Source: a virus
Virus record (IMG/VR): IMGVR_UViG_3300021376_000184
Coordinates: 1-34,817 of that record
DNA: 34,817 bases
Direction: 5' to 3' (one strand)
In this document: positions 1-34,817 of the stretch, piece after piece
Layout of the letters: the number at the start of each line of letters is the position of its first letter
Numbering within the stretch: position 1 is the first letter of the stretch
Notes under the pieces: generated by a model
Told to the model about the DNA's origin: nothing
Databases searched by the model: none
Seen by the model: the letters and a program-made list of their open reading frames with translations, nothing else
Position numbers and translations under genes: made by a program

Positions 1-2
1 CG

Positions 3-1094
3 CTTCTGTCGAAGGATCTCGACGAGGAGAAACTCGAGGCCGTGATGGACGCCGTGTTCAGCGAGGAGGCGTCCGTCGACGAAATGGGAGCCGTGGTGGG
101 CGAACTGCTCGACGCCGAGCTGTCGGGCGAGGAGCTCGTGGCCGTGTTCGACGCGGTGTTCGACGACGACCTTTCCGACTCGGAGACCGTCGCGTTGGCC
201 GAGGAAATCCTCAAGGGCGAGCTGGACGCAGAGGAGTTCGGAACAGTCATCAATGCCATCTTCGACGAGGTGGTTACGGACGAGGTCTTGATCGAGACAT
301 TCACCGCCGTCCTCGAGACGGAACTCGACGCGGAGAAGTTCGAGGCGGTGGTGGGCGTCCTCGAGTCGGATGTCGTATCGAAGGAGCAGGTCTCAGAGGT
401 CGTCACGTTAATTATCGCACAGGAGGGTGGGATTGATTCAGGACAGGCAACAGAACTCGCCACAAGCGAGAAGGTGCTGGAAAGCATTGACGGCGAACAG
501 GCAACGGAAGTGTTTGATGCCGTGGTTGCGTCTGAGGTGTCGCCAGAGGATGGGGTAGCAATTGTCGACGCCGTACAGGAAGCGCCCCTCGAGGTCAAGG
601 AGGCTTTCGAGGAGGAGCTGAATGTTTTTGCCGGCGTGTTCGACGCCTACGTTGCGATCGGCTCGGCGATCGACGTTGGCACGAGACGTAGCGTAATTGC
701 TGTAAACTTGGTAACCAGCACGGTGGCCCTCGCTTCCGCTTCTGGCGCCATCCCGGCCCCCGGCTCCAACTCGGGCTCTGTCGGCCCGCGGCAGGACGTC
801 GCGGCGAGGAAAGAGGAGGAGGAACCCGAGGAGGGTGGCGCGATCGAGGGCGAAGGCCCCGACTGGATTAAGTCTATTTCTATCTACAAGTACGAACACG
901 GGGTGAGGGTAATGGATTGGAAGGGTTTCGCTAAGAAGTTCGTCTACGGCGTAATGGGGTCGGGGTTCACGCTGGCAGGCGCGGTGGTCATGTACTTCAC
1001 CCTCTCGGGCCTGACCCAGAAGATCGCTTTGTGGGGCACGCTGGTGGCTTTCGCCTGCGCGATGTACCTCCACATGAAGGAACCCGAGGCCTGA
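3..1094 (+). CDS. Acidic repeat protein with C-terminal membrane anchor (5' partial)
   Basis: The frame is open through the left edge, so the N-terminus lies outside the window; about 363 residues are visible. The first ~190 are very acidic and made of degenerate helical units of about 20-25 residues with cores such as LSGEELVAVFDAVF and LDAEEFGTVINAIF. Then come the stretch VGTRRSVIAVN with a hydrophobic segment, a Pro/Gly/Glu-rich linker, a short module around SISIYKYEHG, and two predicted membrane segments in the last ~50 residues. Its position just upstream of the lysis genes suggests a late or envelope-associated protein. The function is not recognised; a secreted or membrane-bound repeat protein is inference from composition. 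Confidence 0.75.
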   Translation, partial: LLSKDLDEEKLEAVMDAVFSEEASVDEMGAVVGELLDAELSGEELVAVFDAVFDDDLSDSETVALAEEILKGELDAEEFGTVINAIFDEVVTDEVLIETFTAVLETELDAEKFEAVVGVLESDVVSKEQVSEVVTLIIAQEGGIDSGQATELATSEKVLESIDGEQATEVFDAVVASEVSPEDGVAIVDAVQEAPLEVKEAFEEELNVFAGVFDAYVAIGSAIDVGTRRSVIAVNLVTSTVALASASGAIPAPGSNSGSVGPRQDVAARKEEEEPEEGGAIEGEGPDWIKSISIYKYEHGVRVMDWKGFAKKFVYGVMGSGFTLAGAVVMYFTLSGLTQKIALWGTLVAFACAMYLHMKEPEA

Positions 1095-1095
1095 G

Positions 1096-1200
1096 GTGCT
1101 GACGATACTGGGCCACTACCACCCCGTCGCCTCCTTTTTTGTCATCTCAGGCTTGGTTTTTTGCGCCCTTGCCCTGGTCTGGTTGTCGGCAGGAAACTGA
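1096..1200 (+). CDS. Tiny single-pass membrane protein (34 aa)
   Basis: A GTG codon one base after the preceding stop opens a 34-residue frame with one long hydrophobic segment (about residues 10-30, rich in Phe, Val, Leu and Ala) and a short polar tail. The GAGG within the end of the upstream gene could serve as a ribosome site, and the spacing fits translational coupling. It lies immediately before the endolysin, so a role in lysis (accessory holin or spanin-like partner) is possible but only inferred. The frame could also be chance, since it is so short. Confidence 0.5.
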   Translation: MLTILGHYHPVASFFVISGLVFCALALVWLSAGN

Positions 1201-1212
1201 GAGACTGAATTT

Positions 1213-1237
1213 TTTACTATACCCTTCCCTGTATAAT
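1213..1237 (+). promoter_or_regulatory. Candidate promoter for the lysis genes
   Basis: This is an AT-rich island in GC-rich DNA with a perfect -10 hexamer TATAAT (1232-1237). No good -35 box sits at 17 bp; the upstream stretch is T-rich. It lies 45 bp before the endolysin start, which has its own AAGGA ribosome site at 1271-1275. Confidence 0.5.
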
Positions 1238-1282
1238 TCAAATAGTGCCATATAAGCAAAACTGAGTTTTAAGGACCCCGAG

Positions 1283-2062
1283 ATGTCTAAAAAAGTAGCA
1301 TGGGATTACATCGTTCCGATAAAAATGCCAGCCGACCTCAAGGGGATAGAGCCGGGCAAACTTCCCGACAACCTCCTGAGAAACGTCGCCGGCGGCGGGA
1401 AACTCCACTGGCGCTGCGCCGACGCGTGGAACGCGATGGTCGCCAAGGCGAAGGCCGACGGCCTCGAGCTCAAGCCAGTCTCGGCCGGCGACACCTACCG
1501 ATCTTACGAATCCCAAAAGAGGGGATTCCTGAGCAGATACCAGACCGAACCCATCGCCGGGGCCTCGACCAAATCGTTCGAGGGCAAGACGTGGTACCTG
1601 AAGAAGGGCATGGCGATGATGGCGACGCCCGGGAAATCAAACCACAACCTCGGGATCGCCGTCGACGTTCACTCTGCGGGGGAGCCGAAGCGGCTGAACT
1701 GGCTGATCGCCAACGTGAAGGATTTCGGATTTTCCTGGGAAGTGGTTCCAAGCGAGCCCTGGCACCTGCGGCTCGTCACGGGCGACCAACCGACGCCGGC
1801 TGTCGTGGCGTTCGCGGCCGGGCAACCCGAAGCCCCCGCCGCTTTGGTCAACCTGGCCACCCCGCCACCGGTGTCCGCGCACAAGGACGACAAGAAGAGT
1901 CTCCAGCAGGCGCTGAAGGACAAGGGCTTCTACGACGGCCCGATCGACGGCAACTTGGGCCCCAAGACCGAGGCCGCCGTCAAGGCATTCAAGGTGGCGA
2001 ACGGCCTCAAGGACGACTCAATCGTCGGGCCGAAGGTCAAGGAACTTCTGGGGCTGAAATGA
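1283..2062 (+). CDS. Endolysin: VanY/M15 D,D-carboxypeptidase-type peptidase plus PG_binding_1
   Basis: This 259-residue protein is predicted to cut peptide cross-links in host peptidoglycan at lysis. Residues ~60-165 hold the M15/VanY zinc peptidase signature: SNHNLGIAVDVH (zinc ligands His121 and Asp128) and SEPWHLR (Glu158 likely catalytic, His161 third ligand). After a Pro/Ala linker, residues ~205-257 form a peptidoglycan-binding type 1 domain (LQQALKDKGFYDGPIDGNLG, then the TEAAVKAFK helix). There is no signal peptide, so it would need a holin; the holin-like gene lies 160 bp downstream. The start is an ATG with AAGGA 7 bases upstream. The next gene overlaps its stop (ATGA). Confidence 0.93.
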   Translation: MSKKVAWDYIVPIKMPADLKGIEPGKLPDNLLRNVAGGGKLHWRCADAWNAMVAKAKADGLELKPVSAGDTYRSYESQKRGFLSRYQTEPIAGASTKSFEGKTWYLKKGMAMMATPGKSNHNLGIAVDVHSAGEPKRLNWLIANVKDFGFSWEVVPSEPWHLRLVTGDQPTPAVVAFAAGQPEAPAALVNLATPPPVSAHKDDKKSLQQALKDKGFYDGPIDGNLGPKTEAAVKAFKVANGLKDDSIVGPKVKELLGLK

Positions 2063-2220
2063 GCAGGTACGCGACCGGCAAGAGCGAGATCGTGGAGGTC
2101 AGGAACGCCGAGTTCCTGTCCTCGATCGGCGCGGGGGATTCGGACGAGGCGCAGAAGCCGAAGGCCAAATCCCAGTCGTCGGGCTCCGGGGCGAAACGCG
2201 CGAAGGCGAAGAAGAAGTAG
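2059..2220 (+). CDS. Small basic protein, lysis cassette (53 aa)
   Basis: This frame overlaps the endolysin stop codon (ATGA), typical of translational coupling. The N-terminal half is mixed and polar; the C-terminal half is low-complexity Lys/Ser/Ala and ends in a run of Lys. I see no domain, signal or membrane segment. Its place between endolysin and holin-like gene suggests co-expression with lysis functions, but no function can be assigned. The highly basic tail could bind nucleic acid or membrane phosphate. Confidence 0.65.
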   Translation: MSRYATGKSEIVEVRNAEFLSSIGAGDSDEAQKPKAKSQSSGSGAKRAKAKKK

Positions 2221-2223
2221 GAC

Positions 2224-2547
2224 ATGGTCGAGTTCGTCGTCGCTGGGATCTCGGGCGCCACGGCCCTCGCCGTCGCCATCATCGAGAAGCGAACGCGCAA
2301 GGACAACGACAAGTGGGAGCAGAACTCGTCCGACCACAAGGCGCTCGTGGACAGGATGGAGTCGATAGGCCACAACCTCGGGCGATCGCTCGACCGGGTC
2401 GAGGACAACCTCGGCCAGCACATCTCGCGTCTGGAGAACAAGATCGAGCAGCACGATGAGGTGCTGTTCGGGCACCTCGCAAGCCACGCGGAGGCGGCCC
2501 TGGCAGCGCAACTGCAGCCGACCAAACGGCGCCGCGGCAAAGATTAG
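2224..2547 (+). CDS. Holin-like protein: one membrane segment plus coiled coil
   Basis: The 107-residue protein starts with one hydrophobic segment (residues 3-20), then Lys/Arg residues, a long amphipathic helix rich in heptad-like Leu/Ile (about 40-85), and a basic C-terminus ending KRRRGKD. This architecture matches the single-TM, coiled-coil putative holins encoded beside endolysins in actinobacteriophages (the DUF2746-like type). Its location three genes after the window's membrane protein and directly after the endolysin pair supports this. Assignment is by architecture and context only. A TAGGA-like site precedes the ATG. Confidence 0.7.
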   Translation: MVEFVVAGISGATALAVAIIEKRTRKDNDKWEQNSSDHKALVDRMESIGHNLGRSLDRVEDNLGQHISRLENKIEQHDEVLFGHLASHAEAALAAQLQPTKRRRGKD

Positions 2548-2550
2548 CCC

Positions 2551-2733
2551 GTGGGCAAGAAGAGGAAGAAGGTCGCGAGGGGCGCCCAGCAGAGAGAACG
2601 CCTGAACCCGTTGACGGGGCAGACGGAGATAGTTTCGGGGACGAAGGCCGGCAAGCGCAGGATGAGGCTCCCGTTCGGGCACGAGTTGCGCACGCACGAC
2701 ATCCGGGGCAAGAGGGACACGCGGAACGATTAG
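2551..2733 (+). CDS. Small very basic protein (60 aa)
   Basis: GTG start three bases after the preceding stop. About a third of the residues are Lys or Arg, concentrated in the first 15 residues and in the last 15; the middle carries a short NPLTGQTEIV segment. There is no membrane segment and no Cys. It resembles small nucleic-acid-binding or structural basic phage proteins only in composition. Tight packing between the holin-like gene and the next frame supports it being a real gene. Confidence 0.65.
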   Translation: MGKKRKKVARGAQQRERLNPLTGQTEIVSGTKAGKRRMRLPFGHELRTHDIRGKRDTRND

Positions 2734-2742
2734 TATTCGCCC

Positions 2743-3081
2743 ATGAGCACAACCTTCGACGCCGGCATGAACTGGCACGACGACGGGCACTGGCTCACCC
2801 TCCAGATTGTCGGATCGGAGGTCAAGGTCACGGGCATCTACTGCCCCTACGAGGACGACCCAACGAGGCCGTGCAGGCACCCGAGGCACGGGTGCATCGT
2901 GAAGTCATTCGTCGGCCGGTACGGACTGGACTGCAACGTCGGCTCGTGCCCCGCGGCCAGCCCGATCACTCTCTGCTGGACGAACGTGGGGGATCCCGAC
3001 GACATCGAATTGATGCAGGTGTGGGTGATCCCGAGGAACGACGACGTGTTCGGGTCCTGGCTAGAAATTCAGAACAGGTAA
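2743..3081 (+). CDS. Cys-containing protein of unknown function (112 aa)
   Basis: Starts at ATG 9 bases after the previous stop. Residues ~33-50 hold a Cys/His-rich patch (C-P-Y, PCRHPRHGC), followed by DCNVGSC and a later LC, giving six Cys and several His that could bind zinc or form disulfides. The rest is beta-rich with many Trp and Asp. No signal peptide is visible. I do not recognise the family. The gene ends the lysis cluster and is followed by an AT-richer gap with a candidate promoter. Confidence 0.75.
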   Translation: MSTTFDAGMNWHDDGHWLTLQIVGSEVKVTGIYCPYEDDPTRPCRHPRHGCIVKSFVGRYGLDCNVGSCPAASPITLCWTNVGDPDDIELMQVWVIPRNDDVFGSWLEIQNR

Positions 3082-3106
3082 CCAAGTCGCGACCAGCGAT
3101 GTGTTA

Positions 3107-3139
3107 TTGTTAATCATAAGCGGGGAATGTGGATAACGA
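3107..3139 (+). promoter_or_regulatory. Weak candidate promoter
   Basis: TTGTTA at 3107-3112 is followed by AT-rich GATAAC/CGATAT around 3132-3141 in the 76-bp gap before the next gene. Spacing to either -10 candidate is longer than 17 bp, so the call is weak. Confidence 0.3.
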
Positions 3140-3157
3140 TATGTGGGGAGTCTGTTT

Positions 3158-3430
3158 ATGTCAAGCAATGGCAAGGGACAATCACTAGCCGATCTACTGC
3201 TAGAGGCGGTGTCCGATAACAAGGTCTGCAAGCTGAGGACCCTCTTGGGCGCCCTGACAGCCGAAGAACGCAAGGCCCTGGACGTGGCCCTCAGGAGCAA
3301 AGTCGCGACCAGCAAGGTGACGAGGATACTCGAGGCTGGCGGACACAAGATCAACAGGATAGTTCTGGCGGAGAAGCGCAAGTGCTACACGGAATCGGAG
3401 TCGTGCTCATGCCGAACGCCGACAAAGTAA
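3158..3430 (+). CDS. Helical protein upstream of metallophosphoesterase (90 aa)
   Basis: ATG at 3158 is chosen over the in-frame GTG at 3143 because GGGGAG (3145-3150) sits 7 bases before it. The product is helical: LADLLLEAV, then LRTLLGALTAEERKALDVAL and a basic C-terminal half (SKVTRILEAGGHKINRIVLAEKRK) with late Cys residues. The middle could be a small helix-turn-helix, giving a DNA-binding role, but this is a guess. The last 22 bases overlap the start of the metallophosphoesterase gene, so the two are probably co-translated. Confidence 0.75.
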   Translation: MSSNGKGQSLADLLLEAVSDNKVCKLRTLLGALTAEERKALDVALRSKVATSKVTRILEAGGHKINRIVLAEKRKCYTESESCSCRTPTK

Positions 3431-4602
3431 AGGCCAGCAGGGTCGCCGAGCTCCTCTCCAAGGAGGCCAAGGAGGCGAGCGACAAGGGGATCCGGTCGAG
3501 CAACATACAGGCGATAGCGGAGATATTCGAGAAGAGGGGCATAGACCCGGCGGAAGTCGGGGACCTCAAGAGGGTCTCGTTCTACCAGAGCGTGGTCAAG
3601 AGCGAGGAGGGGGATCCGCAGGTGGTCGACCTGACCGCCGTGCAGTTCACCCCCACGTGGGACAACGGGCCCAAGTGGCCGGTCATCATGCCGGGGCCGT
3701 CCTACGCGACGCCAAAACCGACGACAAAATCCAAAAAGGCCGCGGGCTTCCACACGGCGGTCATAGTGCCTGATATACAGATCGGCTTCTACCGCGGCCC
3801 GGACGGAACGCTGGAGCCGACGCACGACGAGGCGGCGATAGAGGTGGCCCTCGCGCTGATATCAGACCTCGACCCCCACGAGATAGTCCTCGTCGGCGAC
3901 AACCTCGACCTGCCGGAAATGGGCAAGTACCTCACCTACCCGACCTACCAGCAGACGACGCAGGCGGCGATAGACAGGGCGGCCCTCTTCTGCGCGCAAC
4001 TGCGAAGGGCGGCGCCCAGCGCGGAGATCACCTGGCTGGCCGGCAACCACGAGGAGCGGATGCCGAAGTACATAGCGACGAACGCGATGGCGGCGTACGG
4101 CCTCAAGCGGGCGAACCAGCCCGAGTCCTGGCCGGTGCTTTCGGTCCCATTCCTTGTGAGGATGGACGACTACGGCATCACCTACAAGCCCGGCTACCCC
4201 GCGGCCGACTACTGGCTGAACGAGAAGCTCAGGGTCATCCACGGCGACAGGGTCAAGTCGAACGGCTCGACGGCCCACGTATATCTCAACCAGGAGAAGA
4301 CCTCGGTGATATACGGGCACATCCACAGGATCGAGACCGCCTACAAGACGCGCGAGGACTACGACGGGCCGAGGACGATAATGGCCGCGAGCCCGGGCTG
4401 CCTCGCGCGCATCGACGGGGCGATACCCTCGACGAAGGGCGGCGTGGACCTGGACGGCAGGCCGCTGACCCGGCACGAGAACTGGCAGCAGGGGCTCGGG
4501 ATCGTCACCTACGAGAAGAAGGGGCAGGCCAAGTTCACCTACGAGTGCGTGCCGATCTACGGGGGCTGGGCGATGAGGAACGGCAAGGAGTACGGGAAGT
4601 GA
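3409..4602 (+). CDS. Calcineurin-like metallophosphoesterase
   Basis: ATG at 3409 is preferred because GGAG lies 8 bases upstream. The 397-residue product has a helical N-terminal region of ~100 residues (possibly DNA-binding) and then a metallophosphoesterase domain with motifs in the canonical order: PDIQ (Asp122), VGDNLD (Asp164), LAGNHEER (Asn213, His214), VIHGD (His278) and YGHIH (His304, His306). Motif I is D-I-Q instead of the usual D-x-H, so one metal ligand may differ. Such enzymes hydrolyse phosphomonoesters or phosphodiesters, often nucleic acids; the substrate here is unknown. ATA and AGG codons are notably frequent for so GC-rich a genome. Its stop overlaps the next start (GTGA). 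Confidence 0.88.
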   Translation: MPNADKVKASRVAELLSKEAKEASDKGIRSSNIQAIAEIFEKRGIDPAEVGDLKRVSFYQSVVKSEEGDPQVVDLTAVQFTPTWDNGPKWPVIMPGPSYATPKPTTKSKKAAGFHTAVIVPDIQIGFYRGPDGTLEPTHDEAAIEVALALISDLDPHEIVLVGDNLDLPEMGKYLTYPTYQQTTQAAIDRAALFCAQLRRAAPSAEITWLAGNHEERMPKYIATNAMAAYGLKRANQPESWPVLSVPFLVRMDDYGITYKPGYPAADYWLNEKLRVIHGDRVKSNGSTAHVYLNQEKTSVIYGHIHRIETAYKTREDYDGPRTIMAASPGCLARIDGAIPSTKGGVDLDGRPLTRHENWQQGLGIVTYEKKGQAKFTYECVPIYGGWAMRNGKEYGK

Positions 4603-4766
4603 ACTTCGGGGACTGGGACGAGGCGTCGATCGACGAAGTGAAGGCGGCGCTGAGCGAGCTGATAAGCATGGGCCTCGTCGAGCCCGCGGGCGTCAGGGAC
4701 GGCGGCGAGTGGACGTACGGCCTGACCGATGCCGGCAAAAAGGTGACGCGACTCTGGGAAGGCTGA
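4599..4766 (+). CDS. Winged-helix-like small protein (55 aa)
   Basis: GTG at 4599 overlaps the metallophosphoesterase stop (GTGA), with AAGGAG 9 bases upstream. The product has a helix (EASIDEVKAALSELISMGLV) followed by a beta-wing-like stretch (WTYGLTDAGKKV), the pattern of the last helix and wing of small winged helix regulators. It is too short for a complete domain, so it may be a minimal DNA-binding or adaptor protein. The function is inferred from pattern only. Confidence 0.65.
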   Translation: MNFGDWDEASIDEVKAALSELISMGLVEPAGVRDGGEWTYGLTDAGKKVTRLWEG

Positions 4767-4769
4767 CCC

Positions 4770-5447
4770 TTGACGACAATCATCGGAATTCAGGGCGACT
4801 CCTACGCCGTGGTGTGCGCTGACTCGCGCGTCACCGAGGTAGACACCAACGGTCTCGCCACCCAGTCGATGAGCCTCAAGGAGGTCGGCTTCAAGATAGC
4901 CCAGAACGGGCGGTGGCTGATGGGCGTGGCCGGCGACGTGAGGGCGATCAACATCCTCTCGCACGCCTTCGCCCCCCCGATGCCGCCGGCGACCTTCAGG
5001 GGCAAGAAGCTCGACCACTTCGTGACGACCAAGTTCATACCGGCCATGAGGGCCTGCTTCGACGCCGAGGGCTACTCGAGCCCGATAACCGAGACTTCGA
5101 CCCACCAGTCGGAGCACGGGTCCATAATAATTACCGCGATCAACGGCGCCATATACGTCATCGACGGCGACTACTCGTGGCTGAACGACTCCTTCGGGGT
5201 CTACGCGATCGGCTCGGGCGCGCAGTTCGCCCTCGGGTCGCTGGCAACCAGCCTGCCCGCCTCGGGGAGGATCGGGCGCAGGACCGCGAGGCTGGCGGCG
5301 CTGAAGGCGATGGGCGTGGCCGGAAAGTACGACCCCGGCACGGCCGCCCCCTACCACGTGATAGTCCAAGAGGCGAGCCAGAGGCGCGCGGGGAAGGCGC
5401 CCAAGGGCAAGCCGCCCAGAGGCACAAGGGCGAAAAAAACCGGCTAG
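4770..5447 (+). CDS. Proteasome beta/HslV-like Ntn hydrolase
   Basis: TTG start, GAAGG 8 bases upstream, 3 bases after the previous stop. The 225-residue protein begins M-TTIIGIQGDSYAVVCADSR. Removal of Met would expose Thr as the N-terminal nucleophile, and the ADSR Asp then becomes residue 17, as in 20S proteasome beta subunits and HslV. A following VGFKI (Lys at mature ~41) may be the catalytic Lys, and YAIGSGAQFALGSL matches the GSG region. No propeptide is present, like HslV. The C-terminal ~30 residues are basic and Gly/Pro/Lys-rich, an addition not typical of the family. No dedicated AAA partner is adjacent. A peptidase or other Ntn-type amidohydrolase activity is inferred. Confidence 0.8.
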   Translation: MTTIIGIQGDSYAVVCADSRVTEVDTNGLATQSMSLKEVGFKIAQNGRWLMGVAGDVRAINILSHAFAPPMPPATFRGKKLDHFVTTKFIPAMRACFDAEGYSSPITETSTHQSEHGSIIITAINGAIYVIDGDYSWLNDSFGVYAIGSGAQFALGSLATSLPASGRIGRRTARLAALKAMGVAGKYDPGTAAPYHVIVQEASQRRAGKAPKGKPPRGTRAKKTG

Positions 5448-5452
5448 GTGCC

Positions 5453-5481
5453 GGCGCGGAGCGCCCACAACCATTATGGTT
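5453..5481. promoter_or_regulatory. Dyads before whiB: hairpin and operator-like palindrome
   Basis: Two inverted repeats lie in the 42-bp gap before whiB. GGCGC-GGA-GCGCC (5453-5465) could be a small hairpin. AACCAT-T-ATGGTT (5469-5481) is a perfect 6+1+6 dyad, extended imperfectly by flanking CAC/GTG, and overlaps a CATTAT -10-like hexamer. It ends 8 bases before the whiB ATG, a position suited to an operator, possibly autoregulatory. Confidence 0.5.
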
Positions 5482-5489
5482 AGTGGCGC

Positions 5490-5849
5490 ATGCCCAAGAA
5501 GAAGAATCCTAAAGTAGCAACACCCAAGGAATACGTCCCCGACTACGTGGCGATCGCTGCTATGCAATCAAAAGGCGGAAACAAGTGGATGAAGAAGGCC
5601 GCGTGCCGGGGCAAGACGAACCTGATGTTCCCCAAGGAGCACAAGGACATCACGTACATCGCCGAGGCGCGGGCGGTCTGCAGGGATTGCCCCGTGAAGA
5701 CCCCCTGCCTCGCCTACGCGATGCAGTACCCGATGGCAGATATACACGGCGTCTGGGCGGGGTTGACCTCCCGGCAGCTGGCGGCGAAGCAGAAGAAGCT
5801 GGGGATAAAACCGGCGAAGCCCACCCTCTCGCAGATGTGGGGGAACTGA
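5490..5849 (+). CDS. whiB: WhiB-family iron-sulfur transcription regulator
   Basis: This 119-residue protein carries the WhiB signature: Cys39, then Cys64-x2-Cys67-x5-Cys73 (AVCRDCPVKTPCLAYA) to bind a [4Fe-4S] cluster, then HGVWAGLT, the G-[VI]-W turn that contacts the host sigma factor, and a basic tail for DNA. WhiB proteins are confined to Actinobacteria and their phages; phage copies such as WhiBTM4 are known to interfere with host septation and superinfection. The ribosome site is weak and the leader may be only a few bases. It is preceded by an operator-like dyad and is the last plus-strand gene before a convergent minus operon. Confidence 0.93.
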   Translation: MPKKKNPKVATPKEYVPDYVAIAAMQSKGGNKWMKKAACRGKTNLMFPKEHKDITYIAEARAVCRDCPVKTPCLAYAMQYPMADIHGVWAGLTSRQLAAKQKKLGIKPAKPTLSQMWGN

Positions 5850-5851
5850 AG

Positions 5852-5925
5852 CGTCCCCGGCAGGAGTCGAACCTGCGACCTGCGGCTTAGGAAGCCGTCG
5901 CTCTATCCGGCTGAGCTACGGGGAC
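5852..5925 (-). tRNA. tRNA-Arg (anticodon CCT)
   Basis: Read on the minus strand, a full cloverleaf is present: 7-bp acceptor GTCCCCG/CGGGGAC, D stem GCTC/GAGC, anticodon stem with loop TTCCTAA (anticodon CCT, one A-C mismatch at 27-43), 5-base variable loop, and T arm GCAGG-TTCGACT-CCTGC. CCA is not encoded. It reads AGG, a codon rare in high-GC actinobacteria but common in this window, so it likely supports phage translation. Its first base overlaps the stop codon of the upstream minus-strand gene, so it is probably cut from an mRNA. Confidence 0.92.
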
Positions 5926-6275
5926 TAGTAGGCCCTAAGGTTACAGGTCAGGCAGATGCCGACGCCGTCGTGGTCGACCACCTCGTACCGGCACCTCCCC
6001 TTGCGCTTGCCGCACGGCATGAGCACCGGCTCGCGGTTCAGGAGCGCCTGCAGGTCCGCCCTCTCGTCGGGCGCGGCGAACTGACCGGGGGACGGCGGCG
6101 GTATCCCCTCGGCGGAGTCGAGCATCCTGCGCACGGCGAGCAGCACCCACTGGTTCATGCTCACGCCTTGGGCGGCGGCGGCCCTAAAGATGTCCTGCTT
6201 CAGACGTCCTACACAACGGAGGGAGAGGAAGTACACCCTGTCCGGGTACCTAGGGAACTCGGGCCTACGACCCAT
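5925..6275 (-). CDS. Ribbon-helix-helix protein with C-terminal zinc ribbon (116 aa)
   Basis: Residues ~13-50 read as a ribbon-helix-helix (Arc/MetJ-like) domain: a beta strand VYFLSLR, a helix GRLKQDIFRAAAAQ and a second helix SMNQWVLLAVRRML. The C-terminal part has PCGKRKGRC and GICLTCNL, four Cys in a zinc-ribbon arrangement. Together these suggest a DNA-binding regulator. It is the last protein gene of the minus operon; its TAG stop shares one base with the tRNA. Its start overlaps the end of a second ribbon-helix-helix gene. Confidence 0.82.
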   Translation of the reverse strand: MGRRPEFPRYPDRVYFLSLRCVGRLKQDIFRAAAAQGVSMNQWVLLAVRRMLDSAEGIPPPSPGQFAAPDERADLQALLNREPVLMPCGKRKGRCRYEVVDHDGVGICLTCNLRAY

Positions 6276-6438
6276 CCCGCCTCATGAGTATCACGAGGTA
6301 CTCGGTCATCGAGCACCCCCAGTTCTCGGAGCGCTCCACGAGCATGTCCTTCTCCTCGGCCGTGAGCCTGAGCGTCACCGTGGACCACCTGCCCGTCGCC
6401 CTCTTGGGCCTCCTGCCCCTAGGCCTGCGACCACTCAC
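6265..6438 (-). CDS. Small ribbon-helix-helix protein (57 aa)
   Basis: GTG start with GGGAG upstream. A basic N-terminal arm (GRRPRGRRPKRATGRW) leads to a beta strand TVTLRLT, helix AEEKDMLVERSENW and helix SMTEYLVILMRR, the classic ribbon-helix-helix order. It overlaps the upstream gene by 20 bases and the downstream RHH gene by 11, so all three are one translational unit. Likely a dimeric DNA-binding regulator; the target is unknown, although the short repeats in this operon are candidates. Confidence 0.8.
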   Translation of the reverse strand: MSGRRPRGRRPKRATGRWSTVTLRLTAEEKDMLVERSENWGCSMTEYLVILMRRDGS

Positions 6439-6640
6439 CGCACCACTCCCAGCCCTGCACGACCGGCTGGGCCTGCTTCACCGACCCGCCCGACCTGCCC
6501 TCGGCGAAGTACATCACCGGGGGGTACCTCCGGCAGTAGCCGGGGCCGGACCCGGAGTCGTCGCCCTCGAACAGGCCCCGGTCGAACCAGCGGCACGTCG
6601 AGCACTCTCGCTCGCGGGAGATGACGCCGACGTCGTTCAC
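6419..6640 (-). CDS. Small Cys-rich protein, CxxC...CRRYPP...WCGEW type (73 aa)
   Basis: GTG start. Visible motifs are CSTCRWF near residue 13, GYCRRYPP near 35 and WCGEW near the C-terminus: four Cys spaced as in a widespread phage and prophage family of short proteins that likely bind zinc or an iron-sulfur centre. The function of that family is, to my knowledge, not established. It is the first gene of the small three-gene unit preceding tRNA-Arg, and it follows a 147-bp repeat-rich gap. Confidence 0.75.
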   Translation of the reverse strand: MNDVGVISRERECSTCRWFDRGLFEGDDSGSGPGYCRRYPPVMYFAEGRSGGSVKQAQPVVQGWEWCGEWSQA

Positions 6641-6787
6641 GGGCAGAACCTACCACAGATATCAGGCGCGCCCGGAACGGCGGACCTCGGGGGAAGGCGG
6701 GAAAACCTTTTCTTCGCCGGGTCTTTTCGTTTTCGCGAAATTTTGTCGCCGGGCTACGGATCGCCGGGCGACGGCGCCCCGCGGGGG
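6641..6787. other. AT-richer intergenic gap with 9-mer repeats and palindromes
   Basis: No gene is visible. The gap holds T-rich runs (CTTTTCTTC, TCTTTTCGTTTTCG), a perfect palindrome TTTCGCGAAA, two exact TCGCCGGGC copies (6746-6754, 6761-6769) plus a near copy at ~6714, and CCCCGCGGGG near 6776. AT-richness, iteron-like repeats and palindromes next to replication-like genes make it a candidate replication origin or regulatory hub. Confidence 0.4.
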
Positions 6788-7267
6788 TCAGCCCTCATCC
6801 TCCACCGTCGGCTTTGGCGCCAGCCTCTGGGCCCACTCCTTGATCGTCTCGTCCCTGACGGCCTCCCACTCGGCGACGAACGCCTGCCTGTCCCTGTCGG
6901 TGAGCCTGTACGCCTCGTCCCCCAGTCGCCGGGTCGCCTCGACCACGGTGGGGTGGGGCTTCGTGCGCGGCTGGGTGCCGGAGTTGGCCGCGCGCACCTG
7001 CTCCTGGAACTGCGCCCACGCCTGCAGGGGGGTGGGGAAACCCCCGAGCATCTCATCCACCACCGTCGATAGTATCTCGCCCGGCGATGGCAGCCACTTC
7101 CTCGTGGCCGCGCCGCCCACGTACGCCTTCCAGACCGTCTGCTCCTCGAGGTGGCCGAGTATGTCCCACCAGGCGCGGAAGGTGTGCTTCTCGTCGGCCT
7201 TCAGCAGGGCCTTGTTGTGGGCCGCGAACACCCGGCGAACCAGATCGGCCAGCTCATCCTTGGTCAT
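6788..7267 (-). CDS. Possible helicase-loader-like replication protein (159 aa)
   Basis: The N-terminal ~65 residues are helical with a pattern FRAWWDILGHLEEQTVWKAY followed by KWLPSPGEI, which recalls the helical domain of phage helicase loader/inhibitor proteins (G39P/DnaI-like: Trp-rich helix, then 'PP/SPG-adI'). The rest is polar and helical with no catalytic motif. The neighbouring gene carries a replication-associated signature, so a replisome accessory role is plausible but low confidence. Its ATG lies inside an ATTGACGGCGGCGCATGA repeat, and its 3' end encodes another copy of that repeat. Confidence 0.6.
   Translation of the reverse strand: MTKDELADLVRRVFAAHNKALLKADEKHTFRAWWDILGHLEEQTVWKAYVGGAATRKWLPSPGEILSTVVDEMLGGFPTPLQAWAQFQEQVRAANSGTQPRTKPHPTVVEATRRLGDEAYRLTDRDRQAFVAEWEAVRDETIKEWAQRLAPKPTVEDEG
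6795..6809 (-). repeat. GACGGTGGAGGATGA repeat copy
   Basis: Member of the gene-junction repeat family (consensus ATTGACGGYGGNGGATGA, minus sense). Here it is the last coding stretch (TVEDEG) of the helicase-loader-like gene. Confidence 0.6.
7053..7070 (-). repeat. ATCGACGGTGGTGGATGA repeat copy (in gene)
   Basis: Member of the same family, one base from the consensus, placed inside the coding region (VVDEML) of the helicase-loader-like gene rather than at a junction. Confidence 0.5.
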
Positions 7268-7526
7268 GCGCCGCCGTCAATGCGAGGGGCTCGCGCGCGA
7301 GGCTCCTGTCGAACGAGACCTGCAGCTGGGCGTGCCAGCGCGCGGCGTCCATGAGCCTGTCCCTCAGCGAGGCCATGCCCGGCGATGGGGGGATGCCCGG
7401 CAACTCGCGATGGGACACCGGCATGAGGTTGCCCGGCGAGTTGTTGAACAGGCAGGGCTCGGACGCCGCCATGGCCCTGACCACGTCGCCGATCTGGACG
7501 TTGCTGGATCTGCCCTTTCCGGTCAT
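7254..7526 (-). CDS. Unknown protein in replication-like operon (90 aa)
   Basis: ATG within a second ATTGACGGCGGCGCATGA copy; overlaps the next gene by 14 bases. The product has a helix (IGDVVRAMAA), a Pro/Gly loop (HRELPGIPPSPGM) and a helical C-terminal half ending with two Ala/His/Asp residues contributed by the repeat. No known domain, Cys pair or membrane segment is visible. The function is not recognised; context suggests an accessory replication or regulatory protein. Confidence 0.7.
   Translation of the reverse strand: MTGKGRSSNVQIGDVVRAMAASEPCLFNNSPGNLMPVSHRELPGIPPSPGMASLRDRLMDAARWHAQLQVSFDRSLAREPLALTAAHDQG
7264..7281 (-). repeat. ATTGACGGCGGCGCATGA repeat copy (start-associated)
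   Basis: Contains the ATG of the 159-aa gene. The identical 18-mer recurs at 7523-7540 at the start of the neighbouring gene. Confidence 0.75.
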
Positions 7527-7540
7527 GCGCCGCCGTCAAT
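7523..7540 (-). repeat. ATTGACGGCGGCGCATGA repeat copy (start-associated)
   Basis: Contains the ATG of the 90-aa gene; its first base is the last base of the upstream gene's stop codon region. Identical to 7264-7281. Confidence 0.75.
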
Positions 7541-7941
7541 CAGAAGGCCTCGTGGCCCGGCGACCCGGCGTGGAACTTCGAGACGAACCACTCCACCTTC
7601 TCCGAGTCCCTGAATATCAGCTCGACCGAGTCGTAGCGGACGTTGCTCGGGTTGCGCCCCATGTGCCAGTCGCTCATCGAGCACCCCTTCACGGCCATCT
7701 CGCACGCATCCATCCCGTAGTTCAGTATCGCCCACGCAAGGATAGCCCGCCGCTCGTCGGAAAGCAAGGCCTTCTTGCCGAGCGTGTCGCGCCAGAACCA
7801 GAACAGCCGGTCGACGTCCGCCGGGTCGACCTGCGCCGAGGCGGATTTCCGGCCGCCCGATCTGGCCGACATGGCGCCCTTGACCGGCCTCGCCCTTTTC
7901 TTCTTCTTGGGCGGGGCGTCGACGGGAAACAAAGTCTCCAT
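7540..7941 (-). CDS. Protein with WHMGxN signature, replication-associated family (133 aa)
   Basis: ATG at 7941 is chosen because AGGAGGAAGAG precedes it; an in-frame GTG exists at 7968. After a Lys-rich N-terminus, residues ~45-130 contain VDRLFWFWRDTLG, a hydrophobic helix, then SDWHMGRNPSNVRYDSVELI and FRDSEKVEWFV. This 'WHMG.N....Y....LI.RD...E.F' pattern occurs in many phage and integrative-element proteins, frequently beside or fused to replication functions; its biochemical role is not certain to me. Upstream are a terminator and a strong promoter, so expression may be attenuated. Confidence 0.72.
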   Translation of the reverse strand: METLFPVDAPPKKKKRARPVKGAMSARSGGRKSASAQVDPADVDRLFWFWRDTLGKKALLSDERRAILAWAILNYGMDACEMAVKGCSMSDWHMGRNPSNVRYDSVELIFRDSEKVEWFVSKFHAGSPGHEAF

Positions 7942-7957
7942 CTCTTCCTCCTCGTTC

Positions 7958-7975
7958 TCATCCACCACCGTCAGT
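7958..7975 (-). repeat. ACTGACGGTGGTGGATGA repeat copy (leader)
   Basis: In the leader of the WHMG gene between the terminator and the ribosome site, where it also offers an in-frame GTG. Confidence 0.65.
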
Positions 7976-7994
7976 CACAACCTCCATCCACGGG

Positions 7995-8020
7995 AAAAAA
8001 CGACGATCGATCATCATCGT
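7995..8020 (-). terminator. Intrinsic terminator or attenuator
   Basis: On the minus strand, ACGATGAT-GATCG-ATCGTCGT forms an 8-bp stem with one G-T wobble and a 5-base loop, followed at once by six T. It lies between the promoter at 8156-8184 and the first good start codon at 7941, so it would stop most transcripts in the leader unless read through. Confidence 0.7.
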
Positions 8021-8155
8021 AGACCATCTTTGGAAGGGGTCCGGGGGAACCTTTGCCCGGCGATCGGCCGGTTTTTTGCAAGGCCCCGGCCCGCCCCCCT
8101 GGGATCGGTCCGTTCTCGTATTCGGTGGTTGTGGCGCCACTGATATGTGACGGGC

Positions 8156-8184
8156 AACCTAGCGTGTGCGCGGCCCCGAGTCAA
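8156..8184 (-). promoter_or_regulatory. Sigma70-type promoter
   Basis: On the minus strand TTGACT (8179-8184) is separated by exactly 17 bp from TAGGTT (8156-8161). Five of six -35 bases match the consensus. Predicted start of transcription is near 8149, about 130 bp before the terminator. It is the best canonical promoter in the window. Confidence 0.7.
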
Positions 8185-8222
8185 GCAACTATCCGGATTT
8201 TTTTTTCGCCGGGCGTCCGCCG

Positions 8223-8240
8223 TCATCCTCCACCGTCATT
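8223..8240 (-). repeat. AATGACGGTGGAGGATGA repeat copy (no gene start)
   Basis: In the long non-coding leader upstream of the sigma70-type promoter; no convincing gene begins here. Confidence 0.6.
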
Positions 8241-8335
8241 TGTTTCGCCGGGCGTGGGCCCGGTTGTGGGACAATTGCGCAGCCCCCGGGGAGGGTCGAC
8301 GCTCCGGCCCCGTCGGTGGTGTGGTTTTGAGGGAC

Positions 8336-8683
8336 CTAGGAGTTCCCCGGCCTCGGGGGCGACATCTCGTCGGCCTGGTCGGCGATCTGGATCACCATGT
8401 CCTGCATCAGGTTGGACCAGCCCTGCTCGGGGTCGTCCTGCTCCTCGAGCGCGGCGATGCGATCCTTGATCCACTCGTGCGACCAGACGCCTATGAAGGT
8501 GTCGTCGTCCAGCCCCCTGATCGCCTCGAAGTACCCCTTGACGGCGGCGGCCGGCGCGGTGAACGCCTTGAATATTTTCCCGCCGTCGGTGGCGATGAAC
8601 AGGAGGGTCGGGTCGTGGCTCTCGCGGTTGGCCTCGCTCACCACGCGGTTGAACCTGGCGTAGACGCCGTCCTCGTACTTCAT
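8336..8683 (-). CDS. Unknown acidic protein (115 aa)
   Basis: ATG at 8683, preceded by GGTGGAGG inside an ATTGACGGTGGAGGATG repeat, so the repeat supplies its ribosome site. The protein is acidic: an N-terminal alpha/beta stretch (LLFIATDGGKIFKAF), then a helical C-terminal half with WSHEWIKDRIAALEEQ and an Asp/Glu-rich end. No catalytic motif or membrane segment is apparent. The function is not recognised. Confidence 0.72.
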   Translation of the reverse strand: MKYEDGVYARFNRVVSEANRESHDPTLLFIATDGGKIFKAFTAPAAAVKGYFEAIRGLDDDTFIGVWSHEWIKDRIAALEEQDDPEQGWSNLMQDMVIQIADQADEMSPPRPGNS

Positions 8684-8686
8684 GGC

Positions 8687-8704
8687 CCATCCTCCACCGT
8701 CAAT
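8687..8704 (-). repeat. ATTGACGGTGGAGGATGG repeat copy (ribosome site)
   Basis: Ends 3 bases before the ATG of the 115-aa gene; its GGTGGAGG acts as the ribosome binding site. Confidence 0.75.
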
Positions 8705-8765
8705 CAATGATAGCCTAGCCCAGGCGCGCGGAGACCTCCGGCGCGAGAGGAGCCACGTTCTGTCT

Positions 8766-8981
8766 ATGTCATCCCCGAAGGAGACCTCGAAGCCCGCACG
8801 CCCGGCGACGTTCCTCGCCTTCCTCATCACGTGCCTCGCGCACGCGATCATGATCTTCGCCGTCGCCTGGGTGATGCGCGAGAGGGTCGGCGCTATCGAG
8901 TGGGAGATCGAGTGGGTCGACGCGGCGATCCTCGGCCTCGTCGCCGTGTCGTGGCGCGTGTGGCTCCGGCCGCGCACCTAG
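8766..8981 (+). CDS. Small two-pass membrane protein (71 aa)
   Basis: Lone plus-strand gene between minus-strand blocks. AGGAG lies ~12 bases before the ATG. After a polar N-terminus come one hydrophobic segment (about residues 16-38, TFLAFLITCLAHAIMIFAVA), a charged loop and a second one (about 52-66), ending in Arg-Pro-Arg. Likely an inner membrane protein of unknown role. Its stop overlaps the stop of the convergent minus gene. Confidence 0.62.
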   Translation: MSSPKETSKPARPATFLAFLITCLAHAIMIFAVAWVMRERVGAIEWEIEWVDAAILGLVAVSWRVWLRPRT

Positions 8982-9190
8982 CCCCCCATCCTCGTCAGGA
9001 ACGCGTAGAACTTCCCGTCGTTCGTCCGGTCTATGGTCTTCAGCACGAAGGACGGGTCGTAGGCGTAGCCCTCGAGCCTCTCTATGAGCGAGACCACGTC
9101 GTCGCTGCACAGGTAGACGGTCAGGCTGGTCTCCACCGTCTCCACGCCCGAGCCGAGCGGGTTGCCCTCGGGGTCGTACTCGCCTATCAC
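8978..9190 (-). CDS. Unknown small protein (70 aa)
   Basis: GTG at 9190 is chosen because AGGAGG lies just upstream and GTGA overlaps the preceding stop. The product has an acidic N-terminus, a beta segment (ETSLTVYLCSDDVVSLIERL) and an aromatic C-terminal half (YAYDPSFVLKTIDR, KFYAFLTRMGG). No family is recognised. It is co-translated with the 62-aa protein upstream. Confidence 0.68.
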   Translation of the reverse strand: MIGEYDPEGNPLGSGVETVETSLTVYLCSDDVVSLIERLEGYAYDPSFVLKTIDRTNDGKFYAFLTRMGG

Positions 9191-9375
9191 GCCTCCTCCT
9201 TCTCGTCCTCGCCCGGGTCGAACGACGCGGCCTCGGCCCTTCTCTCGATTATCTGGCATATCTCGGGCAGCGTCGCGCTGTCGCCGGGATTGAGATCGAG
9301 CTGGAGCCAGTCGATCACGTCGCGCGCCTCGTGCCGGCGCGCGTTGTCCCTCACGTAAATTATTCCGTCCCTCAT
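9187..9375 (-). CDS. Unknown small acidic protein (62 aa)
   Basis: ATG preceded by GAGAGGAGAGGA. The sequence starts MRDGIIYVRDNARRHEARDV and continues with a helical acidic part ending DEKEEA. No known domain. The gene couples to the next one by a GTGA overlap, and lies ~100 bp after the VWA gene with a strong hairpin between, so its level may be set separately from the ATPase-VWA pair. Confidence 0.68.
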   Translation of the reverse strand: MRDGIIYVRDNARRHEARDVIDWLQLDLNPGDSATLPEICQIIERRAEAASFDPGEDEKEEA

Positions 9376-9413
9376 CTGTCCTCTCCTCTCGGTCCTATGT
9401 TGTTGGCGGCGGA

Positions 9414-9451
9414 CCCGCCGGCTGCGGAGCGACCATGCTCATGCCGGCGGG
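9414..9451 (-). terminator. Strong hairpin after the VWA gene
   Basis: CCCGCCGGC (9414-9422) and GCCGGCGGG (9443-9451) form a perfect 9-bp GC-only stem with a 20-base loop. No U-run follows on the minus strand, so it may be a pause site, RNA-processing barrier or rho-independent-like terminator of the actinobacterial type. A 15-codon frame (ATG AGC ATG...) begins in it and ends before the next ribosome site. Confidence 0.5.
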
Positions 9452-9474
9452 CCCACCATTGCGGTCGGGGCGCA

Positions 9475-10920
9475 CTACCTCGGTCGCCCTGCCCCGACAT
9501 CTTTCTTGAGCTTGTCGAGGAGGCTCTTGGCCTCCTTGACGTTCCTGACCACGAGTATCTTCTCTCGCGCCACGAATTTGCTCGCCATCTTGTTTAGTGC
9601 CGGGTGGAATTGGTCGTTCTTCCCCGACACCTGGCAATCGCTCACCCAAACTATCGGCGAGTTCGGGCGTTGCTTGTGCTTCACCGCCCACTTGAGGGCG
9701 GGGAGGTCGACCACGTTGCCCGACCGGAATTGCGGCACGTCGCCCTCCTTGCAGATCCTGCCCTTGTCGGCGAGGACCCAGAAGTTCGGCTCGTCGTCGT
9801 GGTCGCGACGCTCCGTGTACATGGCGACCGTGCAGCCCGGTGCGGCCTCGGCTATCTCTCTCACGTCTCTGTGCTCGAACGACATGGACCCGCTCGCGTC
9901 TATGATGACCACGCCGCCCATGCCTTTGCTGGTACGGTCGAATATCTTGCGGTCGGTGAAGTAGCGGTGCATACGGCGCGGGTTCTTGCCCGTGTCGCTG
10001 GCGACTCGCTTCTTGCCGAGGTTGCCCTTGCTCGCGTGGGGCATGGGCAGTCTCGCCACCCTGAGGTTGCCCCAGTCGGGGATGACGCCCGCGTCGGGCC
10101 TCGATCGCTTCGTCGGGTCGCTCGGCTCGCGCCTCGTCGGCTTCTTGGTCTCGGGCACGTCCTTCTCGGCGGTCTCGGGCTTCTCGGCGCCGGTCGGATC
10201 GGTCGGGGTCGTGGCGTCGGACTCGTCGCCCGACTCGCGCTCCCTGTCTCGGCGCTCGTCCTCCTCGCGCTCGTTTTCCATGTCCTCGATGAGCGAGTCC
10301 ACCCACGCCGCTATGCGCTCGGTGTGCGCGAACCCTCCGGCTTGCGTCTTGGTGGCGACCCTGCCGAGCTCGGCGCTCGGCACGGCGTCCACTTGGGCGA
10401 GCACGTTCTGCTGGATGCTGGCGATGACCTTGGCCATCCCCTTGTCCACAGACCGGACGCCCTTGATCAAATCCTTGCCCCCAGCCGTGCCCGCGGTGGC
10501 GACCGCGGCCCTCACCATCTGCGCTATGTCGCCGCTCTTGGCGAGTTTCTTGCCCAAAGAGTTCTCTGAGCTGTCGGTCAGGTGGCTCGCCACGTCTATC
10601 CCGACGCGGTTGCATAGCGAGTTCACCCGGACCTCCTCGACGGCCCTGAGCGACTCCACCGACGCGTTCTCGCGCGCGAAGTAGTCGATCATCTCTGCCG
10701 GTCCTGGCGAGACCTTGGCATGCATCATCTCGTGGGCGCGTATCGCCCGGTCGAGCTCGTCCTCGCCGTGAGGCGCGACCATCTTTCGCTCGTGGAGGTC
10801 CGTGTGGGGTATGCCGCGCGTGGCGGGCGAGTCGCCCACCACCCAGCGTCCGTGCTCCTGGTCGCTCCTCCCCAGCATTTCCGGCTGGGGCGAGCGCTTG
10901 CGTTCGGCTGTCTTATTCAT
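9475..10920 (-). CDS. VWA-domain protein with N-terminal HExxH metallopeptidase-like region
   Basis: This 481-residue partner of the MoxR ATPase has three visible parts. Residues ~40-115 include AIRAHEMMHAK (HExxH, 63-67) and a downstream Glu pair (EEVRVN, 95-96), as in zincin metallopeptidases. Residues ~215-275 are a charged Glu/Arg/Lys linker. Residues ~335-480 form a von Willebrand A domain with MIDAS motif DASGSMS (341-347). The layout resembles CobT-like and DUF2201-type proteins that work with MoxR AAA+ ATPases. It is co-translated with the ATPase (TGATG). Role inferred: ATP-driven remodelling, metal insertion or targeted proteolysis; the target is unknown. Confidence 0.85.
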   Translation of the reverse strand: MNKTAERKRSPQPEMLGRSDQEHGRWVVGDSPATRGIPHTDLHERKMVAPHGEDELDRAIRAHEMMHAKVSPGPAEMIDYFARENASVESLRAVEEVRVNSLCNRVGIDVASHLTDSSENSLGKKLAKSGDIAQMVRAAVATAGTAGGKDLIKGVRSVDKGMAKVIASIQQNVLAQVDAVPSAELGRVATKTQAGGFAHTERIAAWVDSLIEDMENEREEDERRDRERESGDESDATTPTDPTGAEKPETAEKDVPETKKPTRREPSDPTKRSRPDAGVIPDWGNLRVARLPMPHASKGNLGKKRVASDTGKNPRRMHRYFTDRKIFDRTSKGMGGVVIIDASGSMSFEHRDVREIAEAAPGCTVAMYTERRDHDDEPNFWVLADKGRICKEGDVPQFRSGNVVDLPALKWAVKHKQRPNSPIVWVSDCQVSGKNDQFHPALNKMASKFVAREKILVVRNVKEAKSLLDKLKKDVGAGRPR

Positions 10921-11651
10921 CAGGCGACCCCGTCCACCTTGATCGCGTCGAGCAGGTCGCCCGAGCGGTCAAGGAATATAATTTTCGCCGCCTTCTTGTC
11001 GCCCAGTTCGGTGCGAAGTCGGTCGAAGTCGTAGAACGCCCGAAGCGAGATGCGTCGCTCGCCTGCGTCGGCCATGCGAATGGCGAACTTGTGCAGGTCG
11101 GGCGACAACCGCTTGAGGGCGTCGGGGTGAGGCTGGTTGATTCGCACGCGGACCGGGAATCGGTCGGCGAGTGCGGTCGGCAACTCCTCCATCTGCTCGA
11201 GGTTCGTGGTCATCACCGCGCTGAAGCCGGCGAGAGGACGGATCACCTCGCCGCTCGTCGGGTGCGTCCAAGACGCCGACTCTGCCGTGTCGAGCATCGC
11301 GAGCAATGTCGCCGCGACGTCGCCGCTCGCCTTGTCGATCTCGTCCACGACGAGCCTGCCGCCCCTCTTACCGTCGCCCTGCCAAGCCTTGAGGGCCGAG
11401 CCGTAGTTCCAGGTGAACGTTCCCTTCTCGTTCGGGATGAAGCACCCCGTCACTTCCGCGGTGGTCATGTCCTCGGTGCAGATGAGCCGGTGCGAGCCTG
11501 CTTGGACGTCGCCGTAGGCGAGGCCTGCGTAGGTCTTGCCGAGTCCCGGCGGCCCGAACAGGATCAGTCGGTCAATGCCTGCGTTGAGGCACTCCTCTAC
11601 TGTCTGCCAGCACTCGGGGAGTGCGGGCTTGGTCTTACTTGTCGTGGTCAT
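10920..11651 (-). CDS. MoxR-family AAA+ ATPase
   Basis: The 243-residue protein has Walker A GPPGLGKT (33-40), Walker B RLVVDEIDKA (99-108), sensor-1 MTTN (Asn150) and an arginine-finger context ADRFPVRV (Arg164), the order seen in MoxR/CobS-type AAA+ proteins. These pair with VWA-domain proteins, and the next gene is exactly that, overlapping by one base. The enzyme would hydrolyse ATP to remodel a target recruited by the VWA partner. AAAGGAG precedes the ATG. Transcription is from the P-type promoter just upstream, inside the end of the preceding gene. Confidence 0.9.
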   Translation of the reverse strand: MTTTSKTKPALPECWQTVEECLNAGIDRLILFGPPGLGKTYAGLAYGDVQAGSHRLICTEDMTTAEVTGCFIPNEKGTFTWNYGSALKAWQGDGKRGGRLVVDEIDKASGDVAATLLAMLDTAESASWTHPTSGEVIRPLAGFSAVMTTNLEQMEELPTALADRFPVRVRINQPHPDALKRLSPDLHKFAIRMADAGERRISLRAFYDFDRLRTELGDKKAAKIIFLDRSGDLLDAIKVDGVA

Positions 11652-11687
11652 TGGTCGCTCCTTTGTTTGTTTGTATTGACGCTTACT

Positions 11688-11718
11688 ACTTTACTGACCC
11701 GTCATCTTTCGGCGCGCC
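11688..11718 (-). promoter_or_regulatory. P-type promoter for MoxR-VWA operon
   Basis: First member of a family of about 28, called 'P-type' here. Family pattern: YGCGCC, three bases (mostly GAA-like), GGAT plus two bases, 7-8 variable bases, then a -10 of the form YANNNT; the YGCGCC-to-YANNNT distance is 16-17 bp. Here the box reads CGCGCCGAAAGATGA and the -10 is TAAAGT. It lies inside the last codons of the upstream gene. Confidence 0.75.
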
Positions 11719-12296
11719 CATTCCAAGCCCCATGTCGTCCACATGTGCTCGATTCCGGCGTAGACGGCTTCGTTGATGGTGCCGCCTGGGTCCTGGTTCT
11801 CGTCGTCCCAGTCGGTGTCGAAGCTGGCGGTCCAACCGTCCGGCAGCGTGATCGTGCCGCTCGCGGGGTCGTAATCGTGGTGCTGCTCGTGGACGCACTC
11901 GCCGCCGAGGTACTGCTCGATCCCGAAGAAACACATCCCCGGCTCCTCGTACTCGACGTCTATCGTCACGCCCGGGTGTTGCCGCGATATCTCCTTGACG
12001 AGGCCGCTCATCGGCCCCCATGCGGTGTTGTACCCGACCGACGCCGTGCCGGTGCCGTCCGAGTACTCCTCGCTGCAGATGTCCGTGTCGCAGTCGCCCC
12101 ACTTGGTTCCCCACGTGTCGTACTGCCAGTCCACCGAGCCGATCAGCTCGCCCTTCTCGTCCCTCGGCTGGGGCATGAACTTGGTGAACGTCGCGTCGTC
12201 CGTCTTGCCCTCGACCGGGCGAACCGCGTCGAGGATCGCCCGGACCTGGTCCTCCGGTCCGTGCAGGACCATGTTGTTGTTGCACCAGTTAGGCAT
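11691..12296 (-). CDS. Api92-like / DUF1281-type protein (201 aa)
   Basis: The N-terminus MPNWCNNNMVLHGPEDQV is the hallmark of the Api92-like (DUF1281) family found on phages and mobile elements, whose fold is described as ferredoxin-like and whose function is unknown. The remainder is Trp/Asp/Gly-rich with conserved-looking DTWGTKW and YNTAWGP motifs and a patch of HEQHHDYD. The start overlaps the upstream gene by 8 bases. Its last ten codons coincide with the P-type promoter of the MoxR gene, so the WARRKMTGQ tail is constrained by that promoter. Confidence 0.82.
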   Translation of the reverse strand: MPNWCNNNMVLHGPEDQVRAILDAVRPVEGKTDDATFTKFMPQPRDEKGELIGSVDWQYDTWGTKWGDCDTDICSEEYSDGTGTASVGYNTAWGPMSGLVKEISRQHPGVTIDVEYEEPGMCFFGIEQYLGGECVHEQHHDYDPASGTITLPDGWTASFDTDWDDENQDPGGTINEAVYAGIEHMWTTWGLEWARRKMTGQ

Positions 12297-12831
12297 CGGA
12301 CTTCTCCTTCTTCCTCTTCTCGCTCGCCACGCGCAAGCTCTCGATCAGCTCGGCCGTGCGTTTCCAATCGTCCATCGCCGTGTGCGCCGAATCCGTGTGC
12401 CAGCGCACCTCGACCTCGCCGGGGATGACGAGCATCTTGCCGTCATTGAACTCCCACTTGTAGTAGGAGTTGTCCTCGCCCCTCCAGATGACGTACGAGC
12501 CTTCCTGGACGAACGGCGCGATGGCGTCGATGAGCAGGTCCTCTTGTCCGGTCTTGTTGCTGTAGTGGCCGAGGACGAGGTTGCCTGCCTCGTCGTACTT
12601 GCTATCGAATCCGATCTCGTTCACGACCGCGAGCAGGTCGGGGCAGGCGGCCCGAATGTCCTCGGGCATCCACGAGAACCAGTATTGGTTCTTGCTCTCG
12701 TCTGGCCCCCACGAGCCGCCCTGCTTCAGGTCGTCGTGCTGGTTCAGGTCGCAGATCGCCTCGTAGGCGTCCTCGAGCAAGTCCTTGGGGACGACGACGT
12801 TGATGTCTTCTGTGTTGACGTAATAACCCAT
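12289..12831 (-). CDS. Conserved phage-type protein starting MGYYVN (180 aa)
   Basis: AAGGAGG precedes the ATG. Motifs visible are MGYYVNTEDINVVVP, then QGGSW and YWFSWMPED, GHYSNKTGQEDLLIDAIAPF, GSYVIWRGEDNSYYKWEF, and a Lys-rich end. This pattern recurs in actinobacteriophage and bacterial hypothetical proteins, without an established function as far as I know. It is the first gene of an operon with the Api92-like protein and is driven by a P-type promoter. Confidence 0.8.
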   Translation of the reverse strand: MGYYVNTEDINVVVPKDLLEDAYEAICDLNQHDDLKQGGSWGPDESKNQYWFSWMPEDIRAACPDLLAVVNEIGFDSKYDEAGNLVLGHYSNKTGQEDLLIDAIAPFVQEGSYVIWRGEDNSYYKWEFNDGKMLVIPGEVEVRWHTDSAHTAMDDWKRTAELIESLRVASEKRKKEKSDA

Positions 12832-12857
12832 TTGCCCTCCTTAGGCTCTAGGTCACC

Positions 12858-12888
12858 ATCCTGCCTTGGCCGAATCCTTCGGCGCGCC
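12858..12888 (-). promoter_or_regulatory. P-type promoter
   Basis: Box CGCGCCGAAGGATTC, 8-bp spacer, weak -10 CAGGAT. It lies directly after the ParB-like gene stop and before the MGYYVN gene. Confidence 0.65.
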
Positions 12889-12889
12889 C

Positions 12890-13795
12890 TCAGGCTTTGC
12901 AGAGCGCGGGCACCTCGTGGTTCGCGGTGAGAGGCGAGTGCCTCCGCACCACCTTGCCGGAGTCCCAGTTGTTGAATGCCGCGATGCTGTTCGAGAGGTG
13001 GATCACCGACGAACCGCCGCCGAGCTTCTGCCCGGACTTGATCATCCATGAGCGGAGGGCGAGTATCGGCGACGATGCCGAGAGGCCCTCGCCGGTTCCG
13101 AGCGCGGAGAAGAACTGCTCGATCCTCTCCCTGCTGTGGCCCTGCTTCTCTGCCATCATCGCGAGCGCGATCAGCGCCGTCCTGTTCCCGATGCCTCCCT
13201 GGTCGTAGACGATTCTCGCGAGCCTGAGCGCCCAGTCGATAGATTCGGTGTTCTCCTCCGTCCACTTGAGCACGTCCTGCCTCGTGACGAGACCGCGCGC
13301 CCTCTTCTCCAGCGGGTTCAGGCCCGCATCTATGACGGAGACAAGCCTCGCCGCCGGAGCTATCGCGGATCCGTTGGCGAACCCAGCGTGCGACAGCACG
13401 TCGTTAGGGGATCGCTTCAGCCCGGAGTCGATGACGGCGAACGCGTCCTCGGTCACGCCCGTCACGACGAGCTGCTGCTTGAGGGTTATGTTCGCCTCGA
13501 CGCATCCCTCGAGGCGGTGTTGGCCGTCTATGAGGACGCCACTTGTGTCGAACTTGATCGCCTCGCCGGTGCTCAGCCATTGCTTGCGCGACATCTCGTC
13601 GGCGAGCGTCTTCACCCTGTCGCGGCGCAGGCGCCTGTTGTTGGTGTTGAATGCCAGCATCTCTTTTGCGAGCTTCGGCGTTATGTCCATGAACGTCGCA
13701 GTCGGCTGCTTCGCCAGGAAGCGGTTCACCGGTGTCGGCGTTTCCTTCGCCTTTGCCGGGGTTTCATTGTTCTTTGGTTTCTGTTTCTTTTTCAT
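12890..13795 (-). CDS. ParB/sulfiredoxin-fold protein (301 aa)
   Basis: ATG at 13795 is selected because AGGAGG sits 5 bases upstream; an upstream in-frame GTG lies inside a repeat. After a Lys/Pro-rich N-terminus, residues ~35-110 form a ParB-like domain: ITPKLAKEMLAFNTNNRRL, LADEMSRKQWLSTGEAI, and the nucleotide-binding-type motif LIDGQHRLEGCVEA, followed by VVTGVTEDAFAVIDSG. The C-terminal ~170 residues are helical. Phage ParB-like proteins of this shape are common in actinophages; roles include CTP-dependent DNA binding or nuclease activity, unproven here. Confidence 0.85.
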   Translation of the reverse strand: MKKKQKPKNNETPAKAKETPTPVNRFLAKQPTATFMDITPKLAKEMLAFNTNNRRLRRDRVKTLADEMSRKQWLSTGEAIKFDTSGVLIDGQHRLEGCVEANITLKQQLVVTGVTEDAFAVIDSGLKRSPNDVLSHAGFANGSAIAPAARLVSVIDAGLNPLEKRARGLVTRQDVLKWTEENTESIDWALRLARIVYDQGGIGNRTALIALAMMAEKQGHSRERIEQFFSALGTGEGLSASSPILALRSWMIKSGQKLGGGSSVIHLSNSIAAFNNWDSGKVVRRHSPLTANHEVPALCKA

Positions 13796-13841
13796 AAGAC
13801 CTCCTAGTGTCTTTGTTTCCTTGACTATAACTGGGTGGGGG

Positions 13842-13859
13842 TCATCCTCCACCGTCAAT
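13842..13859 (-). repeat. ATTGACGGTGGAGGATGA repeat copy
   Basis: Exact consensus copy (minus sense) in the leader of the ParB-like gene, followed 12 bp later by TATAGT, which could serve as a -10. See the repeat family discussed for 6.8-8.7 kb. Confidence 0.7.
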
Positions 13860-13886
13860 CTGTAAAGGGTTTCGGCTTCTTATACC

Positions 13887-14192
13887 TCAGGGGTGTGACG
13901 TTTCATTTCCTGAGTTTTGTGCTGAGACTTCCGTCACGTCGTATTCAATGAGGCCATCGGCGTCTCTCTGGACCTCCCAGATTTCCTCGATGGCGGGCAG
14001 GTTCTCGCCGACCGGCTCGCGCACGTCCTCGGGGATCCAGCCAAGTATCAGCTGGTACACGTCGTCCCACGAGACCGGCTTGTCGGAGAACTCGGCCAAA
14101 GCCTCGGCCGCCTCCTCGACGTTGTAGGTCCACGTCCGGGAGACCCTCAGGTACTTGGGCGCCGGCGACCCGTCAGGCTTGGTCAGCGTCAT
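13887..14192 (-). CDS. Unknown protein (101 aa)
   Basis: ATG overlaps the previous stop (ATGA). The product begins MTLTKPDGSPAPKYLRVSRT, has an acidic helical middle (EEAAEALAEFSDKPVSWDDV), a WIPEDVREPVGE loop and a polar C-terminus. Last gene of a two- or three-gene minus unit. No family recognised. Confidence 0.7.
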   Translation of the reverse strand: MTLTKPDGSPAPKYLRVSRTWTYNVEEAAEALAEFSDKPVSWDDVYQLILGWIPEDVREPVGENLPAIEEIWEVQRDADGLIEYDVTEVSAQNSGNETSHP

Positions 14193-14587
14193 TTCGCGTC
14201 CTCTGGCTGCCACTCCCTCTCGGTGAGGCCCAGTATCTCGCACACGTTGTACGCCTCGTATGCCTCGGTCGGCTCGTCGCCCCAGGACATCCCGGCGGTG
14301 ATCGCGAACAGCCTGTCGTCGTCGATCACGAAGTACGAGCAGTCGCGGCGTTCGGCGTAGGCGAACACGGTGGCGATGCATTCCTTCAGGTATCCCTCGA
14401 CCTCGGCCCGTTCCTCGTCGGTCGGTTTTTCGTCGTCGATCCCGTTGAAGCGGCTGATGCCGGCCATTTCCTCGAGGTCCGTGATGACGTCCTTGAGTGG
14501 GCCGGCGGCGATGCGCTTGGCGTTCGCCTCGGCCTGCTCGCGCGTGAGTTTCATCTCGTTGATCGAGAAAATGAGGTCAGCGCCCAC
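14189..14587 (-). CDS. Unknown acidic protein (132 aa)
   Basis: GTG start sharing one base with the previous stop (TAGTG). Starts MGADLIFSINEMKLTREQA; the central part is Glu-rich and helical (DEERAEVEGYLKECIATVFA), followed by beta-type YFVIDDDRLFAITAG and a C-terminal ILGLTEREW. Co-translated with its neighbours. No known domain is visible. Confidence 0.72.
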   Translation of the reverse strand: MGADLIFSINEMKLTREQAEANAKRIAAGPLKDVITDLEEMAGISRFNGIDDEKPTDEERAEVEGYLKECIATVFAYAERRDCSYFVIDDDRLFAITAGMSWGDEPTEAYEAYNVCEILGLTEREWQPEDAK

Positions 14588-15003
14588 TAGATCGCCTCCT
14601 CGGGGACGCGACTGCGCCCCGCCATGAAGTCGTCGAATGAGCGCACGGCGACCACCGACCCCAGCGTATTTTCACCCTCGGCGAAATGCACGTAGTCGAA
14701 CTCCGTCACGGTCTTGTCGGACCAGTTCACCAGGAATGCGCCGTACTCGACGTGCGTGAGGCAGCATGGCCCGGCTTCGATGCCGAAGCCCGTCTCTTCC
14801 TTCCAGCCGTCGCCGACGATGTTGGAGATGGCGATGCGGGTGGCGTACGTCGGGTCTTGCCAGCGAGGGCGCGCGGCCTCAATCGCTCGCCCGATCTCGC
14901 CGTGACGGTCGGAGCCGCCCCAATGCGAGTAGAGCCACACCCTTCGCTCCGCGTTGTCTGTTTCGTCGAAGCCCGTGAACCCGACGCAGTATCTGTCTCC
15001 CAT
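14587..15003 (-). CDS. Unknown protein, operon head (138 aa)
   Basis: ATG at 15003 with TAAGGAGG upstream. Sequence features: GDRYCVGFTGFD at the N-terminus, VWLYSHWGGSDRHG, PRWQDPTYATRIAISN, GFGIEAGPCCLTHVEYG and a C-terminal FDDFMAGR. Aromatic and Gly-rich beta-type composition suggests a compact globular domain; not recognised. Driven by a P-type promoter and co-translated with two following genes. Confidence 0.75.
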   Translation of the reverse strand: MGDRYCVGFTGFDETDNAERRVWLYSHWGGSDRHGEIGRAIEAARPRWQDPTYATRIAISNIVGDGWKEETGFGIEAGPCCLTHVEYGAFLVNWSDKTVTEFDYVHFAEGENTLGSVVAVRSFDDFMAGRSRVPEEAI

Positions 15004-15031
15004 GTGTGCCTCCTTAGGCGTTGATGATTTC

Positions 15032-15062
15032 AATGTACCGATGGCGAATCCATCGGCGCACC
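15032..15062 (-). promoter_or_regulatory. P-type promoter
   Basis: Box TGCGCCGATGGATTC, 8-bp spacer, -10 TACATT. It begins a few bases after the stop of the 57-aa gene and drives the 138-aa gene group. Confidence 0.75.
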
Positions 15063-15065
15063 GGG

Positions 15066-15239
15066 TTAGAACTCGCTCTCCAGCTCGGCCTCAGCCTCGA
15101 ACTTGCCCAGGTCCCAGCCGTAGTAATCGAGTATCTGTTTGACGGCGACGTCGATCGCCTGCTCGTCGTCGTCGGCCTCGACGTGGGTCTGCAGCGTGAC
15201 GTAGTCGCCGGCGAACTTGACGGTGAAGTTGTCGCTCAT
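15066..15239 (-). CDS. Small acidic protein (57 aa)
   Basis: ATG overlaps the previous stop (ATGA). The product is MSDNFTVKFAGDYV followed by an acidic helix (ADDDEQAIDVAVKQIL) and a Glu-rich C-terminus. Beta-alpha pattern without recognisable motif; very acidic, so a DNA-mimic or inhibitor role is conceivable but unsupported. Second gene of a P-type promoter unit. Confidence 0.68.
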   Translation of the reverse strand: MSDNFTVKFAGDYVTLQTHVEADDDEQAIDVAVKQILDYYGWDLGKFEAEAELESEF

Positions 15240-15493
15240 GCGCGGTCCCACGATCTCCCGGAGAGGAGCCCAGCGAAGTCGTTGGGCCAGCCGATCTTGT
15301 CGTTGAGCCAACGCTCGCTGTCGTAGTGCTGCGTCTCGCAGTCGCGGAATGTCTTGGATGCGATGGTCTTGTTCTTGTCGAGATCGCGGAGGACGACCTT
15401 GAGCCGTCCGTCCGCGCTCTCGAAGACTTGCAGGTACTTGCCGTTGCTGGAGCAACCCAGCACTAGCCCGAACTCAAGTTGCGTTGTGGTCAT
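15236..15493 (-). CDS. Unknown protein (85 aa)
   Basis: Leader of only ~4 bases may separate the predicted transcript start from the ATG, and no strong ribosome site is seen. The product has beta strands LEFGLVLGC, YLQVFES, RLKVVLRDL and a polar C-terminus with Trp pairs (RWLNDKIGW). Not recognised. Head of a two-gene unit under a P-type promoter. Confidence 0.7.
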   Translation of the reverse strand: MTTTQLEFGLVLGCSSNGKYLQVFESADGRLKVVLRDLDKNKTIASKTFRDCETQHYDSERWLNDKIGWPNDFAGLLSGRSWDRA

Positions 15494-15497
15494 GGCG

Positions 15498-15785
15498 TCA
15501 GGCTACGACCGACGAATCCTTCGGCGCGCCGACCTCGCCACCAGCAATTTTGGTGAACGAGTGGGCAGGTCGAATTATCCGGGCGATAGCCGACCCGATG
15601 CTCTCGGCCGACAAGACCTCGCGCATGGTGGATACCTTGACGTTGTGGTAGGCGTATGAGCCGCCACTCTTGAATGTCACGACGAGCGTGCCCGCCGTGT
15701 CGAGGTCGTCGTACCTTGCTCCGACTGCCTCGAACCTCAGCGACTCTATGGCCGCCGAGTTGATTTCCGCTATGTTGATGTTCAT
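15498..15785 (-). CDS. KTSC-domain protein (95 aa)
   Basis: ATG at 15785 preceded by GGAGG. Residues ~10-75 match the KTSC domain layout: IESLRFEAVGARYDDLDTAG, LVVTFKSGGSYAYHNVKVS, then VLSAESIGSAIARII. KTSC domains are small, widespread in phages and bacteria, sometimes fused to replication or recombination proteins; the function is unclear. The C-terminal ~12 residues (GAPKDSSVVA) are encoded by the next P-type promoter, outside the domain, and are probably functionally unconstrained. Confidence 0.82.
   Translation of the reverse strand: MNINIAEINSAAIESLRFEAVGARYDDLDTAGTLVVTFKSGGSYAYHNVKVSTMREVLSAESIGSAIARIIRPAHSFTKIAGGEVGAPKDSSVVA
15500..15530 (-). promoter_or_regulatory. P-type promoter inside the end of the KTSC gene
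   Basis: Box GCGCGCCGAAGGATTC, 8-bp spacer, -10 TAGCCT. The whole element is coding for the C-terminus of the preceding gene (GAPKDSSVVA). Confidence 0.78.
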
Positions 15786-15802
15786 TTTTACCTCCGACCC
15801 TA

Positions 15803-15833
15803 AGTATGTCGGCCCCTCATCCTTCGGCGCACC
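15803..15833 (-). promoter_or_regulatory. P-type promoter (left half of divergent pair)
   Basis: Box TGCGCCGAAGGATGA, 8-bp spacer, -10 CATACT. It drives the KTSC gene and lies 5 bp from an opposite-facing copy. Confidence 0.8.
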
Positions 15834-15838
15834 CCCGA

Positions 15839-15869
15839 GGCGCGCCGATGGATTACGGTCCTGCATACT
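15839..15869 (+). promoter_or_regulatory. P-type promoter (right half of divergent pair)
   Basis: Box GCGCGCCGATGGATTA, 8-bp spacer, -10 CATACT, 6 bp before the ATG of the next gene, so the leader is extremely short or absent. Confidence 0.8.
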
Positions 15870-15875
15870 GACGGT

Positions 15876-16355
15876 ATGGAAAAACAGATCGTTATGACAT
15901 TCTCTATCACCGACCCAGACCTGGACGGCGAGGACCTCTTTGAGCAGGTGCAGATGCTCATGTATGAGGAGTTCCACGAGCGGGCCGACGTCTTCTACGG
16001 CTCGCCAGACGAGCTGATAAGCGGCGACGAGCTCGCCGAGGGGGAGATCGGAAAGCTGTTGGCCGGCGACAAGTTTCGGCAACTGTTCGACAACCGGTTC
16101 ATCATCAGCATGACCCCCGCCGACCTGAGGAACGAGGTCGCCGAGATCTTGGCGCTGCACCCGGACCACGAGGAAGCTTCGTGGTGGGGCGGCGCGAGCG
16201 AGGAGGAGTACGAGCGGCTCGCTTGGTCCATGATGAACGACGACTACCTATGGGAAGTGTGGCGCGAGTGCCTCTACGACTCGCTGCACAAAGAGATGCG
16301 CGAGTGCCAGAAGCGTCGCGAGGCGGCGGAGGGCGAACCTGCGCCGAAGGATTAA
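15876..16355 (+). CDS. Unknown acidic protein (159 aa)
   Basis: The ATG lies only 6 bp after the -10, suggesting a leaderless transcript. The protein is acidic and helical: MEKQIVMTFSITDPDLDG, then EDLFEQVQMLMYEEFHERAD, a middle with LLAGDKFRQLFDNRFI, and Trp-rich EEASWWGGASEEEYERLAWS. The final PAPKD residues coincide with the next P-type promoter. No known domain; the strong acidity is shared with several neighbours. Confidence 0.75.
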   Translation: MEKQIVMTFSITDPDLDGEDLFEQVQMLMYEEFHERADVFYGSPDELISGDELAEGEIGKLLAGDKFRQLFDNRFIISMTPADLRNEVAEILALHPDHEEASWWGGASEEEYERLAWSMMNDDYLWEVWRECLYDSLHKEMRECQKRREAAEGEPAPKD

Positions 16356-16368
16356 CGGTAGGTACTCT
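16339..16368 (+). promoter_or_regulatory. P-type promoter overlapping a stop codon
   Basis: Box TGCGCCGAAGGATTA, 8-bp spacer, -10 TACTCT. The box encodes APKD-stop of the preceding gene, so stop codon and promoter are fused. Confidence 0.78.
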
Positions 16369-16377
16369 GATATCGCC

Positions 16378-16743
16378 ATGAAAACACAAAACGACTACGC
16401 ACCCCACGACCCCGACAACTTGACGGAGGGCTTCGCCGCCGTCACCGAGTACCTCGAGGACGCGGTCCTCATCGCTTGGGATACCTGCCACAAGATCTAC
16501 CTCGCGATGGATCAGACCGAGGCCGACTTCTTCCGGGAGAGCTACGCGCCCGACGTCGTCGAGGGACGCTTCACGGAGGGCGGCAAGTCGCCCGACGAGC
16601 TCGACGAGATCATCGACGGCTGGTGGGACGCTTCCTGCCCGCTCCGCTTCGTTCAGGCCGTCTGGCACAACGAGCAAGACCCGAACGCTGGCTTCGTCCA
16701 GTTGGTCTCGCAGTTCGCTGGCGAGGGCGAGGACGACGAATGA
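16378..16743 (+). CDS. Acidic protein, paralogue of the gene at 28308-28694 (121 aa)
   Basis: Shares with the 28.3-kb protein the frame 'DYxxHDxxNLxEGxAAxxEyxEDAxLIAxDxCHKIYLAMDxxxAxxFR', a central loop, and 'NAVWxNExDPNAGFVxL'. The exact shared words include CHKIYLAMD and DPNAGFV. Length and acidity also agree. The family is not recognised; CHKIYLAMD and the conserved Cys/His might mark an active or binding site. It starts 10 bp after its -10. Duplicate copies at opposite ends of the accessory region suggest dosage or divergent roles. Confidence 0.78.
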   Translation: MKTQNDYAPHDPDNLTEGFAAVTEYLEDAVLIAWDTCHKIYLAMDQTEADFFRESYAPDVVEGRFTEGGKSPDELDEIIDGWWDASCPLRFVQAVWHNEQDPNAGFVQLVSQFAGEGEDDE

Positions 16744-16931
16744 AGCCCGACAAGATGAAGCGCGGCACCATCGTGCTCATCGACGGCGAGCCGTGCGGCC
16801 TCACCGGCAGGCCCAAGAGGGCCATCGACGGCACCTGGATCGTGTTCCACGAGAACCTCGCCACCGGCGAGAACACCTACGTCTATCTCACCGATGCCGA
16901 GCTCGCCGACGCATCGGCGGCGGCGAAGTGA
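16740..16931 (+). CDS. Small beta-rich protein (63 aa)
   Basis: ATG overlaps the previous stop (ATGA). Product: basic start MKPDKMKRGTIVLIDGEPCG, then TGRPKRAIDGTWIVFHENLA and YVYLTDAELADA. The beta pattern 'G-T-I-V-L-I-D-G-E-P...W-I-V-F' looks like a small SH3-like or KOW-like barrel. Function unknown. Its stop codon overlaps the next promoter box. Confidence 0.7.
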   Translation: MKPDKMKRGTIVLIDGEPCGLTGRPKRAIDGTWIVFHENLATGENTYVYLTDAELADASAAAK

Positions 16932-16960
16932 TGCGCCGACAGATTCAGGCCCGATAAGTT
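16931..16960 (+). promoter_or_regulatory. P-type promoter
   Basis: Divergent member: box TGCGCCGACAGATTC, 8-bp spacer, -10 TAAGTT. It directly follows a stop codon and precedes the MGLDMYL gene. Confidence 0.68.
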
Positions 16961-16988
16961 AATAGCAACTACAAAAGGAGAATTAGTT

Positions 16989-17456
16989 ATGGGATTAGAC
17001 ATGTATCTTACGGCCAAGAAGTACCACTCGAACGCCGATTGGCGCCCGGAGAGCGAGAAGGCCGAGTTCGGCCGCCTCAAGCAGTCGTCGGGCGTCGCGA
17101 CGGTCCTCGATGCGGTGGAACTGCCGTTCATCTACGTCGAGGTCAGCGTCGGCTATTGGCGCAAGGTGAACGCGATCCACTCATGGTTCGTGGACAATTG
17201 CCAGGGCGGCGAGGACGATTGCCGCACCGCCTACGTCTCGCGGGAGCAACTGCAGGAACTGAAGGAAGTGTGCGAGAAGGTCATCGCCAACACGAAGGAC
17301 GCCGAGGAGCTGTTGCCGACCCAAGAGGGGTTCTTCTTCGGCGGCACGGAATACGACGAGTACTACTTCGAGAGCCTGAAGGAGACTGTAGGGATCTTGG
17401 ACCGAGCCCTCGCCATGCCCGACGAGTGGGAGTTCGAGTACCACGCGTCTTGGTGA
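16989..17456 (+). CDS. MGLDMYL-type conserved protein (155 aa)
   Basis: AAAAGGAG precedes the ATG. Motifs: MGLDMYLTAKKY, VEVSVGYWRKVNAIHSWFV, CRTAYVSREQLQELKEVC, ELLPTQEGFFFGGTEYDEYY, LKETVGILDRAL and a final YHASW. This exact order is familiar from many phage and bacterial hypothetical proteins beginning MGLDMYL; I know of no assigned function. Conserved Trp, Arg, His and Cys (YWRK, IHSWF, DDC) look like a ligand pocket. Confidence 0.83.
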   Translation: MGLDMYLTAKKYHSNADWRPESEKAEFGRLKQSSGVATVLDAVELPFIYVEVSVGYWRKVNAIHSWFVDNCQGGEDDCRTAYVSREQLQELKEVCEKVIANTKDAEELLPTQEGFFFGGTEYDEYYFESLKETVGILDRALAMPDEWEFEYHASW

Positions 17457-17461
17457 CCGGG

Positions 17462-17490
17462 TTGCCGCTCGCGAGTGCGGGCGGTAGCAT
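17462..17490 (+). promoter_or_regulatory. Sigma70-like promoter
   Basis: TTGCCG (17462-17467), exactly 17 bp, TAGCAT (17485-17490), starting 6 bp after the preceding stop. It is not of the P type, so the 17.5-kb gene may be under different control. Confidence 0.55.
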
Positions 17491-17516
17491 TCAAGTATCC
17501 CAAAGGAGGGATTAAA

Positions 17517-17963
17517 GTGAAAAAGAAAATATCAAAAGTACAGATGTGGCCCGTCTACCAATACGGCGACCACCCGAAGGGCACGGCGACGATCGGCGAG
17601 ATGGCCGGCGCGCTGATGCACGGCAACCCCGCGACTAAGGTCATGAGGCTCAACAACGGCCTCAGGACCAGCTCGGCCAACCCGCCGCAGCCCGTCGCCA
17701 TAGTCTCCGGCAAGGTGGGCGGCCTCAGCTTCATCTACAGCGTGGCCGACGTCGTCAGGTGGCGCAAGGAGCACATCGCCCAGCAGGCGAGCAAGCGCGA
17801 GCAGATCATGCAGAGGGCCGAGGCGAAGGCCGAGCACGCCAAGAGGCGTCAGGCGGCGGCCAAGAGGGCCTCGAGCGACGCGAAGGACGCGAGGACCCGC
17901 TACCGCAAGTACGAGAGGATGCGCGACCACGCCGACAGGATCAACTCGAGAGAGGTCATCTAG
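17517..17963 (+). CDS. Unknown basic protein with C-terminal coiled coil (148 aa)
   Basis: GTG at 17517 chosen because AAAGGAGG lies 7 bases upstream. N-terminal ~75 residues contain QYGDHPKGTATIGEMAGALM, HGNPATKVMRLNNGL and FIYSVADVVRWRKEH, which could be a small helix-turn-helix-like domain that recognises a start of chain or DNA. The C-terminal ~65 residues are a long Ala/Lys/Arg/Glu helix (coiled coil). A DNA-binding role is plausible. Its own sigma70-like promoter precedes it. Confidence 0.72.
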   Translation: MKKKISKVQMWPVYQYGDHPKGTATIGEMAGALMHGNPATKVMRLNNGLRTSSANPPQPVAIVSGKVGGLSFIYSVADVVRWRKEHIAQQASKREQIMQRAEAKAEHAKRRQAAAKRASSDAKDARTRYRKYERMRDHADRINSREVI

Positions 17964-17971
17964 TCAGGGCC

Positions 17972-17989
17972 TCATCCACCACCGTCAAT
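17972..17989 (-). repeat. ATTGACGGTGGTGGATGA repeat copy (isolated)
   Basis: A copy of the gene-junction repeat, minus sense, 9 bp after a plus-strand stop. No minus-strand gene follows it, so here it is out of context, perhaps a relic of a rearrangement. Confidence 0.65.
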
Positions 17990-18028
17990 CCGAAAACCAC
18001 GCCCCCCGACCCGGCCACGTCCGAGAGG

Positions 18029-18394
18029 ATGCGCCGGGTCAAAACCAGGGGCACGGGGCCGGAATTGAGGGCTCGCCGGGCGGCGAGGAGGGCCAAGATC
18101 CGTTTCACCACGAGGACCAAGGGGTTGCCGGGCAGTCCCGATCTTCTCCTGCCCGATCGCCGCGTCGCGGTGTTCGTGAACGGGTGCTTCTGGCACGGCT
18201 GCCCGAGGTGCTTCAGGCCGCCCAAGCGCAACCGGGCGTGGTGGGTCGCGAAGGTCGAGCGCAACCGCCGCAGGGATCGCCGGGCATCCGACCGGCTCCG
18301 GCGGCTCGGCTACTCGGTGGTGACGCTGATGGAGCACGACGACGACCGGCGCATGCAGTCCCGTATCGCGTCGGCCGGCAGGGGGCGGGGCTAG
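18029..18394 (+). CDS. vsr: Vsr-like very-short-patch repair endonuclease (121 aa)
   Basis: Contains the Vsr core: SERMRRVKTRGTGPELRAR near the start, GLPGSPDLLLPDRRVAVFVNG (Asp of PDL is the catalytic position), GCFWHGCPRC (His and two Cys for the zinc site), then WWVAKVERNRRRDRRA and VVTLMEHD. Vsr enzymes nick beside T:G mismatches made by deamination of 5-methylcytosine. The best start is uncertain: ATG 18029 removes part of the usual N-terminus and its AGAGG is too close; the frame is open upstream without a start codon. No cytosine methyltransferase lies in the window. Very Arg-rich. Confidence 0.82.
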   Translation: MRRVKTRGTGPELRARRAARRAKIRFTTRTKGLPGSPDLLLPDRRVAVFVNGCFWHGCPRCFRPPKRNRAWWVAKVERNRRRDRRASDRLRRLGYSVVTLMEHDDDRRMQSRIASAGRGRG

Positions 18395-18750
18395 AGGCGC
18401 GAGATCCGGGACAGCCGCTCGAGCAGGCCGCGCCGCTTGCGCTTGGCCTTCTTCGCCGGGTGTCTCTTGCGGCTTGCGGATTCCCCGCCGCTCTTCGTCT
18501 CGCGCTCGATCGACCTGAGCCAGTTCGACATCTGGTCGGTCATGCGGGATTCCAGCCTGCGCTGCGCGCCGTCCATCTTGTCGCTCACGTACCAGATGAG
18601 CTCGAGCTCTTGGTTGTCCCTGGGCGTGCGCATCTCGCGCAGCTCCTCCTGCCGGATGGAGAGGGCCACGAGCGCCGTCTCGAGTTCGTCGTAGGTGAGG
18701 TCCACCAACTCGGTGTCGGGCTTGCGAATCCGGTTGTTGGCCTTGCCCAT
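18391..18750 (-). CDS. Unknown protein with basic C-terminus (119 aa)
   Basis: ATG at 18750 (a GTG two codons upstream is possible); a TAATAT -10-like hexamer ends only ~10 bases before, so the leader is very short. The product is helical: ELVDLTYDELETALVALSIR, an acidic region, NWLRSIERETKSG and a Lys/Arg-rich tail (RKRHPAKKAKRKRR). Likely nucleic-acid associated. It overlaps the Vsr stop by 4 bases, convergent. Confidence 0.68.
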   Translation of the reverse strand: MGKANNRIRKPDTELVDLTYDELETALVALSIRQEELREMRTPRDNQELELIWYVSDKMDGAQRRLESRMTDQMSNWLRSIERETKSGGESASRKRHPAKKAKRKRRGLLERLSRISRL

Positions 18751-18782
18751 CGCCACATATTACCACCGATAGGATGAGCGAC

Positions 18783-19121
18783 ATGGGATACTCGACAATC
18801 AACCGCGTCGCCTACGGGGGGATCGGCTACAAAATACTCAACTACGCGAAGTTCAGGTCGCGCCGGGGCGACGGCTTCACGTCCGGCGACTACATGCTTT
18901 TCTCGAACCACCAGTACAAGAGGTGCGATGTGGACAGATGCATAAGCGGGCTCCTGCGCAACGGCCACCTGAGGCTCCTCGACGACGGCCGCGCCTTCTT
19001 CGTCGACACCGGCGTGCTGACGAGGCTCGATCTGGCCTACAAGGAGAGGCGTATGAACCGCTACCTCGACGACGATGCAGACGATCTCGGGCTCGCCGGC
19101 GACCTAGACGTCGAACCCTGA
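18783..19121 (+). CDS. Possible winged-helix protein (112 aa)
   Basis: ATG 18783 is favoured by AGGA 8 bases upstream; ATG 18774 would add three residues. Contains FTSGDYMLFSNHQYKRCDVD, RCISGLLRNGHLRLLDDGRAF and FVDTGVLTRLD, a helix, helix, then beta-wing pattern like winged-helix regulators, with an acidic C-terminus. Divergently transcribed from the neighbouring basic protein. Role inferred only. Confidence 0.65.
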   Translation: MGYSTINRVAYGGIGYKILNYAKFRSRRGDGFTSGDYMLFSNHQYKRCDVDRCISGLLRNGHLRLLDDGRAFFVDTGVLTRLDLAYKERRMNRYLDDDADDLGLAGDLDVEP

Positions 19122-19128
19122 GGCCCGG

Positions 19129-19608
19129 CTAGGACGCTCCCCTGTCGCTCCGCCTGTCGTCCTTCGGGTTGCGCGCCTCCCACTTGCCGCGCCCGATCGG
19201 CCTGAAGTGCCCGGTCGTCTTGGCCCAGTTCGCTATCGCGCCGGCGGACAACCCCGACGCATCCGTCAGGTCCTTCGTGGAGAACTCCCCGTAGATGTTG
19301 CCGCTCGAGAGGGACACGAGCTTCGCGTATCGGTCCTTCCGGCGCACCGTGTCGGCCTCGGGCTCGGCGGCCCCGACAAGTTTCTCGACGACGGTCGGCA
19401 TCACGTTGTGGTACGCGAGGAGCGCCCTCATCGTGCCGACTCGGTCCCAGCCGGCGATGCAGTACATCGCCCGGACCTCCTCGCTCATCTCGAGCTCGAC
19501 GTCGCGCGGGATCGCGCTGTAGCCCCCGAACCTCTCGGCGGCCTCGCGCCAGATCTTGCGGTGGTGCTCCTCGACCTGCGTCTCGGTCATCCTCGTGCCC
19601 ACCATCAT
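19129..19608 (-). CDS. Helix-turn-helix-type protein (159 aa)
   Basis: ATG at 19608 overlaps the preceding stop (TGATG). The N-terminal two thirds are helical (VEEHHRKIWREAAERFGGY, VRAMYCIAGWDRVGTMRALL). The C-terminus has a helix-turn-helix with wing-like end: FSTKDLTDASGLSAGAIANW then GHFRPIGRGKWEARN. Likely a sequence-specific DNA-binding regulator. Last gene of a three-gene minus unit under a P-type promoter. Confidence 0.72.
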   Translation of the reverse strand: MMVGTRMTETQVEEHHRKIWREAAERFGGYSAIPRDVELEMSEEVRAMYCIAGWDRVGTMRALLAYHNVMPTVVEKLVGAAEPEADTVRRKDRYAKLVSLSSGNIYGEFSTKDLTDASGLSAGAIANWAKTTGHFRPIGRGKWEARNPKDDRRSDRGAS

Positions 19609-19730
19609 CGCGCCCTAGACGGGTGCCGGCGACGGGCGAGCTCGCGCCCGTCCTGATCGGCGGTCTCCTTGATGAGGAGCGCGAAGGTGGCCGCGAAGGC
19701 GGCGATGGCGACGGCTAGGACGATGTTCAT
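19605..19730 (-). CDS. Tiny single-pass membrane protein (41 aa)
   Basis: ATG overlaps the preceding stop (ATGA) and its own stop overlaps the next start (TGATG), so it is fully coupled in both directions. One hydrophobic segment MNIVLAVAIAAFAATFALLI then a polar, Arg-rich tail. Function unknown; one of several tiny membrane proteins in the window. Confidence 0.65.
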   Translation of the reverse strand: MNIVLAVAIAAFAATFALLIKETADQDGRELARRRHPSRAR

Positions 19731-19966
19731 TCGTAGTCCTCGTCCTCGTAGTCCTCGTCGAGATCCTTGTCCACCTCGAACCATCGCATGACGGTCATGA
19801 GCAGGTGGTCGTAGTTGCCCGAGGTCGCCTCGTCGCGAAACGCCTGCCACTCGGATTCGGGCAGCCCGGCGCGTCGCATGATGCGCTTGACGCGGCCGAG
19901 GATCGAGAAGGCGTTGCCGTCCTCTCCGACCAAGGGGATGTTGATTTCGGGGTGCTTTGTTTCCAT
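19727..19966 (-). CDS. Conserved phage-type protein NIPLVGEDGNAFSILGR (79 aa)
   Basis: The core NIPLVGEDGNAFSILGR, RRAGLPESEWQAFRDEA and GNYDHLLMTVMRWFEVD recur in actinobacterial phages and plasmids as short hypothetical proteins with an acidic end. No function is established to my knowledge. P-type promoter, short leader, operon head. Confidence 0.8.
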   Translation of the reverse strand: METKHPEINIPLVGEDGNAFSILGRVKRIMRRAGLPESEWQAFRDEATSGNYDHLLMTVMRWFEVDKDLDEDYEDEDYE

Positions 19967-19972
19967 GCCTAC

Positions 19973-20003
19973 AATCTAGGTCGCCCTCATCCTTCGGCGC
20001 ACC
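19973..20003 (-). promoter_or_regulatory. P-type promoter
   Basis: Box TGCGCCGAAGGATGA, 8-bp spacer, -10 TAGATT. It starts at the stop codon of the upstream zinc-ribbon gene. Confidence 0.76.
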
Positions 20004-20146
20004 TAGCCGACCTGCATCAACTCGCCGCAGTGCCCACAGTAGTAGGCGTCGCCGAGGATCGAGTCCGGGTCGTAGTCGTGCTCCCAGTCCTCGATCGGGT
20101 GCTCGCACTGTTCCTCTTTGAGGTCGGCAAGCCTGTTGTCTGCCAT
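20003..20146 (-). CDS. Tiny zinc-ribbon protein (47 aa)
   Basis: ATG coupled to the previous stop (TGATG). Acidic short protein with Cys-x-His early (QCEHPIEDWEHD) and CGHCGELM at the end, four likely metal ligands. Probably binds zinc; partner unknown. One of several tiny CxxC proteins in the window. Confidence 0.7.
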   Translation of the reverse strand: MADNRLADLKEEQCEHPIEDWEHDYDPDSILGDAYYCGHCGELMQVG

Positions 20147-20346
20147 CAAATTACCTGCCACCGGTCGCGGCCACCAATAAGTTTGAGGGAACTGCCGTTA
20201 TCCCACTCCACGGAAATGTTGAGGTCGCCCCACGGGTCTACACGTTCGGCGACGACGGTTCCCTCGTCGCCTTGACGTAGATCGGTGTACGGGTCGTCCG
20301 TGTAAGAAAGACGAATTCGATACGGGGTGAAAGTGGTGTTGTCCAT
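20146..20346 (-). CDS. DUF4314-like small protein (66 aa)
   Basis: Pattern YRIRLSYTDDPYTDLRQGDE, GTVVAERVDPWGDLNISVEW, DNGSSLKLIGGRDRWQVI matches the DUF4314 layout (a small beta barrel, 'G..GTV...D..G.i.V.WD.Gs.L.L..g.D.w'). Function unknown, found often in mobile elements. P-type promoter, divergent with the gene at 20424. Confidence 0.82.
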   Translation of the reverse strand: MDNTTFTPYRIRLSYTDDPYTDLRQGDEGTVVAERVDPWGDLNISVEWDNGSSLKLIGGRDRWQVI

Positions 20347-20352
20347 ACCACA

Positions 20353-20382
20353 AGCGTAGGGGCGAGAATCCTTCGGCGCGTT
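20353..20382 (-). promoter_or_regulatory. P-type promoter (divergent pair)
   Basis: Box CGCGCCGAAGGATTC, 8-bp spacer, -10 TACGCT, serving the DUF4314-like gene. Confidence 0.77.
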
Positions 20383-20387
20383 CGAGG

Positions 20388-20417
20388 GTGCGCCGACGGA
20401 TGACGGGCCGACATACT
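20388..20417 (+). promoter_or_regulatory. P-type promoter (divergent pair)
   Basis: Box TGCGCCGACGGATGA, 8-bp spacer, -10 CATACT, 7 bp before the ATG at 20424. Confidence 0.8.
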
Positions 20418-20423
20418 GAGGAT

Positions 20424-20759
20424 ATGACAAACACACTCACTCACTCGCAAGACCACGACACCTACAAGCACGGGGCGCTCGCCGTATGGCGACTCCTCGC
20501 CACCAGCGACGGCACTCGTGGCCGTCAGGGCGGCCTGAAGCAATACATCGTGAGGATCGAACTCCGGGCGAACGGAAAATTCCTCGTGACGAAGCACTGG
20601 GGCAAGGCCGACGGACAGGCACTGTCGGAACTCGCCTCGTCGGTCGTCGGCGAGTACGGCAGCTATCAGAGCGCCCAATACTGGGCTTACGATGTCGTTC
20701 GCGGCAAACTCGACGGCAAGTATTGGCACGACTACACGACCCGGATAGAGTTGGTCTAG
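20424..20759 (+). CDS. Unknown protein (111 aa)
   Basis: Very short leader. Contains HKYGALAVWRLLATSD-like start (YKHGALAVWRLL), KQYIVRIELRANGKFLVTKH, a helix DGQALSELASSVVGEYG and WAYDVVRGKLDGKYWHDYT. Alpha/beta composition; no motif recognised. Head of a plus operon of four or five genes. Confidence 0.72.
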   Translation: MTNTLTHSQDHDTYKHGALAVWRLLATSDGTRGRQGGLKQYIVRIELRANGKFLVTKHWGKADGQALSELASSVVGEYGSYQSAQYWAYDVVRGKLDGKYWHDYTTRIELV

Positions 20760-20781
20760 CCGTACCAAAAGGAGCTGGAGC

Positions 20782-21036
20782 ATGAAAATTTCGGCAGAGA
20801 AATGGCAGGAGGTCTGGCTGCGGCCCCTCCTCGCCTACCAGAGCGGGTTGGAGCTGGACACGCCGATGGCCGAGGAGATCGAGTCCGGTCTAGCAGGGTT
20901 CACCCTCGACGGCATCCTCGCCGTCAAGGACATCGACGGGCAGGATGCGAACGACTGGGAGTGCGTCGAGATGGTCTGCCAACTCATAGAGGCGGCCCGG
21001 CTCGCCTCGCTGAAGATAGAGCGCGCCGGAGGATGA
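20782..21036 (+). CDS. Unknown acidic protein (84 aa)
   Basis: AAAAGGAG precedes the ATG. The product is helical and acidic (EEIESGLAGFTLDGILAVK, DANDWECVEMVCQLIEAARL). No known domain. It overlaps the next frame (ATGA). Confidence 0.7.
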   Translation: MKISAEKWQEVWLRPLLAYQSGLELDTPMAEEIESGLAGFTLDGILAVKDIDGQDANDWECVEMVCQLIEAARLASLKIERAGG

Positions 21037-21242
21037 CCGACAAGTATGGTGGAGGCGTGGACAAATACACCATCACGCTGAAGTTCAACACCGACAGAGA
21101 ACTGACCGAGCACGAGAGGGACTGCCTGATGCACGCCGTGTTCACCCAGATCGAGGACCCGTTCGTTGAGGATGAGGAGGGCGAACGGATACGCGCGACC
21201 TTCAGGGTCGATGGGGTCGAGGGCGAGGTCGCCCGTGATTAA
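21033..21242 (+). CDS. Unknown small protein (69 aa)
   Basis: ATG overlaps the previous stop; a GTG at 21057 with nearby GGTGGAGG is an alternative start. Contains VDKYTITLKFNTDRELTEHE then RIRATFRVDGVEGEVARD, an alpha/beta pattern. Function unknown. Its end overlaps the next gene's GTG. Confidence 0.68.
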   Translation: MTDKYGGGVDKYTITLKFNTDRELTEHERDCLMHAVFTQIEDPFVEDEEGERIRATFRVDGVEGEVARD

Positions 21243-21564
21243 GAAGATGCCATTCGAGCAGTGGCTCGAGGTTTTCAAGCCGAGGGTGAACCACCTCGAC
21301 GAGTTCGCATCGTTCGACAACGGCGAGGGCGGGCTGATGTTCGAGACGTACGGCGAAGAGCTCGATTACGTTCGCAAGGTCTTCAATGGGAACCCAAAGC
21401 GCCGAGTCTGGACCTACGTCGACGGCCACGATGGGACCTACATCGTCGACGACTACCGGATCGTGAACCGGATCGGGTACTTCGTGTGCGACGTACCCTA
21501 CGAAGATGGCGAGCAGTACGAGGTTCAGGTGTCCAGAAACGACGCGCCCGCGGATGTTGCCTAG
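21235..21564 (+). CDS. Unknown protein (109 aa)
   Basis: GTG at 21235 with GAGG 6 bases upstream. Contains MPFEQWLEVFKPRVNHLDEF, EELDYVRKVFNGNPKRRVWT, YVDGHDGTYIVDDYRIVNRI and GYFVCDVPYEDG. Beta-rich C-terminal half. Its last residues (DAPADVA) coincide with a P-type promoter for the next gene. Not recognised. Confidence 0.7.
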   Translation: MIKKMPFEQWLEVFKPRVNHLDEFASFDNGEGGLMFETYGEELDYVRKVFNGNPKRRVWTYVDGHDGTYIVDDYRIVNRIGYFVCDVPYEDGEQYEVQVSRNDAPADVA

Positions 21565-21571
21565 GTACAAT
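21541..21571 (+). promoter_or_regulatory. P-type promoter inside a gene end
   Basis: Box GCGCCCGCGGATGT, 8-bp spacer, -10 TACAAT; overlaps the last codons of the previous gene and precedes the ATG at 21578 by 6 bp. Confidence 0.72.
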
Positions 21572-21577
21572 ACAAGC

Positions 21578-21775
21578 ATGGAAGATTTCGGCGATTACTG
21601 CCGCCGGGAGATGCGCCGTCTGGTGCTCTCGCGCGACACGGCCCGCCTGTCGAGCGCACTCATGAGCATCATCGACGACTACCTGAACTACCGCTACGAG
21701 ATGACCCGCGCGATGGCCATGTCGGTCATCAGGAAGTTGCGCGAGCAGCCCGAGCGCCGGGGGGCCAGCCTCTGA
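21578..21775 (+). CDS. Small helical protein (65 aa)
   Basis: Leaderless or nearly so. Helical and basic: RREMRRLVLSRDTARLSSAL, then IDDYLNYRYEMTRAMAMSVI. No membrane segment; could be a small coiled-coil or DNA-associated protein. The stop overlaps the next start (TGATG). Confidence 0.68.
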   Translation: MEDFGDYCRREMRRLVLSRDTARLSSALMSIIDDYLNYRYEMTRAMAMSVIRKLREQPERRGASL

Positions 21776-22080
21776 TGCGCCTGCGGAAATTCATCCTCGT
21801 CGCGGCCGTCTCCTCGGCCGCCCTCTGGGCGATATCCCACCGGATCGAGGAGGTCCAGGGCTACACCTGCCCCGCCGTCTCGATCGTGGCCGTGCCGGGC
21901 GACGACTACTGGGGCTACGCCGAGAGGTTCTGCGACGGCAACATCGCGATGGTCGCCGACGACCTCGTGATGACCTACGGGATGCCCCTCGAGGTCGGCA
22001 GGGTAATCCACCTCCCCAAATCGGACGAGTGCGAGATGCTGGTGACGGACGGGGGTGAGGTCTATGAGAGATGCGGGTGA
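21775..22080 (+). CDS. Membrane-anchored or secreted LysM-like protein (101 aa)
   Basis: Residues 5-20 form a signal/anchor segment (KFILVAAVSSAALWAI). The outer part reads as a single LysM-like module: VAVPGDDYWGYAERFCDGN, then ADDLVMTYGMPLEVGRVIHL, close to the 'V..GD.lw.iA..f...'/'L..G..i.LP' pattern, with four Cys (32, 53, 86, 100) able to form disulfides outside the cell. It may bind the cell wall and alter the host surface, for example superinfection exclusion; that is inference. Overlaps genes on both sides. Confidence 0.68.
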   Translation: MRLRKFILVAAVSSAALWAISHRIEEVQGYTCPAVSIVAVPGDDYWGYAERFCDGNIAMVADDLVMTYGMPLEVGRVIHLPKSDECEMLVTDGGEVYERCG

Positions 22081-22147
22081 CAACCTTCTTGTGGCCCTGA
22101 GCATCGCCGCGGCCGTGATAGCGGCGATAATCCTGATCGTCAGATAG
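22064..22147 (+). CDS. Tiny membrane peptide (27 aa)
   Basis: ATG overlaps the LysM-like gene by 17 bases with GAGG upstream. After MRDAGDNLL a single hydrophobic helix (VALSIAAAVIAAIILIV) runs to the end. Too short to identify; resembles other tiny membrane peptides here. Confidence 0.5.
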   Translation: MRDAGDNLLVALSIAAAVIAAIILIVR

Positions 22148-22319
22148 AGAGGGCCAGCCTTATGTCGAGCAGCAGGTCCTGCACCTTGGACGCCGGCATG
22201 ACCTCGCACCCCGAGGCCGACGCCAGGCCCTCATCGACCAACTCAAGTATCCTGAGTCTGTAGAACTCAAGGTCGACCTCCGGCTGCGACTTCGCCGTCG
22301 AAACTTCACTGCTCACCAT
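22140..22319 (-). CDS. Unknown small acidic protein (59 aa)
   Basis: ATG with TATAAT ending only a few bases upstream, so the transcript may be leaderless. Acidic helical protein (QPEVDLEFYRLRILELVDEG, KVQDLLLDIRLAL). It overlaps the convergent 27-aa gene by 8 bases. Not recognised. Confidence 0.65.
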   Translation of the reverse strand: MVSSEVSTAKSQPEVDLEFYRLRILELVDEGLASASGCEVMPASKVQDLLLDIRLALSI

Positions 22320-22322
22320 GAG

Positions 22323-22328
22323 ATTATA
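22323..22328 (-). promoter_or_regulatory. -10 element TATAAT (minus strand)
   Basis: Perfect TATAAT placed 4 bp before the ATG at 22319; no P-type box is upstream and the -35 is unclear. It implies a nearly leaderless transcript distinct from the P family. Confidence 0.5.
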
Positions 22329-22337
22329 GCCCGGCGC

Positions 22338-22547
22338 TCACTTGCGCTGGCCCGTGTAGTGGCCGATCACCCTCATGATGTCCGTGCCCTTCTGCTCGGC
22401 CATGTCCGTGAAGTCTGTGTCCCAGGCCATCTCGTCGCCCAGCGCCTCGCGCTCCTCGTCGGTCAGGTCGTCCGTGTCGATGACGACCACGCCGTCATTC
22501 GCCATGAGTATCGTTCCCGTCCCCAGGTGGACGATGTAGGCGGTCAT
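22338..22547 (-). CDS. Unknown acidic protein (69 aa)
   Basis: ATG coupled to the previous stop (ATGA). Contains TAYIVHLGTGTILMANDGVV, VIDTDDLTDEEREALGDEMA and GTDIMRVIGHYTGQRK. The pattern 'D-G-V-V-V-I-D-T-D-D-L' resembles a short conserved phage family with unknown function. Acidic middle; no metal motif. Confidence 0.72.
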   Translation of the reverse strand: MTAYIVHLGTGTILMANDGVVVIDTDDLTDEEREALGDEMAWDTDFTDMAEQKGTDIMRVIGHYTGQRK

Positions 22548-22744
22548 TGCGCGCCGGGGCGAACCCCGAACTCGGCGGCGAGCTCGCGCGCGGCGAGCAC
22601 CACGAGTGCCGCGAAATGCGACACGAGTATTACGGCCCCCCAAGCGGCGAGAAGTAGGTTGCTCTCGATGACGAAGGCGCCGGCGGTGATCGCGCCGGTG
22701 CTGGCCAGCGATGTGGTCAGTGCGTACTTAAGGTATTTGTCCAT
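22544..22744 (-). CDS. Two-pass membrane protein (66 aa)
   Basis: Two hydrophobic segments (about residues 8-25 and 29-52; LLLAAWGAVILVSHFAALVV) with short polar ends. Membrane protein of unknown role. P-type promoter with a very short leader; followed by the acidic 69-aa gene. Confidence 0.7.
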   Translation of the reverse strand: MDKYLKYALTTSLASTGAITAGAFVIESNLLLAAWGAVILVSHFAALVVLAARELAAEFGVRPGAQ

Positions 22745-22750
22745 ACCGGA

Positions 22751-22781
22751 ACGATATCCGGCCAGAATCCATCGGCGCACC
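22751..22781 (-). promoter_or_regulatory. P-type promoter
   Basis: Box TGCGCCGATGGATTC, 8-bp spacer, -10 TATCGT; starts 11 bp after the stop of the preceding zinc-finger-like gene. Confidence 0.76.
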
Positions 22782-22791
22782 GGTGCGGGGG

Positions 22792-22992
22792 TCATACTGT
22801 TTCGCCCAGCGAGACTTTGACCCCGTACTTGATGGCGTAGTCGAGTTTGTGGGCGTGGCAGCACTCATTGAAGTTGTAGGAGTTGAGCACGGTGGTGCAG
22901 CCCTCCCACGCGCAGACCCTCGGCCCTTTCTTTTGTTTTTTCGAGCGCCTGTAGTCCCGGTGGTAGGCGGCCCTGCTCTTGTTGTTCGGCAC
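22792..22992 (-). CDS. Small basic Cys-rich protein (66 aa)
   Basis: GTG start with AGGGG upstream. Basic N-terminal half (KSRAAYHRDYRRSKKQKKG) then CAWEGCTTVL and CCHAHKLDYA: a C4/CCHH-like zinc-binding arrangement with YHRDYRR, a pattern shared by small phage DNA-binding proteins. Likely nucleic-acid binding. Six bases downstream of the 137-aa gene. Confidence 0.72.
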   Translation of the reverse strand: MPNNKSRAAYHRDYRRSKKQKKGPRVCAWEGCTTVLNSYNFNECCHAHKLDYAIKYGVKVSLGETV

Positions 22993-22998
22993 GATCCC

Positions 22999-23412
22999 CT
23001 ACTTTGCCTTGTTCAGGGTCGGGATCAGGGTGTCGGCGAACACGTAGTCCTTGCTGTCCTGCTCGCACTTGGCGAGGATTCTGTTCTTGCCTCGCGCGCG
23101 GACGCCCGAGAACACGAACTTGCGGCCTCCCGAGTCAAACTTCACGCCGAGTTTCGCCGTGAGCTTCATGGTCGCGCCGTTCACCAAGCCGTAGTGGCCG
23201 TATCGCTCGTAGAGGATGGCCTCTGCCGAGTTGAGGTTCACGCCGTTCTCGTCGAGTTTCGTGGCGACCGCCGTTATGTTCAGGCCGAACGAATCGCCGT
23301 ACTTCGTGTTCATCTTGGTCGCCTTGAGGCCGTGCTTAGCGAGCACCGCCATAGCGGCGGACCGGATCTCCTCGGACACCTTGTCCGCGAGTTCTCTGCT
23401 TACTGCGTCCAT
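22999..23412 (-). CDS. Conserved phage-type protein (137 aa)
   Basis: AAAGGAGG before the ATG. Helical N-terminus (ELADKVSEEIRSAAMAVLAK), then NITAVATKLDENGVNLNSAE, an ILYERYGHYGLVNGATMKLT stretch and a basic beta C-terminus (VKFDSGGRKFVFSGVRARGK). This outline is known from many phage hypothetical proteins; function not established. P-type promoter. Confidence 0.78.
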   Translation of the reverse strand: MDAVSRELADKVSEEIRSAAMAVLAKHGLKATKMNTKYGDSFGLNITAVATKLDENGVNLNSAEAILYERYGHYGLVNGATMKLTAKLGVKFDSGGRKFVFSGVRARGKNRILAKCEQDSKDYVFADTLIPTLNKAK

Positions 23413-23436
23413 GTCCCCTCCTTTGGGTACGGTTTC

Positions 23437-23467
23437 ATTATGCGCGGCCGAAATCCTCGGGCGCACC
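23437..23467 (-). promoter_or_regulatory. P-type promoter
   Basis: Box TGCGCCCGAGGATTT, 8-bp spacer, -10 CATAAT; ~25-bp leader with a strong ribosome site. Confidence 0.76.
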
Positions 23468-23478
23468 CCTTCGTTGTC

Positions 23479-23838
23479 TCAGGGCTCGGCGGCGATCAGA
23501 CACTTGACGGCCATCAGGAAGATGTCAAAGGAGTCAAAATCGAGGTCCAAGACCCAACCATCGTAGTCCTCGTCGCCCGTGACGAACACGTCGCCGTACA
23601 GGGGTCGTTGCGCCACGATGGATGCGAACGGGTTGATTGGCCGCCCGTCGATGAGGCCCGTGTCGTCCACCCACAAGAGGACAGCCTTGCCGTCAATATC
23701 GCTGCGGACGACATCGAACAGGCCCGTTCGTGCGCCGACGAGTTCGCCGACCTCGGTCATCCGATCTTGCTCGTGCCTTCGGATCTCGCCCGTGGCCGGG
23801 ATGAAGTATCCGTTTGTTCTCACTTTGTTTTTTCCCAT
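23479..23838 (-). CDS. DUF3846-like protein (119 aa)
   Basis: After a short basic start (GKNKVRTNGYFIPATGE) the order RHEQDRMTEVGELVGARTGL, a beta segment VVRSDIDGKAVLLWVDDTGL, INPFASIVAQRPLYGDVFVT and an acidic hydrophobic end resembles the DUF3846 layout ('L..LVGG.ie.v...vdeeg...p.N..A......l.GdvvV'). Function unknown, common in phages and plasmids. P-type promoter, divergent with the tandem gene pair. Confidence 0.68.
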   Translation of the reverse strand: MGKNKVRTNGYFIPATGEIRRHEQDRMTEVGELVGARTGLFDVVRSDIDGKAVLLWVDDTGLIDGRPINPFASIVAQRPLYGDVFVTGDEDYDGWVLDLDFDSFDIFLMAVKCLIAAEP

Positions 23839-23844
23839 GCCCTC

Positions 23845-23875
23845 ACCATAGCCACCCCTAATCCACGGGCGCACG
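23845..23875 (-). promoter_or_regulatory. P-type promoter (divergent pair)
   Basis: Box TGCGCCCGTGGATTA, 8-bp spacer, -10 TATGGT. With the next element it forms the palindrome GGCGCACGG-G-CCGTGCGCC. Confidence 0.76.
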
Positions 23876-23878
23876 GGC

Positions 23879-23908
23879 CGTGCGCCGAGGGATGAGGGGG
23901 CGTACACT
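23879..23908 (+). promoter_or_regulatory. P-type promoter (divergent pair)
   Basis: Box TGCGCCGAGGGATGA, 7-bp spacer, -10 TACACT, 6 bp before the ATG at 23915. Confidence 0.77.
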
Positions 23909-23914
23909 TGTGGT

Positions 23915-24076
23915 ATGACAACACGCAAAGAACTCACCGCAACCTTCAGCGTCCCGGCCGATTGGAATGCTGAAACGTTTATGAGGGAATTTCGACGTCT
24001 CGTGGACACCGAGGCCACCGAGCGAATGGACCCTTTGGTCATCACAAGCATCACGGAAGTCTTGGCGAAGCCGTAA
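23915..24076 (+). CDS. First copy of a tandem duplicated small protein (53 aa)
   Basis: MTTRKELTATFSVPADWNAE is followed by a helical part and a C-terminal ITSITEVLAKP. The next gene starts METRKELTVSFSIPGEWDAE; the two are clear paralogues, two bases apart. Alpha/beta small protein, function unknown. The duplication shows recent gene expansion. Confidence 0.75.
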   Translation: MTTRKELTATFSVPADWNAETFMREFRRLVDTEATERMDPLVITSITEVLAKP

Positions 24077-24078
24077 GT

Positions 24079-24246
24079 ATGGAAACACGCAAAGAACTCA
24101 CCGTAAGCTTCAGCATTCCGGGCGAATGGGACGCCGAGGCATTCATACAGGAACTCGCGGGCGCCTACGACGACGCCGACCGCGAGGCCGCCGAGCAGGT
24201 GGACTACCTCGTGCTGAGCGTCGCCGAAGTCGAGGTGAAATCGTGA
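24079..24246 (+). CDS. Second copy of the tandem small protein (55 aa)
   Basis: METRKELTVSFSIPGEWDAE aligns with its upstream neighbour residue for residue, then diverges into an acidic helical part (ADREAAEQVDYLVLSVAEVE). No ribosome site stands out, so it probably depends on coupling. Its stop overlaps the next GTG start. Confidence 0.73.
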   Translation: METRKELTVSFSIPGEWDAEAFIQELAGAYDDADREAAEQVDYLVLSVAEVEVKS

Positions 24247-24467
24247 TAACCGACAGGGACAGGTTGGCCCTGAGGGAGGGCGACATAGTTCGCCTCAAGT
24301 TCCGGGGCGGGGTCGCCGACTACGTAATCGTGGCGACCACCCTCAGCAAGCAGCATTTTTGGGTGCGCGAACTCGCGCACGGGGACGACGGCTGGTACGA
24401 CGAGAACCACGATCTGACCGAGCCCAAGTGGTCGGTCGTCGCCGGGAACGTTGGGGCGGCTCAATGA
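24243..24467 (+). CDS. Small beta-rich protein (74 aa)
   Basis: GTG overlapping the previous stop (GTGA). Contains RDRLALREGDIVRLKFRGGV, ADYVIVATTLSKQHFWVREL and DLTEPKWSVVAGN. The start 'L..GD.V.LKFRGG.ADYVIV' fits a small SH3-like barrel. Unknown role; overlaps the next gene (ATGA). Confidence 0.7.
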   Translation: MITDRDRLALREGDIVRLKFRGGVADYVIVATTLSKQHFWVRELAHGDDGWYDENHDLTEPKWSVVAGNVGAAQ

Positions 24468-24631
24468 AGGTCGAGTGCGTGGTCTCGTGCCTCGTGGTGG
24501 TCGAGATCGACGCCTCCGAGGACCACGGCCCCGCGACGATAGAGGCGCTGGCCAAGCACGAGTTCTTCTGCAACGTCGCCAAGCTCAACCCGGACGACCT
24601 CGCTGTGGAGACACTCGAGCGGGCGGACTAA
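24464..24631 (+). CDS. Small alpha/beta protein (55 aa)
   Basis: ATG overlaps the previous stop. MKVECVVSCLVVVEIDASED, helix PATIEALAKHEFFCNVAKL, then DLAVETLERAD: a beta-alpha fold with three Cys. No known family recognised. Confidence 0.68.
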   Translation: MKVECVVSCLVVVEIDASEDHGPATIEALAKHEFFCNVAKLNPDDLAVETLERAD

Positions 24632-24632
24632 G

Positions 24633-24728
24633 TTGACCGCCTGGGAGCTGTTCGGCTACGCGACGGCGGTCGTCGGCGTCGCCGGCGTCGGCGCGGTAAT
24701 CCTCTTCCTCATCTCCGGCAAGAAGTAG
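24633..24728 (+). CDS. Tiny membrane peptide (31 aa)
   Basis: TTG start one base after the previous stop. MTAWELFGYATAVVGVAGVG and a hydrophobic end (AVILFLISGKK) make a single membrane helix. No family; another member of the tiny membrane group. Confidence 0.48.
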   Translation: MTAWELFGYATAVVGVAGVGAVILFLISGKK

Positions 24729-24750
24729 CGGCCAGCGCGGCGGGCCCGAG

Positions 24751-24781
24751 GGTGCGCCGAAGAATGCCCGCCGAGCACAAT
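24751..24781 (+). promoter_or_regulatory. P-type promoter
   Basis: Box TGCGCCGAAGAATGC, 8-bp spacer, weaker -10 CACAAT, 6 bp before the ATG at 24788. Confidence 0.66.
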
Positions 24782-24787
24782 GGGTTT

Positions 24788-25105
24788 ATGACCAATTACG
24801 AGCAAGCCACATTCAACCTCGCCGGCGAGGGCAGCTTCGCCGGCATCCACAACCCAGCCGACACTTGGAACGGGTACGCCAACCCGTACTTCACCATCGG
24901 CGAGGTCGCCAAGATAGTCTCGCTCGTCGAGGAGCAGAACTCCCAAAGCGACGAGCCGACGGGCGAACTCAAGATCCACGAGGATGGCAGTGTCGTCTAC
25001 TACTACGCCGATGACGGCGACGACGAGGCGATGCCCACCATCGTCGTAGACGGCGTGACCCACTATGCGATCATGAACTACGGCTGGTGCTGGGCGGTCA
25101 ACTAG
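24788..25105 (+). CDS. Unknown acidic protein (105 aa)
   Basis: Near-leaderless start. MTNYEQATFNLAGEGSFAGI, NPYFTIGEVAKIVSLVEEQN, then beta-rich KIHEDGSVVYYYADDGDDEA, PTIVVDGVTHYAIMNYGWCW. Alpha then beta pattern, acidic loop; a cystatin- or ferredoxin-like small fold is possible but not demonstrable. Function unknown. Confidence 0.72.
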   Translation: MTNYEQATFNLAGEGSFAGIHNPADTWNGYANPYFTIGEVAKIVSLVEEQNSQSDEPTGELKIHEDGSVVYYYADDGDDEAMPTIVVDGVTHYAIMNYGWCWAVN

Positions 25106-25248
25106 GGGTTCGCCCCGCACGACACGCCGCCCGTGATAACATCTCGGGCGTGCCGGGTCTCGGGACAATTCCGCTCTCCTTATGGCCGCCTCCACGGAGG
25201 AGCCATGCGGCTTGCCCGCGGGGCCCGGCATTTCGACGAGGGGGGACA

Positions 25249-25425
25249 ATGGAATTTTTGTGGTTCATGCTCGGCCTCGTGCTGGGCCTCGTCCTAGATT
25301 TTTTCCTCGTCCTCCTCATGCTCCGGCCCCTGAGGGACCGGATCGAGTGGCTCGAGAGGCAGACATACCGGCTCACCCTGCTCAAGCGCGACGACGACCT
25401 CGGGGTCCGGCCGCAAAGCCGCTAA
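25249..25425 (+). CDS. Single-pass membrane protein with cytoplasmic helix (58 aa)
   Basis: GAGGGGGG precedes the ATG. One N-terminal membrane segment (FMLGLVLGLVLDFFLVLLML), then a basic amphipathic helix (RPLRDRIEWLERQTYRLTLL) and polar tail. The 143-bp gap before it holds no P-type box; a small CTCC-ACGGAG hairpin is seen. Role unknown; a type II-like small membrane protein. Confidence 0.68.
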   Translation: MEFLWFMLGLVLGLVLDFFLVLLMLRPLRDRIEWLERQTYRLTLLKRDDDLGVRPQSR

Positions 25426-25446
25426 CCCCGTCCGGGGGCTTGGCCC

Positions 25447-25758
25447 CTAGTGGGCCGAGGCGGCTTTTTCGTCGAGCTCGTCGTCGAGCGCGTCGTTCTC
25501 GTCGAGAAGGACGAGGTCGGCCAGCCGTTGCGTCGCCCCTGAAAGCTCGGTGAACTTTTCGTAGGCGACCCGCTTTTCGTCGCCCCAGAGCACAACGAAG
25601 TCGCAGAAGCCCGCGTCGTAGGCGTCGGGGTTCGTCGCTATCACGAATATCTCGTGCTCGTCGAGATACAGGTCGAAAATAACCCCGTATCCCTCGCCGC
25701 CCTCGTGAAGTTTGGCGTATTCGCTGAGCACCTTGCTGTCGGTTGTTTGTTTTCCCAT
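25447..25758 (-). CDS. Unknown acidic protein (103 aa)
   Basis: Alpha/beta: SKVLSEYAKLHEGGEGYGVI, FDLYLDEHEIFVIATNPDAY, FCDFVVLWGDEKRVAYEKFT, then an acidic C-terminus (LLDENDALDDELDEKA). A beta-sheet with exposed acids; function not recognised. P-type promoter, short leader. Confidence 0.72.
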   Translation of the reverse strand: MGKQTTDSKVLSEYAKLHEGGEGYGVIFDLYLDEHEIFVIATNPDAYDAGFCDFVVLWGDEKRVAYEKFTELSGATQRLADLVLLDENDALDDELDEKAASAH

Positions 25759-25764
25759 AAGATA

Positions 25765-25794
25765 AGCATACGGGTAAAAATCTTTTGGCGCGTC
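25765..25794 (-). promoter_or_regulatory. P-type promoter (variant)
   Basis: Box CGCGCCAAAAGATTT, 7-bp spacer, -10 TATGCT; spacer bases depart from GAAGGAT. Confidence 0.65.
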
Positions 25795-25828
25795 TCGGGC
25801 ACGGGCGCGCGTCCGCGCGGCGCCGGTG

Positions 25829-26086
25829 CTAGACGGAGATGATCGCGTCCGAGGTCACGTCGCGGATCCATGTGTTGGCCTGGATCCGACGCTTCGACCC
25901 GCGGAACACCTTACACTCGACATCGCCGGACGGCGAGGTGACTGTCACGCGCATCGCCTGGTCGTGCCATATCGAGGCGACGGTCTTGTTGGATCCCTCC
26001 TCGACGAGGTCGCCCACCTCGACCTGCACGGCGTAGCCGGACTCGAGGAGGTTAGTGAGGGGGCGAAAATTCTGCTCGCACAACAT
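25829..26086 (-). CDS. Small beta-rich protein (85 aa)
   Basis: ATG at 26086 chosen, 5 bases after the preceding stop; no clear ribosome site, and an in-frame GTG/ATG lies upstream inside the previous gene. MLCEQNFRPLTNLLESGYAV, then VEVGDLVEEGSNKTVASIWH, MRVTVTSPSGDVECKVF and KRRIQANTWIRDV: beta barrel-like, basic end. Unknown role. Confidence 0.65.
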   Translation of the reverse strand: MLCEQNFRPLTNLLESGYAVQVEVGDLVEEGSNKTVASIWHDQAMRVTVTSPSGDVECKVFRGSKRRIQANTWIRDVTSDAIISV

Positions 26087-26090
26087 CTGA

Positions 26091-26558
26091 CTAGAGGTTA
26101 CCACTAGGGGAGGTCGCATCGGGTGTCCCCCCGTGCATCCTGCGCACGGCATCGAGGAACTCTTGCCTGATTTTGGGGTTCGCCCGTATCTCCTGCTGCA
26201 TCTCGAGAAATGCATCGGCAGTCTGCTCGCGCTTGAACTTCTGTTCGGGCGTGAGAGCCTGGAACTCCCTGTCGGCGGCGATGAGATAGCCTATTGTGTC
26301 GTAGAGCCCCAGAAGGCTAGTGGTATATATCGGGCTCAACTTGAACTCCAGCGTCGGGTCGAGTCCTGTCAGTTCGCCGATCTTGGCGAACGCATCATCC
26401 CCGTCAATTCCCATCTCTGCATACAGTTCGCCGAGTTCGTAGATGTTCACGAAGTCTTGCGGCCCCAGCGCACCGAAGCACTCGTCAAATGCGTTTGTGG
26501 ACCAATCGCTTTTTGTTGAAATCTCTAACTCAAGTTGCGCTATTTTGTTCTCTTCCAT
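26091..26558 (-). CDS. Phage protein with helical repeats (155 aa)
   Basis: Helical acidic N-terminus (MEENKIAQLELEISTKSDWS), DFVNIYELGELYAEMGIDGD, LGLYDTIGYLIAADREFQAL and EQTADAFLEMQQEIRANPK. C-terminus GGTPDATSPSGNL is unstructured. All-helical; not recognised. Preceded by a P-type box with a weak -10 and a second TATAAG nearby. Confidence 0.72.
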   Translation of the reverse strand: MEENKIAQLELEISTKSDWSTNAFDECFGALGPQDFVNIYELGELYAEMGIDGDDAFAKIGELTGLDPTLEFKLSPIYTTSLLGLYDTIGYLIAADREFQALTPEQKFKREQTADAFLEMQQEIRANPKIRQEFLDAVRRMHGGTPDATSPSGNL

Positions 26559-26631
26559 CGGCCTTGTCCTCCTCGGGCGTGGTCGCCGTTTTCGTACACA
26601 CCTTATACACGTCGGGCGTGACGACCCCCCA

Positions 26632-26662
26632 ATCGTGCCGTGCCGTCATCCTTCGGCGCGCC
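26632..26662 (-). promoter_or_regulatory. P-type promoter (weak -10)
   Basis: Box CGCGCCGAAGGATGA, 8-bp spacer, -10 CACGAT, ~75-bp leader. A TATAAG at ~26605 may be an alternative -10. Confidence 0.6.
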
Positions 26663-26875
26663 CTAGAACAGCGTGGACTGAGTGCCGGGGTCGTCCCGCT
26701 TGGCCCACTCCGTCTCGACGCACACCTTGTGCGCGTACCGCCAAGTCCGTTCGCCCGTCTGGATCACCCGCGCCTTCACCACCCATGCCGTGACGAGCTC
26801 TGCGGTCGATTCGTTCTTCGGATCGACCGGGTAGCCGCAGAAGACGCATTTGTAGTGCTCGTACACGACGAGCAT
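26663..26875 (-). CDS. Zinc-ribbon-like protein ending QSTLF (70 aa)
   Basis: CVFCGYPVDPK then a helical/beta segment and KVCVETEW, giving three Cys and a His (YAHKVC) in a zinc-ribbon layout. The C-terminus ends GTQSTLF, close to the QxxLF-type beta-clamp-binding peptide seen at the tails of replication proteins. The start is ambiguous: ATG 26875 or GTG 26864 (VYEHYKC), the latter with TAGGA upstream. Role inferred: clamp- or nucleic-acid-associated. Confidence 0.7.
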   Translation of the reverse strand: MLVVYEHYKCVFCGYPVDPKNESTAELVTAWVVKARVIQTGERTWRYAHKVCVETEWAKRDDPGTQSTLF

Positions 26876-26921
26876 CCTAGGCGGCGAGAGCTATTGGCGT
26901 TGTCGTACCAACTTCACGTTT

Positions 26922-27413
26922 TTACCCACCATAACTTTCACAGCCCCAGCCGTCACCGTCGCGGTCCAGCCCGTCAGGGTCGTAGTCACCAACCCAGATG
27001 TCGTTTCCGATGTAGTCAGAACAGTCATTATCAACTTCGTTCCAACGCAATCCAGAGTTGTAGTCATCCATCCCCTGTTGTCGCGCTCCAAGCAAAAACA
27101 CAGCAAAAATAACCCAAAGAACAGCCCGTATCCAATGTCGCTTCTTGTTGTATTCACGCTCCAACTCCATAAAAACTCCAGCCATAAACACGAACCACGC
27201 AGTCATAAATAGAGCAAGTATCCACGAAAAAATGTTCTCGCTAGTTAGTGCAGTCGTGTCCCAAACCCCAACGACGCCGTTTTGTTTTGCGAAAAATCCA
27301 AACTTCATGTCGATAAATGCCCACAACGGGAACAAACCAAACGAGACTACGTAGAAACAAAACCACAGTTCTTTGGAGTATCGACTTGTGAGTGCCGTTA
27401 GTTTCCGTTTCAT
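26922..27413 (-). CDS. AT-rich membrane protein with excalibur-like C-terminus (163 aa)
   Basis: Three membrane segments are visible (LWFCFYVVSFGLFPLWAFID, IFSWILALFMTAWFVFMAGV, IRAVLWVIFAVFLLGA), then a Cys/Asp-rich tail: DNDCSDY...DYDPDGLDRDGDGWGCES. That tail matches the excalibur calcium-binding pattern (DxDxDGxxCE). Base composition is clearly lower in GC than all flanking genes, suggesting recent transfer. It starts after a TGA-T-ATG-like coupling to the upstream 77-aa gene. A surface or adhesion role is possible. Confidence 0.78.
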   Translation of the reverse strand: MKRKLTALTSRYSKELWFCFYVVSFGLFPLWAFIDMKFGFFAKQNGVVGVWDTTALTSENIFSWILALFMTAWFVFMAGVFMELEREYNKKRHWIRAVLWVIFAVFLLGARQQGMDDYNSGLRWNEVDNDCSDYIGNDIWVGDYDPDGLDRDGDGWGCESYGG

Positions 27414-27414
27414 C

Positions 27415-27648
27415 TCAGTAGATGCTGACCACTTCGTTCTCGCCAAACTCGTGCCGGACAGTGCGGCCCTCGTCATTCTTGGCCTCGACCACCACCGTGC
27501 CCTCGAGGTCGCGCCCGCGAGTGAGGAGCTCGATGTACCTGCGGTCGGCGCGCGCGGGTCGGCGCCACACGGAGCCGACCGTCACGAAGCGCCGGTTGAT
27601 GCTGAGCCTGTCCCCGGATCGGAGGTCGCGTGCCGCTCGGGTCCTCAC
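27415..27648 (-). CDS. Small beta-rich basic protein (77 aa)
   Basis: GTG overlapping the previous stop (GTGA). MRTRAARDLRSGDRLSINRR, FVTVGSVWRRPARADRRYIE and EGTVVVEAKNDEGRTVRHEF: beta barrel-like with many Arg. The 'DLRSGDRL..N.....V..V' start resembles small Hint/SH3-type barrels. Unknown role. Confidence 0.7.
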   Translation of the reverse strand: MRTRAARDLRSGDRLSINRRFVTVGSVWRRPARADRRYIELLTRGRDLEGTVVVEAKNDEGRTVRHEFGENEVVSIY

Positions 27649-27917
27649 TTGTACCACTCGTCCTTGACCTCACGGGCGAACGAAATGGCATCGTCGGCGA
27701 CGTGCTTGTACCCGTCGAGTTGCGACTTGACGAACCTGTACGCACACCAGCCGCCGAGCAGAAACAGGGCGAGGATAACTCGGCCCCAGCCGATGAGGCC
27801 GATGACTCGGAACACGAACCCGAAAATGAATCCGGGCGCGAACAGCGCGACCAGGACCGCAGTCGCTACGGGGTGGGCCTTGACCCAGCCTGTGACCTTC
27901 TCTATGTTTTCTCTCAT
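27645..27917 (-). CDS. Two-pass membrane protein (90 aa)
   Basis: Hydrophobic segments at about residues 15-40 (PVATAVLVALFAPGFIFGFV) and 44-60 (VILALFLLGGWCAYRF), then a polar helical C-terminus ending VKDEWYK. Head of a four-gene minus run under a P-type promoter whose sequence is also the end of the preceding gene. Confidence 0.72.
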   Translation of the reverse strand: MRENIEKVTGWVKAHPVATAVLVALFAPGFIFGFVFRVIGLIGWGRVILALFLLGGWCAYRFVKSQLDGYKHVADDAISFAREVKDEWYK

Positions 27918-28051
27918 GGCTTAGAACCTACCGGCCCCTCATCCGTCGGCGCGCTCTCGCCGAATACCTCGCAGTCGTGCCCGTAGGCCATCTCCTCGGG
28001 CGTGAGCCTTTGCTCGCACTCGGGGCAGATCAGCAAAAGTTGGAGCGTCAC
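27914..28051 (-). CDS. Tiny CxxC protein whose tail is promoter-encoded (45 aa)
   Basis: GTG immediately after the previous TAG. MTLQLLLICPECEQRLTPEE, GHDCEVFGE, then SAPTDEGPVGSKP. CPEC plus a later Cys and His look like a zinc ribbon. The last ~13 residues coincide exactly with the P-type promoter of the membrane gene (27925-27955), and its TGA overlaps that gene's ATG. Confidence 0.68.
   Translation of the reverse strand: MTLQLLLICPECEQRLTPEEMAYGHDCEVFGESAPTDEGPVGSKP
27925..27955 (-). promoter_or_regulatory. P-type promoter inside a gene end
   Basis: Box GCGCGCCGACGGATGA, 8-bp spacer, -10 TAGGTT, within the 3' end of the 45-aa gene. Confidence 0.76.
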
Positions 28052-28315
28052 CTAAAGCACCCGCCTGACGATGCGGAACCCGCGCTCGCTGAAATAGCAG
28101 GTGTCGCCGTACCCCTCCTGCGTGTGCTCGTCGAACGCGACCTCGTAGACGACCGCGCCGTATCGCTGCGCCTCGGCCATGTCGCTGGTCGCGTGCGCGA
28201 TGCGCCAACCCAACGGGTAGCCGCCCGTGTCCTGCGTCGTCGGCGTGGGGTGAACCTTGCGCGTGCGCTTCGGGAACGCCGCGGGCGTGCCGTGGTACAA
28301 CGGCGAATCAGCCAT
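28052..28315 (-). CDS. Possible small ADP-ribosyltransferase-fold protein (87 aa)
   Basis: LYHGTPAAFP near the N-terminus, a loop PTPTTQDTGGYPLGWRIAHA, then TSDMAEAQRYGAVVYEVAFD and RGFRIVRRVL. The order 'YHGT ... AT.d...A..YG..VYEV.f' is like minimal ADP-ribosyltransferase-fold proteins of the rifampin-ADP-ribosyltransferase (Arr) type, where the His of HGT binds NAD+. At 87 residues it is about two thirds of Arr length and no catalytic Asp/Glu at the usual place is certain. Overlaps the previous gene by 8 bases. Confidence 0.5.
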   Translation of the reverse strand: MADSPLYHGTPAAFPKRTRKVHPTPTTQDTGGYPLGWRIAHATSDMAEAQRYGAVVYEVAFDEHTQEGYGDTCYFSERGFRIVRRVL

Positions 28316-28694
28316 CGTAGTCCTCGTCGTCCTCGTACTCGTCCCTCGGGTCGTCCGCGCCCTGGTCGATGAGCGAGACGAAACCCGCGTTGGGGTCGTC
28401 CTCGTTCGTCCACACGGCGTTGATGAATTTGAGCGAGCAAGATTCCTCGTACCACTCGGTGAGCTGGCCGAACATCTGGTCGGGCGAGCCGACGAAGGTG
28501 CGGTCGTCGCAACCCTCGCCGTTGTAGTTGTCCCGGAACCACCTCGCCTGGGCCTCGTCCATGGCGAGGTAGATCTTGTGGCAACCGTCGAACGCGATGA
28601 GGAGGGCGTCCTCCACGTGTTCGCGGGTCGCCGCCCAGCCCTCGTCGAGGTTGGTTGAGTCGTGCGTGTCGTAGTCTGTCTGGAGTTTGGTCAT
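28308..28694 (-). CDS. Acidic protein, paralogue of the gene at 16378-16743 (128 aa)
   Basis: Shares NLDEGWAATREHVEDALLIA, GCHKIYLAMDEAQARWFR, ESCSLKFINAVWTNEDDP and DPNAGFVSLI with the 16.4-kb gene, so the two are homologues on opposite strands 12 kb apart. The C-terminal ~15 residues are Asp/Glu/Tyr-rich. No function recognised. P-type promoter divergent with the 28.8-kb gene. Confidence 0.77.
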   Translation of the reverse strand: MTKLQTDYDTHDSTNLDEGWAATREHVEDALLIAFDGCHKIYLAMDEAQARWFRDNYNGEGCDDRTFVGSPDQMFGQLTEWYEESCSLKFINAVWTNEDDPNAGFVSLIDQGADDPRDEYEDDEDYDG

Positions 28695-28700
28695 GATCCA

Positions 28701-28730
28701 ATTATGGGGGCCGTCATCCTTCGGCGCGCC
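28701..28730 (-). promoter_or_regulatory. P-type promoter (divergent pair)
   Basis: Box CGCGCCGAAGGATGA, 7-bp spacer, -10 CATAAT, 6 bp before the ATG at 28694. Confidence 0.8.
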
Positions 28731-28732
28731 CC

Positions 28733-28763
28733 CGTGCGCCCGCGGATTCGGGTCCCCTAGTAT
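28733..28763 (+). promoter_or_regulatory. P-type promoter (divergent pair)
   Basis: Box TGCGCCCGCGGATTC, 8-bp spacer, -10 TAGTAT, followed by a short leader with AAAGGAG. Confidence 0.78.
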
Positions 28764-28781
28764 GGGGGCAAAGGAGAAAAC

Positions 28782-29000
28782 ATGAGCACAAGCATCAGCG
28801 TTCACCTCAGGAAAGAGGATCAGATAGAACTCGAGGCCTCGCTTCTGAGCGGGGAGCGAGAAGACGGCACGTGGACAGTAGATCTCAGGCAGATCTGCGA
28901 GAGCGGCCGGGAGGTCTGGATCACCATTTTTTGCTCGAAAGAGCAGGCAGAGGCGCTGGTCGGCAAGGCCGCCGTGCGCGCCTCAGGCAAGAAAAGCTAG
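28782..29000 (+). CDS. Unknown small protein (72 aa)
   Basis: AAAGGAG before the ATG. MSTSISVHLRKEDQIELEAS, LLSGEREDGTWTVDLRQICE, REVWITIFCSKEQAEALVG: a beta-alpha-beta small fold with Cys pair. First of two short plus genes. Not recognised. Confidence 0.7.
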   Translation: MSTSISVHLRKEDQIELEASLLSGEREDGTWTVDLRQICESGREVWITIFCSKEQAEALVGKAAVRASGKKS

Positions 29001-29002
29001 CG

Positions 29003-29173
29003 GTGTCCAAGGTCGATCTCGAAAACGATCTGGCCCGGCTCGCGCGCGAGAGGTGGGGCGACAACGCCGTCGAGGCGCTGGTCGGCGCTCTCTCGTCGAT
29101 CGCGACCTACGGGCAACTCGCGGCCCTTGTGGCCGAGTTGAGTTGCTTCGGGGGCTCGACGCGCGAGGAGTGA
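29003..29173 (+). CDS. Small helical protein (56 aa)
   Basis: GTG start 3 bases after the previous stop. MSKVDLENDLARLARERWGD, then VEALVGALSSIATYGQLAAL and a short acidic end. Amphipathic helices; no known domain. Confidence 0.6.
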   Translation: MSKVDLENDLARLARERWGDNAVEALVGALSSIATYGQLAALVAELSCFGGSTREE

Positions 29174-29177
29174 CGGG

Positions 29178-29504
29178 TCAAACCCCCCGGTCATTCTCTC
29201 CCGCTCGTTTTCTGGTCTCGCGCACCGCGCGCAGGTCGCCGATGTCGGGCCACTCGCCCATCGATTTGAGCGTCCCGGCGATGCGGCCGAGCGCGTGCTC
29301 GTTCTTCTGCCATGACTCGCTGTCGGTGTCGACGCGGTTCTTGAATGCCGGGTCGTTGAGGGCGTCGGAGATTTGCTTCTCCATCTTGCCTATCCTGTCC
29401 TCGAGGACCCGCACCCGATCCACCAGCTGGCTGCGCACGATCGACTCGAGCATCTCCATGTCCTCGCCGGGCGCCGCCGGCTCCGTGTCGAATTTTCTGT
29501 CCAT
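29178..29504 (-). CDS. Coiled-coil protein (108 aa)
   Basis: Acidic start, then a long helix (DMEMLESIVRSQLVDRVRVL, EDRIGKMEKQISDALNDP) and a polar end with a WQKNEHALGRIAGTLKSM helix. A heptad pattern is clear from Leu/Ile spacing. Divergent from the helicase gene 26 bp away; may be a regulatory or structural partner. Confidence 0.7.
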   Translation of the reverse strand: MDRKFDTEPAAPGEDMEMLESIVRSQLVDRVRVLEDRIGKMEKQISDALNDPAFKNRVDTDSESWQKNEHALGRIAGTLKSMGEWPDIGDLRAVRETRKRAGENDRGV

Positions 29505-29529
29505 GCGATGAATGGTAGCCTATAAAACC

Positions 29530-31425
29530 ATGGGCGAACCCACCGAGAAGGGCCGCATGATCCTCAGCGACGACCATCTCCTGCTCCGCTGGCCCTTCGA
29601 CAGGGACGAGGTCGACTCGATCAAGAGGATCGTCGGCGCGAAATGGGACAGGGTCAACCGCGCGTGGCGCGTCCCGATGACGTCCCTCGGCCCGGCGAGG
29701 CAATTCGCCGCGGACATCGGCCTGACGATCGACCCCGAGGTCCTCGTCCTCGACGTTCCGGCCCACAAGAACCCGCTCTCCGGCATGAGGAGGGACGGCG
29801 ACTACATCTACCTGTCCTTCGCGTACGACCCGGTGCGCGTCCGCGAGGTCAAGAAGATACCCGGCGTCACTTTCGACTCGAAAACCAAGGCCTGGAGGGC
29901 GCCGATCTCGTCGATCTCACAGTCGATCGCATGGTCGAGGGCCTTCCGGATCCACGTCCCGGACGAATTGGTCGAGGAGGCGGAGCGGATTAGGGCCGAA
30001 ATGGAGGTCGCGCTGTCCGAATCGCGCTCGACCGGCGCGGAAATCTCCATCGCCGGGTTCCCGCAGCTCATGCCGTACCAGAAAGCCGGCGTCAGGTACG
30101 CCGTCAACCGCCGGAAATGCTTCATCGCGGACGAGATGGGGCTCGGAAAGACGCTCCAGGCCATAGCCGCCGTCGAGGAAATGTCCAGATCCGGGTCGGT
30201 CTACCCGATCGTGGTGGTCTGCCCGGCGAATCTGACCCTGAATTGGGCCAAGGAGTACTCGAAATGGCTCCCGGAGCGGCGCGTCGCCGTCATTTCCGGC
30301 AGGAAAAACTTCCCGGAACACGGGACTTACGACGTTCTGGTGGTCGGATACCCGAATCTGGCCGCCTGGCAGGCCCATTTGACCGGATTCGGCGGGTACG
30401 TGTTCGACGAGAGCCACTATCTCAAGACGTACGGCACGCAGAGGACGAAGGCGGCGATCAAAATCGTCCGCCGGGCATCCGGCGAGGCCCCGATCATGCT
30501 CCTCACGGGCACGCCGGTGGCCTCGAGGCCCGCTGAGTACGTCTCCCAGCTCGACATTCTGGGCCATCTGGACAACTTCGGTGGCCGCTGGGGCTTCTAC
30601 AGGCGCTACTGCGACGCCCATCGCGACAAATTCGGCCAATGGAGGCTCGACGGCCACTCGAACCTCGAGGAATTGAACTCGACGCTGCGATCGACCTGCT
30701 ACATAAGGCGCACGAAGGACCAGGTGCTCGAGGATTTGCCGCCGGTGTTCGAGTCGGCCATGTATTTCGATGGCTCGGAGCTCGGGAAACGGGACTACGA
30801 GGCCGCGGAGGCCGATCTGGGCGCGTGGCTCGAGCAGAATGGCCGCCGGACGGGCGCGCCGGAGCAGCTCGCGCGCATCTCGGTGCTCCGGAGGCTCGCG
30901 GCGGAGGCGAAATTGCCGGGCGTGCTGGAGTTGGTCGACGAAATGGTCGCGGCGGGGCGCAAGGTGGTCGTCGCGGCCCACCACCGGGAGGTCGTCGACG
31001 AGATCGCCGCCCGCTACGGGGGCCTGAAGATACAGGGAGGCATGTCGGCGGCCGACGTCGAGGCCGCCAAGGGCAGGTTCCAGGGGAATCCGGTCGAGGA
31101 GAGCCCCGTGATAGTGCTCTCCATAGAGGCGGCGAAGACCGGGCACACCCTGACGGCGGCGCAGGACATAGTTTTCGTCGAGATGCCGTGGACCCCGGCC
31201 GACGTGCAGCAGACCTACAGCCGCCTGCACCGGATCGGGCAGCGCGGATCGGTCCGGGTGGTCTACGCGCTGCTCGCCGGCAGCATCGACGAGGACATCC
31301 ACCGCACGATATCGCGCAAGGAGGAGATAGTCGCCGGGGCGGTCGACGGCGGCGACGTGGTGGAGATGGTGAGGCGCCGCGTGGCGAGCCGCCTCAGGAC
31401 TTCTCGGCCCCCATCTTCGCCATGA
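29530..31425 (+). CDS. SNF2-family helicase (SMARCAL1/HARP-like) with duplicated N-terminal domain
   Basis: ATG at 29530 follows a TATAAA (about 29520-29525), suggesting a leaderless transcript; ATG 29512 is an alternative. Residues ~12-50 (SDDHLLLRWPFDRDEVDSIK ... RVNRAWRVP) and ~92-125 (DGDYIYLSFAYDPVRVREVK ... SKTKAWRAP) are two copies of a HARP-like annealing domain. The motor has Walker A DEMGLGKT (~201-208), DESH (~293-296, in place of DEAH), LLTGTP (~324-329) and motif VI QTYSRLHRIGQ. Like SMARCAL1, it may anneal or remodel forked DNA. Its end overlaps the convergent gene by 32 bases. Confidence 0.9.
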   Translation: MGEPTEKGRMILSDDHLLLRWPFDRDEVDSIKRIVGAKWDRVNRAWRVPMTSLGPARQFAADIGLTIDPEVLVLDVPAHKNPLSGMRRDGDYIYLSFAYDPVRVREVKKIPGVTFDSKTKAWRAPISSISQSIAWSRAFRIHVPDELVEEAERIRAEMEVALSESRSTGAEISIAGFPQLMPYQKAGVRYAVNRRKCFIADEMGLGKTLQAIAAVEEMSRSGSVYPIVVVCPANLTLNWAKEYSKWLPERRVAVISGRKNFPEHGTYDVLVVGYPNLAAWQAHLTGFGGYVFDESHYLKTYGTQRTKAAIKIVRRASGEAPIMLLTGTPVASRPAEYVSQLDILGHLDNFGGRWGFYRRYCDAHRDKFGQWRLDGHSNLEELNSTLRSTCYIRRTKDQVLEDLPPVFESAMYFDGSELGKRDYEAAEADLGAWLEQNGRRTGAPEQLARISVLRRLAAEAKLPGVLELVDEMVAAGRKVVVAAHHREVVDEIAARYGGLKIQGGMSAADVEAAKGRFQGNPVEESPVIVLSIEAAKTGHTLTAAQDIVFVEMPWTPADVQQTYSRLHRIGQRGSVRVVYALLAGSIDEDIHRTISRKEEIVAGAVDGGDVVEMVRRRVASRLRTSRPPSSP

Positions 31426-31954
31426 ACTGATAGAAGGCGTCGAAAATCAGGGTCACGCTCGCCCTGCCGATGTTCGACCTCTGGACCATCTGGATATCGG
31501 TCTCCTCGAACTTCGGGATGCCCCAATCGTCGTAGCCGAAACGGCACACCGCCTGCATCTGCTCGCCCGTGGCGAGGTCCAAGCCGCTGAGCGCGATCAA
31601 CTCCTCCACGCCGGACAGCGGCCCGAGCCGCTCGTGCTCCCGCGCGAGGGCGCCGTGCTCGTGGGTCTGCTCGAACTCCGACAGGCTCGTTTTCGGATCC
31701 AGGATCTTGCCGTACGATTCGGCCACGTAGATGACAATCGTCGGGTTCTGCCGGGAAACCAGCGAGAGGGCAGGCGGGAGGTAGCCCATCGGCCCGCCCT
31801 TCGCCTCCATCAGCGCGATGTTCGCCTTGCCGTCGACGCCGACCCATATCAGCATCGGGTGCAGATCTGTGGGTCCGCCGTTGCGGCGGCACGCGTCGGT
31901 CTTCGTGGCCTTGGTGGCCTCGGCGTGGTCCCGCATCTGTCGCGCGAGGTCCAT
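31394..31954 (-). CDS. Unknown protein (186 aa)
   Basis: Sequence contains RQMRDHAEATKATKTDACRR, LHPMLIWVGVDGKANIALME, LVSRQNPTIVIYVAESYGKI, HEHGALAREHERLGPLSGVE, GFGYDDWGIPKFEETDIQ-like text (FGYDDWGIPK) and VTLIFDAFYQFMAKMG. Alpha/beta, with a beta strand TIVIYVAES. Not recognised. It overlaps the helicase tail, convergent. Confidence 0.75.
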   Translation of the reverse strand: MDLARQMRDHAEATKATKTDACRRNGGPTDLHPMLIWVGVDGKANIALMEAKGGPMGYLPPALSLVSRQNPTIVIYVAESYGKILDPKTSLSEFEQTHEHGALAREHERLGPLSGVEELIALSGLDLATGEQMQAVCRFGYDDWGIPKFEETDIQMVQRSNIGRASVTLIFDAFYQFMAKMGAEKS

Positions 31955-32205
31955 CAGGCGACGACCTCTCGCGCCGTCGCCCCCAAGAAACCCGCGCCGT
32001 TGCCCTCGGGGTCGCGCATCGGGATGAAGCCCGTGCCGTCTGTGAATTCGACGACCACGGCGTAGTCCTCGTAGGCGAACTCCCAGCCCATGCCCGAGCA
32101 CTCGTCCTCGGTGAGCGGGCGGATCAGCTTGATTTTCTTGCCGACGAACGACCCGTAGTCGCGCGTTACGTACTTCTGCTTGTCTGCGTATGTGGTCTCT
32201 CTCAT
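31954..32205 (-). CDS. Small conserved-looking protein (83 aa)
   Basis: MRETTYADKQKYVTRDYGSF, GKKIKLIRPLTEDECSGMGW, EFAYEDYAVVVEFTDGTGFI and MRDPEGNGAGFLGA form a pattern 'lt.dE....W.......v..f.DG....P..D.EGN..G' known from short phage/bacterial hypothetical proteins. Likely a small beta-barrel. TGATG coupling to the 186-aa gene; P-type promoter. Confidence 0.76.
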   Translation of the reverse strand: MRETTYADKQKYVTRDYGSFVGKKIKLIRPLTEDECSGMGWEFAYEDYAVVVEFTDGTGFIPMRDPEGNGAGFLGATAREVVA

Positions 32206-32211
32206 GCATAC

Positions 32212-32242
32212 AGTATGGCTCGGCCGAATCCTTCGGCGCGCC
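32212..32242 (-). promoter_or_regulatory. P-type promoter (divergent, shared core)
   Basis: Box CGCGCCGAAGGATTC, 8-bp spacer, -10 CATACT. It shares its GGCGCGCC core with the plus-strand copy. Confidence 0.82.
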
Positions 32243-32264
32243 CGAGGATTCATGCCCGTATAGT
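32235..32264 (+). promoter_or_regulatory. P-type promoter (divergent, shared core)
   Basis: Box GCGCGCCCGAGGATTC, 7-bp spacer, -10 TATAGT, 6 bp before the ATG at 32271. Confidence 0.8.
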
Positions 32265-32270
32265 TGAGGT

Positions 32271-32564
32271 ATGGCAAAGAAACGCAAGAAACGATACGCA
32301 TCCGACAAGCTCGCCGCCCAAGCTGCGGCGGACGACCTGTTCGTCGTCGAGAGAACCTACCTCGTCACCTACCGGCCCAACAAGTACCTGTCCTCGGCCA
32401 CGACGATCCGGTCGATAACCCTCGCCGCGACCACCACCGACCCGGATGACGCCAACGTTCTCACCTACGGCGACCTGATAGAGGAGTTCGGCCTCGAGGT
32501 GGCTCGGCATTTCGAGCTCGTCGCCATAGAGGGTGCGCCGATGGATGCCGCCCCCCTACTCTGA
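32271..32564 (+). CDS. Basic-start protein with promoter-encoded tail (97 aa)
   Basis: Starts MAKKRKKRYASDKLAAQAAA (basic), then VVERTYLVTYRPNKYLSSAT, LAATTTDPDDANVLTYGDLI and a final IEGAPMDAAPLL. The last residues coincide with the next P-type promoter. Mixed fold; no known domain. Confidence 0.72.
   Translation: MAKKRKKRYASDKLAAQAAADDLFVVERTYLVTYRPNKYLSSATTIRSITLAATTTDPDDANVLTYGDLIEEFGLEVARHFELVAIEGAPMDAAPLL
32532..32562 (+). promoter_or_regulatory. P-type promoter inside a gene end
   Basis: Box TGCGCCGATGGATGC, 8-bp spacer, -10 TACTCT; overlaps the last codons (GAPMDAAPLL) of the preceding gene and its stop. Confidence 0.78.
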
Positions 32565-32568
32565 ACCC

Positions 32569-32892
32569 ATGAACCTCTACGACTTCACCGACTACTGCCA
32601 GACCTTCTACGACAAGGCGATCGCGGACTCCATTTACCCGTTCGCCACCGCCGACGAGATACGCGCGGCGATTCTCGCCCACGTGACCGACCCGAACCCA
32701 CCATTCCCGTTCGACGGGGACAGCATGGATCGCGAGGCGGTCCGTGACCGTATCCTCGCCATGCGCGAGAAGACGGGCGAGGGCGAGGCGGATTGGGCGC
32801 TCGCCGTGAATGCCGAGCTCGTCAAGCGGGGCGCGCCGGAATCGGCGCTGATTCACACCATCCTGCCCGACGGCACCATGAGGGTGGTCTGA
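32569..32892 (+). CDS. Unknown acidic protein (107 aa)
   Basis: MNLYDFTDYCQTFYDKAIAD, SIYPFATADEIRAAILAHV, FPFDGDSMDREAVRDRILAM and EADWALAVNAELVKRGAPES, ending GTMRVV. Helical acidic composition; not recognised. Near-leaderless. The next gene starts right after its stop. Confidence 0.72.
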   Translation: MNLYDFTDYCQTFYDKAIADSIYPFATADEIRAAILAHVTDPNPPFPFDGDSMDREAVRDRILAMREKTGEGEADWALAVNAELVKRGAPESALIHTILPDGTMRVV

Positions 32893-33048
32893 ATGCGCGA
32901 GGGCGATGACTACGCCGGGCTGTTCGAGGACTACGAGGACATGCTCGCGACCGAGCAGATGCTGCTCCTAGAGTTCGAGAGGTCGCTCATCAGGTTCAAG
33001 ACGGGCGAGCTGGTGCACGACGAGCCGCAGGGAGCGGGCGACTCCTAG
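32893..33048 (+). CDS. Tiny acidic helical protein (51 aa)
   Basis: MREGDDYAGLFEDYEDMLAT, then EQMLLLEFERSLIRFKTGEL and a polar end. The pI is low; amphipathic helix in the middle. Its stop overlaps the stop of the convergent DUF6378-type gene by 4 bases. Confidence 0.62.
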   Translation: MREGDDYAGLFEDYEDMLATEQMLLLEFERSLIRFKTGELVHDEPQGAGDS

Positions 33049-33401
33049 CAGCAGCCCCGGCTCTCCGCGTCCTTCGCGCACTCCGCGCCGATCGCCGCGT
33101 AGCCGGCGATGTCGACCCAGTGGTCCATCTTCGCCGGCGACTCGGCCAGCCTGGAAATCTTGAGCAGTATCATGAATGCCGACACGTCGTGGGGCATGAT
33201 GCGTGGCCACCCGCGCGTCTGTATGAGCCGCATGATGTAGGACTCCCAGAGCTCGGAGGTGCAGGCGAAATCGTCCTGGGGCTCGCCGTAATCGGCGTTC
33301 CTGGCTTGCGAGATCGCCGTCGACGCCATCTCCAGAACCTCCTCGCGAGTCTTTTTGCCGTCGTCCCGTTTTTGCTCACCCGTTCCCTTGCGTTTTGCCA
33401 T
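33045..33401 (-). CDS. DUF6378-like phage protein (118 aa)
   Basis: After a basic start (MAKRKGTGEQKRDDGKKTRE) the order ISQARNADYGEPQDDFACTS, ELWESYIMRLIQTRGWPRIM, PHDVSAFMILLKISRLAESP and MDHWVDIAGYAAIGAECA matches the DUF6378 pattern (an all-helical, MazG-like or nucleotide-pyrophosphatase-like protein of phages). A MazG-like role is suggested by the all-helical 'llKiaRl.....D...DiaGYa' segment but is not certain. P-type promoter 95 bp upstream. Confidence 0.8.
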   Translation of the reverse strand: MAKRKGTGEQKRDDGKKTREEVLEMASTAISQARNADYGEPQDDFACTSELWESYIMRLIQTRGWPRIMPHDVSAFMILLKISRLAESPAKMDHWVDIAGYAAIGAECAKDAESRGCC

Positions 33402-33501
33402 GCCGGCAAGACTACTTCGATTTGGGCGCCGATGGCGGCCTCGCAGTCGGCAACCGGGGTCTTCCAGACGTAGGGGTACACCCTCGGTTGCCTTGATTAA
33501 G

Positions 33502-33532
33502 ACCTTACCGTGGCCGAATCCTTCGGCGCGCT
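33502..33532 (-). promoter_or_regulatory. P-type promoter
   Basis: Box GCGCGCCGAAGGATTC, 8-bp spacer, -10 TAAGGT. It starts at the stop of the transglycosylase-like gene and has an unusually long ~95-bp leader. Confidence 0.75.
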
Positions 33533-34103
33533 AAGGCTTGACGCACCTGTGGGCGTATCTCGGCCCCCAGGTGCACGGATCCCACGGCCCCCAGCCGGCG
33601 TAGGCGTAGAGCAGGCGCCCGGCTTTCAGGTTGGTGAGCGGGTCGAGCAGGGGCTCCTGGGTGCAGATGCCCATCTCCCGGCACACCGCGGCCCACTTGT
33701 TCCGGGTCGGGTCGTAGTTGACGCCGTTGATCTGGAGAAGGCCCGTGTCGGACCGGTGGTTCCACTCGGAGACGCCGGTGATGACGCAGTTCTTGTCCAC
33801 CTTGTCGCCGCCGCGACGGTTCGGGCAACCGCCCGACTCGCGCAGGATTATCTGGCCCAACTTCTCCCACGTGTTCTCGGGCCAGCCCGCCTTCGCGGCC
33901 AGATCGGGCAGCCACGAGATGTCGCCGTGGCTGAATTTAAGGCTCGGGGCTGCCGCGGTGGTCGTCGTCACCTTGGCCGAGTCGACCATCCTGATGACCG
34001 CCGTCTGCCCCCTGAGATCGAACTCCTTGTCCGACACCGGGATAGCGACTCCCAGCAGGTAGATGCCGATGGAAAGCAATATCCCGTTTAGGTTGGCAAG
34101 CAA
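33531..34103 (-). CDS. Membrane-anchored lytic transglycosylase-like muramidase (190 aa)
   Basis: TTG at 34103 is chosen because AGGAG lies 5 bases upstream. Residues ~4-22 (LNGILLSIGIYLLGVAI) form a signal anchor. The outer domain has GQIILRESGG (Glu89 likely catalytic), SDTGLLQINGVNY, and NLKAGRLLYAYAGWGPWDPC with C-terminal Trp/Cys repeats, the pattern of soluble lytic transglycosylase/lysozyme-like proteins. It would cut glycan strands outside the membrane, unlike the endolysin, and may aid entry or modify the wall during infection. Confidence 0.82.
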   Translation of the reverse strand: MLANLNGILLSIGIYLLGVAIPVSDKEFDLRGQTAVIRMVDSAKVTTTTAAAPSLKFSHGDISWLPDLAAKAGWPENTWEKLGQIILRESGGCPNRRGGDKVDKNCVITGVSEWNHRSDTGLLQINGVNYDPTRNKWAAVCREMGICTQEPLLDPLTNLKAGRLLYAYAGWGPWDPCTWGPRYAHRCVKP

Positions 34104-34194
34104 GTTGTCTCCTGGTGGTGGCACGCGGGTTCTAGTAGCGCCGGCGCGTTGGTGGTTGGGACTACCTAAATGATACCCGATTGAAAGGCCGACC

Positions 34195-34210
34195 GTGACA
34201 CCTGTTTCAC
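34195..34210. promoter_or_regulatory. Operator-like dyad upstream of the transglycosylase gene
   Basis: GTGAnACnnGTnTCAC pattern (six of eight base pairs symmetric) in the 137-bp gap. On the minus strand a TATCAT (34172-34177) lies downstream as a possible -10. It could bind a dimeric regulator. Confidence 0.35.
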
Positions 34211-34240
34211 AAGCGCACGAACACCCGTGAAGCCGTCGGG

Positions 34241-34540
34241 CTATCGCCTGCGGTTCTTGGCGAGAGCCATCTGGCAGGCCTCGGCTAGGTCTCGGGGCCA
34301 CAGGTGCTCGCGATCCGCCGAGTTCTTCGGCGACAGCGCCCACTTGAGCCACCTGTCGAAGTCCCTGCCCTCGGGCGTCGGGTTCAGGCTCGGGTCAAGG
34401 TACTCGCGGACGAAGTGCGCGAGCCCGGTGAGACCCAGCTGCTGCATCGCGCCGATTATGGTGAGCATTCGCTCCCCCGCGTGGAAGATGAGCTGGTCGA
34501 TGTCGTAATCGACGGGAGTCCCCTTGCTCGCTCTTGTCAT
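34241..34540 (-). CDS. Unknown protein (99 aa)
   Basis: MTRASKGTPVDYDIDQLIFH, ERMLTIIGAMQQLGLTGLAH, FVREYLDPSLNPTPEGRDFD, RWLKWALSPKNSADREHLWP and a basic end. Mostly helical with Trp pairs; not recognised. It follows the zinc-ribbon gene by three bases. Confidence 0.7.
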   Translation of the reverse strand: MTRASKGTPVDYDIDQLIFHAGERMLTIIGAMQQLGLTGLAHFVREYLDPSLNPTPEGRDFDRWLKWALSPKNSADREHLWPRDLAEACQMALAKNRRR

Positions 34541-34543
34541 GGC

Positions 34544-34723
34544 CTACGAGCGCAGTAGCGGCGTGTTTTCCGGCGTGGCATTGGGGACGAACTCTATCTC
34601 GTCGCCGGTGGCGATCGCAACCGTTTCGCACCTGCGACAGGCGAAGTATTCGATCCCGTTGTGCGGCTCGGATTGGTCCGAGTATTCCCACTCGTGCTGG
34701 CAGGTTTGGGCGGCGTTTGTCAT
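34544..34723 (-). CDS. Small zinc-ribbon protein (59 aa)
   Basis: MTNAAQTCQHEWEYSDQSEP, then YFACRRCETVAIATGDEIEF and a neutral tail. Cys8/His10 with CRRC (29-32) is a zinc-ribbon layout. Very short leader under a P-type promoter. Unknown partner. Confidence 0.73.
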   Translation of the reverse strand: MTNAAQTCQHEWEYSDQSEPHNGIEYFACRRCETVAIATGDEIEFVPNATPENTPLLRS

Positions 34724-34729
34724 GGATTC

Positions 34730-34760
34730 AGCATGCCCGATGCGAATCCTTCGGCGCGCC
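34730..34760 (-). promoter_or_regulatory. P-type promoter (divergent pair)
   Basis: Box CGCGCCGAAGGATTC, 8-bp spacer, -10 CATGCT, for the zinc-ribbon gene. Confidence 0.78.
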
Positions 34761-34785
34761 GCGCGAACAAGCGTTCGGCCAGGGC

Positions 34786-34816
34786 CGTGCGCCCGTGGAT
34801 GACGGTCGGGCATGAT
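34786..34816 (+). promoter_or_regulatory. P-type promoter at the right edge
   Basis: Box TGCGCCCGTGGATGA, 8-bp spacer, -10 CATGAT. It points rightwards out of the window, so its gene is not visible. Confidence 0.7.
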
Positions 34817-34817
34817 G

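Follow-up and report, generated by a model that had tools for sequence, protein, structure and literature searches.

The frame at positions 4770..5447 (plus strand) of the viral DNA analyzed here, whose whole stretch of 34,817 nucleotides is referred to as the window, raises the question of whether a phage can carry a proteasome-type peptidase that acts by itself, as an earlier note on this DNA had suggested in describing its product as a stand-alone proteasome-like Ntn hydrolase. The frame starts with TTG and encodes 225 aa, with a core of residues 1-200 followed by a variable basic tail; its N-terminus reads L(M)TTIIGIQGD, Thr1 being residue 2 of the ORF. As the DNA is GC-rich and 4770-5447 shares sequence with a 336-aa ORF on the antisense strand, the length of the frame proves nothing alone. 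Moreover, the window sequence by itself falls below the Pfam cut-off (18.8 bits vs. 22.4), and it is therefore the evidence from the family that carries the claim: PF00227 was matched by all aligned family members (30/30; best E-value 1.8e-8), the PHROG_1040 profile ('peptidase HslV family') matches residues 2-210 of the Ntn protein (3.8e-20), and 101 stretches related to the gene were found in IMG/VR, 80 of which were kept. Purifying selection is strong, with dN/dS values of 0.034-0.066 in seven close pairs, synonymous sites being saturated between the window gene and its own nearest relatives. Altogether, the sequence data confirm that 4770-5447 is a genuine gene and not a chance ORF.

Conservation of the active site was evaluated in 50 distinct viral sequences, in which Thr1, Thr2, Asp17 (counted from Thr1), Lys41, Gly51, Gly54, Asp55, Arg57 and Asn60 are invariant (50/50), Thr1 immediately following the Met in every one of them. 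The match of the TTIIG start and of Asp17 to the active sites of 20S beta and HslV, put forward in the earlier note, is thus borne out. Lys41 lies in a K-I/V pattern ahead of the Gly-rich strand and corresponds to Lys33 of 20S beta, while Gly51 is the equivalent of the oxyanion Gly47; the lysine is shifted because approximately eight extra residues are present between S2/S3 and S4. When Thr1, Asp17 and the Lys33-equivalent were followed across homologues, as had been recommended, all three were kept, with Lys33 corrected to Lys41, and no homologue was found to lack the N-terminal Thr or the Lys. The claimed absence of a propeptide also holds: the codons preceding TTG4770 are TGA-CCC, which places an in-frame stop two codons upstream and therefore makes a propeptide impossible for the Ntn protein, and in many relatives, too, the frame is closed by a stop within one or a few codons 5' of M-TTIIG. 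W136, Y134 and the PPxPP motifs are invariant as well.

An AlphaFold2 model built with 32 homologues (mean pLDDT 86.5) predicts an alpha-beta-beta-alpha arrangement whose strands and helices follow one another as in proteasome beta subunits, helices H1 to H4 spanning residues 57-65, 78-99, 151-161 and 170-187, respectively. Searching the PDB with Foldseek returned BPH first (5ovs, E-value 6e-11, target TM 0.74) and HslV next, with E-values ranging from 6e-11 to 6e-10; the closest solved folds are those of Ntn hydrolases, as had been anticipated. The loop of approximately 19 residues after H2 (100-118) is long and modelled with low confidence; it lies where BPH has its pore loop, without being strongly acidic. 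In HslV, the loop after H2 is a short linker (PMC5777263), while in BPH a long post-H2 loop accompanies the absence of an unfoldase (PMC5777263; PMC8665760). Regarding the basic tail to which attention had been drawn, it is indeed present in the window protein, but across relatives it varies from none to 30 residues and is absent from several of them; as it is unconserved, the tail was rejected as a functional element.

To which family the protein belongs was addressed by profile and tree analyses. A profile search against PDB sequences gave HslV (6e-6), BPH (9.9e-6), archaeal 20S beta (8e-5) and actinobacterial 20S beta 1q5q (0.08), the top line of that search, alphaRep, being a chance repeat match; searched with the single window sequence, the PDB returned unrelated repeat proteins only. 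Membership in HslV proper was rejected, with scores of 19.6 bits vs. a 137-bit cut-off (NF003964) and 17.7 vs. 157.75 (TIGR03692), and a recent capture of a host PrcB is not supported either, as the profile is nearest to HslV and BPH, reaches 1q5q only at 0.08, and the protein groups with AAH-like proteins. Proteins labelled here as AAH-like, by homology and taxonomy rather than against the sequences of Fuchs et al., occur on rhizobial plasmids, one Streptomyces plasmid and one Bacillus plasmid, and in Psychrobacter phage D'Alembert; they start with MTCIVG or MTVIVG and keep Asp17 and Lys. The window clade aligns with those of rhizobia and Streptomyces over 178 columns (hhalign E-value 3.9e-26). 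In the tree, AAH-like proteins form one clade (100/100), separated from the window-type phage proteins by a long branch; the placement of HslV and of two phage sequences, each on a very long branch, is unsure. The best reading of sequences and model is that the Ntn protein belongs to the group I proteasome homologues (HslV/BPH/AAH-like).

By sequence, the window-type proteins form a virus-only clade, in which no cellular member was found; the sole match among GTDB contigs, L083 (JAURLY010000091.1), is a phage contig inside a gammaproteobacterial MAG. It carries the order endolysin, phosphoesterase, Ntn and WhiB, as in the window phage, on which grounds a cellular origin of the clade was rejected, and is probably a misbinned actinophage contig. 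The AAH-like genes have settings of their own. On Sinorhizobium symbiotic plasmids (L094:3001-3546 and L106:2950-3495), an AAH-like homologue annotated as hypothetical lies between nifQ and iron-sulfur assembly/nifS genes, and the gene is also present on other rhizobial plasmids; a role of the rhizobial protein in nitrogen-fixing symbiosis is possible. On the 200-kb Bacillus paralicheniformis plasmid pBP1 (L093), which may be a phage-plasmid, the AAH-like gene is near genes for an AAA ATPase, DUF1257, DUF2997 and thymidylate synthase.

Compared with known systems, the window protein resembles AAH (Fuchs, Alva and Lupas 2021, PMC8665760) in belonging to group I, in carrying Thr1/Asp17/Lys without a propeptide, in occurring in phages and in having no known AAA+ partner. 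It differs from AAH-like cellular proteins in its signatures, TTIIGIQGD and AGDxRAIN in the window clade as opposed to TCIVG and TSSFR, and in the longer S2-S4 region and post-H2 loop of that clade. BPH (PDB 5ovs, 5ovt, 5ovu) shares Thr1, the long post-H2 loop and the lack of a known unfoldase, and is the top fold match, but it is cellular, is approximately 17% identical to the window protein, and has a strongly acidic pore loop; BPH itself forms a tetradecameric double ring. HslV has the same fold, Thr1-Asp17-Lys and Gly-rich strand, whereas the window gene has no HslU nearby, its product has a longer post-H2 loop, and only the C-terminal half can be aligned to HslV by sequence. PPH, from phages and their hosts, is likewise a proteasome-like protein encoded by phages, but has approximately 140 residues and lacks H2, while the window protein has 225 residues, a core of approximately 200, and both H1 and H2 in the model. 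Actinobacterial PrcB, in turn, is set apart by the missing propeptide of the window protein and by its closest similarity lying elsewhere. Two phage proteins are annotated in similar terms: WJZ48484.1 of DSL-LC01, an 'ATP-dependent protease subunit' of the same family (44% identity), and A0A6J7XBU4, an 'HslV peptidase subunit' from an uncultured Caudovirales phage (35% identity; TM 0.92, target-normalised, predicted structure). In both cases the function is by annotation only, and the DSL-LC01 paper mentions neither HslV nor this protease (PMC10611076). A culturable relative, Microbacterium phage Pumpernickel, encodes a more distant counterpart (gene 135, 28% identity).

Based on the sequence conservation and the model, we favor the reading that the protein is a catalytically competent, probably double-ring, group-I threonine peptidase acting without a dedicated unfoldase. 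The initiator Met would be removed by methionine aminopeptidase, exposing Thr1, and subunits would assemble into a closed double ring, like HslV or BPH. The flexible loop 100-118 after H2 may control entry in place of an ATPase, and the particle could then, independently of ATP, cleave proteins of the phage or the host in the course of infection, be they unfolded, nascent or recognised specifically. Two relatives caution that proteolysis and ring assembly need not follow: BPH forms a barrel and its active site can be labelled, with Thr1 intact, yet standard assays detected no protease activity for it (PMC5777263), and connectase, with the same active site, is a monomeric ligase (PMC8665760).

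The latter precedent suggests a different reading, in which the protein is a specialised ligase, transpeptidase or site-specific processing enzyme, and not a degradative protease. The approximately eight extra residues between S2/S3 and S4 fall at the insertion site of connectase (PMC8665760), and the invariant W136, Y134 and PPxPP motifs suggest a specific surface. Nevertheless, the insertion is modelled as a short strand extension instead of a two-helix lid, and H1 and H2, absent from connectase, are both modelled, so we regard a connectase-like activity as unlikely.

The gene neighbourhood bears on both the host and the time of action. On the same strand, upstream, the window encodes an endolysin with a VanY-type peptidase (4.3e-15) and a peptidoglycan-binding domain (1283..2062), a 95-aa ORF (3143..3430; 60% identity to L002) corresponding to the gene that relatives carry ahead of the metallophosphoesterase, and the calcineurin-like metallophosphoesterase itself (3409..4602; PHROG_20266, 2.9e-82), in the same operon as the Ntn gene. 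Between the metallophosphoesterase and Ntn genes lies a small winged-helix-like ORF (4599..4766, plus strand) with weak family matches, whose GTG start overlaps the metallophosphoesterase stop (GTGA) and which terminates 3 bp ahead of TTG4770. Upstream sequence of 1.5 kb or more was available for 37 distinct relatives, of which 32 have a metallophosphoesterase gene upstream of the Ntn gene; in 31 of these 32 it lies within approximately 250 bp (2.4 kb in L072), and in several it abuts or overlaps the Ntn start. Among whole records, it adjoins the Ntn gene in all ten that hold it, and eight records have the Ntn gene without it. Directly downstream is a WhiB-family regulator (5490..5849, plus strand; PF02467, 5.3e-15), followed by a tRNA-Arg (CCT) on the minus strand (5851-5925) that separates it from a divergent gene block. 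WhiB lies downstream of the Ntn gene in 29/39 testable relatives and serves as an actinophage marker (PMC6802176), thus indicating an actinobacterial host; from this gene content, the window phage probably infects actinobacteria. The placement of the gene in a late or lysis region, made in the earlier note, is supported in part: endolysin and metallophosphoesterase precede the gene and a sister group has it next to portal and capsid, but a WhiB regulator is also adjacent.

In that group (L057/L061), the endolysin, phosphoesterase and Ntn genes come first and are followed by those for a small membrane-like protein, portal, coiled-coil protein and major capsid. This raises the possibility that the Ntn protein serves in head assembly, where it would cleave away scaffold or trim capsid proteins, replacing the usual prohead protease. 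The Ntn gene of L057/L061 sits between metallophosphoesterase and portal; after these come a scaffold-like coiled-coil protein of 262 aa and the major capsid protein, and no protease is encoded between portal and capsid. In the G013 contig of this group, searches for S78, S77 and ClpP-type proteases returned nothing, the S77 search being silent in controls too and hence uninformative. However, six contigs of the window clade, 150-173 kb in length (G002, G003, G005, G006, G008 and G009), encode an S78 prohead-protease domain, as does DSL-LC01, and elsewhere the Ntn gene is kept without portal neighbours. These S78 domains sit far from the Ntn gene, in very large ORFs of approximately 1,700 to 4,900 residues (G002:C1:44127-44570, G006:C1:114140-114577 and others), which suggests that the domain is part of a giant fused structural protein. 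With an S78 domain already there, a head-protease role is unlikely in the window's clade and possible in the L057 group; we give this explanation a small chance.

Action without a dedicated unfoldase, as in the reading favored above, depends on which ATPases accompany the gene. The earlier note had stated that a partner ATPase is missing, and this is correct as far as HslU/ClpX-type proteins (AAA_2) are concerned, none of which passed the cut-off in the window, a 34.8-kb fragment, or in window-clade records; nevertheless, the window does encode a MoxR-type AAA_5 ATPase (10920..11651, minus strand; 4.4e-12), the sole AAA+ found in it, paired with a VWA/CobT-like protein (9475..10920, minus strand; PHROG_33218), the VWA assignment coming from the sequence and the DSL-LC01 counterpart, with no Pfam match. 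Order and strand of this pair are kept in many window-clade relatives, and the pair is also found in DSL-LC01. Another partner may lie elsewhere in the phage, although a related 150.9-kb contig has the AAA_5 ATPase alone over the cut-off. The Ntn hydrolase could accordingly be imagined as the proteolytic partner of the MoxR-type AAA+/VWA pair, in an HslUV-like two-component machine. Searches for AAA_2, AAA_5 and AAA in 18 Ntn-carrying records found AAA_5 over the cut-off in 14, and many loci of the window clade with long enough flanks have the AAA/VWA genes 6-9 kb downstream, the same pair recurring in DSL-LC01. As for the base rate in phages, tblastn with the window AAA_5 copy returned two records only, too divergent for use. 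Against such a machine, four carriers of the Ntn gene gave no AAA_5 match, namely G007, G010, G013 (G007 and G013 being fragments) and Psychrobacter phage D'Alembert, and G011 and G012 show a Clp-D2-like ATPase together with Ycf46-like ATPases instead. In addition, the pair is on the opposite strand, its ATPase already has a VWA partner, and no MoxR protein is known to act as an unfoldase that feeds a protease; we thus consider this partnership unlikely. A dedicated AAA+ partner for the whole family was rejected too, since the kinds of AAA+ differ between groups and AAA_5 was not found in four records. That no single AAA+ accompanies the Ntn protein everywhere fits with Fuchs et al., by whom no AAA+ partner could be identified (PMC8665760). 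The ClpB/ClpA D2-like AAA+ (G012:C1:193902-194450, L097; PHROG_4871 'ATP-dependent protease', 3e-102) occurs in two large Ntn-carrying phages, in which it is a possible unfoldase partner.

Finally, the earlier suggestion that the protein mimics or poisons the host 20S proteasome is highly improbable, and so is co-assembly with it: Actinomycetota often have 20S proteasomes and the downstream WhiB gene supports such a host, but homology is closest to BPH, HslV and AAH-like proteins and not to PrcB (1q5q at 0.08), and the phage group is an independent clade with long loops of its own.

Proteasome-like proteins of phages were described in 2021 (PMC8665760), and databases annotate them as HslV-like. 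What is new here is a virus-only clade across large, mostly WhiB-carrying phages, the linkage of its Ntn gene to a phosphoesterase gene, and its likely presence in actinobacteriophages, where AAH had not been found. In fact, Fuchs et al. reported no AAH in actinobacteria-specific phages (PMC8665760), and the clade would fill this gap of 2021, when AAH-type proteins were not known from any actinobacteriophage. As a broader and tentative proposal, possible rather than likely in its entirety, this virus-only proteasome branch of large, mostly actinobacterial phages may be an ATP-independent compartmental protease, co-translated with the phosphoesterase, that would reshape the host or phage proteome, or process head proteins in L057-type phages, during infection. 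For group-I proteasome homologues, active sites are in place although no biological role has been assigned, and in this clade, with its purifying selection and fixed gene neighbour, a knock-out phenotype would be measurable within one infection cycle.

Follow-up and report, generated by a model that had tools for sequence, protein, structure and literature searches.

A viral AAA+ ATPase gene overlapping the gene of a VWA protein with a conserved, putative zincin domain and a replication-side location

The minus strand of a viral record of 34,817 bases, which was analysed at its full length and is called the window hereafter, carries an AAA+ ATPase ORF and a second ORF that combines an HExxH motif with a VWA domain. 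With moderate confidence we propose that both products form a two-component AAA+ remodelling machine of the replication phase, the adaptor of which also carries a putative zinc metallopeptidase. The ATPase would form a hexamer, on which the VWA domain would dock in the manner of NorQ-NorD and CbbQ-CbbO; the motor may pull on or remodel a target recognised via the VWA domain, and the putative peptidase may cut the exposed target. Judging from the gene position, the pair would act during replication, in the early or middle phase, and not in virion assembly; the leading guess for its target is a phage or host protein that belongs to the replisome, takes part in transcription or is bound to DNA. 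A MoxR-vWA-metallopeptidase pair has already been proposed for the group 2.2 jumbo phages in a passage of PMC7824862. Since phage MoxR-VWA-peptidase pairs are published, the window pair is a new, separate branch; its family is abundant, belongs to a kind of machine that is ordinary in outline, keeps its putative zincin core intact and is located at the side of the replication genes.

The junction of the two genes reads TGATG, with the ATPase stop codon TGA at 10922-10920 and the partner start codon ATG at 10920-10918. The one-base overlap described in an earlier note on this DNA is therefore confirmed, the shared base being the A at 10920. The DASGSMS of the VWA protein (starting at residue 341) and the N-terminal HEMMH (residues 63-67) with a downstream EE (residues 95-96), which the same note had pointed out, were likewise recovered. 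All features of the pair and its conserved neighbours are listed in Table 1.

Table 1. Features of the overlapping gene pair and of the neighbouring genes in the window.
Feature	Position	Strand	Basis
AAA_5-type (NorQ/CbbQ/Midasin-like) ATPase, 243 aa	10920..11651	minus	ORF, Pfam, invariant motifs, profile matches
Walker A GPPGLGKT, residues 33-40	11532..11555	minus	sequence and alignment
HExxH-VWA partner, 481 aa	9475..10920	minus	ORF; AlphaFold model m25cf8ed0c6c8; 76 viral relatives
Zincin-like N-domain, ~residues 1-232	10225..10920	minus	model m8cdd76bce9bb, residues 1-236
HEMMH, residues 63-67, helix 55-70	10720..10734	minus	sequence, models, conservation
EEVRVN, residues 95-100, helix 88-105	10621..10638	minus	alignments, N-domain model
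VWA domain, ~residues 300-478	9487..10023	minus	VIA-align structural matches
MIDAS DASGSM, residues 341-346	9883..9900	minus	invariant residues in alignments
Conserved neighbour ORF, true start probably internal	8336..8977	minus	similar ORF in 28/35 loci with room
O-like replication initiator	7540..7968	minus	phrog_16167 E 2.9e-9; 24/32 loci with room
Helicase-loader-like protein	6788..7267	minus	phrog_109 E 1.5e-4, phrog_2289 E 1.3e-3; 22/30 loci with room

The ATPase had been labelled a MoxR ATPase in the earlier note. It is indeed MoxR-like, but its Pfam family is AAA_5 (E 4.4e-12, 46.6 bits against a curated cut-off of 22), whereas its score for AAA_3, i.e., MoxR proper, is 21.1 bits and falls below the cut-off of 27. 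With regard to the MoxR-vWA ternary conflict systems, which have VMAP, iSTAND, FtsH or a beta-propeller as third component, only bpMoxR was matched, with 13.1 bits against a cut-off of 27. Among solved structures, the ATPase profile matched Midasin (6.7e-39), NorQ (6.4e-10), and CbbQ (2e-9 and 7.9e-9), and the top PHROGs were phrog_16448, annotated as 'ATPase' (5e-32), and phrog_249, annotated as 'porphyrin biosynthesis' (E 1.6e-10). In an alignment of 36 sequences, G33, G36, G38, and K39 of Walker A, D103 and E104 of Walker B, N150, D163-R164-F165, and R200/S202/R204 are invariant; N150 and R164 are presumably the sensor 1 residue and the Arg finger of AAA+ ATPases, respectively. The ATPase tree separates virus and cell records into two sets with one crossing: 15 out of 16 cell-record rows fall into one clade (100/100), and L082 is placed among the viruses.

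By its DxSxS motif and the fold match of the model, the C-terminal part of the partner qualifies as a MIDAS-type VWA domain. D341, S343, S345, and D428 are invariant across 39 diverse relatives, and M346 is invariant, like D341, S343, and S345, in two alignments of relatives. The VWA model matched the VWA domain of CMG2 (8fzu) over 133 residues with a VIA-align Z of 9.5 and an rmsd of 3.0, and Rea1-MIDAS (6qt8) with a Z of 7.3. None of the Pfam VWA families matched the window partner protein itself.

For the N-terminal domain (residues 1-236, 101 sequences) AlphaFold returned a model with pLDDT 95.7 and pTM 0.90. Three short strands are followed by the HExxH helix, a helix at 74-83, the helix with EExRVN, and more helices, an order which we take to match that of the minigluzincins, and the HExxH helix and the EE helix are neighbours in the model. 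Foldseek against the PDB gave the minigluzincin selecase as top match, with a weak E of 0.53. VIA matches were weak as well; the best (Z 3.8) is a non-peptidase and zincins reach 3.5 at most, with many of the rows over the HExxH region being zincins. Jannalysin, abylysin, ArdC, LTA4H, protealysin, collagenase T, MATCAP, and CapP are among these weak matches. In a profile search of solved-structure sequences, ferritin was obtained with E 0.36 and MJ1213 (selecase) with 0.97, the latter on the HExxH helix. In the viral library, unnamed phage proteins ranked first (E 4e-4 and 7e-4), 'Cobalt chelatase, CobT subunit' was found with E 3.9e-3, and several VWFA-domain proteins ranked lower. By these weak scores, gluzincins appear to be the nearest solved folds of the modelled domain. 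With its HExxH helix and a conserved downstream acid on a second helix, it qualifies as a putative gluzincin-type zincin, with E96 as candidate third metal ligand.

The peptide AHEMMHAK served as search pattern in the first viral scan, which yielded 76 viral loci. As the 75 HEMMH matches were biased by this pattern, the count was set aside and the scan was redone with VWA-only patterns, which gave at least 256 encoding stretches in viral contigs, 80 of which were fetched. HExxH and EExRxN are kept in all 73 fetched loci with a complete 5' end, the motif being spelled differently from AHEMMHA in 46 of these 73 proteins; the other 7 of the 80 loci run off the contig before the N-terminus. Proteins from cellular records with a spelling other than AHEMMHA contain HExxH in 62 out of 62 uncut cases and [ED]ExRxN in 61 out of 62, the remaining one being masked. 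The motif-finding pattern needs both His, so that a lost His would appear as an absent motif, and every protein without the motif is cut by, or starts near, a contig end. Conservation of His and Glu in relatives, which the earlier note had set as a check, is thus borne out in both viral and cellular proteins, and these counts indicate that the HExxH of the partner is more than a chance match. Due to a filter that demanded HExxH and [ED]ExRxN, the invariance of H63, E64, H67, E96, R98, and N100 in alignment A6 arises partly by construction and is therefore not counted as evidence of conservation.

Except for L031, which starts at a contig end, the ATPase gene is situated immediately 5' of the partner gene in the viral loci of the first scan (75 of 76). 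It adjoins the partner gene in 69 of 74 cellular-record loci, the other five beginning at or near a contig end, and is present in 72 of the 80 viral loci found with VWA patterns, the rest being cut by contig ends apart from L221, which starts close to one. Using the window VWA protein and two relatives as tblastn queries, no direct homologue was detected in cultured phages, and window bases 1-25000 have no DNA relatives among phages. Microbacterium phage Zooman encodes a lone AAA-ATPase without an annotated VWA neighbour.

The earlier note had placed the pair among the MoxR-VWA-metallopeptidase modules and had related it to CobS/CobT-like and DUF2201-type systems. The module type holds, given the conserved HExxH and the EE on a nearby helix, and both relations were the right leads, but membership of DUF2201 or CobT is not supported, as the HMM check gave no Pfam match and true CobT has no HExxH. 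At E<=1 the window partner matches neither DUF2201_N (PF13203) nor the CobT models PF06213 and PF11775 (CobT_C), and PF13203 is not among the best 25 families listed for 37 members of the window family. In contrast, N4 gp25 (E 3.1e-87), Delftia RG-2014 gp36, and Salicola SCTP-2 match PF13203 strongly. The pairs of the jumbo phages and N4 (gp24/gp25) resemble the window pair in that an AAA ATPase gene is located near a gene for a protein with an HExxH N-domain and a VWA C-domain, and the N4 pair also shares the location in the replication region. The position of the candidate third ligand is occupied by Asp in DUF2201_N proteins and by Glu in the window family.

In case of the cyanophages (Kyanoviridae), 'peptidase' and 'CobS' share HExxHAxx[ST]P, E[ED]xR[VI], a VWA domain, an AAA_5 partner, and the location in a replication block with the window pair, but the peptidase comprises 714 aa and the gene order is reversed (peptidase before ATPase). 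HExxH and EDxRI are invariant in the 10 aligned cyanophage peptidases, which represent 10 of 463 matching records. In profile-profile comparisons, the figures of which are pairwise and not database E-values (five N-versus-VWA controls gave 0.2-0.87), the best match of the window N-domain was that of the cyanophages (prob 74, E 2.8e-5, motifs in register), the match to the DUF2201_N N-domain was weak (P 0.0017-0.0024, HExxH and [D/E]xx[IV]N in register, including the acidic position and Asn), and cyanophage and DUF2201 N-domains matched with 5.8e-4 and motifs in register; the window VWA domain matched that of DUF2201 with E 1.1e-7 and was weakly similar to that of the cyanophages (E 5.5e-4, 17 columns), and the comparison of the window with 19 CobT gave E 0.33. 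EEVRVN of the window is in register with A-x-D-x-x-IN of DUF2201_N and with NVxEDxRIE of the cyanophage peptidases. NorQ-NorD, CbbQ-CbbO, and Midasin/Rea1, which are known or proposed to act on NO reductase, rubisco, and pre-60S ribosomes, respectively, are similar in ATPase profile and MIDAS-VWA partner; these systems are not known to contain an HExxH domain.

Neighbouring genes were counted in 36 representatives and the window, with ORFs clustered by BLAST, and the genes of the O-like initiator and the helicase-loader-like protein sit downstream of the viral pair. Of 13 long contigs, 8 yielded a TerL match (phrog_2), and in all of these 8 the pair is located on the opposite strand to the terminase gene, at a circular distance of 65-85 kb. 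Similar pairs lie among replication genes in independent lineages, too: in cyanophages the pair is situated between gp46/47 and the sliding-clamp/clamp-loader genes gp45/44/62, as is that of Ochrobactrum phage OC, and N4 gp25 is followed by a dCTP deaminase gene, with helicase and DNA polymerase genes further on. The location of the genes is thus circumstantial evidence for a role in the replication phase. An RNR large chain is encoded in 13 of 16 long viral relatives (G479-G494), and a class I small chain in none of 13 long viral contigs; the terminase and small-chain searches covered 13 of the 16 contigs, the three omitted having no RNR match. The long viral relatives probably encode a class II or III RNR. 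The location of the chromosomal pair near nrdR, together with the viral RNR large chain, had prompted the idea of RNR activation by the pair; since the viral RNR is situated tens of kilobases from the pair, synteny gives no support there and the idea is retained as no more than a remark.

The scan of cellular genomes revealed 74 loci, mostly in Acidimicrobiia and other actinobacterial MAGs and partly on contigs of up to 1.2 Mb, and 17 of the 296 members of the class Acidimicrobiia that were drawn encode the partner protein. In L143, the genes 3' of the pair encode a LysM protein, NrdR, a BshB1-like deacetylase, and DinB, and corresponding downstream genes occur in 38 of 43 cellular loci of at least 13 kb. 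L143, L147, L150, L098, and others share a conserved setting, in some cases with liv-type ABC transporter genes upstream. Phage genes are absent from the annotated flanking genes of the chromosomal copies in Acidimicrobiia. That these chromosomes bear the module suggests that cells make use of it, too. On a 281 kb contig of an actinobacterial MAG (L084), an extra VWA gene (6297-7025, plus strand; PF00092 E 7.9e-7) is located directly upstream of the pair.

A role of the pair in virion assembly, as a chaperone that also processes structural proteins by peptidolysis, appears unlikely to us. It has been proposed for the jumbo-phage pair in the passage of PMC7824862 mentioned above, and would agree with the analogy to Acidianus two-tailed virus and the AAA-VWA pairs of archaeal viruses, including a tail chaperone, cited in a section of PMC7911831, as well as with roseophage RPP1, where some virion genes lie near homologues of N4 gp24/25 according to a part of PMC4193335. 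Against this role stand the opposite strand and the large distance to the terminase in 8 out of 8 long contigs, the replication genes next to the pair, and the chromosomal copies in Acidimicrobiia without phage genes among their annotated flanks. We also consider it improbable that the adaptor kept the zincin fold and stopped cutting, the pair then acting by remodelling or activation alone, in the manner of NorQD, CbbQO, and RavA-ViaA, which are not known to need proteolysis. The degenerate H/E..R.E arrangement of cellular CobT, in which E..R.E occupies a place comparable to the window motif, speaks in favour of such a loss, and systems of this type are described as activases or chaperones in the abstracts of PMC4660213 and PMC9489729. 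But a non-cutting adaptor is expected to drift at Glu64 and the His residues, so that the invariance of Glu64 and both His in all unbiased full-length relatives, most of which share only about 25-43% identity with the window partner, counts against this reading.

Very little credence is given to the explanation that the pair aids cobalt insertion by the host CobN and boosts cobalamin for a B12-dependent ribonucleotide reductase. It is the published reading of viral CobST as a cobalamin booster in passages of PMC8651126, in which the cyanophage 'peptidase' next to CobS is called CobT, and it would fit the match of the window ATPase to phrog_249 as well as the RNR counts in the long viral contigs, by which a B12-dependent RNR is possible there. 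Cellular CobS/CobT resembles the window pair in the combination of AAA_5 and VWA, but none of 19 true CobT ORFs contains the HExxH that is invariant in the window family (CobT matches occurred in 32 genomes, 20 of which were retrieved, and 19 of the 20 loci, all but L298, gave a motif-filtered ORF). Besides the lacking matches of the partner to the CobT models, the window ATPase does not match TIGR01650 CobS at E<=0.1, and CobS of the cyanophages and the Ochrobactrum phage reaches 67-95 bits on this model, far below its equivalog cut-off of 558.55 bits. Furthermore, cellular CobT needs CobN, which was found in 0 of 15 cellular genomes carrying the pair (MAGs of unstated completeness) and in 5 of 14 control genomes; the test covered 15 of 17 carriers, with G153 omitted for its virus-like look and G170 for being matched in odd pieces.

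Distant relatives of the pair in other phages usually bear a vitamin B12 label, against which the sequences analysed here speak, and the published view that the 'peptidase' label is a mistake looks doubtful. The 'peptidase/CobT' proteins of cyanophages and the Ochrobactrum phage in L270, L278, L279, and L280 keep HExxH and sit with CobS; their neighbours are replication genes where annotated in L270, L279, and L280, and mostly unannotated in L278. Returning to the replication-phase machine proposed here, a wider reading is offered as a tentative possibility, and one we would not yet bet on: cobS and cobT/peptidase as found in cyanophages and in tailed viruses of archaea, the gp24/gp25 genes of N4-like phages, the window pair, and its Acidimicrobiia cousin might be branches of one ancient replication-acting AAA+/VWA metalloprotease machine and not cobalamin genes, with cellular CobT as a relative that lost HExxH. 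Possible substrates of this machine would be stalled, DNA-bound or host replication/transcription proteins. According to PMC3037559, cobS belongs to the core genes of the marine T4-like cyanophages, and in Table 3 of PMC4193335, gp24 and gp25 belong to the core of N4-like phages, gp24 being listed as unknown and gp25 with a vWFA domain only. Our literature search, of incomplete coverage, returned no printed link of the cyanophage CobS/peptidase pair to the MoxR-VWA-metallopeptidase idea. If these genes do encode AAA-powered metallopeptidases of the replication phase, their common assignment as auxiliary metabolic genes falls, and the long-standing question about core phage genes becomes testable by mutating single residues of HExxH and Walker A. 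With the window branch, a cobalamin annotation carried by well-known phages comes to look doubtful.

Several further genes were observed in the window. Immediately 5' of the ATPase gene, a DUF1281_C/Api92-like protein is encoded (11691-12296, minus strand), with relatives in 19 of 37 loci. A gene for an HslV/proteasome-like Ntn-hydrolase (4770-5447, plus strand; phrog_1040 E 1.6e-21) has similar ORFs in 8 of 37 loci, 26 of which offer room for one. A WhiB-like regulator is encoded at 5490-5849 on the plus strand (E 5.3e-15) and has similar ORFs in 14 of the 37 loci; due to this regulator an actinobacterial host of the window phage is likely. A tRNA-Arg gene with anticodon CCT (5851-5925, minus strand) is located between genes of opposite orientation, and a SNF2-type helicase is encoded at 29512-31425 on the plus strand (phrog_62 E 3.1e-100).
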